A program made the position numbers and the translations under genes. 64,000 nt of DNA from Oscillatoria sp. CS-180 (GTDB lineage: Bacteria; Cyanobacteriota; Cyanobacteriia; Phormidesmidales; Phormidesmidaceae): NCBI RefSeq assembly GCF_028330965.1, contig NZ_JAQMUB010000080.1, positions 1-64,000 of the forward strand. The letters are read 5' to 3'. The notes beneath the pieces are model-generated. The model saw only the letters and a list, made by a program, of their open reading frames with translations. It did not search any database and was not told the origin of the DNA. This document shows positions 1 to 64,000 of this stretch, piece after piece. Each line of letters opens with the position of its first letter. The first letter of the stretch is position 1.

Positions 1-62
1 CGCGCCCCGTGCCAGTCAAGATGTTCTTGGAGCGTCTTTCTCAATTCGCTATAGTCAGTCAT
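1..62 (-). mobile_element. 5' end of a probable IS4-type transposase gene (partial, runs off window)
   Basis: Reading the minus strand from an ATG at 62 to the window edge gives about 20 residues, MTDYSELRKTLQEHLDWHGA. The pattern LQ(E/D)HLxWxxAR close to the N-terminus resembles the start of IS4-family transposases common in cyanobacteria. Only this fragment is visible, so it could be another protein. An inverted repeat, GGGGTTTC at 63-70 and GAAACCCC at 94-101, lies just upstream of the start and may belong to the element end. Confidence is limited by length. Confidence 0.45.
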
Positions 63-258
63 GGGGTTTCTCAAGAGTTGTGGTAATTCTGATGAAACCC
101 CACCCTTACCTTCTTTTCAAGCTTTTTGTCCTGTACTGAGCTTCTGGATTTATTACTAATAACTGAATTAGGAAAAAAACCAAAAAATTATGATTCCCTA
201 AAAGTTTGATAGCGTTAGTGAAGCGATCGCTTCATTAAAAATAAGCTCTAAAACCATC

Positions 259-414
259 ATGACTGATATGCGAAATACTCGAATGCTGCTAGATGCACAA
301 GCTCAGAGAATTAACGCTATAAATGGTGGAAATACAACAGGTTCAACTGCTGTCCTTGGTAGCGTGAAGACAGTAGCGTCTGTCTTTAAAGCGGTCTCAA
401 AGGAGATGGTTTAA
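259..414 (+). CDS. Small hypothetical ORF, 51 codons
   Basis: An ATG at 259 opens 51 codons ending in TAA at 412-414. The product has a Gly/Thr/Ser-rich middle (INGGNTTGSTAVLG) and an amphipathic C-terminal end (VKTVASVFKAVSKEMV). I do not recognise it and see no strong ribosome-binding site. It lies between the transposase fragment and repeat copy A, so it may be a remnant of mobile DNA. It could equally be a chance ORF. Confidence 0.2.
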   Translation: MTDMRNTRMLLDAQAQRINAINGGNTTGSTAVLGSVKTVASVFKAVSKEMV

Positions 415-565
415 TTATTGATGCGATGTATAGCCTTCAATCACCTCACTGACCGACACCTATAACCTCTTCCTAGACGCGCCAAACGGCAATCAACCAC
501 AACCGTGGAATGATTACCCATAGGCTGCGATCGGTGTCACGCTCTAGACTAAGCCAATTGAAAAT

Positions 566-665
566 ACAGCCGTCACCAGTTCCATTAGGCCCCGACAATG
601 AGTCATCGGCAATGCGCTAAGCATCAGATGCTGTTTGGTGCAGAGTGTAAGTGGCTAAAGCTACA
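566..665 (+). repeat. Dispersed intergenic repeat, copy A
   Basis: The segment starting AGCCGTCACCAGTTCCATTA matches copies near 48764 and 63861. Shared blocks are CAGTTCC.TTAGG, GAG.CAT, GGC.ATGCGCT.AGCA and GGCTAAAGCT. This copy needs one single-base gap against copy B. It ends directly against the stop codon of the glycosyltransferase gene. No open frame is conserved between copies. Confidence 0.6.
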
Positions 666-1526
666 TTAAGACTGCTTTGTGGAATGGGCCTTCTTACCCA
701 ACAGCTTTTGCTGTATTAGTAGCCATACAAACGGTATGTCTTTCACCAAATATCGTTTCCACAAACGTTTAGGCTCAGATACTAAACGATAAAGCCATTC
801 CAACCCTAACTCACTGATAAATTTGGGTGCTCTTATCTTATTTCCGGCCTCAAAATCAACAGCCGCACCAACACCCATAAAAATATCAATATTAGGCAGC
901 TGATTCTGATACTTTGCAATCCATTTTTCTTGCTTTGGTGAACCCACTCCAACGACCAAGACGTTGGCAGAGGAACGACGTATCATCTCAATAATTTTCC
1001 GACACTCAGCTTCGCTTTTCTCAAATCCAAAAGTTGGAGAGTGTGCTTCAACAATAATGTCACGGCCAATTCGTCGATTAATGTTGAACTGTGCTCTTTG
1101 AGGAATTCCTTCGGCACCACCCAGCAGAAAAATTTTGATGTCTCTATTGTCGCGATGGTGCTCACAAAAATTCGGGAACAAATCAGACCCAGAGATTTTA
1201 GCCTTGATAGGAGTACCTAAAAATCTTGATGCATAGACCAGAATCTGACTGTCACAGACTCGATAATCAGCTGTTTTGTAAGCTTCTACAAATTCAGGGT
1301 CGACCCGCAAGTTCATCAAGTGATCAACATTAGGGGTAAACACAACTCCTTTCTGCAATCGAGATAGGAAGTCTTCAAAGGAGACGTTATCAATACCAAC
1401 GTCTAGAATATTCACCCTTTCTGATAGAGAGACTCGCTCAGATTCCTGAAGTTGCCTCGCTTTAGAAGTCAGAACGGCTTCACGAAAGGCTTTATATTTG
1501 GAAGATACGTTAACCGGCTGTACCAC
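666..1526 (-). CDS. WecG/TagA/CpsF-family glycosyltransferase
   Basis: Members of this family (UDP-N-acetylmannosaminuronate or N-acetylmannosamine transferases) add a sugar to a lipid-linked precursor of exopolysaccharide or wall polymer at the inner membrane face. Visible family motifs are FTPNVDHLMNL, the DSQILVYASRFLG segment, SGSDLFPNFCEHH, FLLGGAEG, VVGVGSPKQEKW and IFMGVGAAVDFEAG. The C-terminal stretch LGLEWLYRLVSEPKRLWKRY is typical. There is no ATG in frame before the domain. A GTG at 1526 is chosen; a TTG at 1556 would add ten residues. The family core begins about 35 residues inside. It stands alone, with no visible polysaccharide cluster. Confidence 0.85.
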   Translation of the reverse strand: MVQPVNVSSKYKAFREAVLTSKARQLQESERVSLSERVNILDVGIDNVSFEDFLSRLQKGVVFTPNVDHLMNLRVDPEFVEAYKTADYRVCDSQILVYASRFLGTPIKAKISGSDLFPNFCEHHRDNRDIKIFLLGGAEGIPQRAQFNINRRIGRDIIVEAHSPTFGFEKSEAECRKIIEMIRRSSANVLVVGVGSPKQEKWIAKYQNQLPNIDIFMGVGAAVDFEAGNKIRAPKFISELGLEWLYRLVSEPKRLWKRYLVKDIPFVWLLIQQKLLGKKAHSTKQS

Positions 1527-2458
1527 TAGAGTGCCCCATCGTACGAAAACACACAACCTGATTTAGTCTCAGGTAGAAAAGTCAATGCAATAAATTGATT
1601 TCGAAATTTAAGAGAGCATTAAGGAAACGGATGTAGAGACATATTGAACAAAAACCCTTTTTGTTTCTCTACTGAATTCGATGTTCAGATCGTCACAACA
1701 GTATCAATCCGACATCATTATCAGTTAGACAGTATCAGTTTGACAGTTTGCGAAAAATCTAACATCACCCTATTGGATGTATTTAGATGTACGTAAGCTA
1801 TGAAGTATTAGTTTCCTTGGTTACATACAAATTCATAAATTATGCGAGGTTTTCCTAAAGTTATTTGAAGATCGCTAAGTGAAAACACTGAAAAAAGCTG
1901 AAAATTTTATGCTTTAAAGACAATATTGATCTGGTTTGTTTCCCTCTATACATTACATCTTTCATTCGGATTTTTATATGAAGTTGTTCCAAATCTCCGT
2001 GAAATGAAGCATTCTATCTACATTTAACCCGCATATTCTCTTTGCGAAACAGGGAATAACACAGAATTTCCCTTTGCAGAATCTTCACGAACACTCTTTT
2101 TTACAGTGAATATACGGGCTTTGATAGTCGAAGCATCAACACTCTGAAATCCAGTATTAAGAGCATTCTCTTTTTTGATGAGTGCTCCTTCATCTGTTCT
2201 TGAAATTTGCTTTATATGAAACACTTATAAGCTTCGTAAGCGCAGCTAAAAAGTTCCCCTAAGCAATAAAAAATAATAGTGCTAGAACAGTCAGATTGAG
2301 AAGTTAATAGAACAGATTGTGTTGACACAAGTGGAAGTTGTTTTCCTTTATGAACTTTAGATTTAATGGATGACAGTTCCAGAATTGGTTCTTGAGGGCA
2401 TCCCCCTGATAGGGTATAGAGGTTGAATAACCCTGAAACTTCGGCTTGAAGACCTCGT
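1527..2458. other. Gene-poor AT-rich spacer with one nested hairpin
   Basis: About 0.9 kb with no supported gene. The only notable structure is a nested inverted repeat at 1633-1672: outer arms GTAGAGA/TCTCTAC and inner arms AACAAAAA/TTTTTGTT around a CCC loop. It lies upstream of the glycosyltransferase gene. A 66-codon minus ORF (2024-2224) has no recognisable features and is not called. Confidence 0.5.
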
Positions 2459-3061
2459 ATGCCTTTGATATTTGACGCGGCGCTACCCTCAGCCTTTGGA
2501 CTTACATTCCTGTTATTTATAGGTCTTGGCTTCTTTATACGAGCATCGGTTAAAGATCGAACCGAGACAGCAACGTATTCCGCTGTGCTAAATGACGTGA
2601 TGTTGATGGAGGACCTACAGAAATACTTCTCAGAAAGGGCCTATCGTGTGACCTCTATTGATGCAGAGTCAGGTCAAATTTCGCTAGCTGGCAAAGTGGG
2701 TGCCAGTATCGTCCTGGCAATCTTTTTAGGAAGCCTAGCGGCAATTGGTTTGTTTTGTCTGGGACTTGTGTTAGCGATCGCATTCCCGCGTCTCGGCTAT
2801 GCCCCCTATGGGTTGCTCATCTTATCGCCTATAGCGGTATGGTTCTACTGGCGAGGTGCAACAAGAGTTGAGCAGGTCACCTTTCAGATTTTGTCACCGG
2901 AGTCGTCGTTGTCTACCCAAGACAAGGCCATTGACAGTAACATCACTCGCCTGCTTGTCTCTGCTCACCGTGACGAACTGGCTGTCATGGAATCCAAACT
3001 GCCTTTAAAGCGAGACGAGGCGGATTCATCAATCCGCCTCTTCCATAAATTGCGTCCTTAA
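2459..3061 (+). CDS. Cofactor assembly of complex C subunit B-type protein (CCB factor)
   Basis: This 200-residue membrane protein resembles the cyanobacterial proteins annotated as cofactor assembly of complex C subunit B. That pathway attaches heme ci to cytochrome b6 of the b6f complex on the stromal side of the thylakoid. Seen in the sequence: an N-terminal membrane segment (12-28) followed by FFIRASVKDRTE, which is characteristic of the family; a soluble stretch with YFSERAYRVTSID; two further membrane segments at about 82-108 and 113-130; and a charged C-terminal tail. The length is normal. It is convergent with the DUF3155 gene. A perfect hairpin overlaps its last codons (see 3017-3040). 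Confidence 0.7.
   Translation: MPLIFDAALPSAFGLTFLLFIGLGFFIRASVKDRTETATYSAVLNDVMLMEDLQKYFSERAYRVTSIDAESGQISLAGKVGASIVLAIFLGSLAAIGLFCLGLVLAIAFPRLGYAPYGLLILSPIAVWFYWRGATRVEQVTFQILSPESSLSTQDKAIDSNITRLLVSAHRDELAVMESKLPLKRDEADSSIRLFHKLRP
3017..3040 (+). terminator. Perfect 10-bp hairpin inside the 3' end of the CCB gene
   Basis: GAGGCGGATT (3017-3026) and AATCCGCCTC (3031-3040) pair perfectly around the loop CATC, ending 19 bases before the stop codon. Only a weak T-run follows on the plus strand (TTCCATAAATT). It could be an mRNA 3'-end stabiliser or a poor intrinsic terminator located inside the coding region. Stability is clear; function is inferred. Confidence 0.4.
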
Positions 3062-3133
3062 CCCTTGCCGTTTAAAAGCAGAAATTTCTGGACCTTCTGA
3101 ATAGACACCGTTTTAGCCACTAACGCTAAAACA

Positions 3134-3448
3134 TCATCTTGATAGGCTAACGACTTCCTCTTCGTCTTCGTTAAGAAGTGCTCTTAAGCTGGGGAACAAA
3201 AAGTGGTTCTCTTCGACATACTGGGCACCAAAAAGTCCTTTCTCAGCCCAAAAATATCGATCCGTTGTATGCTCGTTGCGCTTGACGAGTAACAGTGCGG
3301 GGGGTGCGATGTTCTCGTTGTGAATGAAGTTACGAGCTGCAGTCACTGGCTTATCGGTGCCGCTCTCGATACTATACTGAGGTACACACTCCAGGATACG
3401 CCGACCCTCTAAACGACGGCGGCTTTTACGCTTGCGTCTTCTTGCCAA
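3134..3448 (-). CDS. DUF3155 family protein (cyanobacterial conserved)
   Basis: This basic 104-residue protein matches my memory of the DUF3155 family found across cyanobacteria, whose function is unknown. The N-terminus is almost all Arg and Lys (ARRRKRKSRRR), suggesting nucleic-acid or ribosome contact. Family-like blocks are KPVTAARNFI, PPALLLVKRNEHTTDR, FFxAEKGLFGAQYVEENHF-type sequence and SLRALL. The start codon is TTG, chosen because an AGGAGGT Shine-Dalgarno sequence sits seven bases upstream. It faces the CCB gene tail-to-tail. Confidence 0.8.
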   Translation of the reverse strand: MARRRKRKSRRRLEGRRILECVPQYSIESGTDKPVTAARNFIHNENIAPPALLLVKRNEHTTDRYFWAEKGLFGAQYVEENHFLFPSLRALLNEDEEEVVSLSR

Positions 3449-3455
3449 CCTGCCT

Positions 3456-3462
3456 ACCTCCT
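3456..3462 (-). promoter_or_regulatory. Strong Shine-Dalgarno site fixing a TTG start
   Basis: On the minus strand AGGAGGT is followed by a seven-base spacer and TTG GCA AGA AGA. A full anti-SD match is rare among genes in this window. It therefore supports TTG at 3448 as the start of the DUF3155 gene. Confidence 0.7.
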
Positions 3463-3698
3463 ACTCTCTGATATACGAAACGGTAAGGGTGTGTAGTTTG
3501 TGTTACAAAACCCCTAACCCTGCAAAGTATATCCGGTAAAAACTAAAATTTCAACTTATCTGAATGTTCTTCGAGGCAGTATTGTGGCTAAATGGTTATT
3601 TTTTGTTGCATGATTGTAAGGACTTTCTAGTGAGTCCTTTAAGCAGCTAAAGAGGGTTATAGCTTTTCTTCTTCTGAAAGAATTATTAATGCATTCTA

Positions 3699-5087
3699 AT
3701 GATGTTAATGCCTGCAAGCGCTGAGTTTGCCGCTCTTTGTCGGTCTCAAATATCCTTTATGGCCGAGGTGGTTGGTGCTGATTCAACAGCCGTTTATCTG
3801 GCAGAAAGTTGGTCAACTCAGGCGCTGCCAAAACTCGTTCCCATTGCGATTTATCCCTCCGCTTCTCCGTCAACCCCTGAGTGGTCATCGAGTGAGAAGG
3901 CGCTGCCTGAGGTATCCGCTGTGAAAACAGAGCCTCTTTCGGTGCCTTCTGGAATGCCGTCTTTTGAGGCACAAGACGCTTTCTTAGATCTTGATTCTGC
4001 TCTGTCGGATCATCGCAGAGTTAATAAGGCAGAGAAAGCAACGCCGCAGCGTATTGCTATCCCCATGATGCATGAGGGTGGGGTTTTCGGGGTTGTCGTG
4101 GGGTGGAAAGCCGATCGCCCTTGGCGGGCACAGGAGCGCGATCGCTTCGAAGAATGTGCGCGTTCTCTCACGCTGGCTTGTGTCCTAGATCAGCGTGGAC
4201 AATGGCTGAAGGCCCAAATGTCTTCCCTTGACCATGTGCAAACCCAACAGTCGGACCGTTTTCATGAACTGCTCCATCAGTTGAGGAGTCCACTAACGGC
4301 CTTGAAAACGTTTGGAAAACTGTTACTGAAGCGACTCCCTCAGGAGGACAACAATCAGTCACTCGTCCATAACATGCTGCGCGAGAGCGATCGCATGCAG
4401 GAACTGTTGGGTTACTTTGACGATACGCTACAGGCGGCAGACGAAACGCGGGAAGAAACATCAAGCCCACTCCCACTTCTAGCCCCTGCCGACGAAGCCT
4501 CAGAAACGGTTGATGCTCAAGTCGCTACCGACAAAGCAGACTCACTTTCTCATTTTGGCGGCATCTTGAACATTCAGTCCTATGCCGTCGCTGATGTAAT
4601 TTCTCCGCTCATAGAGCTAACTCAAACACTGGCTGAAGCTGATGATATGACGCTACACGTTGTGCCTCCTGAACAGGAGATTTATGTGCAAGTGGATGCC
4701 AAGGCTTTGACTGAAATTTTGAATAACTTTTTGGATAACACTCTCAAGTATTCCTCTGCAAAGACCCGAATGTGGATTCAATGGGGGTTGTCTCAACCGG
4801 ATAAGCCAGGGCTGTCTGGCATTTTAGTTGGGGATACGGGGCCAGGTATTCCGGAGGCGGACCAAGCCCATATTTTTGAGCGTCATTACCGAGGCATTCA
4901 AGCTGCTGGCGATTTGGAAGGCAGTGGATTAGGATTGGCGATCGCCTTTGATTTGATTCGTGAAATGCAGGGATATGTCGAACTCTACAGTCCCCTCTCA
5001 ACCCTGCCTTGGCCACTGCCTCAACCCATTCAGGATGTTCCCGATATGGCAGGTACTGCTTTTGTGACTTGGCTTCCTAAAGATTAG
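3699..5087 (+). CDS. Soluble GAF-type sensor histidine kinase
   Basis: This 462-residue cytoplasmic kinase autophosphorylates on His and should signal to an unlinked response regulator. Residues 1-165 form a GAF-like input domain (VVGADSTAVYLAES; IAIPMMHEGGVFGVVVGWK), split by a Pro/Ser-rich insert at about 50-110. HisKA follows with H193 in FHELLHQLRSPLTALK. The ATPase domain has N343/N347 in LNNFLDNTLKYS, DTGPGI at 379-384 and GSGLGLAIA at 408-416. All catalytic motifs are intact. No membrane segment is visible. Met codons at positions 1, 2 and 4 make the exact start uncertain. The stop lies two bases from the stop of the convergent phosphoesterase gene. Confidence 0.85.
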   Translation: MMLMPASAEFAALCRSQISFMAEVVGADSTAVYLAESWSTQALPKLVPIAIYPSASPSTPEWSSSEKALPEVSAVKTEPLSVPSGMPSFEAQDAFLDLDSALSDHRRVNKAEKATPQRIAIPMMHEGGVFGVVVGWKADRPWRAQERDRFEECARSLTLACVLDQRGQWLKAQMSSLDHVQTQQSDRFHELLHQLRSPLTALKTFGKLLLKRLPQEDNNQSLVHNMLRESDRMQELLGYFDDTLQAADETREETSSPLPLLAPADEASETVDAQVATDKADSLSHFGGILNIQSYAVADVISPLIELTQTLAEADDMTLHVVPPEQEIYVQVDAKALTEILNNFLDNTLKYSSAKTRMWIQWGLSQPDKPGLSGILVGDTGPGIPEADQAHIFERHYRGIQAAGDLEGSGLGLAIAFDLIREMQGYVELYSPLSTLPWPLPQPIQDVPDMAGTAFVTWLPKD

Positions 5088-5089
5088 CC

Positions 5090-6217
5090 CTAAACATTCA
5101 TCGCACCAGCAGCAGATAAGCGAAGCGTCGATTGATTATCAATAGGCCGATAGTTTCCCTGAATGTCTAAAGCTCCGAAGGCTCTCAAACGCTGATTGAT
5201 TTCTGAAGGGAAATGGTCGTAGTTGAAATTGGCATCTCCGTCAGCAATGTTGGCCCAGAAATCCTTCAACTCAGGAGCATAGAATTGAGCTTTTTCAAGC
5301 GGCAACTCGAAGGGTGGACTGGACAGTAGTTTGACCATAAAAGGAATCGAGCGATCACGCATCCACTGGAGAGACGTTGCCTGCAAATGAGGCCAGTCGG
5401 GCACGGATTCTACACGAAAACTTTCTATCTGTAGCTGCATGTGACCTGACACTTCAGGGGTGACGGTAACAATGCGGTAAGGGTGAGGATAACTGACGAG
5501 CGAACCCGTCGTAATTTCCCATAGGTCACCTTCTTGAGCAATGTCTTGAACATGAAGATGCCCTGTCAAAATGAGGCTGATGTTTCCGGTTTTCAATACG
5601 TCAATTAGAGCCTGACGGTTCTTGACAATGTAGCGTTGTCCTAGTGGATGATGCGTTTGCCCTGGCAGGTGTTCCAGCACATTGTGGTGAATCATCACCA
5701 TTGCCCATTCTCCTGAAAGCTGTTTCAATCGCTCAGACAGCCAAGCGAGCTGCTCTTCGTCAACGTATCCGCCAAAAAATTGCTGTCCTTCCGCGTCAAA
5801 AGCAATCGAATTGAGGCCGATTAAATGAATTCCAGGCAGAAGGACTTGGTGGTAATAGGGTACCGAGTGTTGAAAGCCAAAATCGCTGTAGAGTTGAGGG
5901 AACTCGGCCATGCTTAGAGTGCGATCGCAGCCATCACGACAAATGACATCATGGTTACCCGGCACGGTATGGACCGGAAACGGCAATTGCCTTAGGCGGT
6001 TAACTAGCCATTCGTGATTCTCACGCTCACCATGCTGGGTCAGATCGCCTGGTAAAAGCAAAAAATCGAGGGATTGAGTTTCGAGCGATTGGAAGATTTG
6101 TTGTAATGCTGGAATACTCACTTCGACTAAATGAAATCGTTTTGGGTTGTCCCAAATTGTGTGGGGCAAAGCAATGTGAGGATCACTAACAACCGCAAAC
6201 CGAAAAGGACGCGCCAT
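5090..6217 (-). CDS. Calcineurin-like metallophosphoesterase (CpdA/3',5'-cNMP phosphodiesterase type)
   Basis: The binuclear-metal phosphoesterase motifs occur in order: D12-x-H14 (VVSDPHIALPH), LPGDLTQHGE, VPGNHDV, MIHHNV and LTGHLH. This matches the class III cyclic-nucleotide phosphodiesterase layout, but the substrate cannot be read from sequence. It is cytoplasmic, with no signal peptide. The C-terminal 110 residues after the metallophosphoesterase core are unassigned. The length (375) is about 100 longer than E. coli CpdA. It starts at an ATG. The histidine kinase gene converges on it, and recJ is divergent about 250 bases away. Confidence 0.85.
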   Translation of the reverse strand: MARPFRFAVVSDPHIALPHTIWDNPKRFHLVEVSIPALQQIFQSLETQSLDFLLLPGDLTQHGERENHEWLVNRLRQLPFPVHTVPGNHDVICRDGCDRTLSMAEFPQLYSDFGFQHSVPYYHQVLLPGIHLIGLNSIAFDAEGQQFFGGYVDEEQLAWLSERLKQLSGEWAMVMIHHNVLEHLPGQTHHPLGQRYIVKNRQALIDVLKTGNISLILTGHLHVQDIAQEGDLWEITTGSLVSYPHPYRIVTVTPEVSGHMQLQIESFRVESVPDWPHLQATSLQWMRDRSIPFMVKLLSSPPFELPLEKAQFYAPELKDFWANIADGDANFNYDHFPSEINQRLRAFGALDIQGNYRPIDNQSTLRLSAAGAMNV

Positions 6218-6464
6218 GAGCTTGTAACGATAGATGAATGAATAAAGATATCTGTGTCAATACATAACGATATCTGCATCCAGATTAGCCCACCGTGAGT
6301 GTTTGCAGGGGCAGCTAATCTCTGAAAGAAGCGATATAGTAGTGCAAGCGATCTAAAATGACAGGAATGTGGTAAGGCCGTTGGTTAATAACGCGGCAAA
6401 TGACAACCCGCTGGTGCAGCGATCGGTTTTAGAAACTCATTCGGAGTCTGAAGCCCAGTTTTCT

Positions 6465-9400
6465 ATGCCTGACCAACGCTGGTTTGTCCATCCTGTATTC
6501 AAAGGAGAAGCGCAGTGGCTATCGCAGCAGATTAGCTTGTCGCCCTTGCTGGCTCAAGTACTGATCAATCGTGGTATTGAAGCGCCCGAAGCTGCCGCAG
6601 AATTCATCAATCCTGAGTCATTATTGCTGCCGTCACCCCTAGATGAGTTTCCAGACTTAGAGCAAAGCATTGAAATCTTGTTACAGGCGATCGAGCTTCA
6701 GGAAAAGATTGCTATCTGTGGCGACTATGATGCTGACGGGATGACCAGTACAGCGCTTCTGATTCGGGCATTACGTCTTCTAGGGGCTGATGTCGATTAT
6801 GCCATTCCTAGCCGTATGCAGGAGGGCTACGGCATCAATAATCGCATCGTCGAGGAATTTTACACCGATGGATTCAGCGTTATTTTAACGGTCGACAATG
6901 GGATTGCGGCTGTTGACCCGATCGCCTATGCCCGCGAATTGGGAATGACCGTCATCGTCACGGACCATCACGATGTGCCGCCCCAAATCCCGCCAGCACA
7001 CGCCATCTTGAACCCCAAATTAATTACGGAGGAGTCTCCCTATCGCGGTGTTGCTGGGGTTGGTGTAGCCTACATTCTAGCGGTATGTCTAGCCCAAGCG
7101 ATGGGACGTATCCAAGATTTGACAGCGCCTCTACTAGAGCTGTTCACCCTAGGAACCATTGCAGATCTCGCTCCTCTCACAGGGGTCAATCGGCGGTGGG
7201 TCAGACGGGGGTTAGGACTGCTGCCGAAATCGCGCTTGATTGGGGTGCAGGCTCTGATTCAAGTGGCAGGACTAGGCGATGAGAACGAAACGCTGAAACC
7301 TGAGGATATTGGTTTTCGTTTGGGACCCCGCATCAATGCGATTGGACGCATTGGTGATCCGCAAGTGGTCATTGAAATGTTGACTACTGAAGACGTTGAT
7401 GTCGCCCTTCAGCGAGCGTTGGAGTGTGAACAGGCTAATCAGAAACGTCGGGAGATGTGCGACCGTATTGAAGCTGAGGCGATCGCCTGGATTGAAGCCC
7501 AGATAGAAGAAGGGGCTATTGATTGGGTGCGCGATCGCGTTCTACTGGTGCTACAGCCTGATTGGCACCATGGCGTTATTGGCATTGTGGCTTCTCGTTT
7601 AGTTGAGCGCTATGGCGTTCCTGTATTCATCTGTACCTATGAAGATGCGGATCGAAAAGAAGTGCGGGGTTCGGCACGAGGCATTCCAGAATTTGACGTG
7701 TTTGAAGCGCTGCAAAGCTGCCATGACTTGATGGCTAAGTTCGGCGGTCATCAAGCCGCAGGTGGATTTTCCTTTCCAACTAAGTATTTGCGTCAGGTGA
7801 AGTCCCGTCTAGTGAACTTTGCCAATCGGACATTGGAGGTTGGCCATCTAAAACCCTTAGTTACTGTGGATGTTAGAACCTCTCTCCGTCAGCTGACCCG
7901 CGAGCTGTATGAACAAATTGATGCGCTGCATCCATGTGGCATTGGCAATCCTGCTCCTATCTTTTGGACGCCTAATGTTCGCGTGGTCGAGCAGCGGGCC
8001 ATTGGCAAAACGAAAGCGCACTTGAAGCTAAAAGTGGCTGAGGACGAGGGGGATGCAGTTGAGGCGATCGCGTGGCGCTGGGGTCGTTATTGTCCTCTTC
8101 CGGGTCGCCTTGACATTGCTTATAAGCTCAAGCTCAACGAGTGGCAAGGCAACACGTCGATTCAGCTAGAGCTGGTGGGTGTCCGTCCGCCCACGTCTAG
8201 TTCGCTACCCCCGTCGGTTACCAAATCTGCAAAACCGGCCCGCAGTTCGGCAGCGCCTACCCTGACACTACCCTTACCCGATAGCGCGACTACTGTAGCA
8301 GAGCCGCGATCGCCTCAACCGTCACCAACGATTAGTGATGGAGTATCTAGAAGTCCGTCTCAACACCCATCTCCACCAGCATCCTTCACTCCAGTACCTT
8401 CTACTCAAGTTCCTCCTATTTCAGCACCTTCTGCTCAGGTGCCCTCTAATCAAGTAGCGTTCAGCCCATCTCAGGAACCTGACGCGATTACCATCGATCA
8501 GCCTGAAACGGTGACCTCTGTCGATCAGGCCAATTTTTTCTATGGCCATCGTCGATATCTTGTTCGCACTTTCAAAAAAGGCACCTCACGGGAACTGCAA
8601 ATTCACAATCCAGAAAAGCAGATTTTTGTTGTGCTGCTGCCCGAAAAGCAAGGCTATCTTTGTATTCCTGGAGAGGCTCCGCGACCTGTCGATATTGGCG
8701 AGGCTCACTATTTTAATCTCATTAGGGCCGGGCTGGATGCTCTAGAAATTCGTCAGAAAACTCATTTGCTTCTAGAAAAAGACGAACTTTTGGCAGAAAA
8801 GGATGAGCATATTCAGACCCTAACGCAGCAGGTGGAATTCCTGAAAGCTAAAGTTGGAGCATTTTCGTCAACCCAAAAACAGGAATTCAAGACGCTACAA
8901 GCTGAAGTCAAAGCTCAGGAATCTGCAATTCAAAATCAAGAAGCCCACATTGCCACTCTGCAACAACAGATGGGGCGACCAGCACCAAAGTTAGATCCTA
9001 AGGAAATCAAGCGGACAGTCCGCCTAGCCGTAGGCGACAAGATTTGGTACTTCCTACAGCCTGAAAGCCAGAAGGATCTGTATGCGGCCCATAAACACGT
9101 TGCCTTGAATGCGACAGACAATGCTGATTTGCAATCTGCTGACTACACGAAAGCGGGTCTGCGACTAGGGTCAGTGGTGAAGCGAGAAGTTATTCAGCCT
9201 TGGTTTGAAGATCTAGCGGCTTTTCTGGCTGACAATGGCAGCTTCAAATTAGGCGACGTTCTGTTTGGGCCGGGCCAGAACTATACGGCCAGTATGGCAG
9301 CGCCTTTGCTGGCTGATCAGTGGACATCGGTACGATCGCAGTCACTTGCTCAAAAAATCTACCCCGGTGACGACCACGTATACTTCATTGCAACAGCAAA

Positions 9401-9653
9401 GCAGCCACTCAGTCAGCGCGATCGCGCACTGCTATCTGACTTTTTGCAACAGTGGGAACATCCCATGAGTGGCTGGTTGCAGTCAAAGCCCCAAGAGGTC
9501 GCTACCTACCTCGATCAATTCGGTCAGCTCTATACCCATGCTGCTCGTAAAACCCTCCCACTCTATCTTTGGGCATTTGATGTGATGCAGCACCTAGTCA
9601 TCGGCAACGGTCAACAACGAGGGATGTTCCAGCATATCTATGGCACAGAGTAA
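6465..9653 (+). CDS. recJ: Single-stranded-DNA-specific exonuclease RecJ with long C-terminal extension
   Basis: RecJ degrades single-stranded DNA 5'-3' in recombination and mismatch repair. Numbered from a GTG at 6369, the motifs are DYDADG (119-124), TVDNG, TDHHD (DHH 199-201), the DHHA1 box KFGGHQAAGG (459-461) and an OB-like region to about 605. The frame is open from the GTG, but family members begin near MPDQRW, so ATG 6465 is preferred. After 605 comes a Pro/Ser/Thr-rich linker (606-715), then about 370 residues absent from E. coli RecJ (577 aa). These hold a small beta-rich segment, a coiled coil at about 793-870 and a globular tail with IKRTVRLAVGDKIWYF. The tail's function is unknown. 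Confidence 0.9.
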   Translation: MPDQRWFVHPVFKGEAQWLSQQISLSPLLAQVLINRGIEAPEAAAEFINPESLLLPSPLDEFPDLEQSIEILLQAIELQEKIAICGDYDADGMTSTALLIRALRLLGADVDYAIPSRMQEGYGINNRIVEEFYTDGFSVILTVDNGIAAVDPIAYARELGMTVIVTDHHDVPPQIPPAHAILNPKLITEESPYRGVAGVGVAYILAVCLAQAMGRIQDLTAPLLELFTLGTIADLAPLTGVNRRWVRRGLGLLPKSRLIGVQALIQVAGLGDENETLKPEDIGFRLGPRINAIGRIGDPQVVIEMLTTEDVDVALQRALECEQANQKRREMCDRIEAEAIAWIEAQIEEGAIDWVRDRVLLVLQPDWHHGVIGIVASRLVERYGVPVFICTYEDADRKEVRGSARGIPEFDVFEALQSCHDLMAKFGGHQAAGGFSFPTKYLRQVKSRLVNFANRTLEVGHLKPLVTVDVRTSLRQLTRELYEQIDALHPCGIGNPAPIFWTPNVRVVEQRAIGKTKAHLKLKVAEDEGDAVEAIAWRWGRYCPLPGRLDIAYKLKLNEWQGNTSIQLELVGVRPPTSSSLPPSVTKSAKPARSSAAPTLTLPLPDSATTVAEPRSPQPSPTISDGVSRSPSQHPSPPASFTPVPSTQVPPISAPSAQVPSNQVAFSPSQEPDAITIDQPETVTSVDQANFFYGHRRYLVRTFKKGTSRELQIHNPEKQIFVVLLPEKQGYLCIPGEAPRPVDIGEAHYFNLIRAGLDALEIRQKTHLLLEKDELLAEKDEHIQTLTQQVEFLKAKVGAFSSTQKQEFKTLQAEVKAQESAIQNQEAHIATLQQQMGRPAPKLDPKEIKRTVRLAVGDKIWYFLQPESQKDLYAAHKHVALNATDNADLQSADYTKAGLRLGSVVKREVIQPWFEDLAAFLADNGSFKLGDVLFGPGQNYTASMAAPLLADQWTSVRSQSLAQKIYPGDDHVYFIATAKQPLSQRDRALLSDFLQQWEHPMSGWLQSKPQEVATYLDQFGQLYTHAARKTLPLYLWAFDVMQHLVIGNGQQRGMFQHIYGTE

Positions 9654-9734
9654 TTGGTGGAAAGGATGAAGGCGATAGCGATTACCGATGAGTTTTAGCA
9701 AGAGTAGGCTGTGGGAATAGGGTGACACAGTAAT

Positions 9735-11069
9735 TTAGCGAGCTTGAACCGGGCTGGCTTGGGTCAGGGGACGCGCGGCGATCGCTGGAGCAATCTCAAA
9801 AACTTTGTCGGTGGAATTGCCTTGCGTGTCGGTACATCTCAGTACGATGGTGTATTTGCCTGGTCGCTGGTTGGGCGATCGCTGCGTCATCCAAAGTTTG
9901 TTGCCTAGGATAAAGAAGCGACCTCCAGCATCGTCGATGAGAGAATAAAAATAACGCTGCTTAGAGACGCTTGAAAGTAGCGTTGCCACCACAACCTTAG
10001 GGCCATGCATAACGGGATGACGTTTTGTCGTAGTGTTTGAAATTTGAGCACGGCTGACTGTCTGGCGTTTTTTGGGCAACGTTACGTTAGTTGATTGTTC
10101 GGCTGTATGGGTTGCTGCAGTGTTGATTGCTGGCTTTCTGCGTTCCAATCTATGAGAGAGCCTGAGGGTGACGAACCAGCCTGCGACAAACAGAATTGTT
10201 CCCCCAACTGCGATCGCGGGCTTGAATAATGGTGCGATGACAGGTGTCTCCAGTACCGGTCGAGCAGTTGGCTGAGGTGTGCTCTGCGAGGGAACTGTAG
10301 ACGATGGTGACTTTGATTCAGGTTCGGTTTTGGGTTGAGGTGTTATCGGAGACTTGTTTTGAGCGGAAGCCGCAGGTGATGAGGGAGCGATCGCCTCTGC
10401 CTCTTCAGGCATCGGTTCTAGCAGTTCACGAGCCTGCATCATAGGTGTTGTTGCTGCTTGGGGTTGTAGTGCAGCATGGGTTTCAGGTCCAATCACTCCA
10501 TCTGCTGCTAATCCCGTGGCTTGTTGAAACTGAATAACTGCGGCCTGTGTCTGAGGTCCGAAGTGTCCGTCAAGGGGACCTGGATCATGTCCTAATGCCT
10601 GGAGTTGAGTCTGAACCTCAACCACCAATGAGCCTGAACTACGACGAGCCAGCGACAGAATAGGCTGAGATACGGGATGAGATAGTGCATCCTTCGTTTG
10701 AGGACCGACGATACCGTCTACTGCTAGGTTCTGATCCGTTTGCAGGCGACGGACAGCAGCCTCTGTTTGTCCTCCAAAGATGCCGTCTGTTGGACCCGGA
10801 TCATACCCCAACTGCACAAGGCGAGTCTGCAAAGCAGTGATGTCCTTTCCCTGACGACCTAGCTCTAAAACAAGATCCGAGGGGAGTGAGAACTGAGGTT
10901 CTGGGGACCGCGATTCTACGCTGTCTACCCAGGCAGAAGGAGCCGTTGAGATCAGCTGAGGAATTGATGTTTGAGCCGCGCGATCGCACTCTGCTACTGC
11001 CGCGTTGGTAGGACCACAAGCAACAGCAGCATCGTCAACACAGACGTCACAAATGAGTGGCAAAAACAT
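9735..11069 (-). CDS. Peptidoglycan-binding (PG_binding_1) membrane protein
   Basis: This 444-residue protein has two PG_binding_1 repeats at about 70-129 and 145-201, each with the signature LGYDPGPTDGIFGxQT...VDGIVGPQT. A Pro/Ser/Thr linker (205-278) follows, then one membrane segment (about 284-304) and a C-terminal domain. That domain contains PGKYTIVLRCTDTQGNSTDKVFEI-type beta strands, resembling an Ig/cadherin-like fold. No enzyme domain is present. The N-terminus is Cys-rich without a clear signal peptide, so topology is unsure. ATG 11069 is preceded by AGGA at good spacing. It lies 90 bases downstream of the copper ATPase on the same strand and could be cotranscribed. Confidence 0.7.
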   Translation of the reverse strand: MFLPLICDVCVDDAAVACGPTNAAVAECDRAAQTSIPQLISTAPSAWVDSVESRSPEPQFSLPSDLVLELGRQGKDITALQTRLVQLGYDPGPTDGIFGGQTEAAVRRLQTDQNLAVDGIVGPQTKDALSHPVSQPILSLARRSSGSLVVEVQTQLQALGHDPGPLDGHFGPQTQAAVIQFQQATGLAADGVIGPETHAALQPQAATTPMMQARELLEPMPEEAEAIAPSSPAASAQNKSPITPQPKTEPESKSPSSTVPSQSTPQPTARPVLETPVIAPLFKPAIAVGGTILFVAGWFVTLRLSHRLERRKPAINTAATHTAEQSTNVTLPKKRQTVSRAQISNTTTKRHPVMHGPKVVVATLLSSVSKQRYFYSLIDDAGGRFFILGNKLWMTQRSPNQRPGKYTIVLRCTDTQGNSTDKVFEIAPAIAARPLTQASPVQAR

Positions 11070-11159
11070 AGCATCCTCAGAAACTAACCTTCAAGCATTC
11101 AATCGTCAGCCCGTGAACGAATGAAGCGCAAACGTAGCACCCTAAAAACGCGAACAGTA

Positions 11160-13835
11160 TTAGCTCAACTGCTGGTTTAGATACCAGGCAGTTCCCCACT
11201 GTAGGGTGTAGGCGATCGCCGCGATCGTCATCTGGAACTGCACGCCCTGCAATCGCTGTAGCGGCTTCAGCATATTCAGACAGACTAGCTGTGGCAGCAC
11301 CACACCCGCACAGCTGAAAAGCGCCAGGCTTCCCAACACCCACATCAAATGTTGGGGAAAGAGCCAGGAAGTCGTGAGCCACAATGCCGCGCTGCTAACA
11401 ACAATCCACGTCAGCAGCAGCAGGCTTGGTTGGATACCGGAATGGCGAGCCGATAAATCAGCGCGAAAGTGCCGTAGACGCAGAGCACTGGTGACCACTG
11501 AGACTGAGCTGAACGCCATGGCTGCACCTGCTACAGCAGGATTCAGCAGCCAACCGGTGAGCGGAAAGAGCAAGCCCATTGCCAGCGGAATTCCGGCAAC
11601 ATTGTAGGCAAAGGCAAAGAAAAGATTCTGTCGAATTGTGCGAATAGTCGCTCGGCTGAGCTGGATTGCCGTCACGATGCCTTGCAAATCCCCTGAGATC
11701 AGGGTGATGTCGCTGGCGGCGATCGCCACATCGGTGCCTGTGCCGATGGCAATTCCCACATCGGCTTGTGCCAATGCTGGAGCGTCGTTGATGCCATCCC
11801 CCACCATGGCGATAACCTGTTTGTCAGCCGTTGATTGCTGTGGCTTATGATCGAGATGGTCTGCTGAACTGTGCCGTTGAAGCTGCTTGACGGTCGCAAC
11901 TTTTTCCTCAGGACGCACTTCAGCAACAACGGTGTCGATGCCCGCTTCTTGGGCGATCGCAGCAGCGGTTTGATAGTTATCGCCTGTCAGCATGACGACC
12001 TTTAGCCCCATGCGCTTCAGTCGGCTGATAACGATGGGTGTGGTTGGCTTCAACGTGTCCATAATCGCCATTAAACCGACAACCCGCCGATCAACAGCGA
12101 TCCAAACAACCGTTTTTCCCTGTCTCTGCCAAAAGTTCTGAAGCTCCTCTAAAGACTCACCTTGATATGTCGTTAAGGCTGTCTCAAAACCCAGTTCTTC
12201 TAACCAACGGCGGGTGCCGATACGAACAGCATGACCGGAAACTTTTCCTTGAACGCCACTACCGGCCACCGCTTCGAACCGAGTGAGGGTACCTTTTTGG
12301 GAGTGCAAAAGGGTGTTGCGAGTGGCATAGTGAGCGATCGCTTCTCCTAACGGATGTTCCGACCCCTGCTCTAGAATGGCGACTAATTGCAGTAGGTCTT
12401 GTGGCTTTAGACGAGGCAGTTCCCGCAGCATGAAGTTAGCCGCTGGGCGAAGACCAAAATTGTGGGTATGGGCAGAGCCAGACACGTTGATGTAGTTAGT
12501 AACTTGAGGTTTCCCTTGGGTCAGAGTGCCAGTCTTGTCCAAGACAATCGTGCGCACTTTATGGGCTAGCTCTAAGCTTTCAGCCCCTTTGATGAGAATC
12601 CCTTGCTCAGCCCCTTTGCCAACGCCGACCATGATCGCAGTGGGAGTGGCTAATCCTAGCGCGCAGGGACAAGCAATAACCAAGACGTCAACCGTCGTTA
12701 CGGTGGCTAAGGTCAAGTTACCGGTCACCCCGATCCACACGCAGAAGGTGGCGATCGCCAGCGCCAGCACGGTCGGCACAAACCAGCGAGTCACTTGGTC
12801 AACAACCCGCTGCACGGGTGCCCTGGATGCCTGAGCTTCCTGCACCAGCTGAATCATCTGGGACAAGACCGTATCCTGCCCGGTACGAGTTACTCGAAAC
12901 GTGAAACGCCCCTGCTTGTTTAGCGTTGAACCGACGACCTCATCGCCTGCCTGTTTACGCACGGGCAAACTTTCTCCAGTCATCATTGATTCATCAACCG
13001 CTGACTCTCCTTCAATCACTAGGCCATCTAAAGGAATGTTTTCCCCTGGTCGCACTAGCACAGTGTCGCCCACCAGAACCTCATCGACTGGAATATCCAT
13101 CAGCTGGCCATCACTGATGACTCGTGCTGTTTTGGGCTGTAGCTTGATGAGGTTGTGGATTGCAGTAGCCGTTTGACGCCTTGCCCGCTGCTCTAGAAGC
13201 TTTCCTAACAGCACTAAAGTGATGATGACCGCAGCAGCTTCGTAGTAAACATCGGGGGCAAGTCCCCGATTGATGAATAAGTGCGGCCAGACAGTGGGTA
13301 CCACCGAATAAAAGTAAGCAGCGCTGGTTCCCAACGCGACCAGCGTATCCATGTTGGCATTGCGATGTCGCAAATTCTTCCACGCGCCGCTGTAGAAGGA
13401 TTGCCCGCACCAGAACTGCACTGGCGTTGCCAAAAGCCACTGGGTCCATGCATTGTGCAGCCACATAGGAACAAACGGTATTGGCGTATTTAACATAGCG
13501 GGCGCGTGGCCAATCACCAGCAGGATGGAGGCCACTCCACCAACCCACAGTTTTCTGTAAAGAGTAGCTGCTTCTCGCTGTTGCGCTTGTGCTTCGAGTT
13601 CCGCGACATTACTGTTGGTGGTGGGCAGATAGGCTCGAAACCCAATCTCTTCAATTGATTTCTGTAGCTGGCTCGGAGTGATTTGGTGATCGCCTCGCAC
13701 CTTGAGTTGTTCTGCTGCGAGATTGACTTCGCAAGCGTCGACCCCAGGAATTGAAGCGATTGTTTTCTCCACCAAGGTGGTGCAGGCAGCACATTTCATG
13801 CCACCCACTTTGAGCGTCAGAGTATGAGTCGTCAT
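11160..13835 (-). CDS. Copper-translocating P1B-type ATPase (CtaA/PacS/CopA family)
   Basis: This pump moves Cu(I) across a membrane. In cyanobacteria, relatives work at the plasma membrane (import for plastocyanin) or the thylakoid. The layout is: N-terminal HMA domain with GMKCAAC (Cys15, Cys18); TGES at 286-289; the membrane metal site CPC at 389-391; phosphorylation motif DKTGTLT from Asp433; the HP motif SEHPLG near 494; GDGIND near 679; and YN and MAFSS motifs in the last core helices. The core ends near residue 800. A further 90 residues with about three hydrophobic segments follow, which is longer than usual. Import and export paralogues cannot be separated from sequence alone. Confidence 0.9.
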
Positions 13836-14380
13836 GGAAATTGATGAATGCTGTCAATGCTTGATTGCCAGGGTGCAATAGTGAATAAAGAACCTGTAAA
13901 ACCGCTTTAGTTCACTAGAACTCTCATCTTGAGTCCTCAGCAGGGATTCCATTGGCGAATCCGCGATCGCAGGTGGTCTCCTGTCAGCCAACCTACATCA
14001 GTGATGTGCTCACATCCTCTATTCCAAAGTAATGCTCTAGATCCGTACGATTTTATAGAAGCGTGAATCATTAACATCTAAAAGCCGTAACAATACGCCC
14101 AAAAACAAAGAATTTATATTTTGATTTACCAAATTCCACTGAAGACGCCTAAAACCAAATCCTGGCAAAGCTTTTGGCGAATGTGAAGAAATTGAAATTG
14201 AAGTAAAAATGTAGGGATCCGTTTCAAATTTTCAGAAGGTGTAAACGAACACGCGATTGGATTTGAATGTGTTGGCACTTAGGCGACTGCTTGTGAACTA
14301 ATCTTCTGGTGCCTTTGTTTCTCCTGCCTTTGTGGTATCAAGTCTACAGGTCATGGTTGTTTAGAGGTTGCTCCAGAACT
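13836..14380. other. Spacer without recognised features
   Basis: About 0.55 kb between the divergently transcribed copper ATPase and a small orphan gene. It contains one HIP1-like GCGATCGC core near 13962 and no convincing gene, terminator or operator. The copper ATPase promoter presumably lies here. Confidence 0.4.
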
Positions 14381-14746
14381 ATGACCCACATCAAACAAGA
14401 ATTACGCCGGCGAATTTCTGAAACGCTGACGATCGCTCAATTACTTCCTCCTGGAGAGGCCTGTGACGAGATTCGCGATCGGCTTTTGCGAATGCAGGAC
14501 TACTGTAGTTCGAACGGTAAAACCTTCATATTCATTGAGCAGCGAATCAACTGCCATCAGTTTGAGCTAGGAGGCCGCAACGATGCGACTGCGACTCTAT
14601 TTCGGGGTCCTAGCGAAGACGCTTCTGTGGCTATTTGTGTCACGGATGAAGGCTCTCTGTTGTATCGCAATGACTCTTCCTGGACGTTGTATCGCAACGA
14701 GGGAGATGTCGTCTCTTCTGCCCCAACTCTGGTGCAGGCCAGGTAG
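14381..14746 (+). CDS. Hypothetical protein, 121 aa
   Basis: I do not recognise this family. ATG 14381 is preferred; the frame is open from 14309, but the extra N-terminus looks non-coding. The product begins with an amphipathic helical region (TQELRRRI-like, MTHIKQELRRRISETL) and then a mixed alpha/beta part with FIFIEQRINCHQFELGG and SLLYRNDSSWTLYRNEG. The two adjacent YRN motifs hint at a short beta meander. No signal peptide or membrane segment is seen. It converges with the next orphan gene, 28 bases away. Confidence 0.5.
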   Translation: MTHIKQELRRRISETLTIAQLLPPGEACDEIRDRLLRMQDYCSSNGKTFIFIEQRINCHQFELGGRNDATATLFRGPSEDASVAICVTDEGSLLYRNDSSWTLYRNEGDVVSSAPTLVQAR

Positions 14747-14774
14747 CCCTAAAACTGCTGGCCTGCGGCTGGAC

Positions 14775-15563
14775 CTATTCAAAATTCATGCTGTCGGCAT
14801 ACACAAGTCGAGTAGCGGCTCTTTGCTCAAACAGCAAATATTCTTCCAAAATGCTCCAGAAAAATGCTCGCAGCGTTTTCTGTCTGGCTTCTGGAGGAAT
14901 CTTGTAGCTAAATGCAGAATCACAGGGTTGCAGTTTCGCTAGGTGATTGTCACAACCGCACCCGTGCTCGATAAAGTAGCCATAGCGACTCGATACGCTA
15001 TCGATCAGGCGTCGCAGTATGGAGACGTAGCCGCCGTGTAAGATGGCGTCAAATTGACGAGCGATCGCCAGATCTTGCTCACTAAACCGAAACGAACGAA
15101 CTTCAAACAAATCTGTCCGCTGTAGTGGGTGCAGGAATGTCCAGTAGAAGGTAGACGGCACGTCATATCCCAATTCTGCAAAGAGGTCAGCAACGATGTT
15201 GACCAGGGATTGGCGATCGTCCTCTTGGGGACTGTCGCTCACGTCTTGGCGAATTTGTTCTAAATCGGGATAGCTCTCAGGAAGGAAAGCGTTCCCAAAA
15301 TAAGTCACAGCTTCCCAAGCCAGCTGTCCATTGCCTTCACAATAGGCTGCTTGAAGATGCTGGGTCTCTGGTCTCTCTAGGAAGAGCACGTGGCCCTGCT
15401 GATGCTTTGCGAGAAAAACCTGAGCCATCGCAGCATACACGCGAGGTTCACTCAACCAATGCCCCTCTGCAATCCGCTGCCAGCTTTCTGGCATGGCTGT
15501 CATCGGCACAGCAGGCTCACCCATGATCTGAACTAGGTCTGCGCGAGACTGAATCATCACCAT
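14775..15563 (-). CDS. Hypothetical protein, 262 aa
   Basis: This family is not recognised. The protein looks soluble and mainly helical. It has an unusual Cys/His cluster near the C-terminus (IEHGCGCDNH) that could bind metal, followed by a helix rich in aromatics (AFFWSILEEYLLFEQR). The ATG at 15563 has other Met codons close by (positions 1, 3, 14). The codon style and HIP1 cores match the neighbours, so it is probably a real chromosomal gene. No operon partner is obvious. Confidence 0.55.
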   Translation of the reverse strand: MVMIQSRADLVQIMGEPAVPMTAMPESWQRIAEGHWLSEPRVYAAMAQVFLAKHQQGHVLFLERPETQHLQAAYCEGNGQLAWEAVTYFGNAFLPESYPDLEQIRQDVSDSPQEDDRQSLVNIVADLFAELGYDVPSTFYWTFLHPLQRTDLFEVRSFRFSEQDLAIARQFDAILHGGYVSILRRLIDSVSSRYGYFIEHGCGCDNHLAKLQPCDSAFSYKIPPEARQKTLRAFFWSILEEYLLFEQRAATRLVYADSMNFE

Positions 15564-15896
15564 CGTTCAATACTCCTCTGGAGACAGCGCTCCCTGATTG
15601 GTTGTTCGTGTGTTGACGGGATGCGTAGCAATGCCTGTACTACTCGAATTGCGGGTTGGTCTTTCAAGGTGCTGCTCTTAATCTGGCGGAGTTGTTGAAT
15701 GACTACGAGTAGCTCGACAAAGTACCCTCAGCAGGACAACTGCACCAGCCCTAAGCTAAGACAAAAGCCCTAATCGTTCAGACAGTCAAAGCTAGACTCG
15801 ATAACGTTGATCCTGTGAGATCAAACCCTCAACAGTGTAGTTCAGCCTTAAAAATAAGCACGGACTGTCAAAAACTGTAAACAGTCGTGGATGGCT
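15564..15896. other. Spacer without recognised features
   Basis: About 0.33 kb between an orphan gene and the 3' end of the TonB-like gene. I see no gene, strong hairpin or repeat in it. Confidence 0.4.
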
Positions 15897-16772
15897 TCAA
15901 AGGCAGCTGGCTGGATACAACACCTCGACAGGGACGGAGTAGGCTTGAGTTTCAGTGCGCTCAGGAAAATGATACTCGCCACTCTCCGCGATCGCCTTTG
16001 CCTGATCGTCCAAGATGGCATAGCCTGTGGAGGTCAATATTTCCGGTCCCCGCTGAAAAGAGCCGTCTTGATTGACAACTGCCACCAAAACGCCAGGTTC
16101 AGGTGCTATATCTAAGCACTGCTCTACAAGCAAATATGGCACTTCTAGCGAGTCAGCCTTGGAGGGCAAAATTTGTCCTGGTACGGTCCAACCCAACAGT
16201 TGAGTTCCCACTTCACCTTCTTTCAAAATGCCGCTCTCGTTGTAGTCATAAGCAGTCAAGTCCTGAAGCTGCTCCTCTAGAGTCGGTGGAGAAAGTTCGG
16301 AGTTTCCAGGGTCAACAGGTAATTCATCTGGTGGAACAATTTCTGAATCAACAGGCTCCATTGCCGGATCAGGCTCTTCTGGAGGCAATTCCTCAGGTAT
16401 TGTGTCATCAATTGAGGGAACAATCTCAGGCGGTTGAGTTTCTTCTGGAGAGGGGGGTGGAGTTGATTGAACAGGGCGATCGCTCTCACCAAGATCGTTC
16501 TCTTCGCTGGCTGTCTCTGTGGGTTCTTCCGTTTTTAGTCGAGATTTCAAAGTTCCGCTGGGGAGAATGGTGACATTGACGTCGGCTGCTCCATCGGCTT
16601 GGGGCAATGATGACGGAGGCAATTCCGGTTCTTGCACCGACTGATGAGACGGCATGGGCAAAGCCAAAACTAGACCATGAAGAACAACTGAGCCTACGGT
16701 TAGCAGTACTACAGCCCCGAATGAGGATGATTTAGCTCCAATGTTGTATCGATATGCTGTCGGATGTCTCAA
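15897..16772 (-). CDS. TonB-like energy-transducer protein
   Basis: TonB proteins couple the inner-membrane proton gradient to outer-membrane receptors. Seen here: a short basic N-terminus, one hydrophobic segment at about 18-39 (VVLLTVGSVVLHGLVLAL), a long Pro/Glu-rich spacer (about 47-165, many PPEE and PEEP stretches) and a C-terminal domain. The C-terminal pattern, VLVAVVNQDGSFQRGPEIL then AIAESGEYHFPE, is like TonB_C. The start is TTG at 16772, with no ATG before the membrane segment, so the start is uncertain. ExbB/ExbD partners are not in the window. It is divergent from the next phosphatase gene. Confidence 0.6.
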   Translation of the reverse strand: MRHPTAYRYNIGAKSSSFGAVVLLTVGSVVLHGLVLALPMPSHQSVQEPELPPSSLPQADGAADVNVTILPSGTLKSRLKTEEPTETASEENDLGESDRPVQSTPPPSPEETQPPEIVPSIDDTIPEELPPEEPDPAMEPVDSEIVPPDELPVDPGNSELSPPTLEEQLQDLTAYDYNESGILKEGEVGTQLLGWTVPGQILPSKADSLEVPYLLVEQCLDIAPEPGVLVAVVNQDGSFQRGPEILTSTGYAILDDQAKAIAESGEYHFPERTETQAYSVPVEVLYPASCL

Positions 16773-17045
16773 ATTGCTCGCACCTTGCAGAAATGCTGAA
16801 AGCGGTCTTAGTGGATTGCTTACTGTTCAAACAGTCCTAAGATAGCGATCTTATTGCGAAGGCGATCGCAACCAAGACAGTTTTTGGGGTGACTGACGTT
16901 TCAATCAAGAGCTTAGAATCAATAGGGGCTTACGATGAAACTATCTGAGTGTTTGTGGCATCAAAAGACATAGCAAGGATATTCCACCCTTTTCTAGACC
17001 AGCACCTGATTAGACCATGATTTCTTTGCTTAACAGGATGACAGC

Positions 17046-18905
17046 ATGAAGCGTAAAGAAGACCTGACTTTACTCATTTCAGGAGTCCTGTTGTCCTTGG
17101 TCGCTCTTGGTGTTGTCACACTGGAGCCACGATTCTCAAACCGCTCTGTTAGTGCCACAGATGTTCCAGAAGAAGGACTATTGACGGATCCCTTTCTGCA
17201 GCTACCGACCGAAAACAGTGTGCGGGTTGTCTGGTTCACCGAGTTTGAGGGCCGAGAACACATCGTCCTTTACGGAGAAGAACCTGATTCATCTCTGGAA
17301 GCTGAAACCAGTCAGCAAATCATTGCGACCACTCAGAAGCTGACGCGCTTAAGAGAGGATCAAGAGTCTAACTTGCCATCAGAGGAGGTTTTGGAAAGTC
17401 CAACCTCTAGAGATGTTTGGCGACATGAGGCAGAGGTCACCGGATTAACCCCTGGTCAGAAAGTGCCTTATCAGGTGCGAAGCCTACAGGAAAATGGCAC
17501 TGTCGTTACGAGCGATGTGTTTTTGCTAACGGCTTCTCCTCCAGCTGGGCAACCCCTCAAAATACTCCTAACTTCAGACCATCAATCAAAGCCAATGACA
17601 GCAGCTAATCTTCAAAAGGTTGAAGAAACGATTGGCGCGATCGATGCAGTTTTTCTAGCGGGGGATTTAGTTAATGTGCCCGATCGCGCTTCCGAATGGT
17701 TTGATGACGCAGCAGGAGCTGCCTTCTTTCCTGCTCTGCAAGGAAGGGCCAGTTATCAGCTGGAGTCCAATGAACAAACTACCCTATATCGAGGAGGACG
17801 CATTATTCAGGAGGCTCCACTATTTCCAGCAACGGGTAATCATGAAGTCATGGGGCGATTTTCGACCGCAACGCCTCTCAATGACCAGTTCAATGACCCA
17901 GTGCCTCGTAGCGCAGCTGTTGAACTATACGAAACCAATCCCAACTTCTATAACCCTTTAGACGACCCAAATGTTCGCCGACAGTGGATCATTGACCACT
18001 CCTACAACACAGAGACCTACGAGGAGATCTTCAGCCTGCCGGTTAGCCAAGTGCCTAACCCAGACCGTCAGGAAGAAACGAGTCTTTATTATGCAACGAC
18101 CTTTGGCGATGTCCGACTCGTTTCTCTCTTTGTGACTAACATTTGGCGAAAACCAGCGATCAAACCCGATATTCAAGGGCGTTTTCAAGAGCGGCAGTCT
18201 GATTTAGCCAATCCTGCTGACTGGGGCTATGGGCAACACATCTTTGAACCCATTAAGCGGGGTAGCTGGCAATATCAATGGCTGCAGCAAGAGCTAGCCA
18301 GCGATACCTTTCAGCAAGCTAAATACAAGGTCGTAATGCTGCATCATCCCCCTCATAGCCTGGGCGACAATGTGGTTCCCCCTTTTACGGACCCAGTCCC
18401 CCTATTTGATCGCAATGCTGATGGCACTATACGCGCGATTCGCTACGAATATCCCATACAAAATGACTACATCATTCAAGACTTGGTCCCTTTACTAGAA
18501 GAGGCAGGAGTTGATCTCGTACTGTATGGACACTCGCACTTATGGAACCGCTTCGTTGGACCAACGGGGATGCATTTTTTGGAAACGTCTAACGTAGGCA
18601 ATACCTATGGCGCTTTCTGGCGGGAAAGAAGTCGGCGCCTGCCCCCGGATGAGGCAACTAAGGAGTTCGATAAATACCAGCAGAAGTACTATGTTCCTCA
18701 AGGCGACCCTAATGGATTAGAGCCAATTGTCCCCACCATTGCACCTCTCACCAGCGATCAGGGTACTCCTCTGCCTTATATCGCGAGCAAAGATATTACG
18801 GCTTTCAGCATTCTAGATACGGGTAGTGGCACGGTTAGCAGCTACTACTTTGATACTCGTCAACCCAATTCCGAAGTTGTTAAATTCGACGAATTTCAGC
18901 TGTAG
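17046..18905 (+). CDS. Exported purple-acid-phosphatase-like metallophosphoesterase
   Basis: An N-terminal hydrophobic segment (about 8-26) acts as a signal or anchor, placing the enzyme outside the cytoplasm. Residues 45-165 resemble the Fn3-like N-domain of purple acid phosphatases (TENSVRVVWFT... LTPGQKVPYQVRS). The metallophosphoesterase core has SDHQ (D178), LAGDLVN, ATGNHEVMG, MLHHPPHS and LYGHSHLWNR, so the metal-binding set appears complete. Substrate is unknown; a phosphomonoesterase or diesterase role in phosphate scavenging is inferred. ATG 17046 has AGGA nine bases upstream. It converges with the sulfotransferase gene. Confidence 0.8.
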   Translation: MKRKEDLTLLISGVLLSLVALGVVTLEPRFSNRSVSATDVPEEGLLTDPFLQLPTENSVRVVWFTEFEGREHIVLYGEEPDSSLEAETSQQIIATTQKLTRLREDQESNLPSEEVLESPTSRDVWRHEAEVTGLTPGQKVPYQVRSLQENGTVVTSDVFLLTASPPAGQPLKILLTSDHQSKPMTAANLQKVEETIGAIDAVFLAGDLVNVPDRASEWFDDAAGAAFFPALQGRASYQLESNEQTTLYRGGRIIQEAPLFPATGNHEVMGRFSTATPLNDQFNDPVPRSAAVELYETNPNFYNPLDDPNVRRQWIIDHSYNTETYEEIFSLPVSQVPNPDRQEETSLYYATTFGDVRLVSLFVTNIWRKPAIKPDIQGRFQERQSDLANPADWGYGQHIFEPIKRGSWQYQWLQQELASDTFQQAKYKVVMLHHPPHSLGDNVVPPFTDPVPLFDRNADGTIRAIRYEYPIQNDYIIQDLVPLLEEAGVDLVLYGHSHLWNRFVGPTGMHFLETSNVGNTYGAFWRERSRRLPPDEATKEFDKYQQKYYVPQGDPNGLEPIVPTIAPLTSDQGTPLPYIASKDITAFSILDTGSGTVSSYYFDTRQPNSEVVKFDEFQL

Positions 18906-18993
18906 AAAACAGGAACAAGCTGCCGTCACCTACTCCCTGTTCCCGTTGGACTGCACTTAAACAACATGAGTCAGGCTGTATGTTCACTTATCG

Positions 18994-20049
18994 TCAGCGA
19001 CGACTGATGGGTGAAGGCTCCCAGACCCGGGTCTTTTCATCTTGTCCCCACCAGCTTTCCATAATGCTGGATTCCAGTACTCTATGGACAACCTCTTGAT
19101 AATCGGGTGCCAACTTGCTTTTCCAGTCGTTAGCGACTTCTAGAGGTGTTTTATCCAACTTGCCCCAGACAGAAGTTGTCAAGCCCTTGCCGATGATTGT
19201 CTCGATTTCAGGTGTCCAGGGCAAATGGCAGAAATCGTAGACTTTGCGGGCGTAGGCTAATGGGTCCTGAACTAAATCTTCGTAAATGATCCGCAGGTAA
19301 TTAGGCGCGTACTTCCCAGCTATAAAAATCATCTCGTTGTTGTATCGCCAAAACCAAGCAACGGCTTCGACCATTGATAGGGCGTCGATATCACCAATTA
19401 TCTCAGCCCACTCTGGATGAACAGCAACGCCTTGCTTGAGATAGCTCTGGTATAGAAACCGCTCTCTCTCCTGCTGAGTTGGGGTGAGGGTTGAGAAAAA
19501 GCGCTTGATTCCAGAGTTAAGCTGTCCGCCAGGATGACGAATGATATGAATAACTGGGATATGAGAACGCTGTTGCAAAACCCATTCAACGGTCCAGGCT
19601 TTCATATCGGTCAGTTTAAAGACGGCGACAGCCTCTTTGAGACGTCTAGAATTGCCAACCCAGAACGGCATAGGCCACTCTCCTCGCTGTAGCGCTGGTA
19701 TGAGTGGACGCCAGAATCTCTGGACTTTAGGCCGAGCAGGTAGATAAGCAAGTCCTATTTTTTGGGACCAGCGATGAACGTGACGCTTGGGGTGGTTGAT
19801 GTGGTGGTCCCGTTCGCCCATGGTGTTTGCCGTCCAGGCAGCGAAGGCATCCCAGCGAAACGATGTCATCTCATGATTATTGATTTCAAAGGGAGGATTA
19901 GGCAGTTGGTGATAGGGAGAAGTTGCAATACCATGAGGTTCATTTCGACAATGGGTTAGCGGACTAGCATCCATCATGGTCAGTAACCAGTTGGTTCCAG
20001 ACCGCCCATTTCCAGCAATGACGGCATATCGATCTGAATTAGCAATCAT
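18994..20049 (-). CDS. PAPS-dependent sulfotransferase family protein
   Basis: Sulfotransferases move a sulfuryl group from PAPS to a sugar, lipid or protein. The 5'-phosphosulfate loop is visible as AGNGRSGTNWL at 12-22. The 3'-phosphate site is IIRHPGGQLNSG at about 169-180 (Arg171, Ser179). A downstream YLRIIYEDLVQDP and a C-terminal W-containing helix fit the family. The length (351) is normal. It is cytoplasmic or peripheral with no signal peptide. The acceptor is unknown; cyanobacterial members often sulfate exopolysaccharide. It stands alone, so acquisition by transfer is possible but not shown. Confidence 0.8.
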   Translation of the reverse strand: MIANSDRYAVIAGNGRSGTNWLLTMMDASPLTHCRNEPHGIATSPYHQLPNPPFEINNHEMTSFRWDAFAAWTANTMGERDHHINHPKRHVHRWSQKIGLAYLPARPKVQRFWRPLIPALQRGEWPMPFWVGNSRRLKEAVAVFKLTDMKAWTVEWVLQQRSHIPVIHIIRHPGGQLNSGIKRFFSTLTPTQQERERFLYQSYLKQGVAVHPEWAEIIGDIDALSMVEAVAWFWRYNNEMIFIAGKYAPNYLRIIYEDLVQDPLAYARKVYDFCHLPWTPEIETIIGKGLTTSVWGKLDKTPLEVANDWKSKLAPDYQEVVHRVLESSIMESWWGQDEKTRVWEPSPISRR

Positions 20050-20401
20050 GGCATTCGGGTAGATACAACAGGGAAGCGTATTTCATTATTATTAAATTAG
20101 GTAAACGGGCCACTTGATTGCGTGTTGTCCGATACCAAAATAATTCAAGTATAGACATAGATTAATGCAAATCATATCTGATTTAGGCAAAAACTATTGC
20201 ACTGTGAAGCCTTGATGAATCTGAAATTTATGCACGAATATTACTAAAAAGAGGCTTTCTTCATAGTTAAAAAAATTCAAATTAAAGCTTTTTAGAGAGA
20301 TTTAGTGATTGAAGCGATGCTTCTATATCGAATCTAATTCCGTTCGACTAGGTAAGCGCACAGCTACCAGCTTCGTTATAAAAGAGTTTTGGAATGAGTG
20401 T
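20050..20401. other. AT-rich spacer without recognised features
   Basis: About 0.35 kb of AT-rich sequence between the 5' end of the sulfotransferase gene and the 3' end of the CYTH gene. No gene, terminator hairpin or repeat is evident. Confidence 0.4.
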
Positions 20402-20887
20402 TTAGGAGGAGGAATGAACGTCTTCCCACAGTCGATAAGGTTTTTTCACTAAGTTTGAGTTGAAATAGTTCGGATTAGCAGAAACCTCCTCTCCTACCCA
20501 AGTTGGCATTACAAATTCTTCTGTTTCTCTAGTTAGCTCTATTTCAGCCAAAACAAGTCCAGTATTGTCACCCAAAAATTCATCTATCTCCCAAAGATGT
20601 TCTCCGACTCTTAACGTGTGGCGTCGCTTTTCAATGAGGGGGGCTGAGCAAAGGCTGTTCAACATCGCCTCTGCATCCTCGACTGGAATGTCATATTCAA
20701 ATTCTTGGCGAGTTAATTCAAGACTAGGGCTTTTAACGGTTAAATAACCGCGATCGCCCACTACGCGGACACGGACAGTTGTCTTGTTTTGTGTGGGGAT
20801 ATATCCCTGACGGTACAGCAGTCCTTTCGCATGTTCACGCCAAGATGTATCTTTGACTAGAAACTTGCGCTCGATCTCTTGGGCCAT
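20402..20887 (-). CDS. CYTH-domain protein (triphosphate tunnel metalloenzyme)
   Basis: The ExExK signature appears at the N-terminus as EIERKFLV. Alternating charged strands follow, typical of the triphosphate tunnel fold: TTVRVRVVGDRGYLTVK, EFEYDIP, IEKRRH, WEIDEFLGDNTGLVLAEIEL. Bacterial stand-alone members of about 155-165 residues are usually inorganic tripolyphosphatases; class IV adenylate cyclase is the alternative. ATG 20887 gives the usual MAQEIERKF start; an ATG six bases earlier also exists. It lies 37 bases after the PfkB kinase gene on the same strand, so they may be cotranscribed. Confidence 0.85.
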   Translation of the reverse strand: MAQEIERKFLVKDTSWREHAKGLLYRQGYIPTQNKTTVRVRVVGDRGYLTVKSPSLELTRQEFEYDIPVEDAEAMLNSLCSAPLIEKRRHTLRVGEHLWEIDEFLGDNTGLVLAEIELTRETEEFVMPTWVGEEVSANPNYFNSNLVKKPYRLWEDVHSSS

Positions 20888-20923
20888 CGGCATTGGTAAG
20901 AGAGGTCCTGTTCATCATACTGC

Positions 20924-21874
20924 TTAGACTCTCCAGTCTTTGCCCGTATATTTCTGTAAGAAAGCTATTAACTCTTGAGGCGTGGGTAGTGCGGCGATCG
21001 CCCCAGGTTTCAATGTCGTCAGCGCTCCCATTGCGTTGGCAAAAATCAGCGCGCTCTCAAAGTCCGTAGTAGCGGATACTTGCCAGTTTTGCTGCAAGAG
21101 TTGATAGACCATACCCGCTAAAAACGCATCTCCAGCGCCTGTCGTTTCTACCGAATTAACTTGGAAAGCCGGGACCTGACCTGAGCCAGCCATCGCGTGG
21201 CGACATCCCTGTGCTCCATCTGTGATCAAGACGGTTGCAGCTGGAAACTTTCGAGACAAGACGTCAATGCTATCGGTTTGAAAGAGAGCGATCGCTTCGT
21301 CTGCAGAAATCTTGAGCCAATCAGCTTGATGCAGCCAGGGCAAGAGGATGTCCAAAGCTGTCTCAGGTTCAGTCCAGAAAGTAGGTCGCCAATTGACATC
21401 GATAATGAGGCGTCCACCTTGTGCTTTCACAACTGATGCCGCTTGCTGCATCGCTTCTCGTGTCTCTTGATAAGCCATGCCCAGCGTACCTGTAATGAGT
21501 ACCGAAGCTGATTTTAGTAAGGCTAAAGGTAACTGTTGGGCAGACAAACGAGTATCAGCAAATGCAGCTGTGCTGCCGCCTATGAAACCGCCAAAGGCGC
21601 GATCGCCCTCTGCTGTGCAGCGCACTTCGACAATGCGAGTAGGATGGGGCATGGTCTGCACCCCTATGCAGTTGACCCCTTCTTGATTCAGCAGCGTTAG
21701 TAAACTCTGTCCATGCCTATCGGATCCCACGGCTCCTGTAAAGGCCACTGTCGCGCCTAAACGAGCTAAGGCAATAGCTACGTTGGCTGGGGCACCACCA
21801 GGAAAGTCGTTGCTTTCTCCACTGGCGGAAACCACGCGATCAATCAGTATCTCTCCCAGGCAAACAATCGTCAC
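20924..21874 (-). CDS. PfkB-family carbohydrate kinase (fructokinase-like)
   Basis: Ribokinase/PfkB enzymes phosphorylate sugars with ATP. Motifs: N-terminal VCLGEILIDR, substrate box FPGGAPANVAIALARLG, GAVGSDRHG, and the C-terminal anion hole with catalytic Asp in ETTGAGDAFLAGM. The closest memory match is bacterial fructokinase; the sugar is not proven. The frame is open to 21985, but that extension overlaps the prenyl synthase. GTG 21874 (GTG ACG ATT GTT) directly precedes the conserved GEILIDR and leaves a 29-base gap, so it is chosen. It is probably in an operon with sds upstream and the CYTH gene downstream. Confidence 0.85.
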   Translation of the reverse strand: MTIVCLGEILIDRVVSASGESNDFPGGAPANVAIALARLGATVAFTGAVGSDRHGQSLLTLLNQEGVNCIGVQTMPHPTRIVEVRCTAEGDRAFGGFIGGSTAAFADTRLSAQQLPLALLKSASVLITGTLGMAYQETREAMQQAASVVKAQGGRLIIDVNWRPTFWTEPETALDILLPWLHQADWLKISADEAIALFQTDSIDVLSRKFPAATVLITDGAQGCRHAMAGSGQVPAFQVNSVETTGAGDAFLAGMVYQLLQQNWQVSATTDFESALIFANAMGALTTLKPGAIAALPTPQELIAFLQKYTGKDWRV

Positions 21875-21903
21875 GACGGCTGTTGAACTATTCTTCCTAG
21901 TGC

Positions 21904-22875
21904 TTAATAAACTCGTCTGAGGACATAGTTGCCCAGCTCGACCAAAGCCTTTTGAGGTTCTGAGGCAGGAAGGTCTTGTAAACAAGCGATCGCTTGCTCA
22001 ACATGCCGCGTAGCTAGTTCGCGAGAACGGGAAATGCCTTCGCTTTGGTGGACCATTTCAAAGGCTTGGTCAAAATCCCCATCTTCGGAAAATTCACGCT
22101 CAATCAAACTTGCTAAGTAGGGTTTCTCTTCTAGGGCAAAGAGGACGGGGGCAGTTAAATTCCCGCTTTTGAGGTCGGAACCAGCAGGTTTCCCTAAAAC
22201 CTCAACGGACCCTGTGAAATCAAGAATGTCATCCACAATCTGAAAGGCAAGGCCTAAATTGCGCCCATAGTTGTAGAGGTTACCTAGTTGATGTTCAGAG
22301 AGGTTACTTAAAACACCAACTGATTTAGAACTGTTGGCAATCAAGGATGCTGTTTTGTAGTAGCTCTTGTCGAGGTAGGCCTGTAAGGTTAACCCGGTAT
22401 CAAATCGATTAAGCCCCTGCTGAATTTCCCCCTCTGCCAAATCCATGATGACCTCGGACAGCAGCTTTACAACGGTGAGGTTGTCTAAATTAGCCAAGTA
22501 CCAGGAAGACTGAGCAAATAGAAAATCTCCTGCTAGGACGGCAATCCGGTTGCCAAAGCTGCTGTGGACAGTGGGAACCCCTCGACGAACGTCCGATTCA
22601 TCCACAACGTCATCATGCACCAGACTGGCGGTGTGAATCATTTCGGTGATTTCGGCCAAGCGTCGATGCTGTGGCAGGATATCAGCGTCGAGAGAAACAG
22701 CCCTCGCTAACAGCAGCACAATAGCAGGACGAATCCGTTTCCCGCCCGCGCCGAACAGATGCTCAGCAGCAGCATAGAGAATGGGGTGTTTAGCACCGAC
22801 TAGGTTCTTTAAGTTTTCAACCAAAAGATGCAAATCGGATTCAACCGGAGCAAACAAGGAAGTAACTGAAAGCAT
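21904..22875 (-). CDS. sds: All-trans polyprenyl (solanesyl-type) diphosphate synthase
   Basis: This trans-prenyltransferase condenses isopentenyl diphosphate onto allylic diphosphates. In cyanobacteria this group makes the plastoquinone side chain. The first Asp-rich motif is DDVVDESD (88-95) with downstream RRG. The second is QIVDDILDFTG near 217. GGKRIRP lies at 44-50. The N-terminal LFAPVESDLHLL matches cyanobacterial Sds proteins I recall. The 323-residue length is normal. The gene symbol is by family resemblance; chain length cannot be read directly. It is first in a likely sds-pfkB-CYTH operon. Confidence 0.85.
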   Translation of the reverse strand: MLSVTSLFAPVESDLHLLVENLKNLVGAKHPILYAAAEHLFGAGGKRIRPAIVLLLARAVSLDADILPQHRRLAEITEMIHTASLVHDDVVDESDVRRGVPTVHSSFGNRIAVLAGDFLFAQSSWYLANLDNLTVVKLLSEVIMDLAEGEIQQGLNRFDTGLTLQAYLDKSYYKTASLIANSSKSVGVLSNLSEHQLGNLYNYGRNLGLAFQIVDDILDFTGSVEVLGKPAGSDLKSGNLTAPVLFALEEKPYLASLIEREFSEDGDFDQAFEMVHQSEGISRSRELATRHVEQAIACLQDLPASEPQKALVELGNYVLRRVY

Positions 22876-23503
22876 GGATAGGCCGACTCAGGCGGAGGTT
22901 TACGAAATTTTACAGTTCTGCCCTTATTCTAAGCCAACCGTACCCCGTGATGGGAAATGAAGTAATCGGAACTCTTTATAGAGTATTTTGCTGCGATCTC
23001 AGCAGCGATCTCATACGTATCTTTACGGTTGCGGCCTGAGAGATTTAGGGATGCGGCATTGTAGATAGGCGATCGCGCTAAAGCCCTCAATCGGCTCCTC
23101 TAATTTTTAAGAGATTTCAAGCTCTGAAAATTAAACGCTAATTTGTGTCAAATCCTTGCCCCAAGGGCTGTCGAGAGGCAAGAGTCCATGCTATATTCTT
23201 TATTAAGATTTGAAGCAAATTGAATAGCACTGAGCTGAAATCCCGTTGTCAACTGAAGACTTGCTAGTTTTTTGATGATGGATACAGGTCAGTTGTCGTT
23301 TCTATCTGGGAGTTCGTTGGGCTGTCGCCAAACAAGTGTACTACTTTAGGCTAAGGGTGTTTTGGTAGCTAAGGCTACATCTTTTGCTTAATCCATTTCT
23401 TGTATTGCGTAAGGCAGGGGAGCTATTGGAATTGAGATGGCAGCTGTGCACACGTGAAGCAGTGCCTTTCATTGCAGTCGTTTGATTTCCTCTCGCTCCT
23501 GCC
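22876..23503. other. Spacer upstream of the small membrane protein
   Basis: About 0.63 kb between the divergently transcribed prenyl synthase and the 41-residue membrane protein. It is moderately AT-rich with a HIP1 core near 23070. No gene, clear terminator or repeat was seen. Promoters of both flanking genes presumably lie here. Confidence 0.4.
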
Positions 23504-23629
23504 ATGAACCTATCCCTAAACACTACCCTCTGGATCCTAGCTTTGGCCCTCGGTTATCTGTGTGTTGTCTACAGTGTGCTTTGGTGGGCAAAACGCACTG
23601 GAAATACCGGTAAGCGAAGTATTTTCTGA
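23504..23629 (+). CDS. Small single-span membrane protein, 41 aa
   Basis: ATG at 23504 and TGA at 23627-23629 encode 41 residues. A short polar N-terminus (MNLSLNTT) precedes one hydrophobic helix (LWILALALGYLCVVYSVLW) and a basic tail with WAKRTGNTGKR. This is the layout of small thylakoid-complex subunits in cyanobacteria, such as NdhP/NdhQ of NDH-1 or small photosystem peptides. I cannot assign it to one of them. Codon choice and the clean helix argue that it is real. A 78-codon ORF in another frame overlaps it and looks random. Confidence 0.6.
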   Translation: MNLSLNTTLWILALALGYLCVVYSVLWWAKRTGNTGKRSIF

Positions 23630-23961
23630 TGATGAAATTGCTCGCTATTTTTACAGGAGGTTTCTCTCTGGTCTGACTCTACGTGTTCATTCTGCAGCCG
23701 TGCTAGAAAAGTGCTGGCCAATCAGAGCAGTCTATTTTGAATCACTCGAAATTTCTGAATCCATAGTCAGAGCGTTTGGTCAACTTCAAGCAATGTGATG
23801 CCTTCAAAGACCCCGTTAATGGTCTTGTATTCAAAGTACTGCAGAATTTTTTGGGACTATCGCCATAGTGTTGCGAATAAGTTCTTGGTATTAACATTTG
23901 ATTTAAAGCTGGCAAAAGACAATCTCCGTTGATAATGGGGTCGCTGACTTCACTAACTACT
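23630..23961. other. Spacer without recognised features
   Basis: About 0.33 kb between the small membrane protein and the inositol-monophosphatase-family gene. No convincing ORF, hairpin or repeat. Confidence 0.4.
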
Positions 23962-24828
23962 ATGTCTGCAACCCCGACCCCCCGTCAGATTCTGGAAACT
24001 CTGTTGCCACCGCTTAGAATGGCGGCGGGCTACTCTCGGCACATTCAAGCCAAAATTGCGGCCCAGCCTGCTAAGGAAGGACCGAATAAGTTCTCAATGG
24101 CGCTCACGGATGCAGACCTTTCAGTGCAAACGTTTGTTGAGGTAGCGCTGTTGGGCAGCTTTCCTAACATTCGCTTTTATGGGGAAGAATATGAGCAGTC
24201 TTACAACACGAAGTACTTCCGCGCTATTAACTTGGGGCCTGAGGGGGATTACTTAGTAACGCTTGACCCGATTGACGGCACCCTCTTTTACATGGACGGG
24301 TTTCCTAACTATCAGATCATTGTCACCGTTCTGAACGCGGATGGGTTTGAGGCCGTGTTGGCGATGAGTCCGGCAGAGGACTCTTACTATATGGCATTTC
24401 GAGGGAAGGGAACTCACGTTGGCAGGCTAGATCAGGATCTGGATGCTTGTCAGCCCCTTGAAATTGCGTCCAGCAACGCGCCAATATTTCTGGGGACCCG
24501 CATTGCACCTCTGAAGTCAAAATTGAGCGATCGCTACGAGGTTATCAGCGTCTCCGAGGACTATTCTCCCGACGTGCCAATTCCCAACGTAAACGGTGTT
24601 CTGAAGGGGCAGCTAGCGGGCGTCATTTTAGCGGCAGGTAAGTTCATCGATGGGGGAGCGCTGTCGTTTCTGGCTCAAGAGGCTGGGTGCATTGTCACCG
24701 ATCATCAAGGGCAAAGATTACCCAGGCTCGATCAATGCACCGACTATGCTTTGCCAGGAGTGGCGATCGCGACCTCACCCGCATTGCACAGCGATCTGAT
24801 CACAGCGTTAGACGGATTTCAATATTAG
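23962..24828 (+). CDS. Inositol-monophosphatase-family phosphatase
   Basis: The FIG superfamily motifs are present: metal-binding GEE in FYGEEYEQS, the core DPIDGT in VTLDPIDGTLFYMDG, and the C-terminal box GGALSFLAQEAGC (here with an Ala where many members have Asp before the helix). The enzymes are Mg-dependent, Li-sensitive phosphatases of inositol phosphates, fructose 1,6-bisphosphate or PAP. The substrate cannot be assigned. ATG 23962 (MSATPTPRQIL) is chosen over an upstream TTG at 23929 and ATG at 23935. It looks monocistronic. Confidence 0.8.
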   Translation: MSATPTPRQILETLLPPLRMAAGYSRHIQAKIAAQPAKEGPNKFSMALTDADLSVQTFVEVALLGSFPNIRFYGEEYEQSYNTKYFRAINLGPEGDYLVTLDPIDGTLFYMDGFPNYQIIVTVLNADGFEAVLAMSPAEDSYYMAFRGKGTHVGRLDQDLDACQPLEIASSNAPIFLGTRIAPLKSKLSDRYEVISVSEDYSPDVPIPNVNGVLKGQLAGVILAAGKFIDGGALSFLAQEAGCIVTDHQGQRLPRLDQCTDYALPGVAIATSPALHSDLITALDGFQY

Positions 24829-25843
24829 TTTTATTCCCTTGGTTTCCAGTTTCCCAATAGCTCCACTGCTCTCGCAGTTCCCTAGTGATCATCATCTGAA
24901 GAAAGGCGGGTGCAACAGGAGCGCGGCTGTTATCAAGGCGATGGAAAAACAGATAAGGACTAGGTGAGGATAGATTTAGTTAGCTACGTTTAACTTTAAT
25001 ACGACAAGTTAGTCGCAAATTTAGTCAACAGAAAATTGTGTTGTTCAATGGACTTTTGTCTGTTTTTAAGGTGGCGGTGGCAAAAGCTTTTCGTGTCAAT
25101 ATCGGTTTAAAGTAGATCAATTGTTTGAATCAATATCCAAACAATTGATCTAAGAAGTTAGGTAATGATCTTTAAGAATCAAATGACTGAAGGTATAGCC
25201 AAACTTTAACGGTACTTACTACACTTTATAGAATAGATAACTGATACGGTGAATTTTTTATTCAAAACGTTTCACTCAGAAAAATATGTAATTCTCTAAT
25301 CTTTTTTTAACGATCAGGGAAGAAGACTGGGAAGATCTTCTTTGATGGAAGAGACAAGATGCAAAATACATAGGGTGTCTCTGAGAAGACCGACTGGCAG
25401 GGAATTTGAAGAGTGGTTTGCGTTTAAAAAAATACTCACCGATGTGGGAATTTCGGAATATACGCATTGTTGCAAGGTACTGATTGCTTTTCTAAGTAAT
25501 CTCCTGGTAGGGATCGCACGGTCTTTTATGATTAATCTTAGTCAGTTCTGGGAACTCTTTTGGCAAGAAACAGGGCGACGCCTTCTGTGACTTCAGAAAA
25601 AGGGTTCGTATTCCATGTGAATGATGAGTTGACACCTTTAATTAGTCTTTAAAGCAGTGTGTCATTCATTTCCGTAAAGGCATTTATCAATGCTTTAATG
25701 CTTGAAATAGACTCGAAATAAGAGATCGTAGTCTTTGTTTGGCTGATGAATGCCACATGTGAATACAATTTTAAGTGTCTGACTTGAAGCTCCCTAATCT
25801 TTTTGGAACTCTTATTCTCAAGAAGTTTAGTTATTACATAATT
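24829..25843. other. One-kilobase gene-poor AT-rich region
   Basis: No gene is supported here. An 82-codon plus ORF at 25342-25590 and a minus ORF opposite it have no recognisable features. The region holds a 15-bp perfect inverted repeat at 25113-25152 (separate entry). The 5' part of the regulator gene's leader is also included. Confidence 0.5.
25113..25152. repeat. 15-bp perfect inverted repeat with 10-base loop
   Basis: TAGATCAATTGTTTG (25113-25127) and CAAACAATTGATCTA (25138-25152) are exactly complementary around AATCAATATC. No T-run follows on either strand, so a standard intrinsic terminator is unlikely. It could be an RNA hairpin or a dyad for a regulator. Confidence 0.6.
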
Positions 25844-26569
25844 ATGACCTTATCTACTGCTTTACTGCGACACGAGTCTGCTGTTCAAGATGCTGAAGTG
25901 TTTCAGCAGTGCTCTATTTTACTGGCCGATAATAACCTTGATTTTCGTCAAGGGTTGCGATCGCTGCTGGAATTTTATAACCATCACAGTCCAGCACGAT
26001 GCGTGATTGTTGGCGAAGCTGCATCTAGAGCACAAGCGCTACACCTAGCATCAAAACAGCGTCCCCGCTTGGTCATTCTCAACATCGAAATAGAGGACAC
26101 TTGGGAATCCATCGGAGAACTTTTGAAGGAGTTACAGCAACTCGATAAAGCGCCCAGCGTGTTGTTGGTTTCAGAGCAGCGCGATCCAGACTATCTGTTT
26201 GAGGGGATGCAGGCGGGAGCGGCTGGCTACATTGCGAAGGATCGCATCGCCACGGAGTTGCTAGTAGCCATCAGCACCATTCAAGCAGGACAGATCTACC
26301 TTAGCCAAAGTATGGTCAATACCTTTTTCTATCTGTTCCAAGCCAATGCGAAGCAGGCGATTGAAAAGTGTAAGCTGCTCAAACTCAGTAAACGAGAGCG
26401 AGAGGTCCTAAAGCTGCTGGCCCGAGGAGAGTCTAACGAGGCGATCGCCAATGAACTCTTCATCTCTATTGCCACTGTGAAATCGCATTTCACTTCTATT
26501 TTCGAAAAGCTGGGTGTCAAGAGTCGAACGCAGGCCATTATCCGGGCGCTACGCTTGGGCTTAGTGTGA
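25844..26569 (+). CDS. NarL/LuxR-family response regulator with degenerate receiver
   Basis: Numbered from ATG 25844 (241 aa), the receiver starts at SILLADNN, where the usual Asp-Asp pair is Asp29-Asn30. The phospho-acceptor position, normally LLDI, reads VILNIEI with Asn80. The conserved Lys is kept in GYIAKD. The C-terminal LuxR HTH is intact (LSKREREVLKLLARGESN; IATVKSHFTSIFEKLGVKSRTQA). DNA binding is therefore expected while classical phosphorylation is not. The frame extends to a GTG at 25775, but that extension lies outside the domain. No cognate kinase is adjacent. Confidence 0.8.
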   Translation: MTLSTALLRHESAVQDAEVFQQCSILLADNNLDFRQGLRSLLEFYNHHSPARCVIVGEAASRAQALHLASKQRPRLVILNIEIEDTWESIGELLKELQQLDKAPSVLLVSEQRDPDYLFEGMQAGAAGYIAKDRIATELLVAISTIQAGQIYLSQSMVNTFFYLFQANAKQAIEKCKLLKLSKREREVLKLLARGESNEAIANELFISIATVKSHFTSIFEKLGVKSRTQAIIRALRLGLV

Positions 26570-26916
26570 TGAGCGATCATCCAGCGATCGTCCCTATTGC
26601 CGCCACGCTTTAGCGCTTGTTGCAGCAGTCTGTTCAAAACAGATTGGGATAAAACCAGTCAGAGTTCGAGCCAGCAGATTTATAGCAGATGTCGGTGTCT
26701 TCTTACTGAAACCATCTGAGTGAGTGGTTGAGGCTAAAACGAGGACGAAGGCCAGCATCTTTAAAGCGGCGATGGAATGGGGCAAAAAACTGTTAGCCTA
26801 CATACGTCAGGATGGTAAAGGGCAGTGGATTTCTTTATGGGAGAAAAGCCCAAGGGGGAAAGCGCTCGTCTTGACAAGGATTACGGTTTTGAGAAACTCA
26901 ATGAGGACAATTAGCG
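26570..26916. other. Spacer without recognised features
   Basis: About 0.35 kb between the regulator and the YbjN-like gene. Two ORFs overlap it on opposite strands (26594-26785 minus, 26724-26963 plus) but neither looks like a protein. Confidence 0.4.
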
Positions 26917-27825
26917 ATGCCCACTACTATGTCTGCTCAACCGATATCCTTCCATGGCCCTGATATTGAGCTAATAGGTGAATTGTTTGCGGTTCACATT
27001 CAACGAGAAGTCTTTGGTTGGGTTGATAGCGTGCGGGTTGAGGTTCGATTTGAGCCAGAGACTTTTGAGCAGGCGATCGCAGAAGAAGCTTTTTTCCTTC
27101 ATCCCGAAGCCTTCAAGGGCGACCTCGAAGCAGCACTAAATCGCGATCTTCCGGTTGATATTGAACTGGGTCTTCCCAAGGCCGACTGGCAATATCTGTC
27201 TGCTGACATTGTTTCTGCTGAGCAGTTGGGCGCGTTTCTGCTAGAAAGTCCACCCGACTCGCTCCTTCGAGACATCGACACCTGGTTTGCCTGGACTGTT
27301 AAACAGGCTGATGAACGATTTGATAAGGATGCGTTTTCTAAAAGTGGGTTGTCCACGATCTGGTCTCCACAGGTCAATTCCCCTCGACAGGGATCCTTAA
27401 TGCAGGACCTTGCAGTGGGCCTTGCCTATGCCGGATTCGAGCATGAGCTTCAGTCGTCGGATGCTTTCTTTGTGGAAATGTGGACGGAGAATGGCACTTG
27501 GGTCTGTGCGGCGATCGTGGAGGGCCGCACGGTAGAACTACGGTCGGTGCTTCCTGCTGAAATCGATAAAGAGAGCTTTGAATCTTTACAAGAAGTGTTT
27601 AGTAGTCGTGACTCTGCGGAACTAGGAGGTGCTTTTGAGTTGAGCGCTGAAGATCAGCTATTAACATTCGGTATGAGGAAGACTATTGACCCCGAACCTT
27701 TACCTCCAAGGGCTGTTCAAGCTTTATTAGAGCAGCATCGAATGGCGTTCGACCAGCATATCCCCACCTTGGAGAGCATTTTAGGACCTATCTTTGAAGA
27801 AGAGACTGACATAGACGATAGATGA
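26917..27825 (+). CDS. YbjN-like domain protein, 302 aa
   Basis: The C-terminal half (about 165-300) follows the YbjN pattern, a type III chaperone-like fold. It has a strand pair (FFVEMWTENGTWVCAAIVE, LRSVLPAEIDKES), an Asp-containing core (GGAFELSAEDQLLTFGMR) and a last long helix (RAVQALLEQHRMAFDQHIP) around LESILG. The N-terminal 150 residues are acidic and unassigned. YbjN proteins have been linked to stress sensing or chaperoning, without a firm mechanism. No signal peptide or membrane segment. It faces the pseudokinase gene tail-to-tail, 23 bases away. Confidence 0.5.
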   Translation: MPTTMSAQPISFHGPDIELIGELFAVHIQREVFGWVDSVRVEVRFEPETFEQAIAEEAFFLHPEAFKGDLEAALNRDLPVDIELGLPKADWQYLSADIVSAEQLGAFLLESPPDSLLRDIDTWFAWTVKQADERFDKDAFSKSGLSTIWSPQVNSPRQGSLMQDLAVGLAYAGFEHELQSSDAFFVEMWTENGTWVCAAIVEGRTVELRSVLPAEIDKESFESLQEVFSSRDSAELGGAFELSAEDQLLTFGMRKTIDPEPLPPRAVQALLEQHRMAFDQHIPTLESILGPIFEEETDIDDR

Positions 27826-27848
27826 TGCCCAAGTCAAAGGACAATGCG

Positions 27849-29186
27849 TCAAATTGGCAGCATCATTGTGAACTCAGTTGCAAATGTGGAAACGCAACTA
27901 AATTCACCTCCGTGCACATCAACCACAATCTGCCGAGCAATTGAGATCCCCAACTCAGGATCCCTGCGTACCGAATTAGAATCTTGTCCCCGTGTCAGAG
28001 CTTCGGGTAGCGTGTCGGTTGATATGCCTCCGACATTACCGCGAATGCGAACAATAACCCATGCTCTTTCTAATTCTGTCTTGATCTGAATTTGAAGCGG
28101 CATTGTGCCAGGCAGGCTAGGAATGGGAGTATCCTGAGTTTCGTCCTCTGCCACTGTGTAATGCTGATCAAAAGCGTTAATAATGCCGGTCAAGAGATTG
28201 GTGAATGCTTGATTGAGCTGCCCTGGAAAGCAGGGAATCTTGAACAAGTCTCCATACGTTCTCGTCACTTCAATAGCTGGGCGATCTTCCTGAGCTTTCA
28301 GGCGATGCTTGAGAACGAGTAAAGCACCATCAATCAGTTCATGCAGGTCAAAGTTATATTTTTGGTCTCGCTGAATATCAAGGCGATGAAAGATCTGTAG
28401 AAATTTACTAATAGCTGTAATACGACTTGTGCTTGACTGAATCGATTTGACTACAGCAGGTAAGTCTTGAGCGATATAGTCAAGCTCAATTTGCCTAGCA
28501 TGCTGCTTAAGAATACTGTCGTTGTCAGGGAAACGTTCCTGATAGAGGGCAACGTGCGACAACAAGTTCTCTGCATATTCCTGCACGAAGTTGATATTGC
28601 CAGCGATACATCCAATTGGATTATTCAGTTCGTATCCAATGCCCGTCAGCAATTCACCAATCGATGAGAGTTTTTCCTGCTGTAAAAGTCTAATTTGTGT
28701 TTTTTGAAGTTCGTAATTTAGCTTATGAAGTTTTTGTTCTGCTATCTGACGTTGAGCAATCTCTTGCTTAAGCTGTTCATTTTGCTTTTGCAGCTTGTGC
28801 AAAAGATTCTGTAGTCTTAAATGGATAAGCACTCGGGCTAATACTTCCGATTCGTTAAAGGGTTTAGTGACGTAATCAATCGCCCCAATTGATAAACCTT
28901 CAACCTTTTTCTCACTATCAGTCAATGCCGTCATAAAAATCACAGGCACATCACAAGTTACCGGATTTTCTTTCAGACGACGACACGTTTCAAAGCCGTC
29001 AATCCCCGGCATCATGATATCCAGCAGAATTAAAGATGGCAGTTCTTCTAAGGCTAGCTCAATGGCGCTTTCGCCATCTACAGCTACCCGCACGGCACAG
29101 CCAGCTCCTTTCAAAGTTTGTGCTAGAACTGCCAAGTTAGCCGGATTATCGTCAACAATTAAGATGAATTCAGAAGCCTGTGTCAT
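27849..29186 (-). CDS. Response regulator fused to a degenerate histidine-kinase module (pseudokinase)
   Basis: Residues 1-120 are an intact receiver (Asp12/Asp13, phospho-acceptor Asp56 in LLDIMMPG, Thr86, Lys108), followed by a coiled coil at about 125-170. The next part aligns with HisKA and HATPase domains but has lost key residues. The His of the H-box reads GIGYELNNP (Tyr185). The catalytic Asn of the N-box reads NLLTGIINA (Gly334). The ATP-lid motif DNGPGI reads GNVGGI (Gly383). The G2 box is reduced to ELGISIA. It probably acts as a phosphorylation-controlled partner of the hybrid kinase encoded 29 bases upstream. It is last in the FIST operon. Confidence 0.85.
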   Translation of the reverse strand: MTQASEFILIVDDNPANLAVLAQTLKGAGCAVRVAVDGESAIELALEELPSLILLDIMMPGIDGFETCRRLKENPVTCDVPVIFMTALTDSEKKVEGLSIGAIDYVTKPFNESEVLARVLIHLRLQNLLHKLQKQNEQLKQEIAQRQIAEQKLHKLNYELQKTQIRLLQQEKLSSIGELLTGIGYELNNPIGCIAGNINFVQEYAENLLSHVALYQERFPDNDSILKQHARQIELDYIAQDLPAVVKSIQSSTSRITAISKFLQIFHRLDIQRDQKYNFDLHELIDGALLVLKHRLKAQEDRPAIEVTRTYGDLFKIPCFPGQLNQAFTNLLTGIINAFDQHYTVAEDETQDTPIPSLPGTMPLQIQIKTELERAWVIVRIRGNVGGISTDTLPEALTRGQDSNSVRRDPELGISIARQIVVDVHGGEFSCVSTFATEFTMMLPI

Positions 29187-29215
29187 ACTTCCTATTGCGA
29201 ATTAGCAGAAGAAAC

Positions 29216-30820
29216 CTACGTCTCTTTTTCGATTAAGGCTTTGAGCTGTTTAACCTGAAAGCTTTCTGCCATGGATATTACGGCATTAGCAAAATCACTG
29301 TACTGAGAATCTAGCTTCTGAACAACCTGGATCAGGGTGTCTAGATCACCTTTTCGAATGAGAGCGTTGAGCTCTATTAAAATTTCAGCGGGCGGTCTTA
29401 TATACACATTTGGCTGAGACACAGTACCTGATTCTTGGGATCGTGCACGGGCTTGATAAATCCAATTCAGTTTGAGGTGTGCCTCAAGGAGGTTCAATAA
29501 CTCTGTTGTCTGTACGGGCTTAGGTAGGAACGCAGAAGCGCCAGCTGCTATGCTCTTGTGCTTGTCTACTTCAAAGACGCTAGCAGAAGAAACAATAACA
29601 GGAATCGCCTTCAAACTGGGGTCACTACGTAAGCTAGCCAGCAACTCGTATCCATCCATGATAGGCATTAGCAAATCGGTAATCACTATATCAGGATAAT
29701 TTAGTCCAATCTGTTCCAGCCCTTGTTTTCCGTCTGGCGCTTCAAGTATTTCAAAACCAACGGGTTCGAGTAGGTTAGCTATGACTGAGCGATTTTCCCA
29801 GCGGTCATCAATAATAAGTACAGTTTGCTTACTTCCTTCGTAGCCGACAACCTGACTTCCACTAGTGTTAACAGGTGGAATATCCCAATCTTCAGTCTCT
29901 GATAGCTCGACTTCAAAGCTGAACACACTACCAACGCCTCTCTGACTTTCAACCTGAAGTTTGCTGCCCATCATTTCGACGATTCGATTGCTGATCGATA
30001 GCCCTAAGCCTGTTCCGCCTTGCTTGCGATCGCTGTCACCAACCTGTTCAAAAGGCAACCATATTTTTTCTATCTGTGCTGGAGTCATTCCTACTCCCGT
30101 GTCTTGGACTTCAAAACGCAGGCGATGGAGATTAGCGTCGGTGTCACTTGCGATTAGGCGTATCCGAAAGTCAACTTGACCATCATCAGTGAATTTAATA
30201 GCGTTCCCAATTAAATTCAGCAAAACTTGTCGCAGTCGCTTTTCATCTGCGATCGCCCCGCAGGGCAAGGCCTCGTCAGCACTGCAATTAAAAATCAAGT
30301 TTTTCTGTTCAGCACGAACACGACAGATTTCAACAAGGCTCTGAATAAAAGAGGGTAAATGGAGAGTAGTGGGATACAACTCCATTTTGTGGGCCTCTAT
30401 TTTAGAGAGGTCGAGGACATCGTTGATCAGAGTCAAAAGATGATTGCCGCATTGATAAATCACATCAAGCCCTTTCTGTCCCTTATCAGAAATGGATTCC
30501 GTACGACTCAAAATTTGGGCGTAGCCTAGGATACCGTTCAGGGGAGTCCGTAATTCATGGCTCATATTGGCAAGGAATTCACTCTTAGCCTCGTTTGCAC
30601 TATCGGCAAGCTTGATGGCCTTTTTGAGCTCAATTTTCGCGTCCTCTGCTTCCTGAATGACCTGCTTGAGCATAGCTTCACGTCGTTGACTTGCTGTCTC
30701 CAGTTCAGCCCTAGTCCGCTCAGAACGAGTCAACTTTTTTTGCAATATTCGGTTCTGCCGTTCCAGCTTAGCGATCTGTTCGGCCAACTCAAGTTCAGGA
30801 GTCTCATCTGCTGAAGACAT
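29216..30820 (-). CDS. Hybrid sensor histidine kinase with receiver domain
   Basis: This 534-residue cytoplasmic kinase opens with a coiled coil (about 8-80). HisKA follows with His88 (FLANMSHELRTPLNG), then the ATPase domain with Asn206 (LLNLIGNAIKF), DTGVGM from Asp240 and GGTGLGLSIS near 268. The receiver has Asp338/Asp339, phospho-Asp382 (ITDLLMP) and Lys434. All catalytic motifs are intact. The 80-residue helical C-terminus is unassigned. It lacks its own sensor domain and lies seven bases after the FIST gene, so FIST is the likely input. Output may pass to the receiver of the next gene. Confidence 0.9.
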   Translation of the reverse strand: MSSADETPELELAEQIAKLERQNRILQKKLTRSERTRAELETASQRREAMLKQVIQEAEDAKIELKKAIKLADSANEAKSEFLANMSHELRTPLNGILGYAQILSRTESISDKGQKGLDVIYQCGNHLLTLINDVLDLSKIEAHKMELYPTTLHLPSFIQSLVEICRVRAEQKNLIFNCSADEALPCGAIADEKRLRQVLLNLIGNAIKFTDDGQVDFRIRLIASDTDANLHRLRFEVQDTGVGMTPAQIEKIWLPFEQVGDSDRKQGGTGLGLSISNRIVEMMGSKLQVESQRGVGSVFSFEVELSETEDWDIPPVNTSGSQVVGYEGSKQTVLIIDDRWENRSVIANLLEPVGFEILEAPDGKQGLEQIGLNYPDIVITDLLMPIMDGYELLASLRSDPSLKAIPVIVSSASVFEVDKHKSIAAGASAFLPKPVQTTELLNLLEAHLKLNWIYQARARSQESGTVSQPNVYIRPPAEILIELNALIRKGDLDTLIQVVQKLDSQYSDFANAVISMAESFQVKQLKALIEKET

Positions 30821-30826
30821 GGGCGT

Positions 30827-31984
30827 TTAGCAAGTACCTATCAGTACCGCCGTAAAAGTCTCGTTATGAAAGAAAGCTTTGCCCTGTTTAGATAGCGGGC
30901 AGATTTCACCATAGGCATGAAAACCAATATTGGGTAAGTTCCCCAAAATGGTTTGAGCAATTTGGTGCTCTTCACAAGCACGTGTGCCTAGCAGCTTCAT
31001 ACGGGAAGAGCAAGAAACAATCAAAGCAGCGCTGGGGCTTGTTCCACCATAGCTATCTAAGGCCCTTCTCAAAGCCTCTTCTGCTGCTGAAAGCAAGTCT
31101 TCAGTGTTCGTTTCAGTAAATTGAATTTTGGATTGTTCAGGAATATTGCCGAAATAGTCTATGCTGCCGGAAATTTCATCTTGATGACTCGGTGAGCGAA
31201 CGTAAAAGCCGTCTTCGTCAGTCTCGAAAACAGCCACGGCCCCACCCCATGAACCACCCGCAAGTTGCGTAGACAAAGCGTTGCCAAAATAACGTTCGTA
31301 GAAAACCTTGACTGACTGACCGTCTACTTTATGCAGCGTACTTCCAATAGACTCAGTGACTGTTCCTTTGTGTCCAATAGGGTGCTGCCCGGTTGCCACA
31401 CCACAAGAAACCAACAAATTACCTGAAAAAGTAAGTACAGTCACTGCATTTCTCAAGACCTGGTTACCAAAGAACTGATAGGTCTCTTTAAACTGCCAAT
31501 CGTCTCCAGCGAGACCACCAAAAATAGGAATGTCCTTTCCCAAAGCTGTTCTGAGACCATCAATTACTGCTACACCATCAACCCCAATCCCTTCACCAAC
31601 GACGTAGCAAAGCTTGATATTGTCTGCTTGCGTGCTTGAGACAGCCTGGTGAGTGGCGGCGGCGACATCTTGAGTGACGTTTGACCCCAAACCTGCCTTG
31701 AAATCAACTACATCAGAGCAAAACAACATGAGGGTTAAGGAGTCTTCCTGAAACCCCATCTCAGAAGACATTTCTCCTACGGTTGTGCCTCCAATCAGAG
31801 CAATCCCTGGAAAAGTCTCACAAATACGATTAAGGATTACTGCGTGCTCAAAATCGATCGCGCTAAGCAGAATACCAGCCTTAGGTGTCTCTCCTGCTAA
31901 GGCGTCTTGGCACTGAGCAATGATTTCTTCAACAGCTGCTTCAGAGTCGGGATCAATACTATGTCCTACAGCAACCTTAAACAT
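30827..31984 (-). CDS. FIST-domain sensory protein
   Basis: FIST_N and FIST_C domains are proposed ligand-sensing modules, perhaps for amino acids, usually encoded beside signalling proteins. Visible family blocks are VAVGHSIDPDSEAAV at the N-terminus, LIGGTTVGEMSS, the GLAGDDW box in the centre, HKVDGQSVKVFYERYFG and the C-terminal GFHAYGEICPL. No membrane segment. ATG 31984 (MFKVAVGHS) matches the usual start; the frame is open to an ATG at 32071. It is first of three genes on the minus strand: FIST, hybrid kinase (gap 6), receiver-pseudokinase (gap 29). Confidence 0.9.
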   Translation of the reverse strand: MFKVAVGHSIDPDSEAAVEEIIAQCQDALAGETPKAGILLSAIDFEHAVILNRICETFPGIALIGGTTVGEMSSEMGFQEDSLTLMLFCSDVVDFKAGLGSNVTQDVAAATHQAVSSTQADNIKLCYVVGEGIGVDGVAVIDGLRTALGKDIPIFGGLAGDDWQFKETYQFFGNQVLRNAVTVLTFSGNLLVSCGVATGQHPIGHKGTVTESIGSTLHKVDGQSVKVFYERYFGNALSTQLAGGSWGGAVAVFETDEDGFYVRSPSHQDEISGSIDYFGNIPEQSKIQFTETNTEDLLSAAEEALRRALDSYGGTSPSAALIVSCSSRMKLLGTRACEEHQIAQTILGNLPNIGFHAYGEICPLSKQGKAFFHNETFTAVLIGTC

Positions 31985-32071
31985 ACCGTTCTCAGGTGGG
32001 CAAATCGACGTTGGAGTTGCACTTACTCTATTCTCGCCCCGATTGTAGTTTCCGGCGATTCTTTTCTGCAT

Positions 32072-32607
32072 GGCGGTGTTTTATTTCCCTAATCAAAGCA
32101 TCTCAGATTAAATTTCAAGGTTAATAAATAATCACCGTACAAGTACCCAAAACGTCTGAAAAACCATTCAAAATCTAAATTTACTTGTTGTTAAAGAGAC
32201 CCAGTAGATCCGTGGTTTCAACCAGCTAGCAGAACTTTTTGGACTTATCTCCACAATGCTTTGTGAGCTTTTCCATATCAAAATTTGATATGGGAGGTAA
32301 TTATGCAAGTGCAAGTACTTAAATCGGCACAGCTGACGTCAAAACTTCAAAACTCTCTCAGAACTTTTGGCGGGAATTTCGGTTGTCTGCAGAGACATCC
32401 GTAAAACCTTTAGCTTTGCGCGTCTAAGCCTTGTTGATGGCGAAGCAGATTTGGCTTTGTAGCACGCTGGCTCTGATTCACGAGCGTGCCATCTTCCAGC
32501 ATTGCTCTCAGCCATTCATCTCTGTCTTTGCCGGCATCAAACCCACTCACGTTCACAGCGTGCTTTTCATCTTGAAGAGCATTACCTTTACTTTTGGAGA
32601 TTTTCTC
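32072..32607. other. Divergent spacer holding two small candidate ORFs
   Basis: About 0.54 kb between the divergent FIST operon and an orphan gene. It contains a 33-codon plus ORF with a strong Shine-Dalgarno site (32303-32404) and most of a 75-codon minus ORF (32410-32637). Both are listed separately at low confidence. No terminator hairpin was seen. Confidence 0.4.
32303..32404 (+). CDS. Candidate 33-aa peptide with strong ribosome-binding site
   Basis: GGGAGGT at 32292-32298 lies four bases before ATG 32303. The frame runs 33 codons to TAA at 32402-32404. The peptide starts MQVQVLKSAQLTSKLQ and ends with a Gly/Cys-containing stretch (FGGNFGCLQRHP). I do not recognise it. The strong SD, rare in this window, is the main support. 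It could be a small protein, a leader peptide for the gene at 32608, or chance. Confidence 0.3.
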   Translation: MQVQVLKSAQLTSKLQNSLRTFGGNFGCLQRHP

Positions 32608-32637
32608 ATGCTTTCTAACGACATTTGGAACGCTCAT
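32410..32637 (-). CDS. Low-confidence 75-aa ORF antisense to the next gene's leader
   Basis: The minus-strand ORF encodes an acidic, protein-like sequence (SGFDAGKDRDEWLRAMLEDG; TLVNQSQRATKPNLL). The opposite plus frame over the same bases looks like a shadow, being rich in Cys, His and Phe. It overlaps the first 30 bases of the orphan gene that starts at 32608. It might be a small gene or the fossil of one. No family is recognised. Confidence 0.2.
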   Translation of the reverse strand: MSVPNVVRKHEKISKSKGNALQDEKHAVNVSGFDAGKDRDEWLRAMLEDGTLVNQSQRATKPNLLRHQQGLDAQS

Positions 32638-33678
32638 ATTCGCACAGAAGCGCCCTTGACTAGTTATCCGAAATACCAGTGGAGGTTGCAGCTTAATTTA
32701 GAGGGTTGTCCCAAATTTGAGGAGTATCGAACCGTCTCTCGGCACCTTGTGACTTATCAAGGCGCGAATCCTAAAATTTGCCCTTATGGCGATTCTGCTG
32801 CACCCGTTGCCCATTTGGAGAAAACTCAGACCTGGCAACAACCCAGGGATGCCTATACGCTCTCAGCTCTGCGTTTTAGACTAAGTCCTTTCAAGCTGCA
32901 CAACGTTAAAAGCCGACCTGGCACGATGCAGGTTGGTATTCCGGCACCTGTGAGGCATCTGCACAAAATAGCTGAGGCTCACCAGATAGATGTCAATAAA
33001 GTGATCAAAGCACCTTCGCTGGCAGAGTTTCATATTTCACTGGCGCGGATGCAGCAAACGATGCGGGCGTACTACGTGAATGAGCTGCTTCCTCATATGA
33101 CGGCCAATCCACTTGATGTCGGACTGCATCGTCATGAGTTGCCCGCTGAATTTGCCGATGATTTGGAACAGTATGTGCGCTTGCAAAACAGCCCACATCT
33201 GTTCTTTGATCTACTGCAATGGCTAGAGCGAGACGTTGCTAAGTACCGTCGGGTGGCGGCTTTAGCAAAAGAGGAGTTGACCATTGAACAGGCCATGATT
33301 CAGGTTATGCGGAGTTGGTGCGATCGCGATGGCCACCGTCGCAACAAACCTATTGTGTTCCCCATTGGGGTGCCTGTGAGCTATATTCAATCGATCCGTC
33401 GTAAGGATCAGCCCTTTATGACTAAGGAGTTTGGCTACCACTCTCATGGTGCGCTGAACCACTGGTTGCAAGAGCACATCTGGCGTCGGTTCTGCTATCG
33501 CTATCCCGACAAGCACAAGCTACATCCCTGTGGTTTTCTAAAGAAGTTGGGATCAGTACATTTCGCTTTCCCCGACACTATTTATGAATTGCACGTCGAG
33601 GAGGTTGCGAATCCAGCGAACACCCACTTTTGGGCAGTGTTGCAGAATTATCTGCCATTGCTGTCTCCCTGGCCTTAA
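32608..33678 (+). CDS. Hypothetical protein, 356 aa
   Basis: I do not recognise this protein. ATG 32608 is chosen because GGAGA sits seven bases upstream and the frame before it does not look coding. The product is rich in His, Tyr and Trp, with motifs such as GCPKFEEYRTVSRHLV, VGIPAPVRHLHKIAEAH, a helical middle (SLARMQQTMRAYYVNELLPHM) and FGYHSHGALNHWLQEHIWRRF near the end. There is no signal peptide or membrane span. The dense C-terminal histidines could bind metal. HIP1 cores suggest a resident gene. It stands alone. Confidence 0.6.
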   Translation: MLSNDIWNAHIRTEAPLTSYPKYQWRLQLNLEGCPKFEEYRTVSRHLVTYQGANPKICPYGDSAAPVAHLEKTQTWQQPRDAYTLSALRFRLSPFKLHNVKSRPGTMQVGIPAPVRHLHKIAEAHQIDVNKVIKAPSLAEFHISLARMQQTMRAYYVNELLPHMTANPLDVGLHRHELPAEFADDLEQYVRLQNSPHLFFDLLQWLERDVAKYRRVAALAKEELTIEQAMIQVMRSWCDRDGHRRNKPIVFPIGVPVSYIQSIRRKDQPFMTKEFGYHSHGALNHWLQEHIWRRFCYRYPDKHKLHPCGFLKKLGSVHFAFPDTIYELHVEEVANPANTHFWAVLQNYLPLLSPWP

Positions 33679-33781
33679 GTTATGGCTTTAGCCTGAGGCT
33701 AGTGCACCCGATAACATCAAGTTGCTGAGTGCATAGCCCAATAGTTCGCCACTTTGTCTCAGCGGATTCATAGATATGATA

Positions 33782-33811
33782 AAACCCCACCCTCATTTTT
33801 GGGGGTGGGGC
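33782..33811 (-). terminator. Intrinsic terminator of the tandem phosphatase gene
   Basis: On the minus strand CCCCACCC (33804-33811) pairs with GGGTGGGG (33786-33793), followed by TTTT (33785-33782). The 8-bp GC stem, ten-base loop and T-run lie 25 bases after the stop codon of the phosphatase gene. Confidence 0.75.
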
Positions 33812-33835
33812 AATGGTTATCTAAGTAACCTGTAC

Positions 33836-36800
33836 TTACGCGGCTTCAGCAGAATTTAGCGTCAGTACTAAATCGTTGAAGTCATTATCTGACAGGTCCT
33901 CGAAGGTCCAGACGGTGCCGTCGCTCTTGATGCGATCGCGCCCCGTCAGAACATCACCGATTGTGGCTAGATTATCCATCTCGCCATCGATCAGCAAGGC
34001 CGGTGCGTAGAACGTACCGCCCATCAGCGTCAGCTCAGCCTCAGTAGAGGTCAGGTTCATGACAAACAACTCGGTATCTAAGAGGTTAGCGGCTACAGCT
34101 TCCTCATAGCCTTCCTCTCCAGGAAGAAGACCACCGACAGTACCCTGCGCGTCTGTCTCATAGAACTTCAGCAAATTGTCGAATAAGGCTTCACGCTCCA
34201 AAGTGACGTTCACAGAAACCTCACCGTCAAAGCCTGTCAGGTCGATGATTTCGCTAGAGAAGGCAGCTTCTTCAGGGGAAACTCCAAAGAGCGTTTCGTA
34301 CATCAGACGATACATATCGGTGTTGTCAGACGTTGCAGGGAGCTGATCCGCATTGAGACCGTATGCTTTGGAGACGATCGCTCCATTCACGTCAGTTAAA
34401 GACGCCCAGGCAACCCCGAAATCGAAGACATCACCATCAGCGTCAGGCGCACCCGTGACGAACGGCTCAAAGTTGCCGTTGTTGCTACCGTCAACGTCGT
34501 CTACTTCGACAGGTGTACCATCAGCAGCATCGCCGAAGGAAACCAGCTCAGATTGGACCCGTAGAGTGTTTTCAGGAACATCGCCAAAGCCACCGAGGGG
34601 CACATCGTCCACTTCCAAACCACCCGCATCGGAGTCAGCAGCCGTTAGGACTAGGGTGTTAGGGTCGGTGTTGTCGACGAAGTCGAGGGCAACTCCGATC
34701 GCTTCATCCGCCCGCAGTGTTGCTTCAATGGTGCCGACTGCGTTGTTATTGTTAGCGAAGTTATCGGAAGCTTCCTCTTCCAGTACCAGGAAGAAGCCAT
34801 CCTCATCCTTGTCAAGGATAGGCAGAGCTACCTCCAGCATTTCAGCCACAGTTGGTGGATTGGGGTTAAGAGGAGGCTGACCGTAAAGGATGATGTCACC
34901 CTCTTCATCTACCAAGCCCTGGGCACGTAGGTTGTCTTCGAAGGTGTCGTTGTAGGTGTCTTCAGCACCGAAGATACCCAACAACATATCTGTTTCGTCA
35001 GTGTCTACAGCCATCAACTGTTCTTTAGTAAAGACAACGGTGTAGCCCATGGCTTCCGCTTCTTCAATCAAGTTGCGACCGTCTTCGCGAGTTCCCTCTT
35101 CACCGAAGAAACCAACGGTGCCAACAGGCAGATAGTCAGTTTCGCCCGCACCCAGGATAACGTCAGCGCCGGATTCAATAATCTCAGCAGTGATGGCTTC
35201 AGTGTCGCGGCGGCTGTCAACGTCTGCGAGGAAAACCCCTGTTCCTGGCTCAGCAATGAAACCAGAGTTGATGATACCGATCGCTTTACCCGCTTCCTGA
35301 GCCTCTTGCATGATGGTGTCAGGCTTACCGGAGAGTGAAACGATTTCTTCTCCACCTTCATCAACAGGCGCATCGAAACCGTAGCTGCCAGCAAAAGGCT
35401 TAACACCATAAGCGTGCACGACTGCACCGGCGTTAGAAGTTGCTACGACGCGATCATCGATGTGACCGAGGTAAACCCCAGCATCACTCATCTGATCCCA
35501 ATTCAGGCGACCATCAGTACCGACAGAAGCAAAACGAGCTGCTGCATAGTGGGAGGGGCTGGTGCCATCGGGGTGGATGAAGATAACGTTGCCGGTATCT
35601 GCAGTGGGATCTGGGGCTTCCCGCTCATCGAGATCATCGGGAACACCCTCAGGTGCATCTAGTTCAACATCGAACAGGTTCTCGTACATCAAGCGGTAGA
35701 TACCTGTGTTATCGATAGTTGCGGGCAATTTATCAGCGCCTTCACCCCAGGCCTTGGTAACAATGCTGCCAGCAAAGTCAGGCAAACCTGCCCAAAGCAC
35801 GCCAAATTCAAAAACGTCGCCATTTTCGTCAGGCTGAGCGACAAAAGGTGCGGTATCGCTGCCAGTAGTCCCGTCATAGGGGATTTCATCGCCCGTAGGC
35901 TCACCGTTCTCATCCAGACGGGCTTGGGCAAAGGTCGTGCCGACAGTTTCGCCAGAGCGATCATCAATTTCTAAGCTACCGCCAGCACTGTCAGCAGCCG
36001 TGATAACGAAGGTGTCGGGATTGACGTTTTCGATGAAGTCGATCGCAACCCCAATGGCTTCATCTGCTCGTAGAGTGGCGTCGATCGCACCCCGTGCATT
36101 GTTGTTGTTGCCAAAGTTATCAGTGCCCTCTTCTTCAAGGACAATCATGAAGCCTTCCTCTTCCTGGCTAAAAACATCCAGGTCAAGAGTGGCTTGGAGC
36201 ATTTCAGCAACTGTTACGGGGTCGGTGTTAAGGGGGGACTGGCCGTAGGTAATCAGTTCACCGTTCTCATCAACGAATCCTTCTTCAATGAGCCTACCTT
36301 CAGGGACATCGTTGTAGGTGTCATCCGCAGCAAAGATGCCCAATACGCGCTCGGTATCGCTGGATAAACTCGCTAACTGTTCGCGAGTGTAGACAACGGT
36401 GTAACCTTCTGCCTCCGCTTCTTCAATAAGGTTGCGACCGTCTTCACGGGTTCCCTCTTCGCCAAAGAAGCCGACGGTGCCCACAGGCAGGTAATCGATC
36501 TCTCCAGCAGCCATGATGACATTGACGCCAGATTCCACGATCTGAGCAGTGATGCCTTCGCGATCGCGGCGACTAACGGCATCCGCCAAGAAGACACCTG
36601 TGCCAGGCTCCGCAACGAAGCCAGAGTTGATAACCGCAGTAGGACGTCCGGCAGCGATCGCCTCTTCCAAAATAGTTGCGTCGTCAGCAGAACCTTCGAC
36701 ATTTTGTCCCTGTAATGCCGCTAGGGAAAGGTAATCCTCACCGTTTTCATCAAAACCATAACTAGGAGCGACAGCCTTGATACCGTAAGCGTGGACAACC

Positions 36801-36976
36801 GCACCTGCATTGGAGGTTGCTACAATCTGGTCGTCAAGGTGTCCAAGATAGACCGAAGACTTAGGAGCTGTATCCCAATTCAGGCGACCGTCTGGACCAA
36901 CAGACTCGAAACGAGCAGCAGCAAAATGAGACGGATCGGCACCATCCGGGTGGATAAATATGACGTTGCTAGGCAT
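33836..36976 (-). CDS. Tandem alkaline-phosphatase-like protein with C-terminal DUF4114 domain
   Basis: Numbered from the frame's first Met at 37051, two alkaline-phosphatase-superfamily copies span about 29-470 and 488-925. Each has IFIHPDG (first metal Asp), VVATSNAGAVVHAYG (nucleophile Ser box), LEEE..DNF.NNNN and VxTAADS. Residues 935-1068 form a DUF4114 domain ending in DLSDNDFNDLVL, common in secreted cyanobacterial proteins. The usual zinc histidines are replaced in both copies (H331-like by Asn; H370-like by Ser). It resembles the atypical large PhoA of Synechococcus. The protein is very acidic with no signal peptide; type I export is inferred. ATG 36976 directly precedes the first domain. 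Confidence 0.75.
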   Translation of the reverse strand: MPSNVIFIHPDGADPSHFAAARFESVGPDGRLNWDTAPKSSVYLGHLDDQIVATSNAGAVVHAYGIKAVAPSYGFDENGEDYLSLAALQGQNVEGSADDATILEEAIAAGRPTAVINSGFVAEPGTGVFLADAVSRRDREGITAQIVESGVNVIMAAGEIDYLPVGTVGFFGEEGTREDGRNLIEEAEAEGYTVVYTREQLASLSSDTERVLGIFAADDTYNDVPEGRLIEEGFVDENGELITYGQSPLNTDPVTVAEMLQATLDLDVFSQEEEGFMIVLEEEGTDNFGNNNNARGAIDATLRADEAIGVAIDFIENVNPDTFVITAADSAGGSLEIDDRSGETVGTTFAQARLDENGEPTGDEIPYDGTTGSDTAPFVAQPDENGDVFEFGVLWAGLPDFAGSIVTKAWGEGADKLPATIDNTGIYRLMYENLFDVELDAPEGVPDDLDEREAPDPTADTGNVIFIHPDGTSPSHYAAARFASVGTDGRLNWDQMSDAGVYLGHIDDRVVATSNAGAVVHAYGVKPFAGSYGFDAPVDEGGEEIVSLSGKPDTIMQEAQEAGKAIGIINSGFIAEPGTGVFLADVDSRRDTEAITAEIIESGADVILGAGETDYLPVGTVGFFGEEGTREDGRNLIEEAEAMGYTVVFTKEQLMAVDTDETDMLLGIFGAEDTYNDTFEDNLRAQGLVDEEGDIILYGQPPLNPNPPTVAEMLEVALPILDKDEDGFFLVLEEEASDNFANNNNAVGTIEATLRADEAIGVALDFVDNTDPNTLVLTAADSDAGGLEVDDVPLGGFGDVPENTLRVQSELVSFGDAADGTPVEVDDVDGSNNGNFEPFVTGAPDADGDVFDFGVAWASLTDVNGAIVSKAYGLNADQLPATSDNTDMYRLMYETLFGVSPEEAAFSSEIIDLTGFDGEVSVNVTLEREALFDNLLKFYETDAQGTVGGLLPGEEGYEEAVAANLLDTELFVMNLTSTEAELTLMGGTFYAPALLIDGEMDNLATIGDVLTGRDRIKSDGTVWTFEDLSDNDFNDLVLTLNSAEAA

Positions 36977-37051
36977 AATTTTTAGCTGACAAATCAACAA
37001 CACACAAACGCATATCGAAAGTCTTTCAGTGTCATCAGAAGCGAAAAACAC

Positions 37052-37675
37052 TACAAAATCTCCTCGATGCTTGACCGTGGAAACCCTTAAATTTGACTTT
37101 CAGTATTGAGGTTTACAGCCTTAAATTATTTAAAGGATGTCTTTTAGTTAAGATGAAATTAATTTTTGGAAGTCTCTTTCAAAGCAGAGAGATTGATATG
37201 ACCCAATAGGAGGACAAATACTTTTCAAGAGCGGCCTCACTTGGGACGAGCCAATCTGACGAGCCAATCTATGGGAGCTTTTTAGATCACTTACAAGCGC
37301 AATATCAACCCTACGAGAGATTGACAATGCTAAGTCATCTCCGCAAGAGCTTGAAATATGCTAGTAATAGTCGAAAGGTATTTAGGTAGGTTTCAGCCCT
37401 GAGCTAACAAATTGAGGGCTGGTGCAGCAATGCCCATGCTATTGGGCTTCTAAAACAAGTTGATGACGTGCTCTAGCGGTCTGTCGGACTTGATAGTGTA
37501 GGTTGGCTTAACATTTGGGAAACCCAACAAAACCGTTTGCAGTGTTAGGTTATCTCCTTCGGAAAGGCTCCGCCAACACTTCGTTCTACCCAACCTACAC
37601 ACACTCCCATTTTTAGCTTTGACAAAGCACTAGGACTGACGTAAATCTTTGGCGCCAGCTAATCACTATGGCTAG
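37052..37675. other. Spacer containing a MITE-like element
   Basis: About 0.62 kb without a gene. A 13-bp direct duplication (GACGAGCCAATCT at 37245-37257 and 37258-37270) and the 105-bp element at 37496-37600 are the only structures seen. Confidence 0.5.
37496..37600. mobile_element. 105-bp MITE-like element with 11-bp terminal inverted repeats
   Basis: The ends GTGTAGGTTGG (37496-37506) and CCAACCTACAC (37590-37600) are perfect inverted repeats. Inside are a short palindrome TTGGGAAACCCAA and no ORF. Elements of this style, GTAGGTTGG...CCAACCTAC with internal AACCCAAC, are widespread in cyanobacterial genomes. The size is right for a non-autonomous miniature transposon moved by a transposase elsewhere. 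No clear target-site duplication was identified. Confidence 0.65.
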
Positions 37676-37888
37676 CTAAACAACACTATCAAACAAAGTA
37701 TCTAAATATATACGGGATGTTGTTTGATCTTTTTTCCCATTCTGCAATAAGAACAAAGATATGGCAGCTGAAAAAACGCGATCTTGATCCCAGCTTGGGT
37801 GGCCATCCAAGAACTCAAATAGTGACTTTTGCAAATCTTCAGGAATTTCAGACAAGATGCAAACGCGACGATACATAAATGCTTCCAA
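37676..37888 (-). CDS. DUF2811 family protein (cyanobacterial conserved)
   Basis: This 70-residue protein matches the small cyanobacterial DUF2811 family as I recall it. Blocks seen: ILSEIPEDLQKSLFEFLD, HPSWDQDRVFSAAISLFLLQNG and RIYLDTLF. It is soluble and helical, of unknown function; the layout (a short strand plus helices) is reminiscent of ribbon-helix-helix-sized proteins, but no DNA-binding claim is made. Met1 or Met5 could be the start. It sits about 500 bases from the DnaA-box cluster. Confidence 0.8.
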   Translation of the reverse strand: MEAFMYRRVCILSEIPEDLQKSLFEFLDGHPSWDQDRVFSAAISLFLLQNGKKDQTTSRIYLDTLFDSVV

Positions 37889-38387
37889 ATTAATTTCTAA
37901 ACGTTTCAGAGCTGTCTATAGCGATCCGATTTGGGCTTTAAATAGGGTCTTCCAAGGAAAACCCTTATTCAAAAAGCCTTCTACTCTCAGAAATCATCTG
38001 AGATGGCTAGATCTTGTGGAACTACAAGCTGGCACAAACTGATCCGCAGATCTTTGCGCTGAGCTTAAATATTCAATCCACAAAAAATTTTTATTCCGTA
38101 GCACCCTATTGATCGAAGAGGTAGCCGTATGAGATTGCGCTTATATCGGACAGTGTTGATATAAAACCCTTCTCAATAACGCCTCTTTCTCAGCATTAGA
38201 AGTAACGCTCAAAACGTTATCTCTGTCAGTCGCTACATTGTGCAGTAAGGGGGGTACGACCTGTCAATAAAACACCTGTATTGCTACTAGTTTAGATTCT
38301 CTTAAGACTTAACGATGTCAAGCAGATTAGAAAGCAATTTGCTTTGCATTTCTTTAAAAAATAGCGATCGCTCGTGACCAGTGAGGC
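37889..38387. other. Spacer on the left flank of the DnaA-box cluster
   Basis: No gene supported. The sequence is AT-rich just left of the DnaA boxes, including TTTCTTTAAAAAATA near 38350 and a small palindrome AAAGCAATTTGCTTT near 38330. A weak inverse-orientation DnaA-like 9-mer (CAATCCACA) lies at 38074-38082. Confidence 0.4.
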
Positions 38388-38504
38388 TGTGGAAATCAAC
38401 TTTTTCTAGTAGCCACAAATAGACAGAACTTCGACGCAAGGGTGTGGATAACCTGTGGAAAAGCCAGTAAATTTGTGGAAAAGCTGCTAATCGACTGTGG
38501 ACAA
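38388..38504 (-). other. Cluster of five DnaA-box-like 9-mers; candidate oriC or DnaA-binding locus
   Basis: On the plus strand the 9-mers are TGTGGAAAT (38388), TGTGGATAA (38443), TGTGGAAAA (38454), TGTGGAAAA (38474) and TGTGGACAA (38496), all in the same orientation. Read on the minus strand they are versions of TTWTCCACA. TTATCCACA is the consensus DnaA box, and TTTTCCACA is the form reported for cyanobacterial origins. Five in 117 bases is far above the scattered single matches elsewhere in the window. dnaA and dnaN are not visible nearby, so a titration or regulatory site is the alternative. Confidence 0.6.
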
Positions 38505-38650
38505 ATGACCGCTTGATGGGAAAGTTCCTTTTGTTCTAAGCGAAGACAATTTTGGTAGAATGATTGTAACGTTTTGTTGCTGTGACGGTTGGCAAGGTGG
38601 TACTGTTGGCAACTCTAGGATCCAAAAACGTTTTCTCTGAAGTCTCTGGA

Positions 38651-39376
38651 TTATGCAACGAGGGCGGCTAGTCCTAAATAACGGATCTCAGTAGGTGTGA
38701 CTTCAAAACGGCAGGGAAGGACCTCTAATCCCTGTGCGATCGCTTTGCGCAGCAGCGTTCCATAAACTGGATCAGCTTTGTCTCCAGGTGCAAACGTGAT
38801 GCAGTCTCCACGGTTGATGAAATAGAGCATAATGGCACGGGCATCTGGTAGAAGCGCAGTGAGTTCCTGTAAGTGCTTCTGTCCGCGAGTGGTAACCGTA
38901 TCAGGAAAAAGAGCCAGAGTTCCATCGGCCCAGGTGGTGTTCTTCACTTCGACATAGATCGGGCGCCCATCTTCACCTTTCAGCAAGAAATCGATGCGGC
39001 TTTTGCCCTCTTTGCCGTACTTCACTTCAGGTCGAATCTCACTGTAAGCTCCCAATTCTGAAATGACGTTGGCGGCTAACACTGATTTGACGACACGATT
39101 AGGTAAGGCCGTATTCGTTCCAACCCAAGTGGGAACGGTGTCATGAACTTCTGTCAGTTCCCAAGTGTAGGCTAGCTTGCGTTTGGGACTGGGATTGTGG
39201 GAAACCATCACTCGTCCATCTACGTGACAGACTCCTGTCATGGGGCCAGTGTTAGGGCAGTGGGCTGTAATAACTTCGCCGGAATCAAGTTCTATATCAG
39301 CTAAGAATCGCTTGTAGCGCTTCAGCAATTTACCGGGATAAAGCATCGGCAAAGCATACGACCAATTTTCTTTCAT
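38651..39376 (-). CDS. sfsA: DNA/RNA-binding nuclease-like protein SfsA
   Basis: SfsA (sugar fermentation stimulation protein) is a conserved nucleic-acid-binding protein with an OB-like N-terminus and a restriction-nuclease-like C-terminal fold. Motifs: LYPGKLLKRYKRFLADIEL, HCPNTGPMTG, the nuclease-like core GKEGKSRIDFLL followed by IYVEVKNTTW, FPDTVTTRGQKHL, and CITFAPGDKADPVYG. The 241-residue length is normal. ATG 39376. Monocistronic. The DnaA-box cluster lies about 150 bases beyond its 3' end. Confidence 0.9.
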   Translation of the reverse strand: MKENWSYALPMLYPGKLLKRYKRFLADIELDSGEVITAHCPNTGPMTGVCHVDGRVMVSHNPSPKRKLAYTWELTEVHDTVPTWVGTNTALPNRVVKSVLAANVISELGAYSEIRPEVKYGKEGKSRIDFLLKGEDGRPIYVEVKNTTWADGTLALFPDTVTTRGQKHLQELTALLPDARAIMLYFINRGDCITFAPGDKADPVYGTLLRKAIAQGLEVLPCRFEVTPTEIRYLGLAALVA

Positions 39377-39532
39377 GAAAGCCCTATTCTTACAGTCACT
39401 TGGCTAAAAATCACTTAGCCGCGCCTACCGCAAGCAATCAAGGCAGTCCCACAGCTTACGTAAGGCTGGTACGTCACCTTACACTTTGAGGCTTCGCGTT
39501 AATTCTGTCTATGACGATGACTACAACAGTTG

Positions 39533-40180
39533 CTACTGCAATAGCGCTTGCCAAGTTGCAGGACCCACTACGCCATCAGTAGCCAACTGCTCACTTCTTT
39601 GGAAGTCCATGACGGCTGTTTCAGTGGCAGGACCAAACACACCATCGATCGCTGCGGTATAAAATCCCCTCGCTTTCAGCGTCTCCTGCACACGGGTGAC
39701 GGCGGGTCCCCGCATACCCTGGCGCAAGGTCGGTAATTCAATGGGAGTTTCCTCTTCCTCTTTGGCCGTATCAGCTGCTTCTGCAGCGGTTTCTGGAACC
39801 TCCGGCGGGGTAAATTCAGTGGAGGGAGTGGGCAATAACTTCTCCCAGGTGGCAGGCCCAACTACCCCATCACTGGTGATACCAATATCAGTTTGAAAAG
39901 CCTGCACGGCTGCTTCTGTCGTGTCTTCGTAATTGCCGTCTATAGGATTGTTGAAATAGCCGAGTAGGGTCAGCAGAGCTTGTAATTCGGATACTGCGCT
40001 ACCCGTGCTACCGATACGTAAAGTAGGACGAACGGACGCTTGAGCAATTTCAGTTGTTGCTGCGATCGCTTTACTCAATGATGAGAGGGCAGCCGTCATA
40101 GAGGTTGTTGCTAGACACAGAAGAAGCGAACAGCCTAGCCATTTCCACTGCAACTTTCGGGGCATAAGAGCACGGTTCAT
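39533..40180 (-). CDS. Exported protein with two peptidoglycan-binding domains
   Basis: From ATG 40180 (215 aa) the protein has a signal peptide (basic MNRALMPRKLQWK, then hydrophobic to about 33, with a possible cleavage after residues near 40). Two PG_binding_1 repeats follow at about 56-116 and 152-214, each ending DGVVGPATW(E/Q)xLL, separated by a Pro/Glu-rich linker. No catalytic domain. It probably binds the wall in the periplasm. The frame upstream of 40180 extends to 40240 but that part lacks signal-peptide logic. It is similar in architecture to the repeats of the protein at 9735. Confidence 0.8.
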   Translation of the reverse strand: MNRALMPRKLQWKWLGCSLLLCLATTSMTAALSSLSKAIAATTEIAQASVRPTLRIGSTGSAVSELQALLTLLGYFNNPIDGNYEDTTEAAVQAFQTDIGITSDGVVGPATWEKLLPTPSTEFTPPEVPETAAEAADTAKEEEETPIELPTLRQGMRGPAVTRVQETLKARGFYTAAIDGVFGPATETAVMDFQRSEQLATDGVVGPATWQALLQ

Positions 40181-40316
40181 TGTTTCTAACTTCCTGATGA
40201 GACGGGGCAAGCGTGCAACACAGAGACAGGTCCTGTCCAATTGCTAGACAGCGCCGATACTATAGCAACAAATTCTTATAAAGTACCGTGGAGTTTGAGA
40301 GTAGGAAACGATTTCT

Positions 40317-41171
40317 ATGGTTTCTTTTCGAAGCAGTCAGTTCAGAGCCTTACTAGCAGGACTGATCATTGCAGATGCCATGAGCCATCAGCAGCTACGC
40401 TGTCTTGTTCCTCTCTTTGAGGAACAGTCTATTGACTTAGGGTCCAGTTCAATGTCATCTAATACGGCTATCGTCAGCGATCGCTGGTGCCATCGCATCG
40501 TTGATCAACTATCTTCATTCTCTAGCGCAAATACGAACAAACTCATCAGTCCTGTAGAATGTCAGACGCTTCAGCAACTGCCGCCTACAGACAATCCTCT
40601 AGAAAGCTTGTTAATAGGAATTCCTAAGGTCTTGGCCGAGCTTGATCCCACCATGACGCTGGCGCATCACGATTCTGCTGAGGGCGCGATCGCTCTAGCG
40701 TTTTACCAAGGCATGATGGCTTTGCTCGATCGGGATCTAAAACGGGTTGAACAACTTGAAGCAAGTATAACGACCACTGCAACGACGACGACCGAGCCGT
40801 TAACTCAGATGGTAGCCTTGGCCTTTGAGCACGTTCTATCTGCCGATGGAGATTTTATCCTTTCAGTTAGGCAAAGCTTATATTCAGCATCTCCCCTGCC
40901 AGGTCTGCCCATTCTCGCGGGTATCTTAAGTAGCTGTTGGACGGGCTTGAGCGGTCTTCCTTTAGCGGCCTATGCGGAGCTATACGTCACCAGTTCCTCG
41001 CTCCGTGGTTGGCTACAGCCTCGCTGGCGTTTGACTGAAGCAGCTACTTTAGAAGCGTGGGCCACTGGGCTATGGCAGCAGTGGTCTGGTAGCTTGACAT
41101 CAACGTCTTTTTCCTCGTTTGGAGTCGCTGTCCAACCTGTATCTATTTCATCCCCCGTCAAGAGCGGGTAA
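40317..41171 (+). CDS. ADP-ribosylglycohydrolase-like protein, apparently lacking metal-site Asp residues
   Basis: The N-terminus (FRALLAGLIIADAM) and the C-terminal half (GAIALAFYQGMMALL; FILSVRQSLYSASPLPGLPILAGILSSCW; GLSGLPLAAYAEL) follow the helical pattern of the ADP-ribosylglycohydrolase family common in cyanobacteria. The usual GDALG box reads ADAMS and no DxDT-type box is visible, so it may be inactive. Assignment is by pattern only. There is no signal peptide. ATG 40317 has AGGA upstream. It is divergent from the peptidoglycan-binding gene. Confidence 0.45.
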   Translation: MVSFRSSQFRALLAGLIIADAMSHQQLRCLVPLFEEQSIDLGSSSMSSNTAIVSDRWCHRIVDQLSSFSSANTNKLISPVECQTLQQLPPTDNPLESLLIGIPKVLAELDPTMTLAHHDSAEGAIALAFYQGMMALLDRDLKRVEQLEASITTTATTTTEPLTQMVALAFEHVLSADGDFILSVRQSLYSASPLPGLPILAGILSSCWTGLSGLPLAAYAELYVTSSSLRGWLQPRWRLTEAATLEAWATGLWQQWSGSLTSTSFSSFGVAVQPVSISSPVKSG

Positions 41172-41511
41172 CAACAAACTTCGGTAGCTAAATTTTGGTG
41201 CGTTTATAATGGCTGAACGACGTTGTATTCAGGTGCAAATCATCTTGACGTAATTATTCGACAGCTAGCTCCTCCTGATCCAGCAAAAACACTGTAGAAA
41301 AACTGACATTGCTTCCTCAATTGATACTGGTCTGCCTCAGTATCGGCGATTAGAACAATCGTCTATCGCAATTGCCGCAGAGTTACTCCTATTGAGCTTG
41401 CACCATGATGATCGAGAGCTTTTTCAATGGCACGCCAGTGACCGAATGTCCCTTTGAACGCGGATTGCAGCCTAGATTGGTGATGTGTTATTTGGGTCAC
41501 GCCTTGACAAG
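41172..41511. other. Spacer without recognised features
   Basis: About 0.34 kb between two plus-strand genes. A minus ORF at 41363-41569 overlaps the next gene's start and looks like a shadow. No hairpin terminator was seen. Confidence 0.4.
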
Positions 41512-44082
41512 ATGACCATGAAAAAGATTTGGCAGTGGATTCAAGGAAGAGACAATATGCTGCGGCCACTGGAGGACCAGGACACGCAGTTTAAGGCTGG
41601 CTATTCGCTTGAACCCCCTACATCCAAGCGAAACATTAAATATCTCCAGGAGCTTTCTCGTTCTTGGGATTGGCGTAAGCCACGTCGTTTTTTTGCACCT
41701 CAACTCCCGTTACCTCCGAGCGTTAAGCGAAATCGCCTTAAATCTTCACCTCGGCAGCGGGTGCGTCCTGCGATCGCGCTTTCCGTTTCCGTTCTAGCGC
41801 TGACTGCGGCCATGGGACAGCGTTACTATCGTCAGCCTGAATTGCAGGTAGGGACTGTTTCTCCAAAGACTGCGATCGCTCCCTACAGTGACGTTGTTGT
41901 GGACCAAGAGACCACTGAGGCTCAGCGGACAGCGGCTCGCAATGGTGCAATTCCAGTGCTTGTTCCTGACCCTGACATTAATCAGCAGGTACAGAATTCG
42001 CTCGATAGCTTATTCGAACAAGCCAACATTTTGCGGAAGCAAACCGGTGAGTTTCCGTTACTGCCCAGTAGTGAACTCTCCACAACAACTCAGACCTATC
42101 TCCGTGAGGCACCTACTGAAGAGTGGAGTGCAGTATGGTCAATCGTTACAGCTGTTGCTGTGGATGCATTGGAGACCGATAATGCTCAGACGTCTCTGAA
42201 TGCTTTGCTGACAGGGCGTGACGACTATCGCGAACTCAATACCCAGCAGCAAAGGGCTGCGAGGGAGCTCATTCGATATCAGCAATTGCAATCGCCAATG
42301 GACTTAGAGGGGTTGCAAATTATTATCGAATCGGCTCGAACTGATTTTCGTCGAGCGCTGACCGATCTGCGCCGTCTGACTCAGGCCGAACGGGGGTTGC
42401 CCTATGATCCGACGATGTTTCGCCTTTCGGAGAAAGACTGGAAAACGGTCCAGCAACAAGTGAGTCTTAATTTGGAACAAATGCTTCTGCAAGGGGTTGC
42501 AGAGGGTGTGCCAATGGACCTGCTTGAGATTGCTGTTGATAGTCGACTGCGGGGTGCTGTTTCAACAGAAGCCCACGGTTTGGCAAAAGAGCTGTTGGTT
42601 GCCGTTCTGGAACCTAATTTAGTCAAAGACCCTGAAAAAACGCGAGCTAAAGCAGAGGCCGCCGCCGATCAAGTGCCCGAGGTAACTATTCCCGTACAGA
42701 GTGGTGAGATTATCATTCGTCAGGGTGAAGAAATTGACCAGACGGCCTTTGTTTTGCTTGACCATTTCAACCTCAGTCAGCGTCGTTTGAATGTTTGGGG
42801 GCTCGTTGGCTATGGGGTCTTGATGTCGGGCGGGGTAGCCTTGTTTTTGCTAGTTGAACGAACCGTTCGTCCTGGTTTGCGCCGTCAAGATCATGTCCTG
42901 ATTTTGTGTATGCTGCTGGGTGTTTCAGGACTGAGCATACTAGGCTTCGCTGTGTATAGTTTGCCTGCGTTGGGACTACTGACGAGTAGCTTTTATGGTG
43001 CAACGTTAGGCTCGTCACTGGTCGGCTTGGTGGCCCTCTTACTGCCAATTGGGACTCGCATTAATACGATCCCTTTACTGGCAAGTGCAGCTGGAGGATT
43101 GGTCTGTAGTCTGGTTGCACCTCAGTTGAGATCGCGAGAAGAACTTGCACTTCTTGGCGGTATTGTGGGGGTCATTCAGGGCGCTGTTTATTTGGGTTTG
43201 ACCTGGCTCATGAGTCCGGTTTCTCTCACAACCTGGTACTTACCGCTCACGGGCGCAATTCTGCAAGGCTTCTATGGTGTTGTTTCCAGCGTAGTGGCGC
43301 TCGGCCTCAGCCCATACCTAGAGCACCTATTCGATCTAGTGACTCCCATTCGGTTGGCAGAACTCTCTAGCCCTAATCGCCCCATGTTGCAGCGATTGGC
43401 TTCCGAAGCACCGGGTACTTTTCAACACACGTTATTCGTCGCTTCCCTCGCGGAGGCCGCAGCACGAGCACTCTGCTGCAATGTAGAGTTAGTCAGAGCA
43501 GGGACGCTTTATCACGATATTGGGAAAATGCACGATCCGCTGGGATTTATTGAAAACCAAATGGGTGGACCCAACAAACATGACGAGATCAATGATCCTT
43601 GGGTTAGTGCAGACATCATCAAAAAGCACGTTAGCGAAGGGACGGTCATGGCGCGTCGATGCCGTTTGCCCAAAGCTGTAAGGGCCTTTATTCCAGAGCA
43701 CCAAGGCACAATGCAAATTAGCTTTTTCCATCACAAAGCTATGGAAATGGCGAAAGCGGAGCCTAATATCTCGGTTAAGGAAGAAGATTTCCGGTATCCT
43801 GGCCCTATTCCCCAGTCGCCAGAAACCGGAATTGTGATGCTGGCCGATTCCTGTGAAGCGGCTCTCCGTTCTCTCAAGGAAGCCTCTCCATCCGAAGCAT
43901 TGGCCATGGTTAACCGTATTCTCAAAGCGCGATGGCGTGATGGTCAGCTAGTCGATTCTGGTCTTACTCGCGAACACATGAGCATCATTGCCCAAGTCTT
44001 CGTTCAGGTTTGGCAGCAGTACAACCATAAACGTATCGCCTATCCTAAGAGCGTTTTGAATCCGGTGGCTGGCCGCTCTTAG
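41512..44082 (+). CDS. 7TM-HD family phosphodiesterase (PgpH/YqfF type, probable c-di-AMP phosphodiesterase)
   Basis: The layout is that of PgpH: a basic cytoplasmic N-terminus, a membrane segment near residue 90 (AIALSVSVLALTAAMG), a large extracytoplasmic 7TMR-HDED domain to about 430, seven membrane segments (about 435-640), and a cytoplasmic HD domain. The HD motifs are FQHTLFVASLAEAA, GTLYHDIGKMHDPLGFIENQ, EGTVMARRCRLPKAV and PEHQGT. PgpH enzymes hydrolyse cyclic di-AMP, which controls potassium and osmotic balance. ATG 41512 (MTMKK) is chosen over a GTG at 41485. A hairpin terminator lies about 100 bases downstream. Confidence 0.85.
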   Translation: MTMKKIWQWIQGRDNMLRPLEDQDTQFKAGYSLEPPTSKRNIKYLQELSRSWDWRKPRRFFAPQLPLPPSVKRNRLKSSPRQRVRPAIALSVSVLALTAAMGQRYYRQPELQVGTVSPKTAIAPYSDVVVDQETTEAQRTAARNGAIPVLVPDPDINQQVQNSLDSLFEQANILRKQTGEFPLLPSSELSTTTQTYLREAPTEEWSAVWSIVTAVAVDALETDNAQTSLNALLTGRDDYRELNTQQQRAARELIRYQQLQSPMDLEGLQIIIESARTDFRRALTDLRRLTQAERGLPYDPTMFRLSEKDWKTVQQQVSLNLEQMLLQGVAEGVPMDLLEIAVDSRLRGAVSTEAHGLAKELLVAVLEPNLVKDPEKTRAKAEAAADQVPEVTIPVQSGEIIIRQGEEIDQTAFVLLDHFNLSQRRLNVWGLVGYGVLMSGGVALFLLVERTVRPGLRRQDHVLILCMLLGVSGLSILGFAVYSLPALGLLTSSFYGATLGSSLVGLVALLLPIGTRINTIPLLASAAGGLVCSLVAPQLRSREELALLGGIVGVIQGAVYLGLTWLMSPVSLTTWYLPLTGAILQGFYGVVSSVVALGLSPYLEHLFDLVTPIRLAELSSPNRPMLQRLASEAPGTFQHTLFVASLAEAAARALCCNVELVRAGTLYHDIGKMHDPLGFIENQMGGPNKHDEINDPWVSADIIKKHVSEGTVMARRCRLPKAVRAFIPEHQGTMQISFFHHKAMEMAKAEPNISVKEEDFRYPGPIPQSPETGIVMLADSCEAALRSLKEASPSEALAMVNRILKARWRDGQLVDSGLTREHMSIIAQVFVQVWQQYNHKRIAYPKSVLNPVAGRS

Positions 44083-44179
44083 AGCGATCGCTTAGAACGC
44101 TTAAATAACCAAGAGCCGCACGTAGAACAATGAACCAGCCCCTTACTCAGAGCAAGTTCCGGCGGTTTCAACAAGTTTG

Positions 44180-44212
44180 TCCTAGCCAGGTCGCCAAGCC
44201 GCTAGGATTTTT
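44180..44212 (+). terminator. Probable intrinsic terminator after the HD phosphodiesterase
   Basis: TCCTAGC (44180-44186) pairs with GCTAGGA (44201-44207) around a 14-base loop and is followed by TTTTT. The stem is only 7 bp, so efficiency may be modest. It separates the phosphodiesterase gene from the truncated GNAT gene. Confidence 0.55.
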
Positions 44213-44257
44213 GCAGCATAGAGTGCTCCTGGCTTCATTGCGCGACAGGAGGAAGAA

Positions 44258-44560
44258 ATGCGATTGAAGACTGATCGGCTCTTGATTCGAGATTGGCGGC
44301 CAGCAGAGGATGCAGAAGCTGCGATCGCCATTTACGGCACTTCCGAGGTGACTCAATGGATCGGCGATCAGTCCACTGACAACACCATCGCGGCAGTGCA
44401 GGCTAGATTACAGCGATACTGCGATCGCAGTTCCATCACGCCGGGACTGGGCTGCTGGGCTGTCACCGCTCAGAGCATTCCAATCGGTACGCTTCTACTG
44501 GTTCCTTTGCCGGGACGAGACAATCGTCCCAGTGGCAGAATCGAGATTGGCTGGCATTGA
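44258..44560 (+). pseudogene. Truncated GNAT (RimJ/RimL-like) acetyltransferase
   Basis: The 100-residue product starts like a RimJ/RimL-type acetyltransferase (TDRLLIRDWRPAEDAEAAIAIYG) and reaches the middle strand (RIEIGWH), where the frame stops. The acetyl-CoA loop that normally follows (about 70-90 more residues) is missing. The gene runs into the 3' end of the convergent permease gene 15 bases later, so the missing half is not hidden in another frame. AGGAGGA lies five bases before the ATG. A deletion or recombination junction is inferred. Confidence 0.7.
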
Positions 44561-44575
44561 TTCAAATGCATGCCG

Positions 44576-45463
44576 CTATGAGGAAAGCCCTCCTCTAGGA
44601 TCGAAGGCATCTCGCAGACCGTCTCCCAGGAGATTGAATGCTAGTACCGTCAGGGTAATGAATAGACCTGGAAATACAATTGTCCAAGGGGCAGAGAGCG
44701 AATACCCACCTTTGAACGCATCCGAAAGCATAGTGCCTAGTTCTGGCGTGGGTGGCTGAGCACCTAGGCCAAGGAAACCTAGCCCGGCGGCTTCGAGGGT
44801 CGAAGTCCCGATCGCTAGGGTTGCCTGAACGGTCAGCGGCGCCAGACTTGCAGGCAAAATATGCTGAAAAATGATCCGGGGCGGTTTCGCCCCAAAAGCG
44901 CGCACAGTCTGGACAAATTCCTGTTCCCGAAGCGAAAGCACCATACTGCGGGTCAGGCGAATGAATTTTGGAATCTGCACGATACCGACGGCAAACATGA
45001 CGCTAACCATGCTGGGACCGGTAACCGTCACGATCGCGATCGCCAACAAAATCGATGGAAACGCCAACATTACATCTGTCAGCCAACCAATGGCAATTTC
45101 TATCCAGCCCCGAAAATAGCCTGCTGCCAATCCCAACATTACCCCAATCATCAATCCCACGAGCACGGCCACAAGACCGATCACCAAAGAGGTTCTAAGG
45201 CCGTACCAAACCTGAGTCAAGATGTCGCGTCCCAACCCATCTGCACCAAACCAATGTTCTAAACTGGGGCCTTGTAGTCGTGCAGCATAATCGCGATCAG
45301 TTGCTGGATCATAGGGATTGAGGACGGGAGCCAAAATAGCAGCTAGGGTGATGAACACCGTCAGCGCCAGGCCAATCAGGCCAGACGTTGATTCCAGAAA
45401 CCGCTGAACGGCTCGATTTTTCAGTAGCCGAGATGCGGGGTTAGAAGCTGTAGTCGTTGTCAT
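44576..45463 (-). CDS. ABC transporter permease, DppC/OppC type
   Basis: This inner-membrane permease belongs to a peptide/nickel-type ABC importer. It has the DppC N-terminal part (VLNPYDPATDRDYAARLQGPSLEHWFGADGLGRDI), about six membrane segments, and the EAA-type cytoplasmic loop (VRAFGAKPPRIIFQHILPAS). C-terminal LLGDGLRDAFDPR is typical. It is third in the operon on the minus strand, 85 bases after DppB. The substrate cannot be decided from sequence; dipeptides, oligopeptides or glutathione are the usual options. Confidence 0.9.
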   Translation of the reverse strand: MTTTTASNPASRLLKNRAVQRFLESTSGLIGLALTVFITLAAILAPVLNPYDPATDRDYAARLQGPSLEHWFGADGLGRDILTQVWYGLRTSLVIGLVAVLVGLMIGVMLGLAAGYFRGWIEIAIGWLTDVMLAFPSILLAIAIVTVTGPSMVSVMFAVGIVQIPKFIRLTRSMVLSLREQEFVQTVRAFGAKPPRIIFQHILPASLAPLTVQATLAIGTSTLEAAGLGFLGLGAQPPTPELGTMLSDAFKGGYSLSAPWTIVFPGLFITLTVLAFNLLGDGLRDAFDPRGGLSS

Positions 45464-45548
45464 AGGGACTATTCCGAGTTGACTGTGACAGACGGTTTGA
45501 CCGAGCGAGTTCGCAGATACAAGCGCTGCTGCCGGCTCACAGAAAGGG

Positions 45549-46559
45549 TTACTTGTACTGAATTCTGGGGTCTAGAAAAGCATAGGAAATATCGATAATG
45601 AGGTTGACCAGAACAAAGACAAACGCGACAAAAACAACCCCGCCTTGTACTACCGGATAGTCTCGTAGCAAAATGCCTTCGTAGATCCACTTGCCAATTC
45701 CAGGCCAAGAGAAAATGGTCTCAGTCAAAATCGCTCCACCCAATAGAGTGCCAAACTCCAGGCCCACAATGGTGACTACTGGCAGCATGGCGTTCTTCAA
45801 GGCATGCTTAGCAATGACCCAGAATTCTAGGACTCCCTTCGCGCGGGCCGTTCGGATGTAATCTTGAGACAACACCTCCAACATGGCACTGCGAGTAATT
45901 CGTGCCAGGATCGCTAGAGGAATCGTACTTAGCGTCACGGCAGGCAGTACCAAATGCGACAAGATGTTTCCCAAAGCTCGGAAGTCGCCCTGAATCAGAG
46001 CATCGAAAATGAAAAAGCCCGTGACTGGCTCAAACGAATAACCCACATCGACGCCAATACGACCACTGGGTGGCAGCCACTGAAGGTTGACAGCAAAGAG
46101 GTAAACCAGCAGTAAGCCCAACCAATAAACTGGAATTGAGACGCCTAAGAGCGATCCGCTCATCATCAAATTATCGATGATGCTGTTCTTGCGGACGGCG
46201 GCAATGACTCCTGCGGGAATTCCCAAAATCAGGGCAATCAGCATAGCGACGACCGAGAGTTCGAACGTGGCCGGCCAGCGCAGCAAGATCTCCCGCCAAA
46301 TCGGCACCCCAGTAAAAATGCTGGTGCCCAAGTCAAAAGTGACTAGGCTGCCCAAGAAGGACAGATACTGCAGCGGGAGAGGCTCGTTGAGGCCCATACG
46401 CTCTCGTAAAACTTCAACTTGGTCAGGCGTGGCGCGATCGCCGAGCAAAGTCACTGCCGGATCCCCTGGGATCAGATGGAGAAAAGAAAACACCAACAAG
46501 GAGATACCCAGCAGCACAGGAACAAGCTGAAGCAAGCGCTTGATGATATATTTACCCAT
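45549..46559 (-). CDS. ABC transporter permease, DppB/OppB type
   Basis: It starts with the DppB signature (YIIKRLLQLVPVLLGISLLVF) and HLIPGDPA, and has six membrane segments. The EAA loop reads YIRTARAKGVLEFWVIAKHALKNA, and the C-terminus ends ISYAFLDPRIQYK. The 336-residue length is normal. The ATG overlaps the TGA of the binding-protein gene (ATGA at 46556-46559 region), showing translational coupling. It partners with the adjacent DppC-type permease. Confidence 0.9.
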   Translation of the reverse strand: MGKYIIKRLLQLVPVLLGISLLVFSFLHLIPGDPAVTLLGDRATPDQVEVLRERMGLNEPLPLQYLSFLGSLVTFDLGTSIFTGVPIWREILLRWPATFELSVVAMLIALILGIPAGVIAAVRKNSIIDNLMMSGSLLGVSIPVYWLGLLLVYLFAVNLQWLPPSGRIGVDVGYSFEPVTGFFIFDALIQGDFRALGNILSHLVLPAVTLSTIPLAILARITRSAMLEVLSQDYIRTARAKGVLEFWVIAKHALKNAMLPVVTIVGLEFGTLLGGAILTETIFSWPGIGKWIYEGILLRDYPVVQGGVVFVAFVFVLVNLIIDISYAFLDPRIQYK

Positions 46560-48232
46560 CAGCTTTTCTCAACGGTCGAAAATAGCTCAGACCCTAAAGG
46601 ACTGGGTTCCCACCCTGAAACACTGGCTCGTTGTGCCAGCAACGGTTGCGAGTGCACAATAGGAATCCGCAAAGCCTCTTCAAACAGCAAAGCATCGACT
46701 TCCTGATACAGAGCTTGGCGCTCTGCTTGATCGCTTGCGACTCGTGCCTGGTTGAGCAGATCAAAGAGTTCAGCGTTCTGATAATCGCCCAAGTCTTGAG
46801 TTGCACCTGGGCCAAAGTGAGCATAGAGGAAGTTGTCGGGATCACCATAGTCTCCGGTCCAACCCAGCATGAAGGACTGGAAGCCAGGCGCCGTATTTCG
46901 GTCTTCTAGATAAGCGCCCCAGTCTTTGGTTTGTAGATTGACTCGGATACCCACTTGGCTTAGCTCCGCTGCAAACGCTTCAGCAATTGGCTTAGGATTT
47001 GGGAAATAGGGGCGACTGACTGGCATATACCACAAATCCAAGTCAAAGCCGTCGGGATATCCGGCATCAGCAAGAGCCGCTCTAGCAGCCTCGATGTCAT
47101 ATTGATAACCTTCGACTTCATCGCTGGTGAAGTCAGCCATTGAAGGTGGAACAAAGTGACTGTCCGTTTCGCCTAGATCGCCCCAAAAGGCTTTTACAAT
47201 TTCAGATTTGTTGATAGATTGTGCGATCGCCTGTCGGACCTCTGGGGATGCCAGTGGTTCATAAGAAGGGTTAAGGGCCAAGTAACCCACATTAAAGGAG
47301 GGGCGGAAAACAGCTTCTAGATTGGGATCGGATTCAATCTCCGTCAATTGATCAGGGGTTAGGTCAACGGTGAAATCAAGGGTTCCTGCTCGCAGCTGGG
47401 CTAAACGAGCTGCTGGATCTTCAACAAAACTAATCACTAGTTGTTCTGCTTCAGGAAGTCCTTCTTCCCAGTAGTCCGGAAAGGCAGATAGGGTGATGCG
47501 ATCGCCGCTGGTCCAACTTTCGAAGACGAAAGGCCCTGTGCCGACAGCCACTCCTGAAGGAGTGCCATAACTGGCTCCGGCTTCTTGCATTGCCGTTGGG
47601 CTAGCAATACCAAAATATCCGGAGGAGATAGCAGCGGGAAAAGCAGCAAAGGGTTCAGCCAGTTCAAACTCGACAGTTAAATCATCAACGGCTCGAACAT
47701 CGACCAGTGTAGAAGCGTCGTCTCCTCGAAAGCCGCCGAACAGGTCAGTCCAGATCTCGTAGAGGTTGCCTTCGGCACGATAGCCAAATTCAAACTCGGG
47801 ATCCCACCAGCGTTGAACGTTGAAAACCACGGCATCGGCATTGAGATCAGTCCCATCGTGGAACTTAACACCCTCTCGTAGGGTAAATGTCCAAGTCAAA
47901 GCATCTTCTGACGCACTCCAATCAGTCACTAATTCAGGAGACAGTTCGGTTGTCCCAGGTTCAGTGCCAATCAGGTAGTTGTAGATTTGCCGCTGTACAT
48001 AGATTGAGTTGCCATCGGTAATGTTGCCGGGAGTTAAGTTAACGGGTTGTCCCCCTGAACCGAAGACTAGAGCGCCTGTATCTGCTGGAGCAGCCGCTTC
48101 TTCTGAAGCTGCGGGTTCGTCAGCAACATCTTGCGCTCCTCCGCAGTTGGCTAGCACCAGGGCCAAAGTTAGTGCAAATATAGCCAAGACAAATCGCTGA
48201 AGATAACGTCGCAATAGCCTTCGTTTGCTCAT
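46559..48232 (-). CDS. ABC transporter substrate-binding lipoprotein (SBP_bac_5 family)
   Basis: The N-terminus has a basic start, a hydrophobic segment and a lipobox LALVLANC with Cys30, so it is a membrane-anchored periplasmic lipoprotein. Family 5 features include LVTDWSASEDALTWTFTLR, GVKFHDGTDLNADAV, GTGPFVFESW and the C-terminal LLFEEALRIPIVHSQP. It binds peptides or related solutes for the two permeases encoded downstream. ATG 48232 has AGGAG about 12 bases upstream. It is first gene of the operon and is divergent from the ATPase gene across 0.67 kb. Confidence 0.9.
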   Translation of the reverse strand: MSKRRLLRRYLQRFVLAIFALTLALVLANCGGAQDVADEPAASEEAAAPADTGALVFGSGGQPVNLTPGNITDGNSIYVQRQIYNYLIGTEPGTTELSPELVTDWSASEDALTWTFTLREGVKFHDGTDLNADAVVFNVQRWWDPEFEFGYRAEGNLYEIWTDLFGGFRGDDASTLVDVRAVDDLTVEFELAEPFAAFPAAISSGYFGIASPTAMQEAGASYGTPSGVAVGTGPFVFESWTSGDRITLSAFPDYWEEGLPEAEQLVISFVEDPAARLAQLRAGTLDFTVDLTPDQLTEIESDPNLEAVFRPSFNVGYLALNPSYEPLASPEVRQAIAQSINKSEIVKAFWGDLGETDSHFVPPSMADFTSDEVEGYQYDIEAARAALADAGYPDGFDLDLWYMPVSRPYFPNPKPIAEAFAAELSQVGIRVNLQTKDWGAYLEDRNTAPGFQSFMLGWTGDYGDPDNFLYAHFGPGATQDLGDYQNAELFDLLNQARVASDQAERQALYQEVDALLFEEALRIPIVHSQPLLAQRASVSGWEPSPLGSELFSTVEKS

Positions 48233-48903
48233 AACCCTTACTCCTAAATATCAAAAGTTTCTAAAACTGACATTCTGCACTTAGCACAACATCCTGCATT
48301 TAGCCCTCTAACTCCTTGCCAGCTGGGAGCTTCAATCTTGAAAACCCTTAGCTCGTGGAGCAGGGAACCAAAGCAGTCAACATCAGCTCAACTGCCAGAT
48401 CCTCCGAGTAAAACAGTTTTTTGATCACACTACCAAGCTGCCGCTAGGATTGACCGAACTTACCCGAATCTCTGAGCAGAAAAGTGAGTAAACAGATACA
48501 GATGATAGCTTGATGCCTGATTCATGATGCTGGTCAAGCGCAATGAGGCTTCTTCTGAGAAAAACGACATAGCGTTGCAATTCGCTGGATAGCCCAACTG
48601 GAGGGGAAATCAGGCTACCGTACCCGAATAACGACATACCTTAAACCTGACCATTGATAGATATTTGGGCAATGGTTGACAGATCCCTCGTTCAATTGCC
48701 ATCACAGCATCTTAAACTGAGCCAAACAGATTTCTCTTGAGCGGTTTAGGTATCGTTTTCGTCAGTTGTAGTCATTCCAGTTCCGTTAGGACAAAGCGGC
48801 GAGCCATCTGGCGATGCGCTCAGCACTTGAATGCGACTGCACGCCTAGACGGCTAAAGCTGTGCAAAACTTTGTTTGTTTTAACGTCACCTGAGTACTGA
48901 TAT
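48233..48903. other. Divergent promoter region of the ABC transporter, with repeat copy B
   Basis: About 0.67 kb between the divergently transcribed binding-protein operon and ATPase gene. Apart from repeat copy B (48764-48872) no gene or strong hairpin is seen. Minus ORFs at 48425-48637 and 48786-49046 look spurious; the latter crosses repeat B. Confidence 0.5.
48764..48872 (+). repeat. Dispersed intergenic repeat, copy B
   Basis: From the shared CAGTT start at 48778, 60 ungapped bases match copy C at 44 positions by hand count, and 14 of the 16 differences are transitions. Best-conserved blocks are GCGAGCCATC and GCTCAGCAC. GGCTAAAGCT at its right end is shared with copy A. The copy ends 31 bases before the start codon of the ABC ATPase gene. 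Confidence 0.65.
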
Positions 48904-50709
48904 ATGGCTTTTCCTATTCTTGATGTTCGCGAGCTCTCTGTTGCATTTGCGACCAAGTCAGGTCCGATTACTGCGGTCAAGCCAATATCCTTCACGCTGG
49001 CAGCAGGAGAGACTTTGGGACTAGTTGGAGAATCCGGCTCAGGCAAGTCTGTAACCTCCCTAGCGATTATCGGGCTGCCAGGACAAAACGCAGAGCTATC
49101 TGGAGAAATCTGGTTTCGTGATCCCAGTCAGCCTGAGGCAGACCCCGTCAATCTACTCAGGCTCTTACCAGAAGAGCGGCGGCAATACCGGGGAAAGCTC
49201 ATTTCCATGATCTTTCAGGAACCGTTGACTTCACTCAATCCCGTTTATACCTGTGGTGACCAGGTGATTGAGGCCTTGCGATTGCACCAAGGACTGAAGA
49301 ATGAGGCGGCTAGAGCAAAGGCCGTAGAGTTATTCGAGGAGGTCAAGCTCCCTGAGCCACAGCGAATTTTGGGGCGCTATCCTCATCAGCTTTCAGGAGG
49401 ACAACAGCAGCGAGTGATGATTGCGATCGCCCTCGCAGGTAATCCAGCCGTTTTAATTGCGGATGAACCCACTACCGCTTTGGACGTCACCATCCAGGCC
49501 ACCATTCTGGATCTGCTGCGCGAGTTGCAGTCATCCCGGGGGACAGCGATCATATTCATTACCCATGACATGGGGGTTGTATCAGAGATTGCTGACCGCG
49601 TAGCCGTGATGTACAAGGGCAATCTAGTTGAAATTGCCCCTGCCTATGACCTGTTTGCTCATCCTCAACACCCCTACACCAAAGGTCTGCTGAACTGTCG
49701 TCCCCGTCCTCAGCAACAACTGCAACGCTTGCCGACCGTTAGCGACTTTATGGAGGAAGATGACACTAATCACGATGGACCTACTCAAATTGTGGCTAAG
49801 GTTCATACAGCAGAGGAGGAAGCTGCCCTCCTAGCAGAAGTTGATCCTGAGAACCGAGAGCAGCGCCGTCAGGCTTTGTGGCACCAGGAACCGATTCTAA
49901 AAGTAGGTCACTTGACCAAAGCCTTTTCGGTACGGCGAGGATTCTTAAGCACTAAAGCAGAGCTGCGAGCAGTGGATGATGTTAGCTTCGAGGTCTATCC
50001 GGGCGAAACGTTGGGCCTTGTTGGAGAATCCGGCTGTGGCAAATCGACTTTGAGTCGTTGCCTACTGCGATTGATTGAACCCACTACTGGAACCGTTCAT
50101 TTCGATGGTCGCTCAGTCTTGGATTTGAGTTCAACAGAAATGCGTCGTCTACGGCGGGAGATGCAAATCGTCTTTCAGAATCCCTATGGATCGCTTGATG
50201 CACGGCAGAGTATTGGTGCTGCCATTATCGAGCCGATGAAGATCCACGGTTTGGGGGGCAGCGAATCTGATCGACAAGCCCGTGCCGCCGATTTGCTAGA
50301 GCGAGTAGGGTTGGATGCCAGTGCCCTGAGACGGATGCCGCACGAATTCTCAGGTGGGCAACGACAGCGTATCTGCATTGCTCGAACGCTGGCTTGTGAA
50401 CCTAAATTCATTATTTGCGATGAATCAGTCTCTGCTTTAGACGTTTCTGTGCAGGCTCAGGTGCTGAATCTGCTTAAAGATTTGCAAAAGGAATTTGACC
50501 TAACTTACATCTTCATCTCCCACGATCTGAGTGTGGTTAAGTTCGTGAGCGATCGCATTATGGTCATGAACCGAGGCCGCATTGAAGAAATAGGGCCAAC
50601 TGAGGATATCTACAACTCACCTCAGAGGCCCTATACTCAACAACTTATTGCTGCCATTCCTGATACTGACCTCGATGCCATTCGTCAGCGGCAGATGGTA
50701 CAAAGCTGA
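48904..50709 (+). CDS. Fused double ABC ATPase of a peptide-type importer (DppD-DppF)
   Basis: Two complete ATPase domains lie in one 601-residue chain. Domain 1 (about 5-270): Walker A GESGSGKS, signature LSGGQQQR, Walker [13 protein letters not shown]-loop ITHDMG. Domain 2 (about 325-590): Walker A GESGCGKS, signature FSGGQRQR, Walker [13 protein letters not shown]-loop ISHDLS. Each has the oligopeptide-type C-terminal extension ([22 protein letters not shown]). It powers the permeases encoded on the other side of the divergent spacer. Start ATG has no clear SD. Fused DppDF proteins are known (GsiA/YejF type). Confidence 0.9.
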
Positions 50710-50728
50710 TGCCAAATCTAAGAGCACC

Positions 50729-51139
50729 CTACGGTTTTAAGCTAGGCGTATCAACGGTGCCATAGAGTTCGGGCAAATCTCTTGAAGGCGGTAAGCTTTT
50801 AGCGTCTCTGGTTTCGATGAAACCGGTATAATACGCTCCAGTCTCAATTTCTAAAGAGCCAGCAACTACATCTCCTTCTAAACGTGCTGTACGGCTCAAT
50901 GTCAGCTTGCCTTTTGCTACGACTCTGGCCTTGAGCACCCCGTGGACAACGAGATTATGGGCTTTCACTTCAGGTCCTTCGATCAACCCAGTGGATGAGA
51001 TTTCCAAGTCACCTTGAACATCGACAGTACCGTGAATGATACCGTCTACTCTCAACATGCCTTCAGCATGCAAAACTCCTTCGAACTCTGTCTTCTGGCT
51101 GAGATATGTCAATAACGGTGCCGATTTGCGCCTGAACAT
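50729..51139 (-). CDS. Bactofilin (polymer-forming cytoskeletal protein)
   Basis: Bactofilins form beta-helical filaments that organise wall growth or cell shape. This 136-residue protein has the N-terminal FRRK..., the core TEFEGVLHAEGMLRVDGII followed by repeated short strands (GTVDVQGDLEIS, GVLKARVVAKGKLTLS, GDVVAGSLEIETGA), typical of the triangular beta-helix. It ends in a Pro-rich tail. ATG 51139 is chosen; the frame extends to a TTG at 51175. It converges on the ABC ATPase gene. Monocistronic. Confidence 0.85.
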   Translation of the reverse strand: MFRRKSAPLLTYLSQKTEFEGVLHAEGMLRVDGIIHGTVDVQGDLEISSTGLIEGPEVKAHNLVVHGVLKARVVAKGKLTLSRTARLEGDVVAGSLEIETGAYYTGFIETRDAKSLPPSRDLPELYGTVDTPSLKP

Positions 51140-51783
51140 ACGTATTTTGCCTCGCCCAACGTCTAAACCAAACAACTCATTGCACAGAACAAGAACAGTC
51201 TTTGAATCAAAATACTCTTTTTTCTGTGCCCAGAGACACCCCGGTGCTGTGGATCAGTGAGTCTACACAGAGAATGCTTTCCTAATTGTAAAATTCCAAA
51301 GACCTTTCGAGAAATAAAAAACGGCTTACCTAGCAAGAACAAACGACCTATTCTACGGAGTTAATTCGAATAAGCTGATCCCTAACGATCCCTCCTCATT
51401 TCATTGCTATTCGGGCCGGTTATTTATTTCTCCGTATTTGTTACTGAAAAACCGAAGGAAAATCTAAAGTTTTCTTATGCAATAGATTTCTGGGATCACT
51501 ATATTAAAGAAAGGCTTGATGGTTGAAAGGCTGACGAGAGGAGTGATCCCTGCTCTATAGAGGGGAAATCCGATTACTTCACGCGGGATAAACAGGTTAG
51601 GGCAATTGCTGGGTTCTTGGAGCGATCGCATAAGTGATTCGCTTTGAAGATCGCCTATGCCCAATTGCATAGGGGCAAGTTTTGGCGAGCCTTATGTGAT
51701 CGGTTGTTCCTCACAGAGTACGGGGAATATTACGTCAGTATCTCCTCCCACAGCCCGACACTTTAAGAAATTCGGGGATAGTC
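51140..51783. other. Spacer upstream of the carotenoid-domain gene
   Basis: About 0.64 kb between divergent bactofilin and carotenoid-domain genes. It holds a small hairpin (CCTATGC 51654-51660 with GCATAGG 51667-51673) and a HIP1 core near 51622. A minus ORF at 51464-51670 shows nothing recognisable. Confidence 0.45.
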
Positions 51784-52248
51784 ATGGCAGTAACTAATTT
51801 AAAATCCAATCTTGACAACACGACAGTTAAATTCCGGCAATCGAGTGCGCGCACACAGCTAGTAATCCTTTACTACCTGGCGCAAAAGCTTCATAGGGCC
51901 TCTAAAGTAGCCACGCCGAGCGCTTTATTTTCGCAAAAGGTCCATGGAGTTCTTAAGCAGATTCAGCAACTTTCCTGCGAAGATCGGTATGTTGTGCTGG
52001 AGGAAATTTTGAGAGGAAGTCCGACCCGTCTGACGGAAGCTTATGACGAGTTGGATACGAATATGAGAATTGCTTTTTGGTATCGCCTTGCTAATAATCG
52101 TAAGGGCAATCTCTTGCCATCGATGCCCTATGGACAAAACTTGAATCTCGATCAAGAAGCACTACTCTCGGAACTGGATAGCCGCGATTCAAATGAATTA
52201 GTGACTTTCCTAAGAGAAGCGGTTGAGGCAGAGACAATGACGGCCTAA
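51784..52248 (+). CDS. OCP N-terminal-domain-like protein (helical carotenoid protein relative)
   Basis: The 154 residues align with the all-helical N-terminal domain of the orange carotenoid protein, which binds a ketocarotenoid and quenches phycobilisomes. Matches: RTQLVILYYLAQKL with OCP DQLALIWFAYLEMG; VHGVLKQIQQLS with the NALKEIQAM helix; NMRIAFWYRLA with NIKLGFWYRLG (Trp99 = OCP Trp110); and the last helix LVTFLREAVEAE with ITVLRNAVVDMG (Arg144 = OCP Arg155). OCP Trp41 and Tyr44 are replaced by Tyr30 and Ala33. There is no C-terminal NTF2-like domain and no such gene next door. Pigment binding is uncertain. Confidence 0.7.
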   Translation: MAVTNLKSNLDNTTVKFRQSSARTQLVILYYLAQKLHRASKVATPSALFSQKVHGVLKQIQQLSCEDRYVVLEEILRGSPTRLTEAYDELDTNMRIAFWYRLANNRKGNLLPSMPYGQNLNLDQEALLSELDSRDSNELVTFLREAVEAETMTA

Positions 52249-52261
52249 CACCGTCGCTATC

Positions 52262-52300
52262 GAGAAGGAAGTTTGATACATGCCCCTTGACTTCCTTCTC
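52262..52300. terminator. Hairpin between convergent genes
   Basis: GAGAAGGAAGT (52262-52272) and ACTTCCTTCTC (52290-52300) pair perfectly over 11 bp with a 17-base loop. It starts 14 bases after the carotenoid-domain gene and lies 58 bases from the stop of the convergent rhomboid gene. No strong T-run follows on either strand. It could act as a bidirectional terminator. Confidence 0.5.
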
Positions 52301-52357
52301 TGTAATCATTGCTAGGTGGTTTATCGTTTTGCCTTAATAAGATTGGCACCGGCTATA

Positions 52358-53080
52358 TTACGCTTTCATCGAAAATTCTTCTCGCTTACTTTCAAACAGT
52401 CCTAGTAGAGGTCCTGCAATCGCACCAAAGACGAACCCTCCAGCATGTGCCCAGTAAGCAATACCACCTTCCGCCATTCCAATGTTGGCAGGAACGTTGA
52501 GGCTAGCGACACCATAGGCCGCCTGCTGTAAAAACCAAATACCTAGATAGAACATAGCTGGAATTCTAATGGGAAAGAAGAAAAATCCAAGGGGAACTAT
52601 AGTGAGAATTCGTACATCAGGAAAGCGGAAAACATAAGCGCCCATGACACCTGCGATCGCTCCACTAGCTCCCAAAGAGGGAATTTCTGAGGACATGCCA
52701 AAATACCATTGCGTCATTGTTGCTAGCGTGCCGCAAATAAGGTAGAAAAGCAGGAATCGGATATGCCCTAATTCTTCTTCGACGTTATTACCAAAAACCC
52801 ACAAATACAGCATGTTGCCAGCGATATGTAAAAAACCGGCGTGAATGAACTGTGCTGAAATCAATGTGAACCATTCATGCACTGTAGAGAGCGTGATGCT
52901 TTTCCAGTGCAAACTGCCCGTTAACTGCTCGGGCACAACTGCCCAAGACTGAAAAAAATCCATCAAGTCTGGAGGCAAGAGCGTTAACTCATATAGAAAA
53001 ACCAGCACGTTGATCGCAATCAATCCGTAAGTGACATACGGTGTAATCTTGATGGGGTTATCGTCTTTAAGAGGTACCAC
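52358..53080 (-). CDS. Rhomboid-family intramembrane serine protease
   Basis: The family cleaves membrane-spanning substrates inside the bilayer. Active-site Ser139 is in LGASGAIAGVMG and catalytic His212 in WAHAGGFVFG, with the oxyanion region HIAGNMLYLWVFG (His85, Asn89). About six membrane segments are visible in 240 residues, the compact bacterial form. The start codon is GTG 53080 (MVPLKDDNPI), which matches the usual N-terminus PLRDDNP of bacterial rhomboids. It is convergent with the carotenoid-domain gene. Confidence 0.9.
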   Translation of the reverse strand: MVPLKDDNPIKITPYVTYGLIAINVLVFLYELTLLPPDLMDFFQSWAVVPEQLTGSLHWKSITLSTVHEWFTLISAQFIHAGFLHIAGNMLYLWVFGNNVEEELGHIRFLLFYLICGTLATMTQWYFGMSSEIPSLGASGAIAGVMGAYVFRFPDVRILTIVPLGFFFFPIRIPAMFYLGIWFLQQAAYGVASLNVPANIGMAEGGIAYWAHAGGFVFGAIAGPLLGLFESKREEFSMKA

Positions 53081-53450
53081 GCTGAACGCTATTGATTGAC
53101 AACTTGGGTCAACTTACCAAATGGGTCTTCAAGCGAACAGTGTCCTTGGATAGATTAGAGAACGATTCATCCATAGGTTTTGCTCCATTCCGCCTTAAGA
53201 ATGTCACTCTTAGGGAATCCTTAAGAGTCTTCTGAAAGCCGCATTATTAAGCTTGTTTCTCTCGCTATGACTTTATTCTTGATACCTTCTAAAGGTCCTC
53301 AAGATTATTTTCAGTGGCATCATATTGCTCAAGTTCAGTTTTTCTCTTGTAACCGGGAAATATATAGGTATTAGAGAAATTGAAGTCGTTAGGATGATGG
53401 AGGTAACAGGATAAAGAGGCTATTGAATCAACCTTTGGGTGCTTTTGGTA
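53081..53450. other. Divergent spacer without recognised features
   Basis: About 0.37 kb between the divergent rhomboid and diguanylate cyclase genes. AT-rich; no gene, hairpin or repeat of note. Confidence 0.4.
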
Positions 53451-56400
53451 ATGGGAATTCCGCTGCGATCGCTCCTGACAATTCCATTTCTCTTGCAGTT
53501 TATCAGCATCACTTCTTTAGCAGGCTTTCTCTCACACTGGAGCGGACAGCAGACTATCAGAGAAGTTGCTGATCAGCTAACAGAAGAAGCAGGAAATCAC
53601 GTTGTTTATGAGCTTGGTACGCATCTTCAAGCTGTACGAGATATTAACGTTTCTCATGCCGCAGCGATACAGTCTGGATTGATCACCTCCGACAATCTTG
53701 ATCAGCTACATCATTATCTTGCTCTGCAGCTCTTTAAAAACAGAACTATATCGGCTCTCATTTTTGGAACAGCCCAAGGTGATTCTAGAGCAGTTTATCG
53801 AACTGACGAGACTATTGAGATTACCAAAACTATTGCTCCAAATGAAGTGATATTCAGAGCTAGCATTGCAGATCAAAATAGACCTTTGGAAAGACGGATC
53901 TATAGCATCAACAATGAAGGAGATGTTGATGCGTATCTTGAAACCACAGAAGCTATTGATGTTCGCAGCCAACCTTGGTACCAAAATGCTGTCAGCAAAG
54001 GTCAGATTGGATGGAGCGATTCGTTTCAAATCGCTGGTACAAATCATTCAGGCATTAGTGCATACACTCCGATCTATGATCAGGATCGCCGGCTAGAAGG
54101 CGTCTTTTCTGTCAGTATTAGCTTTTGTAAATTCAATGAACTGCTAAAACGGACAAGAGTCAGCAAGAACGGAAGAATAGTTGTATTTGAGCAAACGGGT
54201 TTGAAGATTGCTGATTCCAGTGATAAAGCTGTCTATCGTGACGAGCAGGCTTATCTTACTGAACAGTTATCTAGCCATTACACTGTGCAAAGTTCTGACC
54301 CGGTTTTAGACATAACTGCTCAGTATCTACAACAAATATCGAACGGCAACGATAGTATTTCATCGGGTTATGAATCAACTATCCGGGTTCAAAAAGAGCT
54401 GTATTTTCTAAAAATTTTTCCTTATCAAGACCCATCGGGTTTGGATTTGCAGATTGCTGTCCTATTGCCCCAATCAGATTTTGCTGGTCAGATTTACGCG
54501 GATGTACGCCGCTTGATAATCTTCTATGAAATAGCATTAGTGAGCTCTTTTGCCTCAATTACTCTAGTTGCCCGCCGCATTACCCAACCTTTAAGGCGTC
54601 TTATTTCAGCAGCTCATGCCTATGCGGCTGGAGGAATTCCTCAACCTTTGCGGCCTATTGCTATTCAAGAAATTGAGTCTCTACGACTGGCTTTTGAAAA
54701 AATGATGGTCGATTTAGATGCTCAAAGGCAAGAAATTGATGTCTTTCGCACCCAATATGAACAATCGCTAGAGCACCAAATTGCTGAACGGACATCAGCA
54801 TTGGTCAATACAACGCATCAGTTGCAAGCGGCCCAGCGTATTGCTCATGTTGGCAGTTGGGAATTAGATATCGCGACTCATCGCATGACCTGCTCTGAGG
54901 AGTTATTTCACGTCATTGGACGTTCTATGGAGGAAGGAGAGCTGACAGTTGATGAGATCCTGAAAGCCATTCATCCGGAGGATAGAAAGGGAGTTCGTCA
55001 GGCCGTTGTAACCGCTATTTCTGAGGGAACTGCTTATGATATGGAATTGCGAGTTCTAACGCCTGATCATCAAACGCGCTACTTGATCAATCGCGGAGAA
55101 GTCTTGTCAGATGAACGAGGACAGGCTTTAAAGTTAGTTGGAACAGCAACTGATATCAGCGATCGCAAAAAAAACGAGCTGATGCTTCAAAAGCTGTCAC
55201 GAGAACTATCAGAATGGCGAGAGCGCTATGAAATTGTAATTCGCGCTGGCAAACAAACTATTTTTGAATATGATCTCTTGACTGAGCGCTACACTTGGGA
55301 CTCTAACTTCCAAACCATCCTCGGCTACACTCCTAAAGAAGCTCCTCAAACATTGGTGGAGACTCAAAAACTTGTTCACCCAGACGATTTGCCACTGCTT
55401 CAAAGAATTCGCGATCGCGCTAGCACTATCTCAAAGCCCTATACAGTTGAAGTCAGATTGCAGCGGAAAGATGGGGAGTACGTTTGGGTCGAAGATTCAG
55501 GAACAATTCAGCGCAATGAACAAGGGCAACCGATCAAAATTGTTGGTTCTCTTAAAGACGTCAGCGATCAAAAAGAGGCCGAACTAGCCTTACAAGAAAG
55601 CGTGTCGATGTTGCGGCAAATAACTGAAAATCTGCCGCTATTTTTCGGCTTACGAGGCGTGGATACTAGAGACTGGCTCTACGTCAATTCCGCGTTCGAA
55701 ACAATTACCGGCTATTCAACTCGACACATGTATGAAGATGCCGAGTTTTATAAAAAGCTGGTTCATCCAGAGGATTTACGACCGCTAAGAAGGAAAATGG
55801 CGGCTAGAGCAACGCATCAACCCAGAGAGCAAACGTTTCGCATCATTAAAGCTGACCGGAAAAGCATTTGGATTCGTATGGTCGAGTTTCCGGTCTACAG
55901 TCAGCAGGGAGAAGTTTCACGAGTTGCCGTGTTTGCTGAAGACATTACTCATCGCAAACAAGCAGAGCTTGAGCTCAAACTCTTGAATGCCCAACTCCAG
56001 GAATTAGCAACTACAGATAGTCTGACAAAAATCGCTAATCGTCGGCAGTTTGTTGATCGATTACAGCAAGCGTGGTTGCACCACCAGCGCGAGTGTCATT
56101 CCCTGACACTAATCATGATTGATATTGACCACTTCAAGAATTACAACGATTGCTATGGTCATCCAAAAGGAGATCAGTGTCTCTTTAAGACCGCACAACT
56201 TTTACGCAGATGTGTTCATCGTCCTGGTGACTTAGTTGCCCGCTATGGAGGGGAAGAATTCGTCATTCTGCTGTCGAATACCCAAAGAGAGGGGGCAATC
56301 GCGATCGCCCAACGCATTCAACGAGAGATGAAAAAGCTGGCTATTCCTCATCAGGCATCGCCCATATCTCCCATCGTTACTTTTAGCTTGGGAATCGCGG

Positions 56401-56513
56401 TTATTCGTATGCCTAATGCCATCGGGTATGAGCGGGCGATCGTCGAAGCGGACAAAATGCTGTATCAAGCTAAGCAAATTCGGAACAATTACCGCGTAGT
56501 TGAGGTCGATTAG
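53451..56513 (+). CDS. Membrane diguanylate cyclase, Cache-HAMP-PAS-PAS-PAS-GGDEF
   Basis: This sensor makes cyclic di-GMP, which governs motility and adhesion. Numbered from GTG 53439: membrane segment about 10-30; extracytoplasmic double-Cache domain to about 340 (VRSQPWYQNAVSKGQIGWS, ISAYTPIYDQDRRLEGVFSV); second membrane segment near 355-375; HAMP (RRITQPLRRLISAAHAYAAG); coiled coil; three PAS/PAC units at about 460-580, 590-715 and 720-845; and GGDEF. The active motif is GGEEF (937-941) and the inhibitory I-site RPGD (928-931) is intact. No EAL domain. ATG 53451 (MGIPLRSLL) is preferred over the GTG. Confidence 0.9.
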   Translation: MGIPLRSLLTIPFLLQFISITSLAGFLSHWSGQQTIREVADQLTEEAGNHVVYELGTHLQAVRDINVSHAAAIQSGLITSDNLDQLHHYLALQLFKNRTISALIFGTAQGDSRAVYRTDETIEITKTIAPNEVIFRASIADQNRPLERRIYSINNEGDVDAYLETTEAIDVRSQPWYQNAVSKGQIGWSDSFQIAGTNHSGISAYTPIYDQDRRLEGVFSVSISFCKFNELLKRTRVSKNGRIVVFEQTGLKIADSSDKAVYRDEQAYLTEQLSSHYTVQSSDPVLDITAQYLQQISNGNDSISSGYESTIRVQKELYFLKIFPYQDPSGLDLQIAVLLPQSDFAGQIYADVRRLIIFYEIALVSSFASITLVARRITQPLRRLISAAHAYAAGGIPQPLRPIAIQEIESLRLAFEKMMVDLDAQRQEIDVFRTQYEQSLEHQIAERTSALVNTTHQLQAAQRIAHVGSWELDIATHRMTCSEELFHVIGRSMEEGELTVDEILKAIHPEDRKGVRQAVVTAISEGTAYDMELRVLTPDHQTRYLINRGEVLSDERGQALKLVGTATDISDRKKNELMLQKLSRELSEWRERYEIVIRAGKQTIFEYDLLTERYTWDSNFQTILGYTPKEAPQTLVETQKLVHPDDLPLLQRIRDRASTISKPYTVEVRLQRKDGEYVWVEDSGTIQRNEQGQPIKIVGSLKDVSDQKEAELALQESVSMLRQITENLPLFFGLRGVDTRDWLYVNSAFETITGYSTRHMYEDAEFYKKLVHPEDLRPLRRKMAARATHQPREQTFRIIKADRKSIWIRMVEFPVYSQQGEVSRVAVFAEDITHRKQAELELKLLNAQLQELATTDSLTKIANRRQFVDRLQQAWLHHQRECHSLTLIMIDIDHFKNYNDCYGHPKGDQCLFKTAQLLRRCVHRPGDLVARYGGEEFVILLSNTQREGAIAIAQRIQREMKKLAIPHQASPISPIVTFSLGIAVIRMPNAIGYERAIVEADKMLYQAKQIRNNYRVVEVD

Positions 56514-56699
56514 ATAGACATTCTGTTTCATCTATAACTGTAGACACGGCTTAACTGAGAAGAGGATGTGACTAAATAAAAAGGATTTCTTCCCTTGTGC
56601 CAATTTAATGTGACAGTCACCAAACTGCACTTTTCTGCCTAGAAAGATAAACTTCAACCGCTATCGTGAGATTATTCGTAGGTTCACCATAGGTCTGCT

Positions 56700-57134
56700 A
56701 TGCTGCTTGCTCAATTCGCTACTGCTCTTGCCGCCATTCCTCTACTGATGCCAGGACCATCGGCAGTAGAGATAGCACAAAATACTGATCCCTATGCTAA
56801 TTGGATCTACCTTTATCAAGACGTTTTTCAGAACAGTGCTGGTCAAGAGGTTACTCAGCAATGGTGGCTTGAACCTGATGTTCAGCGGAGTAATCTGCTC
56901 AACTTCACGCTGCTGGCTCGGCGATCGCCTGTTAGCGACAACGGCACTGCCGCCGCTGTTTTCGATTACGTGGCAGATTGTGAAGCGATGAGCTATTCCA
57001 TCGAGCGTACTGAGTTTCTAGACGGCAACAATACGACTTTAGATGTGCAGACATCTCAGAAAGTTATGGAATCGGCTAACCCCGAAAGTCAGTTCTACAC
57101 CGTCTTGAACGATATCTGCAACGGTATCTACTAG
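56700..57134 (+). CDS. Hypothetical exported protein, 144 aa
   Basis: Unrecognised family. The N-terminus is a probable signal peptide (LLAQFATALAAIPLLMPGPSA) with cleavage near residue 25. The mature part is acidic with WIYLYQDVF, QQWWLEPDV and two Cys residues (DCEAMSYSIERTEF; NDICNGIY) that could form a disulfide outside the cytoplasm. ATG 56700 has no evident SD. It is convergent with the triple-repeat membrane protein gene 47 bases away. Confidence 0.55.
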   Translation: MLLAQFATALAAIPLLMPGPSAVEIAQNTDPYANWIYLYQDVFQNSAGQEVTQQWWLEPDVQRSNLLNFTLLARRSPVSDNGTAAAVFDYVADCEAMSYSIERTEFLDGNNTTLDVQTSQKVMESANPESQFYTVLNDICNGIY

Positions 57135-57181
57135 ATGCAGGGTTTTGCTCTCTTCAAGACAACGACGTTAATCAGAGTTGA

Positions 57182-58261
57182 TTACTGGATATTCAAGTTT
57201 TGAGCAAAATTTGAGTATTCAGAAACGAGTCCTCTGCGAAAAGTGACTGTGCTACTTTCGAAGTTGAACACTTCCTCACAACTGCTATCAGAGCGCCTTA
57301 CTGTCGTAGGCGTCTGTTGTTCGATACTTAAAACTTCTGCTCGACTTGAACCTAACCCCCAGGTTGTTGATGACGATACCTCTTCGTGAAAGACCAATGG
57401 CGACATCGACACCTGTAGATTTCCAGACAGATTGTCATATCCCACAACACGATTGCCTTTTAGCTCAACAAAGCTCTCGTCATAGTGCAGAGTTACCACG
57501 TCTTTATAAGTGCTGGTGCGAGTCGGTGTTCCTTGTGCCTGAAACACAGCTTCTTGAGAAGAGCCAATAGACCACATGTCTGCTTCTGGCTGAATAGACA
57601 GCGCGATTTGGGCATCACCCAGAACGCTTAAGTTAGTGTCCGGATCGCTAAAGTTTGTGACGTAACCATTTCTGAGCTCAACAGTACTGTTGTCGTAATG
57701 AAAGATTTCCTTGCATAGCGTGTTGAATTGGCTGACACGCTCTGGCATTCCCTGAATACTGATAACCAGTTCGCGATCAGAGCCAATAGTCCAGTAAGGC
57801 TGTTTATTAAGGCTGCCAGGTGGGCGAGAGGCCACGTTACTTTTGGCATAACTTAGATTGCGTGTATACTCAACCAACTTATCTTGAGCGATCGCATAGT
57901 TTGGATTAGATGATGGAACAGATCGCATGTTATTGATGGCCTGCTGCCATAAGACTGCAACTTGGCTCCAGTCTTCTTGAAATTCCGCAGTCTGTGTTAG
58001 CTCAGCCGCGTTCATCGCGCGATTAGATCCTTTTTGAAAAGGATCCTCTTCAGATAAATTTTGATTCTGCGCTACTTCCCACCGATTTGAGAGCGGTAGT
58101 AAAGAGTAAGCACCCAAAGTCAAGCCAACGCCGATACTGAGACCCACAAGGGTCCACACCAATCGGTTGCGGACAGTCTTTCGTCGACTTTTGAGCTCAA
58201 AGGTATAAAGAGGCTGCTGAGGCGGATAACCTTCAAGTTCTGGGTGGCGTTTTCTAGGCAT
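57182..58261 (-). CDS. Single-pass membrane protein with three extracytoplasmic repeats
   Basis: The 359-residue protein has a basic cytoplasmic start, one membrane segment at about 34-55, a helical TPR-like stretch (about 95-145) and three repeats at 157-213, 230-284 and 301-358. Each repeat follows W(T/S/G)(I/L)GS..E.V..(I/A)QG.P.R, then an F.Y..S.VE(L/F) strand and a GxV..(F/Y)S/D...NL.(V/I) ending. Repeats of this kind, IGSS..V...QGTPT, occur at the C-termini of many cyanobacterial membrane proteins. The third copy has lost the Gly of QG. Function is unknown. Confidence 0.65.
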   Translation of the reverse strand: MPRKRHPELEGYPPQQPLYTFELKSRRKTVRNRLVWTLVGLSIGVGLTLGAYSLLPLSNRWEVAQNQNLSEEDPFQKGSNRAMNAAELTQTAEFQEDWSQVAVLWQQAINNMRSVPSSNPNYAIAQDKLVEYTRNLSYAKSNVASRPPGSLNKQPYWTIGSDRELVISIQGMPERVSQFNTLCKEIFHYDNSTVELRNGYVTNFSDPDTNLSVLGDAQIALSIQPEADMWSIGSSQEAVFQAQGTPTRTSTYKDVVTLHYDESFVELKGNRVVGYDNLSGNLQVSMSPLVFHEEVSSSTTWGLGSSRAEVLSIEQQTPTTVRRSDSSCEEVFNFESSTVTFRRGLVSEYSNFAQNLNIQ

Positions 58262-59135
58262 TTATTTTCTCTAATGGAAATAAATAAGGAGGCATATCTA
58301 CAGCTTCTCTTTATAAGTATGCAAATCAATCGTCCTCTCCAACGGTGATCTAGCCGAGAAAGCCGGTCGAAGGCAGATAGAGAAGCGTTTGAGCGTCTCA
58401 GAGTGCGTTAAGACAAAACCACGGCTATTTTAGCCTCATCGAAACGTCTGATGACTGACATGCAAAGGAAATCATTACAAGTGCTTTAAAGACAATGCCA
58501 AAGTGAGTTAAGCGAAATGCTGAGTTGAAAACCTGACAAGATTGGATGATTTTTCTAGGAAAAACTTAGTCCTATTGATATTGAACATAGGCCATTACAG
58601 TGCTGTGAACGGACTCCATAAACGAAGGAACCCGTAAACATCAGCTCTGAAACTAGCGTTGGAAATCAGCCTTATCATCTTTACAAAACCTCAAGTATTC
58701 TTCATGCAATAAACTTTACTGTTTCTTTAATCTTTAATAGGTATATGCCTCAAAATTCGCCGATTTATGATAAGCGGGATAAGTTGGTCAACGGTAACAG
58801 CACACCATATCTATCCGTAAAAACGAGTAGATTCCCAAGTTCATCAAGATACTCTCCACGCCTCTTCTACTGTCAGAAAATATTACCCTGTCTAGCTGCT
58901 ATGAATTTGGGGCTATGTCCGCCAGTACCTTAACGGCTCACAACATCTAAGTGTAAGCACAGGGCTTTTTGTGAATTTGGCATCACAGGAAATATACCGA
59001 ATATTTTTCTTCTAGCTGGTATTATTTGATGCTAATTGATATTTTTTAGGCTATAAAGTTCCTGTGAGCCATGCATTTCCTGGACTTTGGGTTCAGTGAG
59101 CTTCAGGACAATCTTGCTTTAGCTATTAAGTGAAC
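58262..59135. other. Gene-poor AT-rich spacer
   Basis: About 0.87 kb between divergent genes. A 62-codon plus ORF at 58745-58933 is rich in Pro and Ser with no family features and is not called. No strong inverted repeat or known element was seen. Confidence 0.45.
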
Positions 59136-59897
59136 ATGGCTCTATTTCGGGGTAAGGAATTAAGCTTTCCTCCTCTACCAAAAGCTGTGTCATTCCGTGA
59201 AAATATGCAAAAGTACTTGATCTTGTTGGGTGGAACTCTATTAACATCTCTGAATACTTTTGTTTTTTCACCCAGTGCGATCGGCGGGCACTTGCACTAC
59301 CAGTTCAATGAGCAGCAGAACTGGCAGACACCAACTTCCGTTCGCCCTATGCTTGCGCATGCTCGGCTGTTGAATACAGTTACTCAGGTTGTCAGCATCA
59401 CTTGGCTGAGGGAATTACCTCTGACGGCAAGTGAATTGGTTGATGAATTAGAGCAGGCTGTGATGAATAGAGAGACCTCAGCTAACAGCAGTAACTCACG
59501 CCAGCCGGAGATACTCAACGAAGATGATTTGGCGCTGTCAACATTTTCGCAGCTAGGTCTATCAGAAACGAGCGATCGCAGTTCAGCATTTTCTGTTCCT
59601 CCTCTGACGATAGATGAAAAGGATGCAGAGGTAGCTTTTCAGTCAGGTGACTTGGACGCCTTTGACCATTTGACCGACCCCCAGAACTCGCTTGCAGAAT
59701 TCAGGTTAAAGCCCCTCGATCAGTCAACTTTTGAACAATTCTCTGATAGTCCATTGTCTGAGACTTCTACACCTTCAAGCACCAGCAGTATTGCCAGAGG
59801 CATTGATTCAGAAGGCTTAACAACGGAAGGTCGTACACAAGTTGCTCCAGGGGGTGGAGAGCATTGGTTAGATGATCCAACCTCTGCTTGGTGGTAA
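59136..59897 (+). CDS. Hypothetical membrane-associated protein, 253 aa
   Basis: Unrecognised. From ATG 59136 there is one hydrophobic segment at about 25-48 (KYLILLGGTLLTSLNTFVF) that could be a late signal or anchor. A short helical part follows (TASELVDELEQAVMN), then a long Ser/Thr/Asp/Glu-rich low-complexity region. The C-terminus ends with APGGGEHWLDDPTSAWW. The composition suggests a disordered extracytoplasmic tail. The first in-frame codon is GTG at 59130. It converges on murD. Confidence 0.5.
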   Translation: MALFRGKELSFPPLPKAVSFRENMQKYLILLGGTLLTSLNTFVFSPSAIGGHLHYQFNEQQNWQTPTSVRPMLAHARLLNTVTQVVSITWLRELPLTASELVDELEQAVMNRETSANSSNSRQPEILNEDDLALSTFSQLGLSETSDRSSAFSVPPLTIDEKDAEVAFQSGDLDAFDHLTDPQNSLAEFRLKPLDQSTFEQFSDSPLSETSTPSSTSSIARGIDSEGLTTEGRTQVAPGGGEHWLDDPTSAWW

Positions 59898-60026
59898 CCC
59901 AGAATTAGAATTCAGCCTCTATGTCAGCGTATAGGCTTCAGTGCTCATATTATTCAGGTAGAGACAATTGTAAATTCTGGATGGTTTTCGATCAAAAGGT
60001 TTGATTCATCCTTCACCTTTTCGCAT

Positions 60027-61388
60027 TCAGTCATAGCTCTCAGCCAATAGATTGTGGCAGAGAGAGCGAAAGTGGTCGCCTCGGGCTTCAAAGTTAGGAT
60101 ATTGGTCGAAGCTAGCGCAAGCGGGGGAGAGCAAAACGGTCTTGGGTTCTAGGGTTGGAACCAGCTCGACGCTACGTTTAACGGCTCGGTCTAAGGTATC
60201 AAATATCTCGTACTGACTGAAGCCCGTTTCATGCAATCGCTGAGCAAAAAACGGGGCAGCGCTGCCAATCAGCAGAACTTTGACAACTTTTTTGTGGATT
60301 ACCTTCAGCCAAGCCTCATCATTGCCCTCTTTAGCTTCCCCACCGGCAATCAAGATGGTGGGTGCACTGACAGCTCCTAAGCCCACTTCAGCAGCATCAT
60401 AGTTGGTCGCTTTGCTGTCGTTGATGAAGTCTACATCCTGCCAGGATCCAACCCGCTCTAATCGATGTGGAACCCCTGGAAATGAAGCAACACCCCGAGC
60501 GATCGCCTCTGCTTCAATCCCAGCTAAATGGGCTGCAGCCACTGCCAGCAAAAGATTCTGCTGATTATGATTGCCTACCATATTCAATGCGTCAGCCCTA
60601 ACGATTGGCTGAGTCTCAACGGTCACCCAACCGTCTTCAATGTAGGCTAATGGAACTAGGGGGGCGATCGCACATGGTCCTTTCACGCTGGTCCAATAGG
60701 CGTTTGGAAATAACTGCGGGGCATTACCTTTCAGATAGGGATCGTCCCCATTCAAGACGACCTTTTCGGAGTGGCGCAGCAGTTTCGCCTTGATGCTGAA
60801 GTAATTTTCCAAGGTTTTATGACGTGCTAAATGATCGGGAGTGAAGGTCGTCCACAGCCCAATCCGAGGCGATAGCGTAGAGGATGCTTCAATTTGATAA
60901 CTGCTGAGTTCTGCAACCACCCAATCGGGAACGGCGGACTCCAATGCAAGATCGCACGCGGCATAGCCAATGTTGCCGCAAGCTGGCGCGTTCAATCCTG
61001 CGGCTTGAAAGATTGCAGCGGTTAGAGCAGTCGTCGTCGTTTTACCATTTGTGCCAGTGATCCCGACCCATGGACGATCGCTGAGGCTACGCCACGCTAA
61101 TTCAGCTTCTCCAATGACCTCAATACGCTGATCTCGGGCCTCGATTAAGGCAGGAATGTCCCAGGGAACGCCGGGACTGACCACAATCAGACTCGTTTCT
61201 CTATCCGGTGAAAAGCAGTATCCTGTTCGAACGGTAATCCCTTCGGACTCTAATTGAGGAATGACGTCACTCAATAGGGGAGCAGTGTTGCGATCGCTGA
61301 GCACCACTTTCCAACCTTCCCGTAGAAGCAGGCGAGCTGCGGCAATCCCTGACTTTCCTAGACCAATGACGTGAGCACAAGAACTCAA
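60027..61388 (-). CDS. murD: UDP-N-acetylmuramoyl-L-alanine--D-glutamate ligase
   Basis: MurD adds D-Glu to UDP-MurNAc-L-Ala in cytoplasmic peptidoglycan precursor synthesis. Motifs: N-terminal [18 protein letters not shown]-binding [18 protein letters not shown]-like [31 protein letters not shown], and the C-terminal [23 protein letters not shown] with the lysine-interacting SPACASFD. The 453-residue length is normal. The start is TTG 61388 ([11 protein letters not shown]), as no ATG precedes the nucleotide-binding strand. It is downstream of glyS on the same strand but 0.2 kb away, so cotranscription is uncertain. Confidence 0.92.
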
Positions 61389-61592
61389 GAACGAAGACCT
61401 AACCCTGATTAACTTCAGACATCAAGATACCGGAAAAGGGTTTTTCTGGAAACTCTGAGACAGAGGATCGAGCTAATCCGATATTGCAGGAGCTATGAAG
61501 CAATGGTGAGTTAAAGGCGCAGAACAGTAACTTTGTTTAGAAACCAGTGAGCAATTGCCACAGCGTTGTTAGGGAGACGGGTTTCAGTTCTG

Positions 61593-63749
61593 TTACTCTT
61601 TGACGATTTGGCTGAAGTCAGCTAGCACTCTGGCGTGATTCCGCAGTAACCCCAAAAGATTCAGTCGATTTTGCTTAATTGCAGGATCCTTGTCCATCAC
61701 TAGAACGCTCTCGGGACCATCGAAGAATCGGCTGACAACTGGAGCGGCTGCCTCTAGTCCTGTGACTAATCGTTGGTAGTCGCGATCTTGTTGAGCTGCC
61801 TTGGTTTCTGGCAATAAAGCTTGCAGAGCCTCTAGGAACGCCCGTTCAGAGTCTTGTTGAAAGCGATCGGGATCAACCACTTTTACCGGATCAAGCGTGC
61901 GGGTGTCCAAATCACCCTGCGCGGCAAGACGCGAAGCGCGATTCACTGTTTCATAGATGCGCTCAAGGATACCGTTTTGGCGAATGTGCTGTAGAAAGGT
62001 TGCGCGATCGCGGACATCTAGCAAATCCATGAGTGCCCGTTGAGCATAATCGGGATCGTTTTCACCAACTACTGCATTGACTAAATCGTAATCCACAGTC
62101 AGGTCATCTTGGAGCAAAGTCTGTATTCGCTGCAGGAAAAACTCCTGTAGCTGAGACCGCAGAGGCTCTGGACTGTCGACCGCCAGCGCTGAGTTTTCCA
62201 CAAAAGCCGCGACAATTTGGTCTAGCAATGCCTGTAGATCAATTTCCATATTGGCGTCCCAAGCAACCGTGACAATCGCATTAGCAGCCCGTCTTAGAGC
62301 GAAGGGGTCTGACGAGCCAGAGGGCAACATCCCTAAACTGAAAATGCCGACTAGGGTGTCTAGCCGATCTGCCAGGCCTAAAACCTGACCTAATAGGCTC
62401 TTAGGCAGCTTGTCATTCGCTCCACGCGGCAGATAATGCTCAGATATTGCAACGGCCACCGCATCGGGTTCACCACTATGACGGGCATACTTCTCACCCA
62501 TCACGCCTTGAAGTTCCGGGAATTCGCCTACCATCTGTGTGACTAAGTCAGCCTTACAGAGATAGGCAGCCCGCTGAAGCTGCTGGCTCTCTGCTTCACT
62601 GAAATTGAGCTGAGTTGCAATTAGGGCGGCGATTGCCTGAATGCGTTTCACTTTCGCTCCCATTGAGCCAAGCCGTTCTTCAAATGTGACTGCATCCAGC
62701 TTGGCGACGAAAGAGTTCAACGGAACGGCGCGATCAGCATCGAAGAAAAACTTGCCGTCTGACAGACGTGCTCGAATAACGCGACCGTTACCCTCTGCGA
62801 TCAGAGTAGATTTTGATGGATCGCCGTTAGAGACAGTCACAAAGAACGGTAAGAGCTGATTGGCCTGAGTTGGGTGGAGAACAGGAAAATACCGCTGGTG
62901 ACTCTCCATCTCCATGACAGCGACTTCAGACGGCAATTCTAGAAACTCAGGCTCGAACTGGCCGACAACCGCAGTTGGCCATTCCACCAAGTTAGCAACT
63001 TCACTCAGCAAATCCGCATCAATTCTGGCAGCCCCATCAACGGATTGGGCTGCCTGTTGAACTGCTTTTTGGATTTGGGTTTGGCGCTGCTCAACACTGA
63101 CCTCCACAAAGGCATTGCGTAGCTTCGTCGCGTATTCGTCAGCATGGTTCAAAACAAGGGTCTCAGGGTGCAGGACTCGATGCCCTTGGGACGTGCGATC
63201 GCTCATGCATTGCTCAGAACCATTCTCTAACGTCAGTGGAATCAGCTGGTCGTCCAGAAGAGTTACCAGCCAGCGAATGGGTCGAGGAAATTTCAGGTCG
63301 CCATCGCCCCAACGCATGAATCGCTTGCCTTCCAGATTAAGGATCCACTCAGGTATCCAGTCCCGGAGTAACTCCGCTGCTGCCCGACCAGGAATTTTAT
63401 GCTGGACGTAAACAAAGGCACCTTTGTCAGTTTCTCGAATTTCTAGGTCTTCAACCGTCACGTTTTTAGATCGCGCAAAGCCCTCTGCGGCTTTAGTCGG
63501 CTTACCGTCTTTGAAGGCGGCTTGGACAGGAGGACCTTTCGCCTCTTCTTCTCGATCAGGCTGTTTTTCAGGAAGCTCAAGTAATAGCAGGGCCAACCTC
63601 CGAGGGGTGCCATAATATTCAATTGCCCCTGGTGTCAGAAAAGCCTCTGCGAGTTGGGCCGGAATATGTTCGCGCCATTGCGCCAACGCTTCGCTCACGA
63701 AACTTGCAGGGAGTTCTTCGGTTCCCACTTCTAATAAAAACGTTGCCAT
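61593..63749 (-). CDS. glyS: Glycine--tRNA ligase beta subunit
   Basis: The beta subunit of the bacterial alpha2beta2 glycyl-tRNA synthetase provides tRNA recognition. It opens with [15 protein letters not shown], the hallmark of GlyS, followed by the conserved [30 protein letters not shown], the HD-like [20 protein letters not shown], and the C-terminal anticodon-binding region ([12 protein letters not shown]). The length (718) is normal. ATG 63749. The alpha subunit gene glyQ is not in the window, so the two subunits are encoded apart, as often in cyanobacteria. Confidence 0.95.
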
Positions 63750-63860
63750 AGCGTCAATGTCGTCTTTCTGCCGTTAGGGCCAGTGATGTCTATTAAGCGG
63801 CTAAAGTCGGCCCATCATCCCGGATCAGCCTCACCTAGTGTATCGCGATGGTGGAGATAT

Positions 63861-63970
63861 AGCCGTTGCCAGTTCTATTGAGACAAGACGACGAGCCATC
63901 CGGCTATGTGCTCAACACCTAGGTGCTACTGGATGCACTAGCCCAAGGGGACTAAGGCTATAACTTTGCT
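63861..63970 (+). repeat. Dispersed intergenic repeat, copy C
   Basis: This copy starts AGCCGTTGCCAGTTCTATTG and continues with GACGAGCCATCCGGCTATG. The left flank AGCCGT.(A/G)CCAGTT is shared with copy A, and the core with copy B. It ends near the TAACTTTG shared with copy B. The copy lies upstream of glyS, 112 bases from its start codon, close to the window edge. Confidence 0.65.
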
Positions 63971-64000
63971 CAATACCGCCCTACCAGATAGTAAGTTTTC

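What the first reader, a model, noticed from the sequence alone, without database searches (positions are those of the whole stretch)
38388..38504. Five same-orientation DnaA-box-like sites in 117 bp beside sfsA: candidate oriC or DnaA titration locus
The plus strand shows TGTGGAAAT, TGTGGATAA, TGTGGAAAA, TGTGGAAAA and TGTGGACAA at 38388, 38443, 38454, 38474 and 38496. One is a perfect consensus DnaA box and two match the TTTTCCACA form linked to cyanobacterial origins. An AT-rich segment lies directly to the left. Against a simple origin: no dnaA or dnaN is nearby and gene orientation does not flip clearly around the site. A DnaA-binding regulatory site is therefore also possible.
Basis: partly seen in the sequence, partly recalled or inferred. 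Interest (0 to 1): 0.7.

Follow-up and report, generated by a model that had tools for sequence, protein, structure and literature searches.

The report
DnaA-box switch upstream of DUF2811 gene
The five sites are probably not the chromosome's replication start: they form a row of DnaA-type sites found across cyanobacteria at a nearly fixed distance before the promoter of a small gene of unknown function, and both sites and gene tend to be missing where the replication protein DnaA has been lost.

Summary
The five DnaA boxes are real; 0 of 300 simulated windows matched them. They are probably not oriC: dnaN, on another contig, has its own two-strand box cluster. Nor are they tied to sfsA. They lie upstream of an overlooked 66-codon gene, window 37676-37876 (-), Pfam DUF2811. 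In 97 of 101 dnaA+ cyanobacterial genomes a DUF2811 gene has at least one phased box pair upstream on its own strand; on the opposite strand, 0 of 136 genes do. In 92 of 113 testable genes a -35-like hexamer starts 171-177 bp after the last box. Three lines point to DnaA: two genomes whose oriC uses TTATCC boxes use them in the array too; DUF2811 is found in 101 of 102 dnaA+ genomes but intact in only 10 of 59 without detected dnaA; of those ten, the five near-complete genomes have lost or reduced arrays but keep a TTGACA. Best reading: a conserved DnaA-controlled promoter. Binding, expression and protein function are untested.

The parts
38496..38504 (-). DnaA box 1 of the tandem array, TTGTCCACA
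   Evidence: one mismatch to TTWTCCACA
38474..38482 (-). DnaA box 2, TTTTCCACA (22 bp from box 1)
   Evidence: the 22-bp step recurs in relatives
38454..38462 (-). DnaA box 3, TTTTCCACA (20 bp from box 2)
38443..38451 (-). DnaA box 4, TTATCCACA (11 bp from box 3, so 2 bp between the boxes); last box of the tandem array
   Evidence: a 2-3 bp gap is the preferred pair spacing of E. coli DnaA (PMC11317965, abstract and passages)
38388..38396 (-). outlying DnaA box 5, ATTTCCACA, 55 bp further on; a box 54-64 bp beyond the array is also seen in the same-genus loci L150-L154 and in L155 (G012)
38316..38321 (-). upstream TTGACA; possible second promoter, 54 bp before the main -35
   Evidence: sequence; some relatives (e.g. 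L150, L152, L155, L162) show a second TTGAC[AT] 53 bp upstream
38262..38267 (-). -35 hexamer TTGACA of the conserved promoter-like site, 175 bp after the last tandem box
   Evidence: sequence; 92 of 113 DUF2811 genes have a TTG[AG]C[AT] at 171-177 bp
38237..38242 (-). putative -10, CACAAT, 19 bp after the -35
   Evidence: my reading of the sequence; consensus CATTGACAa.cCc.ccccct..tagc..Aaaat
37676..37876 (-). DUF2811 gene (66 aa, ATG at 37876, stop codon included); leader of about 360 nt if the promoter above is used
   Evidence: Pfam PF10929, E 1.3e-25, 89.9 bits against a cut-off of 26.6
38651..39376 (-). sfsA, upstream neighbour; no functional link seen

Best explanation
The five boxes are a DnaA-binding operator for the DUF2811 gene. 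DnaA assembles head to tail on same-strand boxes spaced 11 and 20-22 bp apart, hence on one face of the helix. It acts on a promoter whose -35 sits about 174 bp further on, so DUF2811 transcription follows the amount or nucleotide state of DnaA. Shown by sequence comparison: the array, its strand and phasing, the nearly fixed distance to the promoter-like site, the box type shared with oriC, and the absence or reduction of boxes and gene in genomes without detected dnaA. Inferred: that DnaA binds here in the cell, that binding changes transcription, and the sign of the effect (I lean slightly to activation). What the DUF2811 protein does is unknown; my guess is a small helical protein that links replication status to other physiology.
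For: (1) Of 136 DUF2811 genes in 101 dnaA+ genomes, 122 have at least one phased pair (steps of 10-12 or 20-23 bp, up to one mismatch per box) within 800 bp upstream on the gene's strand; per genome 97 of 101, and 82 of 101 have a run of three or more. On the opposite strand 0 of 136 genes have such a pair; 60 shuffled motifs averaged 0.43 genes (maximum 14). (2) Of 90 upstream regions, 72 hold at least three same-strand boxes on the gene's strand and none only on the other; 291 shuffled motifs averaged 0.18 regions (one outlier of 39, next 3). (3) A TTG[AG]C[AT] starts 171-177 bp after the last tandem box in 92 of 113 genes (hexamer nearest 174 chosen; about 0.014 expected per gene); counted without that choice it is still 92, while no other 7-bp window from 31 to 240 bp exceeds 9. 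(4) The four f16 genomes whose dnaN region was read use TTATCCACA/TTATCCCCA there; the two of them whose array was read use the same type, and they are the only 2 of 101 genomes whose arrays hold more TTAT than TTTT boxes. (5) DUF2811 is found in 101 of 102 dnaA+ genomes but is intact in 10 of 59 with no dnaA found, with 3 more as pseudogenes; in those at least 98% complete, 5 of 44. Fisher p 5e-30 and 9e-29, both against all 102 dnaA+ genomes and not corrected for kinship. Within one order and one call: 25 of 25 against 3 of 21. (6) The five near-complete dnaA-less genomes with an intact DUF2811 gene have no array (G159, G345, G480), one exact box (G443) or one exact plus two one-mismatch boxes (G412); a TTGACA lies upstream of the gene in all five. 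(7) Plasmid copies of named Acaryochloris and Nostoc carry the array (5 of the 6 read, out of 13 records found).
Against: No binding or expression data. Four dnaA+ genomes lack a phased pair (G018, G047, G043, G094). Of the ten genomes with no dnaA found but an intact gene, five are 85-95% complete: one of these (G383) has no boxes, but four (G423, G469, G536, G269) keep a pair or array, as does G031 (61% complete, left out of the tables). I take dnaA to be unassembled in these, and G269's sister G289 has it, but this is not proven. Counting all ten, 5 of 10 keep a pair against 97 of 101 (p 2e-4); near-complete only, 1 of 5 (p 7e-5). In 21 of 113 genes the hexamer lies outside 171-177 bp (118 bp in f16), and nine more genes with arrays have none. 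Plasmid pLBA and one IMG/VR copy lack boxes. Several genomes keep DUF2811 without dnaA, so the protein is not useful only with DnaA. dnaA knock-outs in three strains grow normally under optimal conditions and DnaA was below detection in Synechocystis PCC 6803 under such conditions (PMC7198777, Discussion), so the circuit would not be essential there.
Confidence: 0.8

Rival explanations
1. The array is mainly a DnaA titration or activity-setting site (like datA, DARS or B. subtilis DnaA-box clusters) that merely sits near DUF2811.
For: A dense, conserved array away from dnaN; several copies in some species (G020: four DUF2811 copies with arrays). One orphan three-box array in L054, beside sfsA with no DUF2811 seen behind it, would fit titration or be a relic.
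Against: The array accompanies DUF2811 genes in different places, keeps their strand (0 of 136 on the other strand) and keeps a nearly fixed distance to a promoter-like hexamer; a pure titration site needs none of this.
Confidence: 0.12
2. The boxes are read by the DUF2811 protein itself (autoregulation; its sequence suggests to me a ribbon-helix-helix protein) or by another factor, not by DnaA.
For: Direct repeats at one-turn spacing are typical of such repressors (recalled); paralogues keep the array.
Against: Same 9-mer as at dnaN, including the TTATCC form of family f16; in G159, G345 and G480 (and in the 85% complete G383) DUF2811 is intact and dnaA not found, and the boxes are absent. 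Structure models are poor (pLDDT about 65) and match nothing significant.
Confidence: 0.05
3. The array is a replication origin (oriC or a secondary origin).
For: Several consensus boxes and somewhat AT-rich flanks.
Against: A separate cluster lies upstream of dnaN here and in 14 of 20 dnaA+ dnaN loci with at least one exact box; the DUF2811 array is one-stranded, tied to a promoter-like site, and present in several copies in some genomes. Coarse GC skew in G005 gives no support.
Confidence: 0.03

Closest known systems
DnaA-activated sda promoter of Bacillus subtilis (PMC4447404, passages)
   Same: A DnaA-box array away from oriC upstream of a small-protein gene (small size recalled); DnaA directly activates sda.
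   Different: Sda inhibits activation of Spo0A (same passages). DUF2811 is not shown to be related; the 174-bp geometry and joint loss with dnaA are what was seen here; regulation is untested.
E. coli double DnaA boxes found by ChIP-seq (PMC11317965, abstract and passages)
   Same: Pairs of boxes 2 or 3 bp apart are preferred by DnaA; boxes 3 and 4 in the window have a 2-bp gap.
   Different: Here typically several boxes in one array, upstream of one conserved gene.
Cyanobacterial oriC beside dnaN, TTTTCCACA boxes (PMC4674748, passages)
   Same: Same box sequence.
   Different: The dnaN-side clusters read here have boxes on both strands; this array is one-stranded and before DUF2811.
datA / DARS DnaA-control loci of E. 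coli (recalled; titles and starts of abstracts)
   Same: DnaA-box clusters away from oriC.
   Different: No conserved promoter geometry is known to me for them; IHF or Fis dependence was not tested here.

Membership tests
DnaA-regulated promoters (DnaA as transcription factor) | Consensus DnaA boxes near a promoter, conserved with it | tested here: met
   Phased pair in 97 of 101 dnaA+ genomes; hexamer at 171-177 bp in 92 of 113 genes
DnaA-regulated promoters (DnaA as transcription factor) | Same recognition sequence as oriC of the same organism | tested here: met
   TTATCC form in both in f16 (two genomes with both read); TTTTCC form prevails in the other arrays and at dnaN
DnaA-regulated promoters (DnaA as transcription factor) | Sites depend on the presence of dnaA | tested here: inconclusive
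   Lost or reduced in all five near-complete dnaA-less genomes with an intact gene and in G383; kept in four less complete ones and in G031. Supportive, but dnaA absence is by a search threshold
DnaA-regulated promoters (DnaA as transcription factor) | DnaA binding and a transcription change on dnaA depletion | not testable with these tools
   Needs EMSA, ChIP and expression data
Chromosomal origin (oriC) | Location by dnaA/dnaN | tested here: not met
   dnaA on C37, dnaN on C44 with its own cluster; the draft assembly does not give the distances
Chromosomal origin (oriC) | GC-skew turning point | tested here: inconclusive
   Forty 20-kb samples of G005 give an irregular profile
datA/DARS-like DnaA control locus | Changes the ATP- or ADP-DnaA balance, with IHF/Fis sites | not testable with these tools
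   No assay; IHF/Fis sites were not scanned
Pfam PF10929 (DUF2811), for the gene | Score above Pfam's gathering cut-off | tested here: met
   89.9 bits against 26.6
Ribbon-helix-helix DNA-binding proteins, for DUF2811 | Recognisable RHH profile or fold | tested here: inconclusive
   No Pfam RHH match; models of low confidence, no significant PDB match

The most novel reading that the evidence does not exclude
Control of DUF2811 is a retained job of DnaA in cyanobacteria. A class-wide DnaA-to-small-protein circuit, like the B. subtilis DnaA-Sda checkpoint in logic, would have outlived DnaA's role as replication initiator in lineages that replicate without it, and would collapse (boxes, then often the gene) once dnaA itself is lost.
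Probability: 0.5. Interest if true: 0.9.

Novelty: new variant of a known kind. Interest (0 to 1): 0.78.

Why it matters
[quoted passage not shown] This finding names a concrete, conserved candidate target with a simple test; whether those three strains carry the array was not checked here. It also gives the uncharacterised DUF2811 family a functional context: a gene whose presence tracks dnaA through repeated losses. Finally, it warns that box clusters in cyanobacteria may mark DUF2811 promoters and not origins.

Tried and rejected
Candidate oriC: rejected, see Membership tests. sfsA as the partner: rejected, because 16 of 30 sfsA loci had the cluster and 3 of 80 in a wider scan (two of the three look like records already seen), while arrays occur before DUF2811 genes away from sfsA. 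Structured RNA: Rfam gave three sub-threshold hits, none on the boxes. Fold of DUF2811: two AlphaFold2 jobs (pLDDT 65.2 and 65.7), Foldseek best E 3.7, profile search of PDB best E 0.67, Pfam at E up to 10 gave no convincing family besides DUF2811; no fold assigned. An upstream TTTGCAATTCTTAT-like block (a related pattern set matches 61 of 152 DUF2811 regions) was looked for at origins: 1 of 28 dnaN loci had it, so it is not a shared origin motif. GC skew of G005 from 40 samples was uninformative. DUF2811 in phage records: no match; in IMG/VR one locus, without boxes. Literature: no held paper contains 'DUF2811' or 'PF10929'; 'sfsA' with 'DnaA box' gave one unrelated paper; the listings (some capped) showed no title or abstract start about this array. 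Subscription papers and preprints are not held, so absence from print is not proven.

Rows and choices: dnaA absence means 'no PF00308 match at E <= 1e-20', so fragments or pseudogenes of dnaA would be missed. Of its 59 genomes without a match, 20 were listed and 39 deduced from missing handle numbers (38 plus G153); the totals agree. G031 (61% complete, dnaA not found, DUF2811 present) was left out of the tables. DUF2811 was sought with the window protein and with PF10929, so the dnaA+ and dnaA-less sets were not all searched the same way. Four sub-cut-off matches (G263, G281, G331, G346) were counted as absent. The 98% completeness cut was applied to dnaA-less genomes only. 30 further DUF2811 hits came as loci, 60 were fetched, and the weakest paralogues, mostly of genus g2, were not read. 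The 152 upstream regions include G159's gene twice (L258, L287). P values ignore kinship; families f30, f32, f33, f34, f47 and f51 contain both dnaA+ and dnaA-less rows, so several losses are likely. My first grouping put G383 (85% complete) with the complete genomes; one search gives both other groupings. For G280 and G300 the dnaA neighbourhood was not located; for G330 and G089 no box cluster was seen by dnaA or dnaN in the stretches read, G330 having three scattered one-mismatch sites.

Full report
OBSERVATION. The five sites are present at the stated coordinates. On the minus strand they read, in transcription order, TTGTCCACA (38496), TTTTCCACA (38474), TTTTCCACA (38454), TTATCCACA (38443) and ATTTCCACA (38388). 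Five such sites on one strand within 117 bp were not reached in 300 simulated windows.

NOT THE ORIGIN. The window is contig C20 of a 6.5-Mb draft genome in 102 contigs. dnaA lies on C37 and dnaN on C44. Upstream of dnaN is a cluster of seven boxes, four of them exact, on both strands, a common cyanobacterial place for oriC (PMC4674748, passages). In the same-genus genome G005, dnaA, dnaN and a two-strand cluster lie near 3.61 Mb while the array's DUF2811 gene lies near 2.07 Mb.

WHAT IT BELONGS TO. In relatives a cluster with similar spacing follows sfsA in 16 of 30 loci; in a wider scan it was seen in 3 of 80 loci, among them Leptolyngbya sp. Heron Island J (L073). Reading further downstream showed a conserved promoter-like site and a 66-codon gene. 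That gene is DUF2811, PF10929. DUF2811 occurs in 58 of 59 genomes from 24 families, own genome included. Upstream regions hold the array whether or not sfsA is near. Of 90 regions, 72 have at least three boxes on the gene's strand and none has such a cluster only on the other; 291 shuffled motifs averaged 0.18. Over 136 genes of 101 dnaA+ genomes, 122 have a phased pair on the gene's strand and 0 on the opposite strand; 60 shuffled motifs averaged 0.43 genes.

GEOMETRY. A typical full array reads TTTTCCCCA-11-TATTCCACA-11-NTTTCCACA-22-TTTTCCACA-21-TTTTCCACA (start-to-start steps; e.g. L170, L171), so boxes fall on one helix face; many genes keep only part of it. In 113 genes with both a tandem pair and a TTG[AG]C[AT] hexamer, a hexamer begins 171-177 bp after the last box in 92, with a mode of 174. 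The best of the other 7-bp windows between 31 and 240 bp holds 9. Nine more genes with a pair have no such hexamer. In the window the distance is 175 bp. The consensus around the hexamer is CATTGACAa.cCc.ccccct..tagc..Aaaat, and a second block (Aag.ta.gtaAcaaaaaa....ct.AAA.cCt.att..ttcGT) precedes it. A spacing this rigid suggests joint action of array and promoter, for instance through a wrapped or looped DnaA complex; this step is inference.

WHO READS IT. Family f16 (G050, G068, G080, G092) has TTATCCACA and TTATCCCCA upstream of dnaN. Its two genomes with an array read (G050, G068) have the same type there, and they are the only 2 of 101 genomes whose arrays hold more TTAT than TTTT boxes; over all arrays the count is 317 TTTT to 23 TTAT. 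The same protein should therefore read both places, and at oriC that protein is DnaA.

NATURAL KNOCK-OUTS. In a class-wide sample 3 of 241 genomes lack a dnaA match; in the order of G165 it is 59 of 387. DUF2811 is intact in 10 of these 59, a pseudogene with in-frame stops in 3 (G404, G516, G594), and not found above the cut-off in 46. In dnaA+ genomes it is found in 101 of 102 (57 of 58; 19 of 19; 25 of 25); the one miss, G025, is 78% complete. Among dnaA-less genomes at least 98% complete, 5 of 44 have it intact (my count; tests). The ten that keep the gene are informative. Five are near-complete: G159, G345 and G480 have no array, G443 has one exact box with scattered one-mismatch sites, G412 has one exact and two one-mismatch boxes at array-like spacing. 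A TTGACA lies upstream of the gene in all five, and also in G383. Five are 85-95% complete: G383 has no boxes, while G423, G469, G536 and G269 keep a pair or array; G289, sister of G269 with a very similar upstream region, has dnaA. A phased pair is kept by 97 of 101 dnaA+ genomes, by 1 of the 5 near-complete dnaA-less genomes (G412), and by 5 of all ten.

ARRAY WITHOUT A VISIBLE ORIGIN. Of ten dnaA-less genomes searched for dnaN, eight gave a locus and all eight have no exact box within 1.5 kb upstream; two (G153, G345) gave no match. Among 20 dnaA+ dnaN loci, six have no exact box. In two of these (G052, G182) boxes lie by dnaA instead (11 and 4 sites in 400 bp); in G330 and G089 no cluster was seen in the stretches read. 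G330, and also G280 and G300 of the same family, nevertheless keep DUF2811 arrays with three exact boxes each. This fits the idea that the array can outlive a recognisable origin, though an origin elsewhere is not excluded.

MECHANISM AND RIVALS. I commit to DnaA-controlled transcription of DUF2811 (0.8). The nearest working analogue is sda of B. subtilis, which DnaA activates from a box array (PMC4447404, passages). E. coli DnaA prefers boxes 2-3 bp apart (PMC11317965, abstract and passages), as in boxes 3 and 4 here. Titration is possible in addition (0.12 as the main role). The protein's own function is open: models are poor and no fold or homologue was found. The ribbon-helix-helix idea is my reading of the sequence and has no tool support.

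NOVELTY. DnaA as a transcription factor is known, and so are cyanobacterial DnaA boxes. I found no paper on DUF2811 nor, in the listings seen, on this array in the held library. Joint loss with dnaA and the nearly fixed promoter geometry make it a new variant of a known kind. It bears on the stated open question of what DnaA does where it is not needed for replication (PMC7198777; abstract, sections 14 and 18 read). That paper itself names transcription control as a possibility in general terms and notes that it would not be essential in the three strains tested.

Noticed in passing
L034:9352-9654 (own genome C45, about 30352-30654): Five box-like sites (3 exact TTTTCCACA) lie inside an ORF (L034 8889-9962, -) that looks to me like a plasmid replication or winged-helix protein, on a 32-kb contig; possibly a plasmid origin inside its own initiator gene.
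   Followed up: no
window 37490-37692: Imperfect inverted repeat (19-nt arms, 84%) with GTAGGTTGG motifs at and after the end of the DUF2811 gene; looks like a small mobile repeat.
   Followed up: no
window 33836-37051 (-): 1071-aa ORF with two tandem halves, each with a VIFIHPDG motif; phosphatase-like by eye.
   Followed up: no
L054:2299-2351 (G020): Three perfect TTTTCCACA boxes after sfsA with no DUF2811 gene seen behind them; an orphan array in a genome with four DUF2811 copies elsewhere.
   Followed up: partly
genomes G153 and G345: No PF00712 (dnaN) match at E <= 0.001 although both are rated 99% complete; both also lack a dnaA match.
   Followed up: no
genomes G018, G047, G043, G094: dnaA+ genomes whose DUF2811 genes have no phased box pair; natural exceptions worth testing.
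   Followed up: no
L347-L352 (plasmids of Acaryochloris, Nostoc, Leptolyngbya boryana): DUF2811 genes on large plasmids; 5 of 6 read have the array, the L. boryana pLBA copy beside a J-domain gene does not.
   Followed up: partly
L346 (IMG/VR contig): A DUF2811 gene on a contig classed as viral, without boxes in the 1 kb upstream.
   Followed up: no
upstream of DUF2811 arrays in many genomes, e.g. L258 about 320 bp before the gene: Conserved TTTGCAATTCTTAT-like block before the first box, kept in G159 where the boxes are gone; function unknown.
   Followed up: partly
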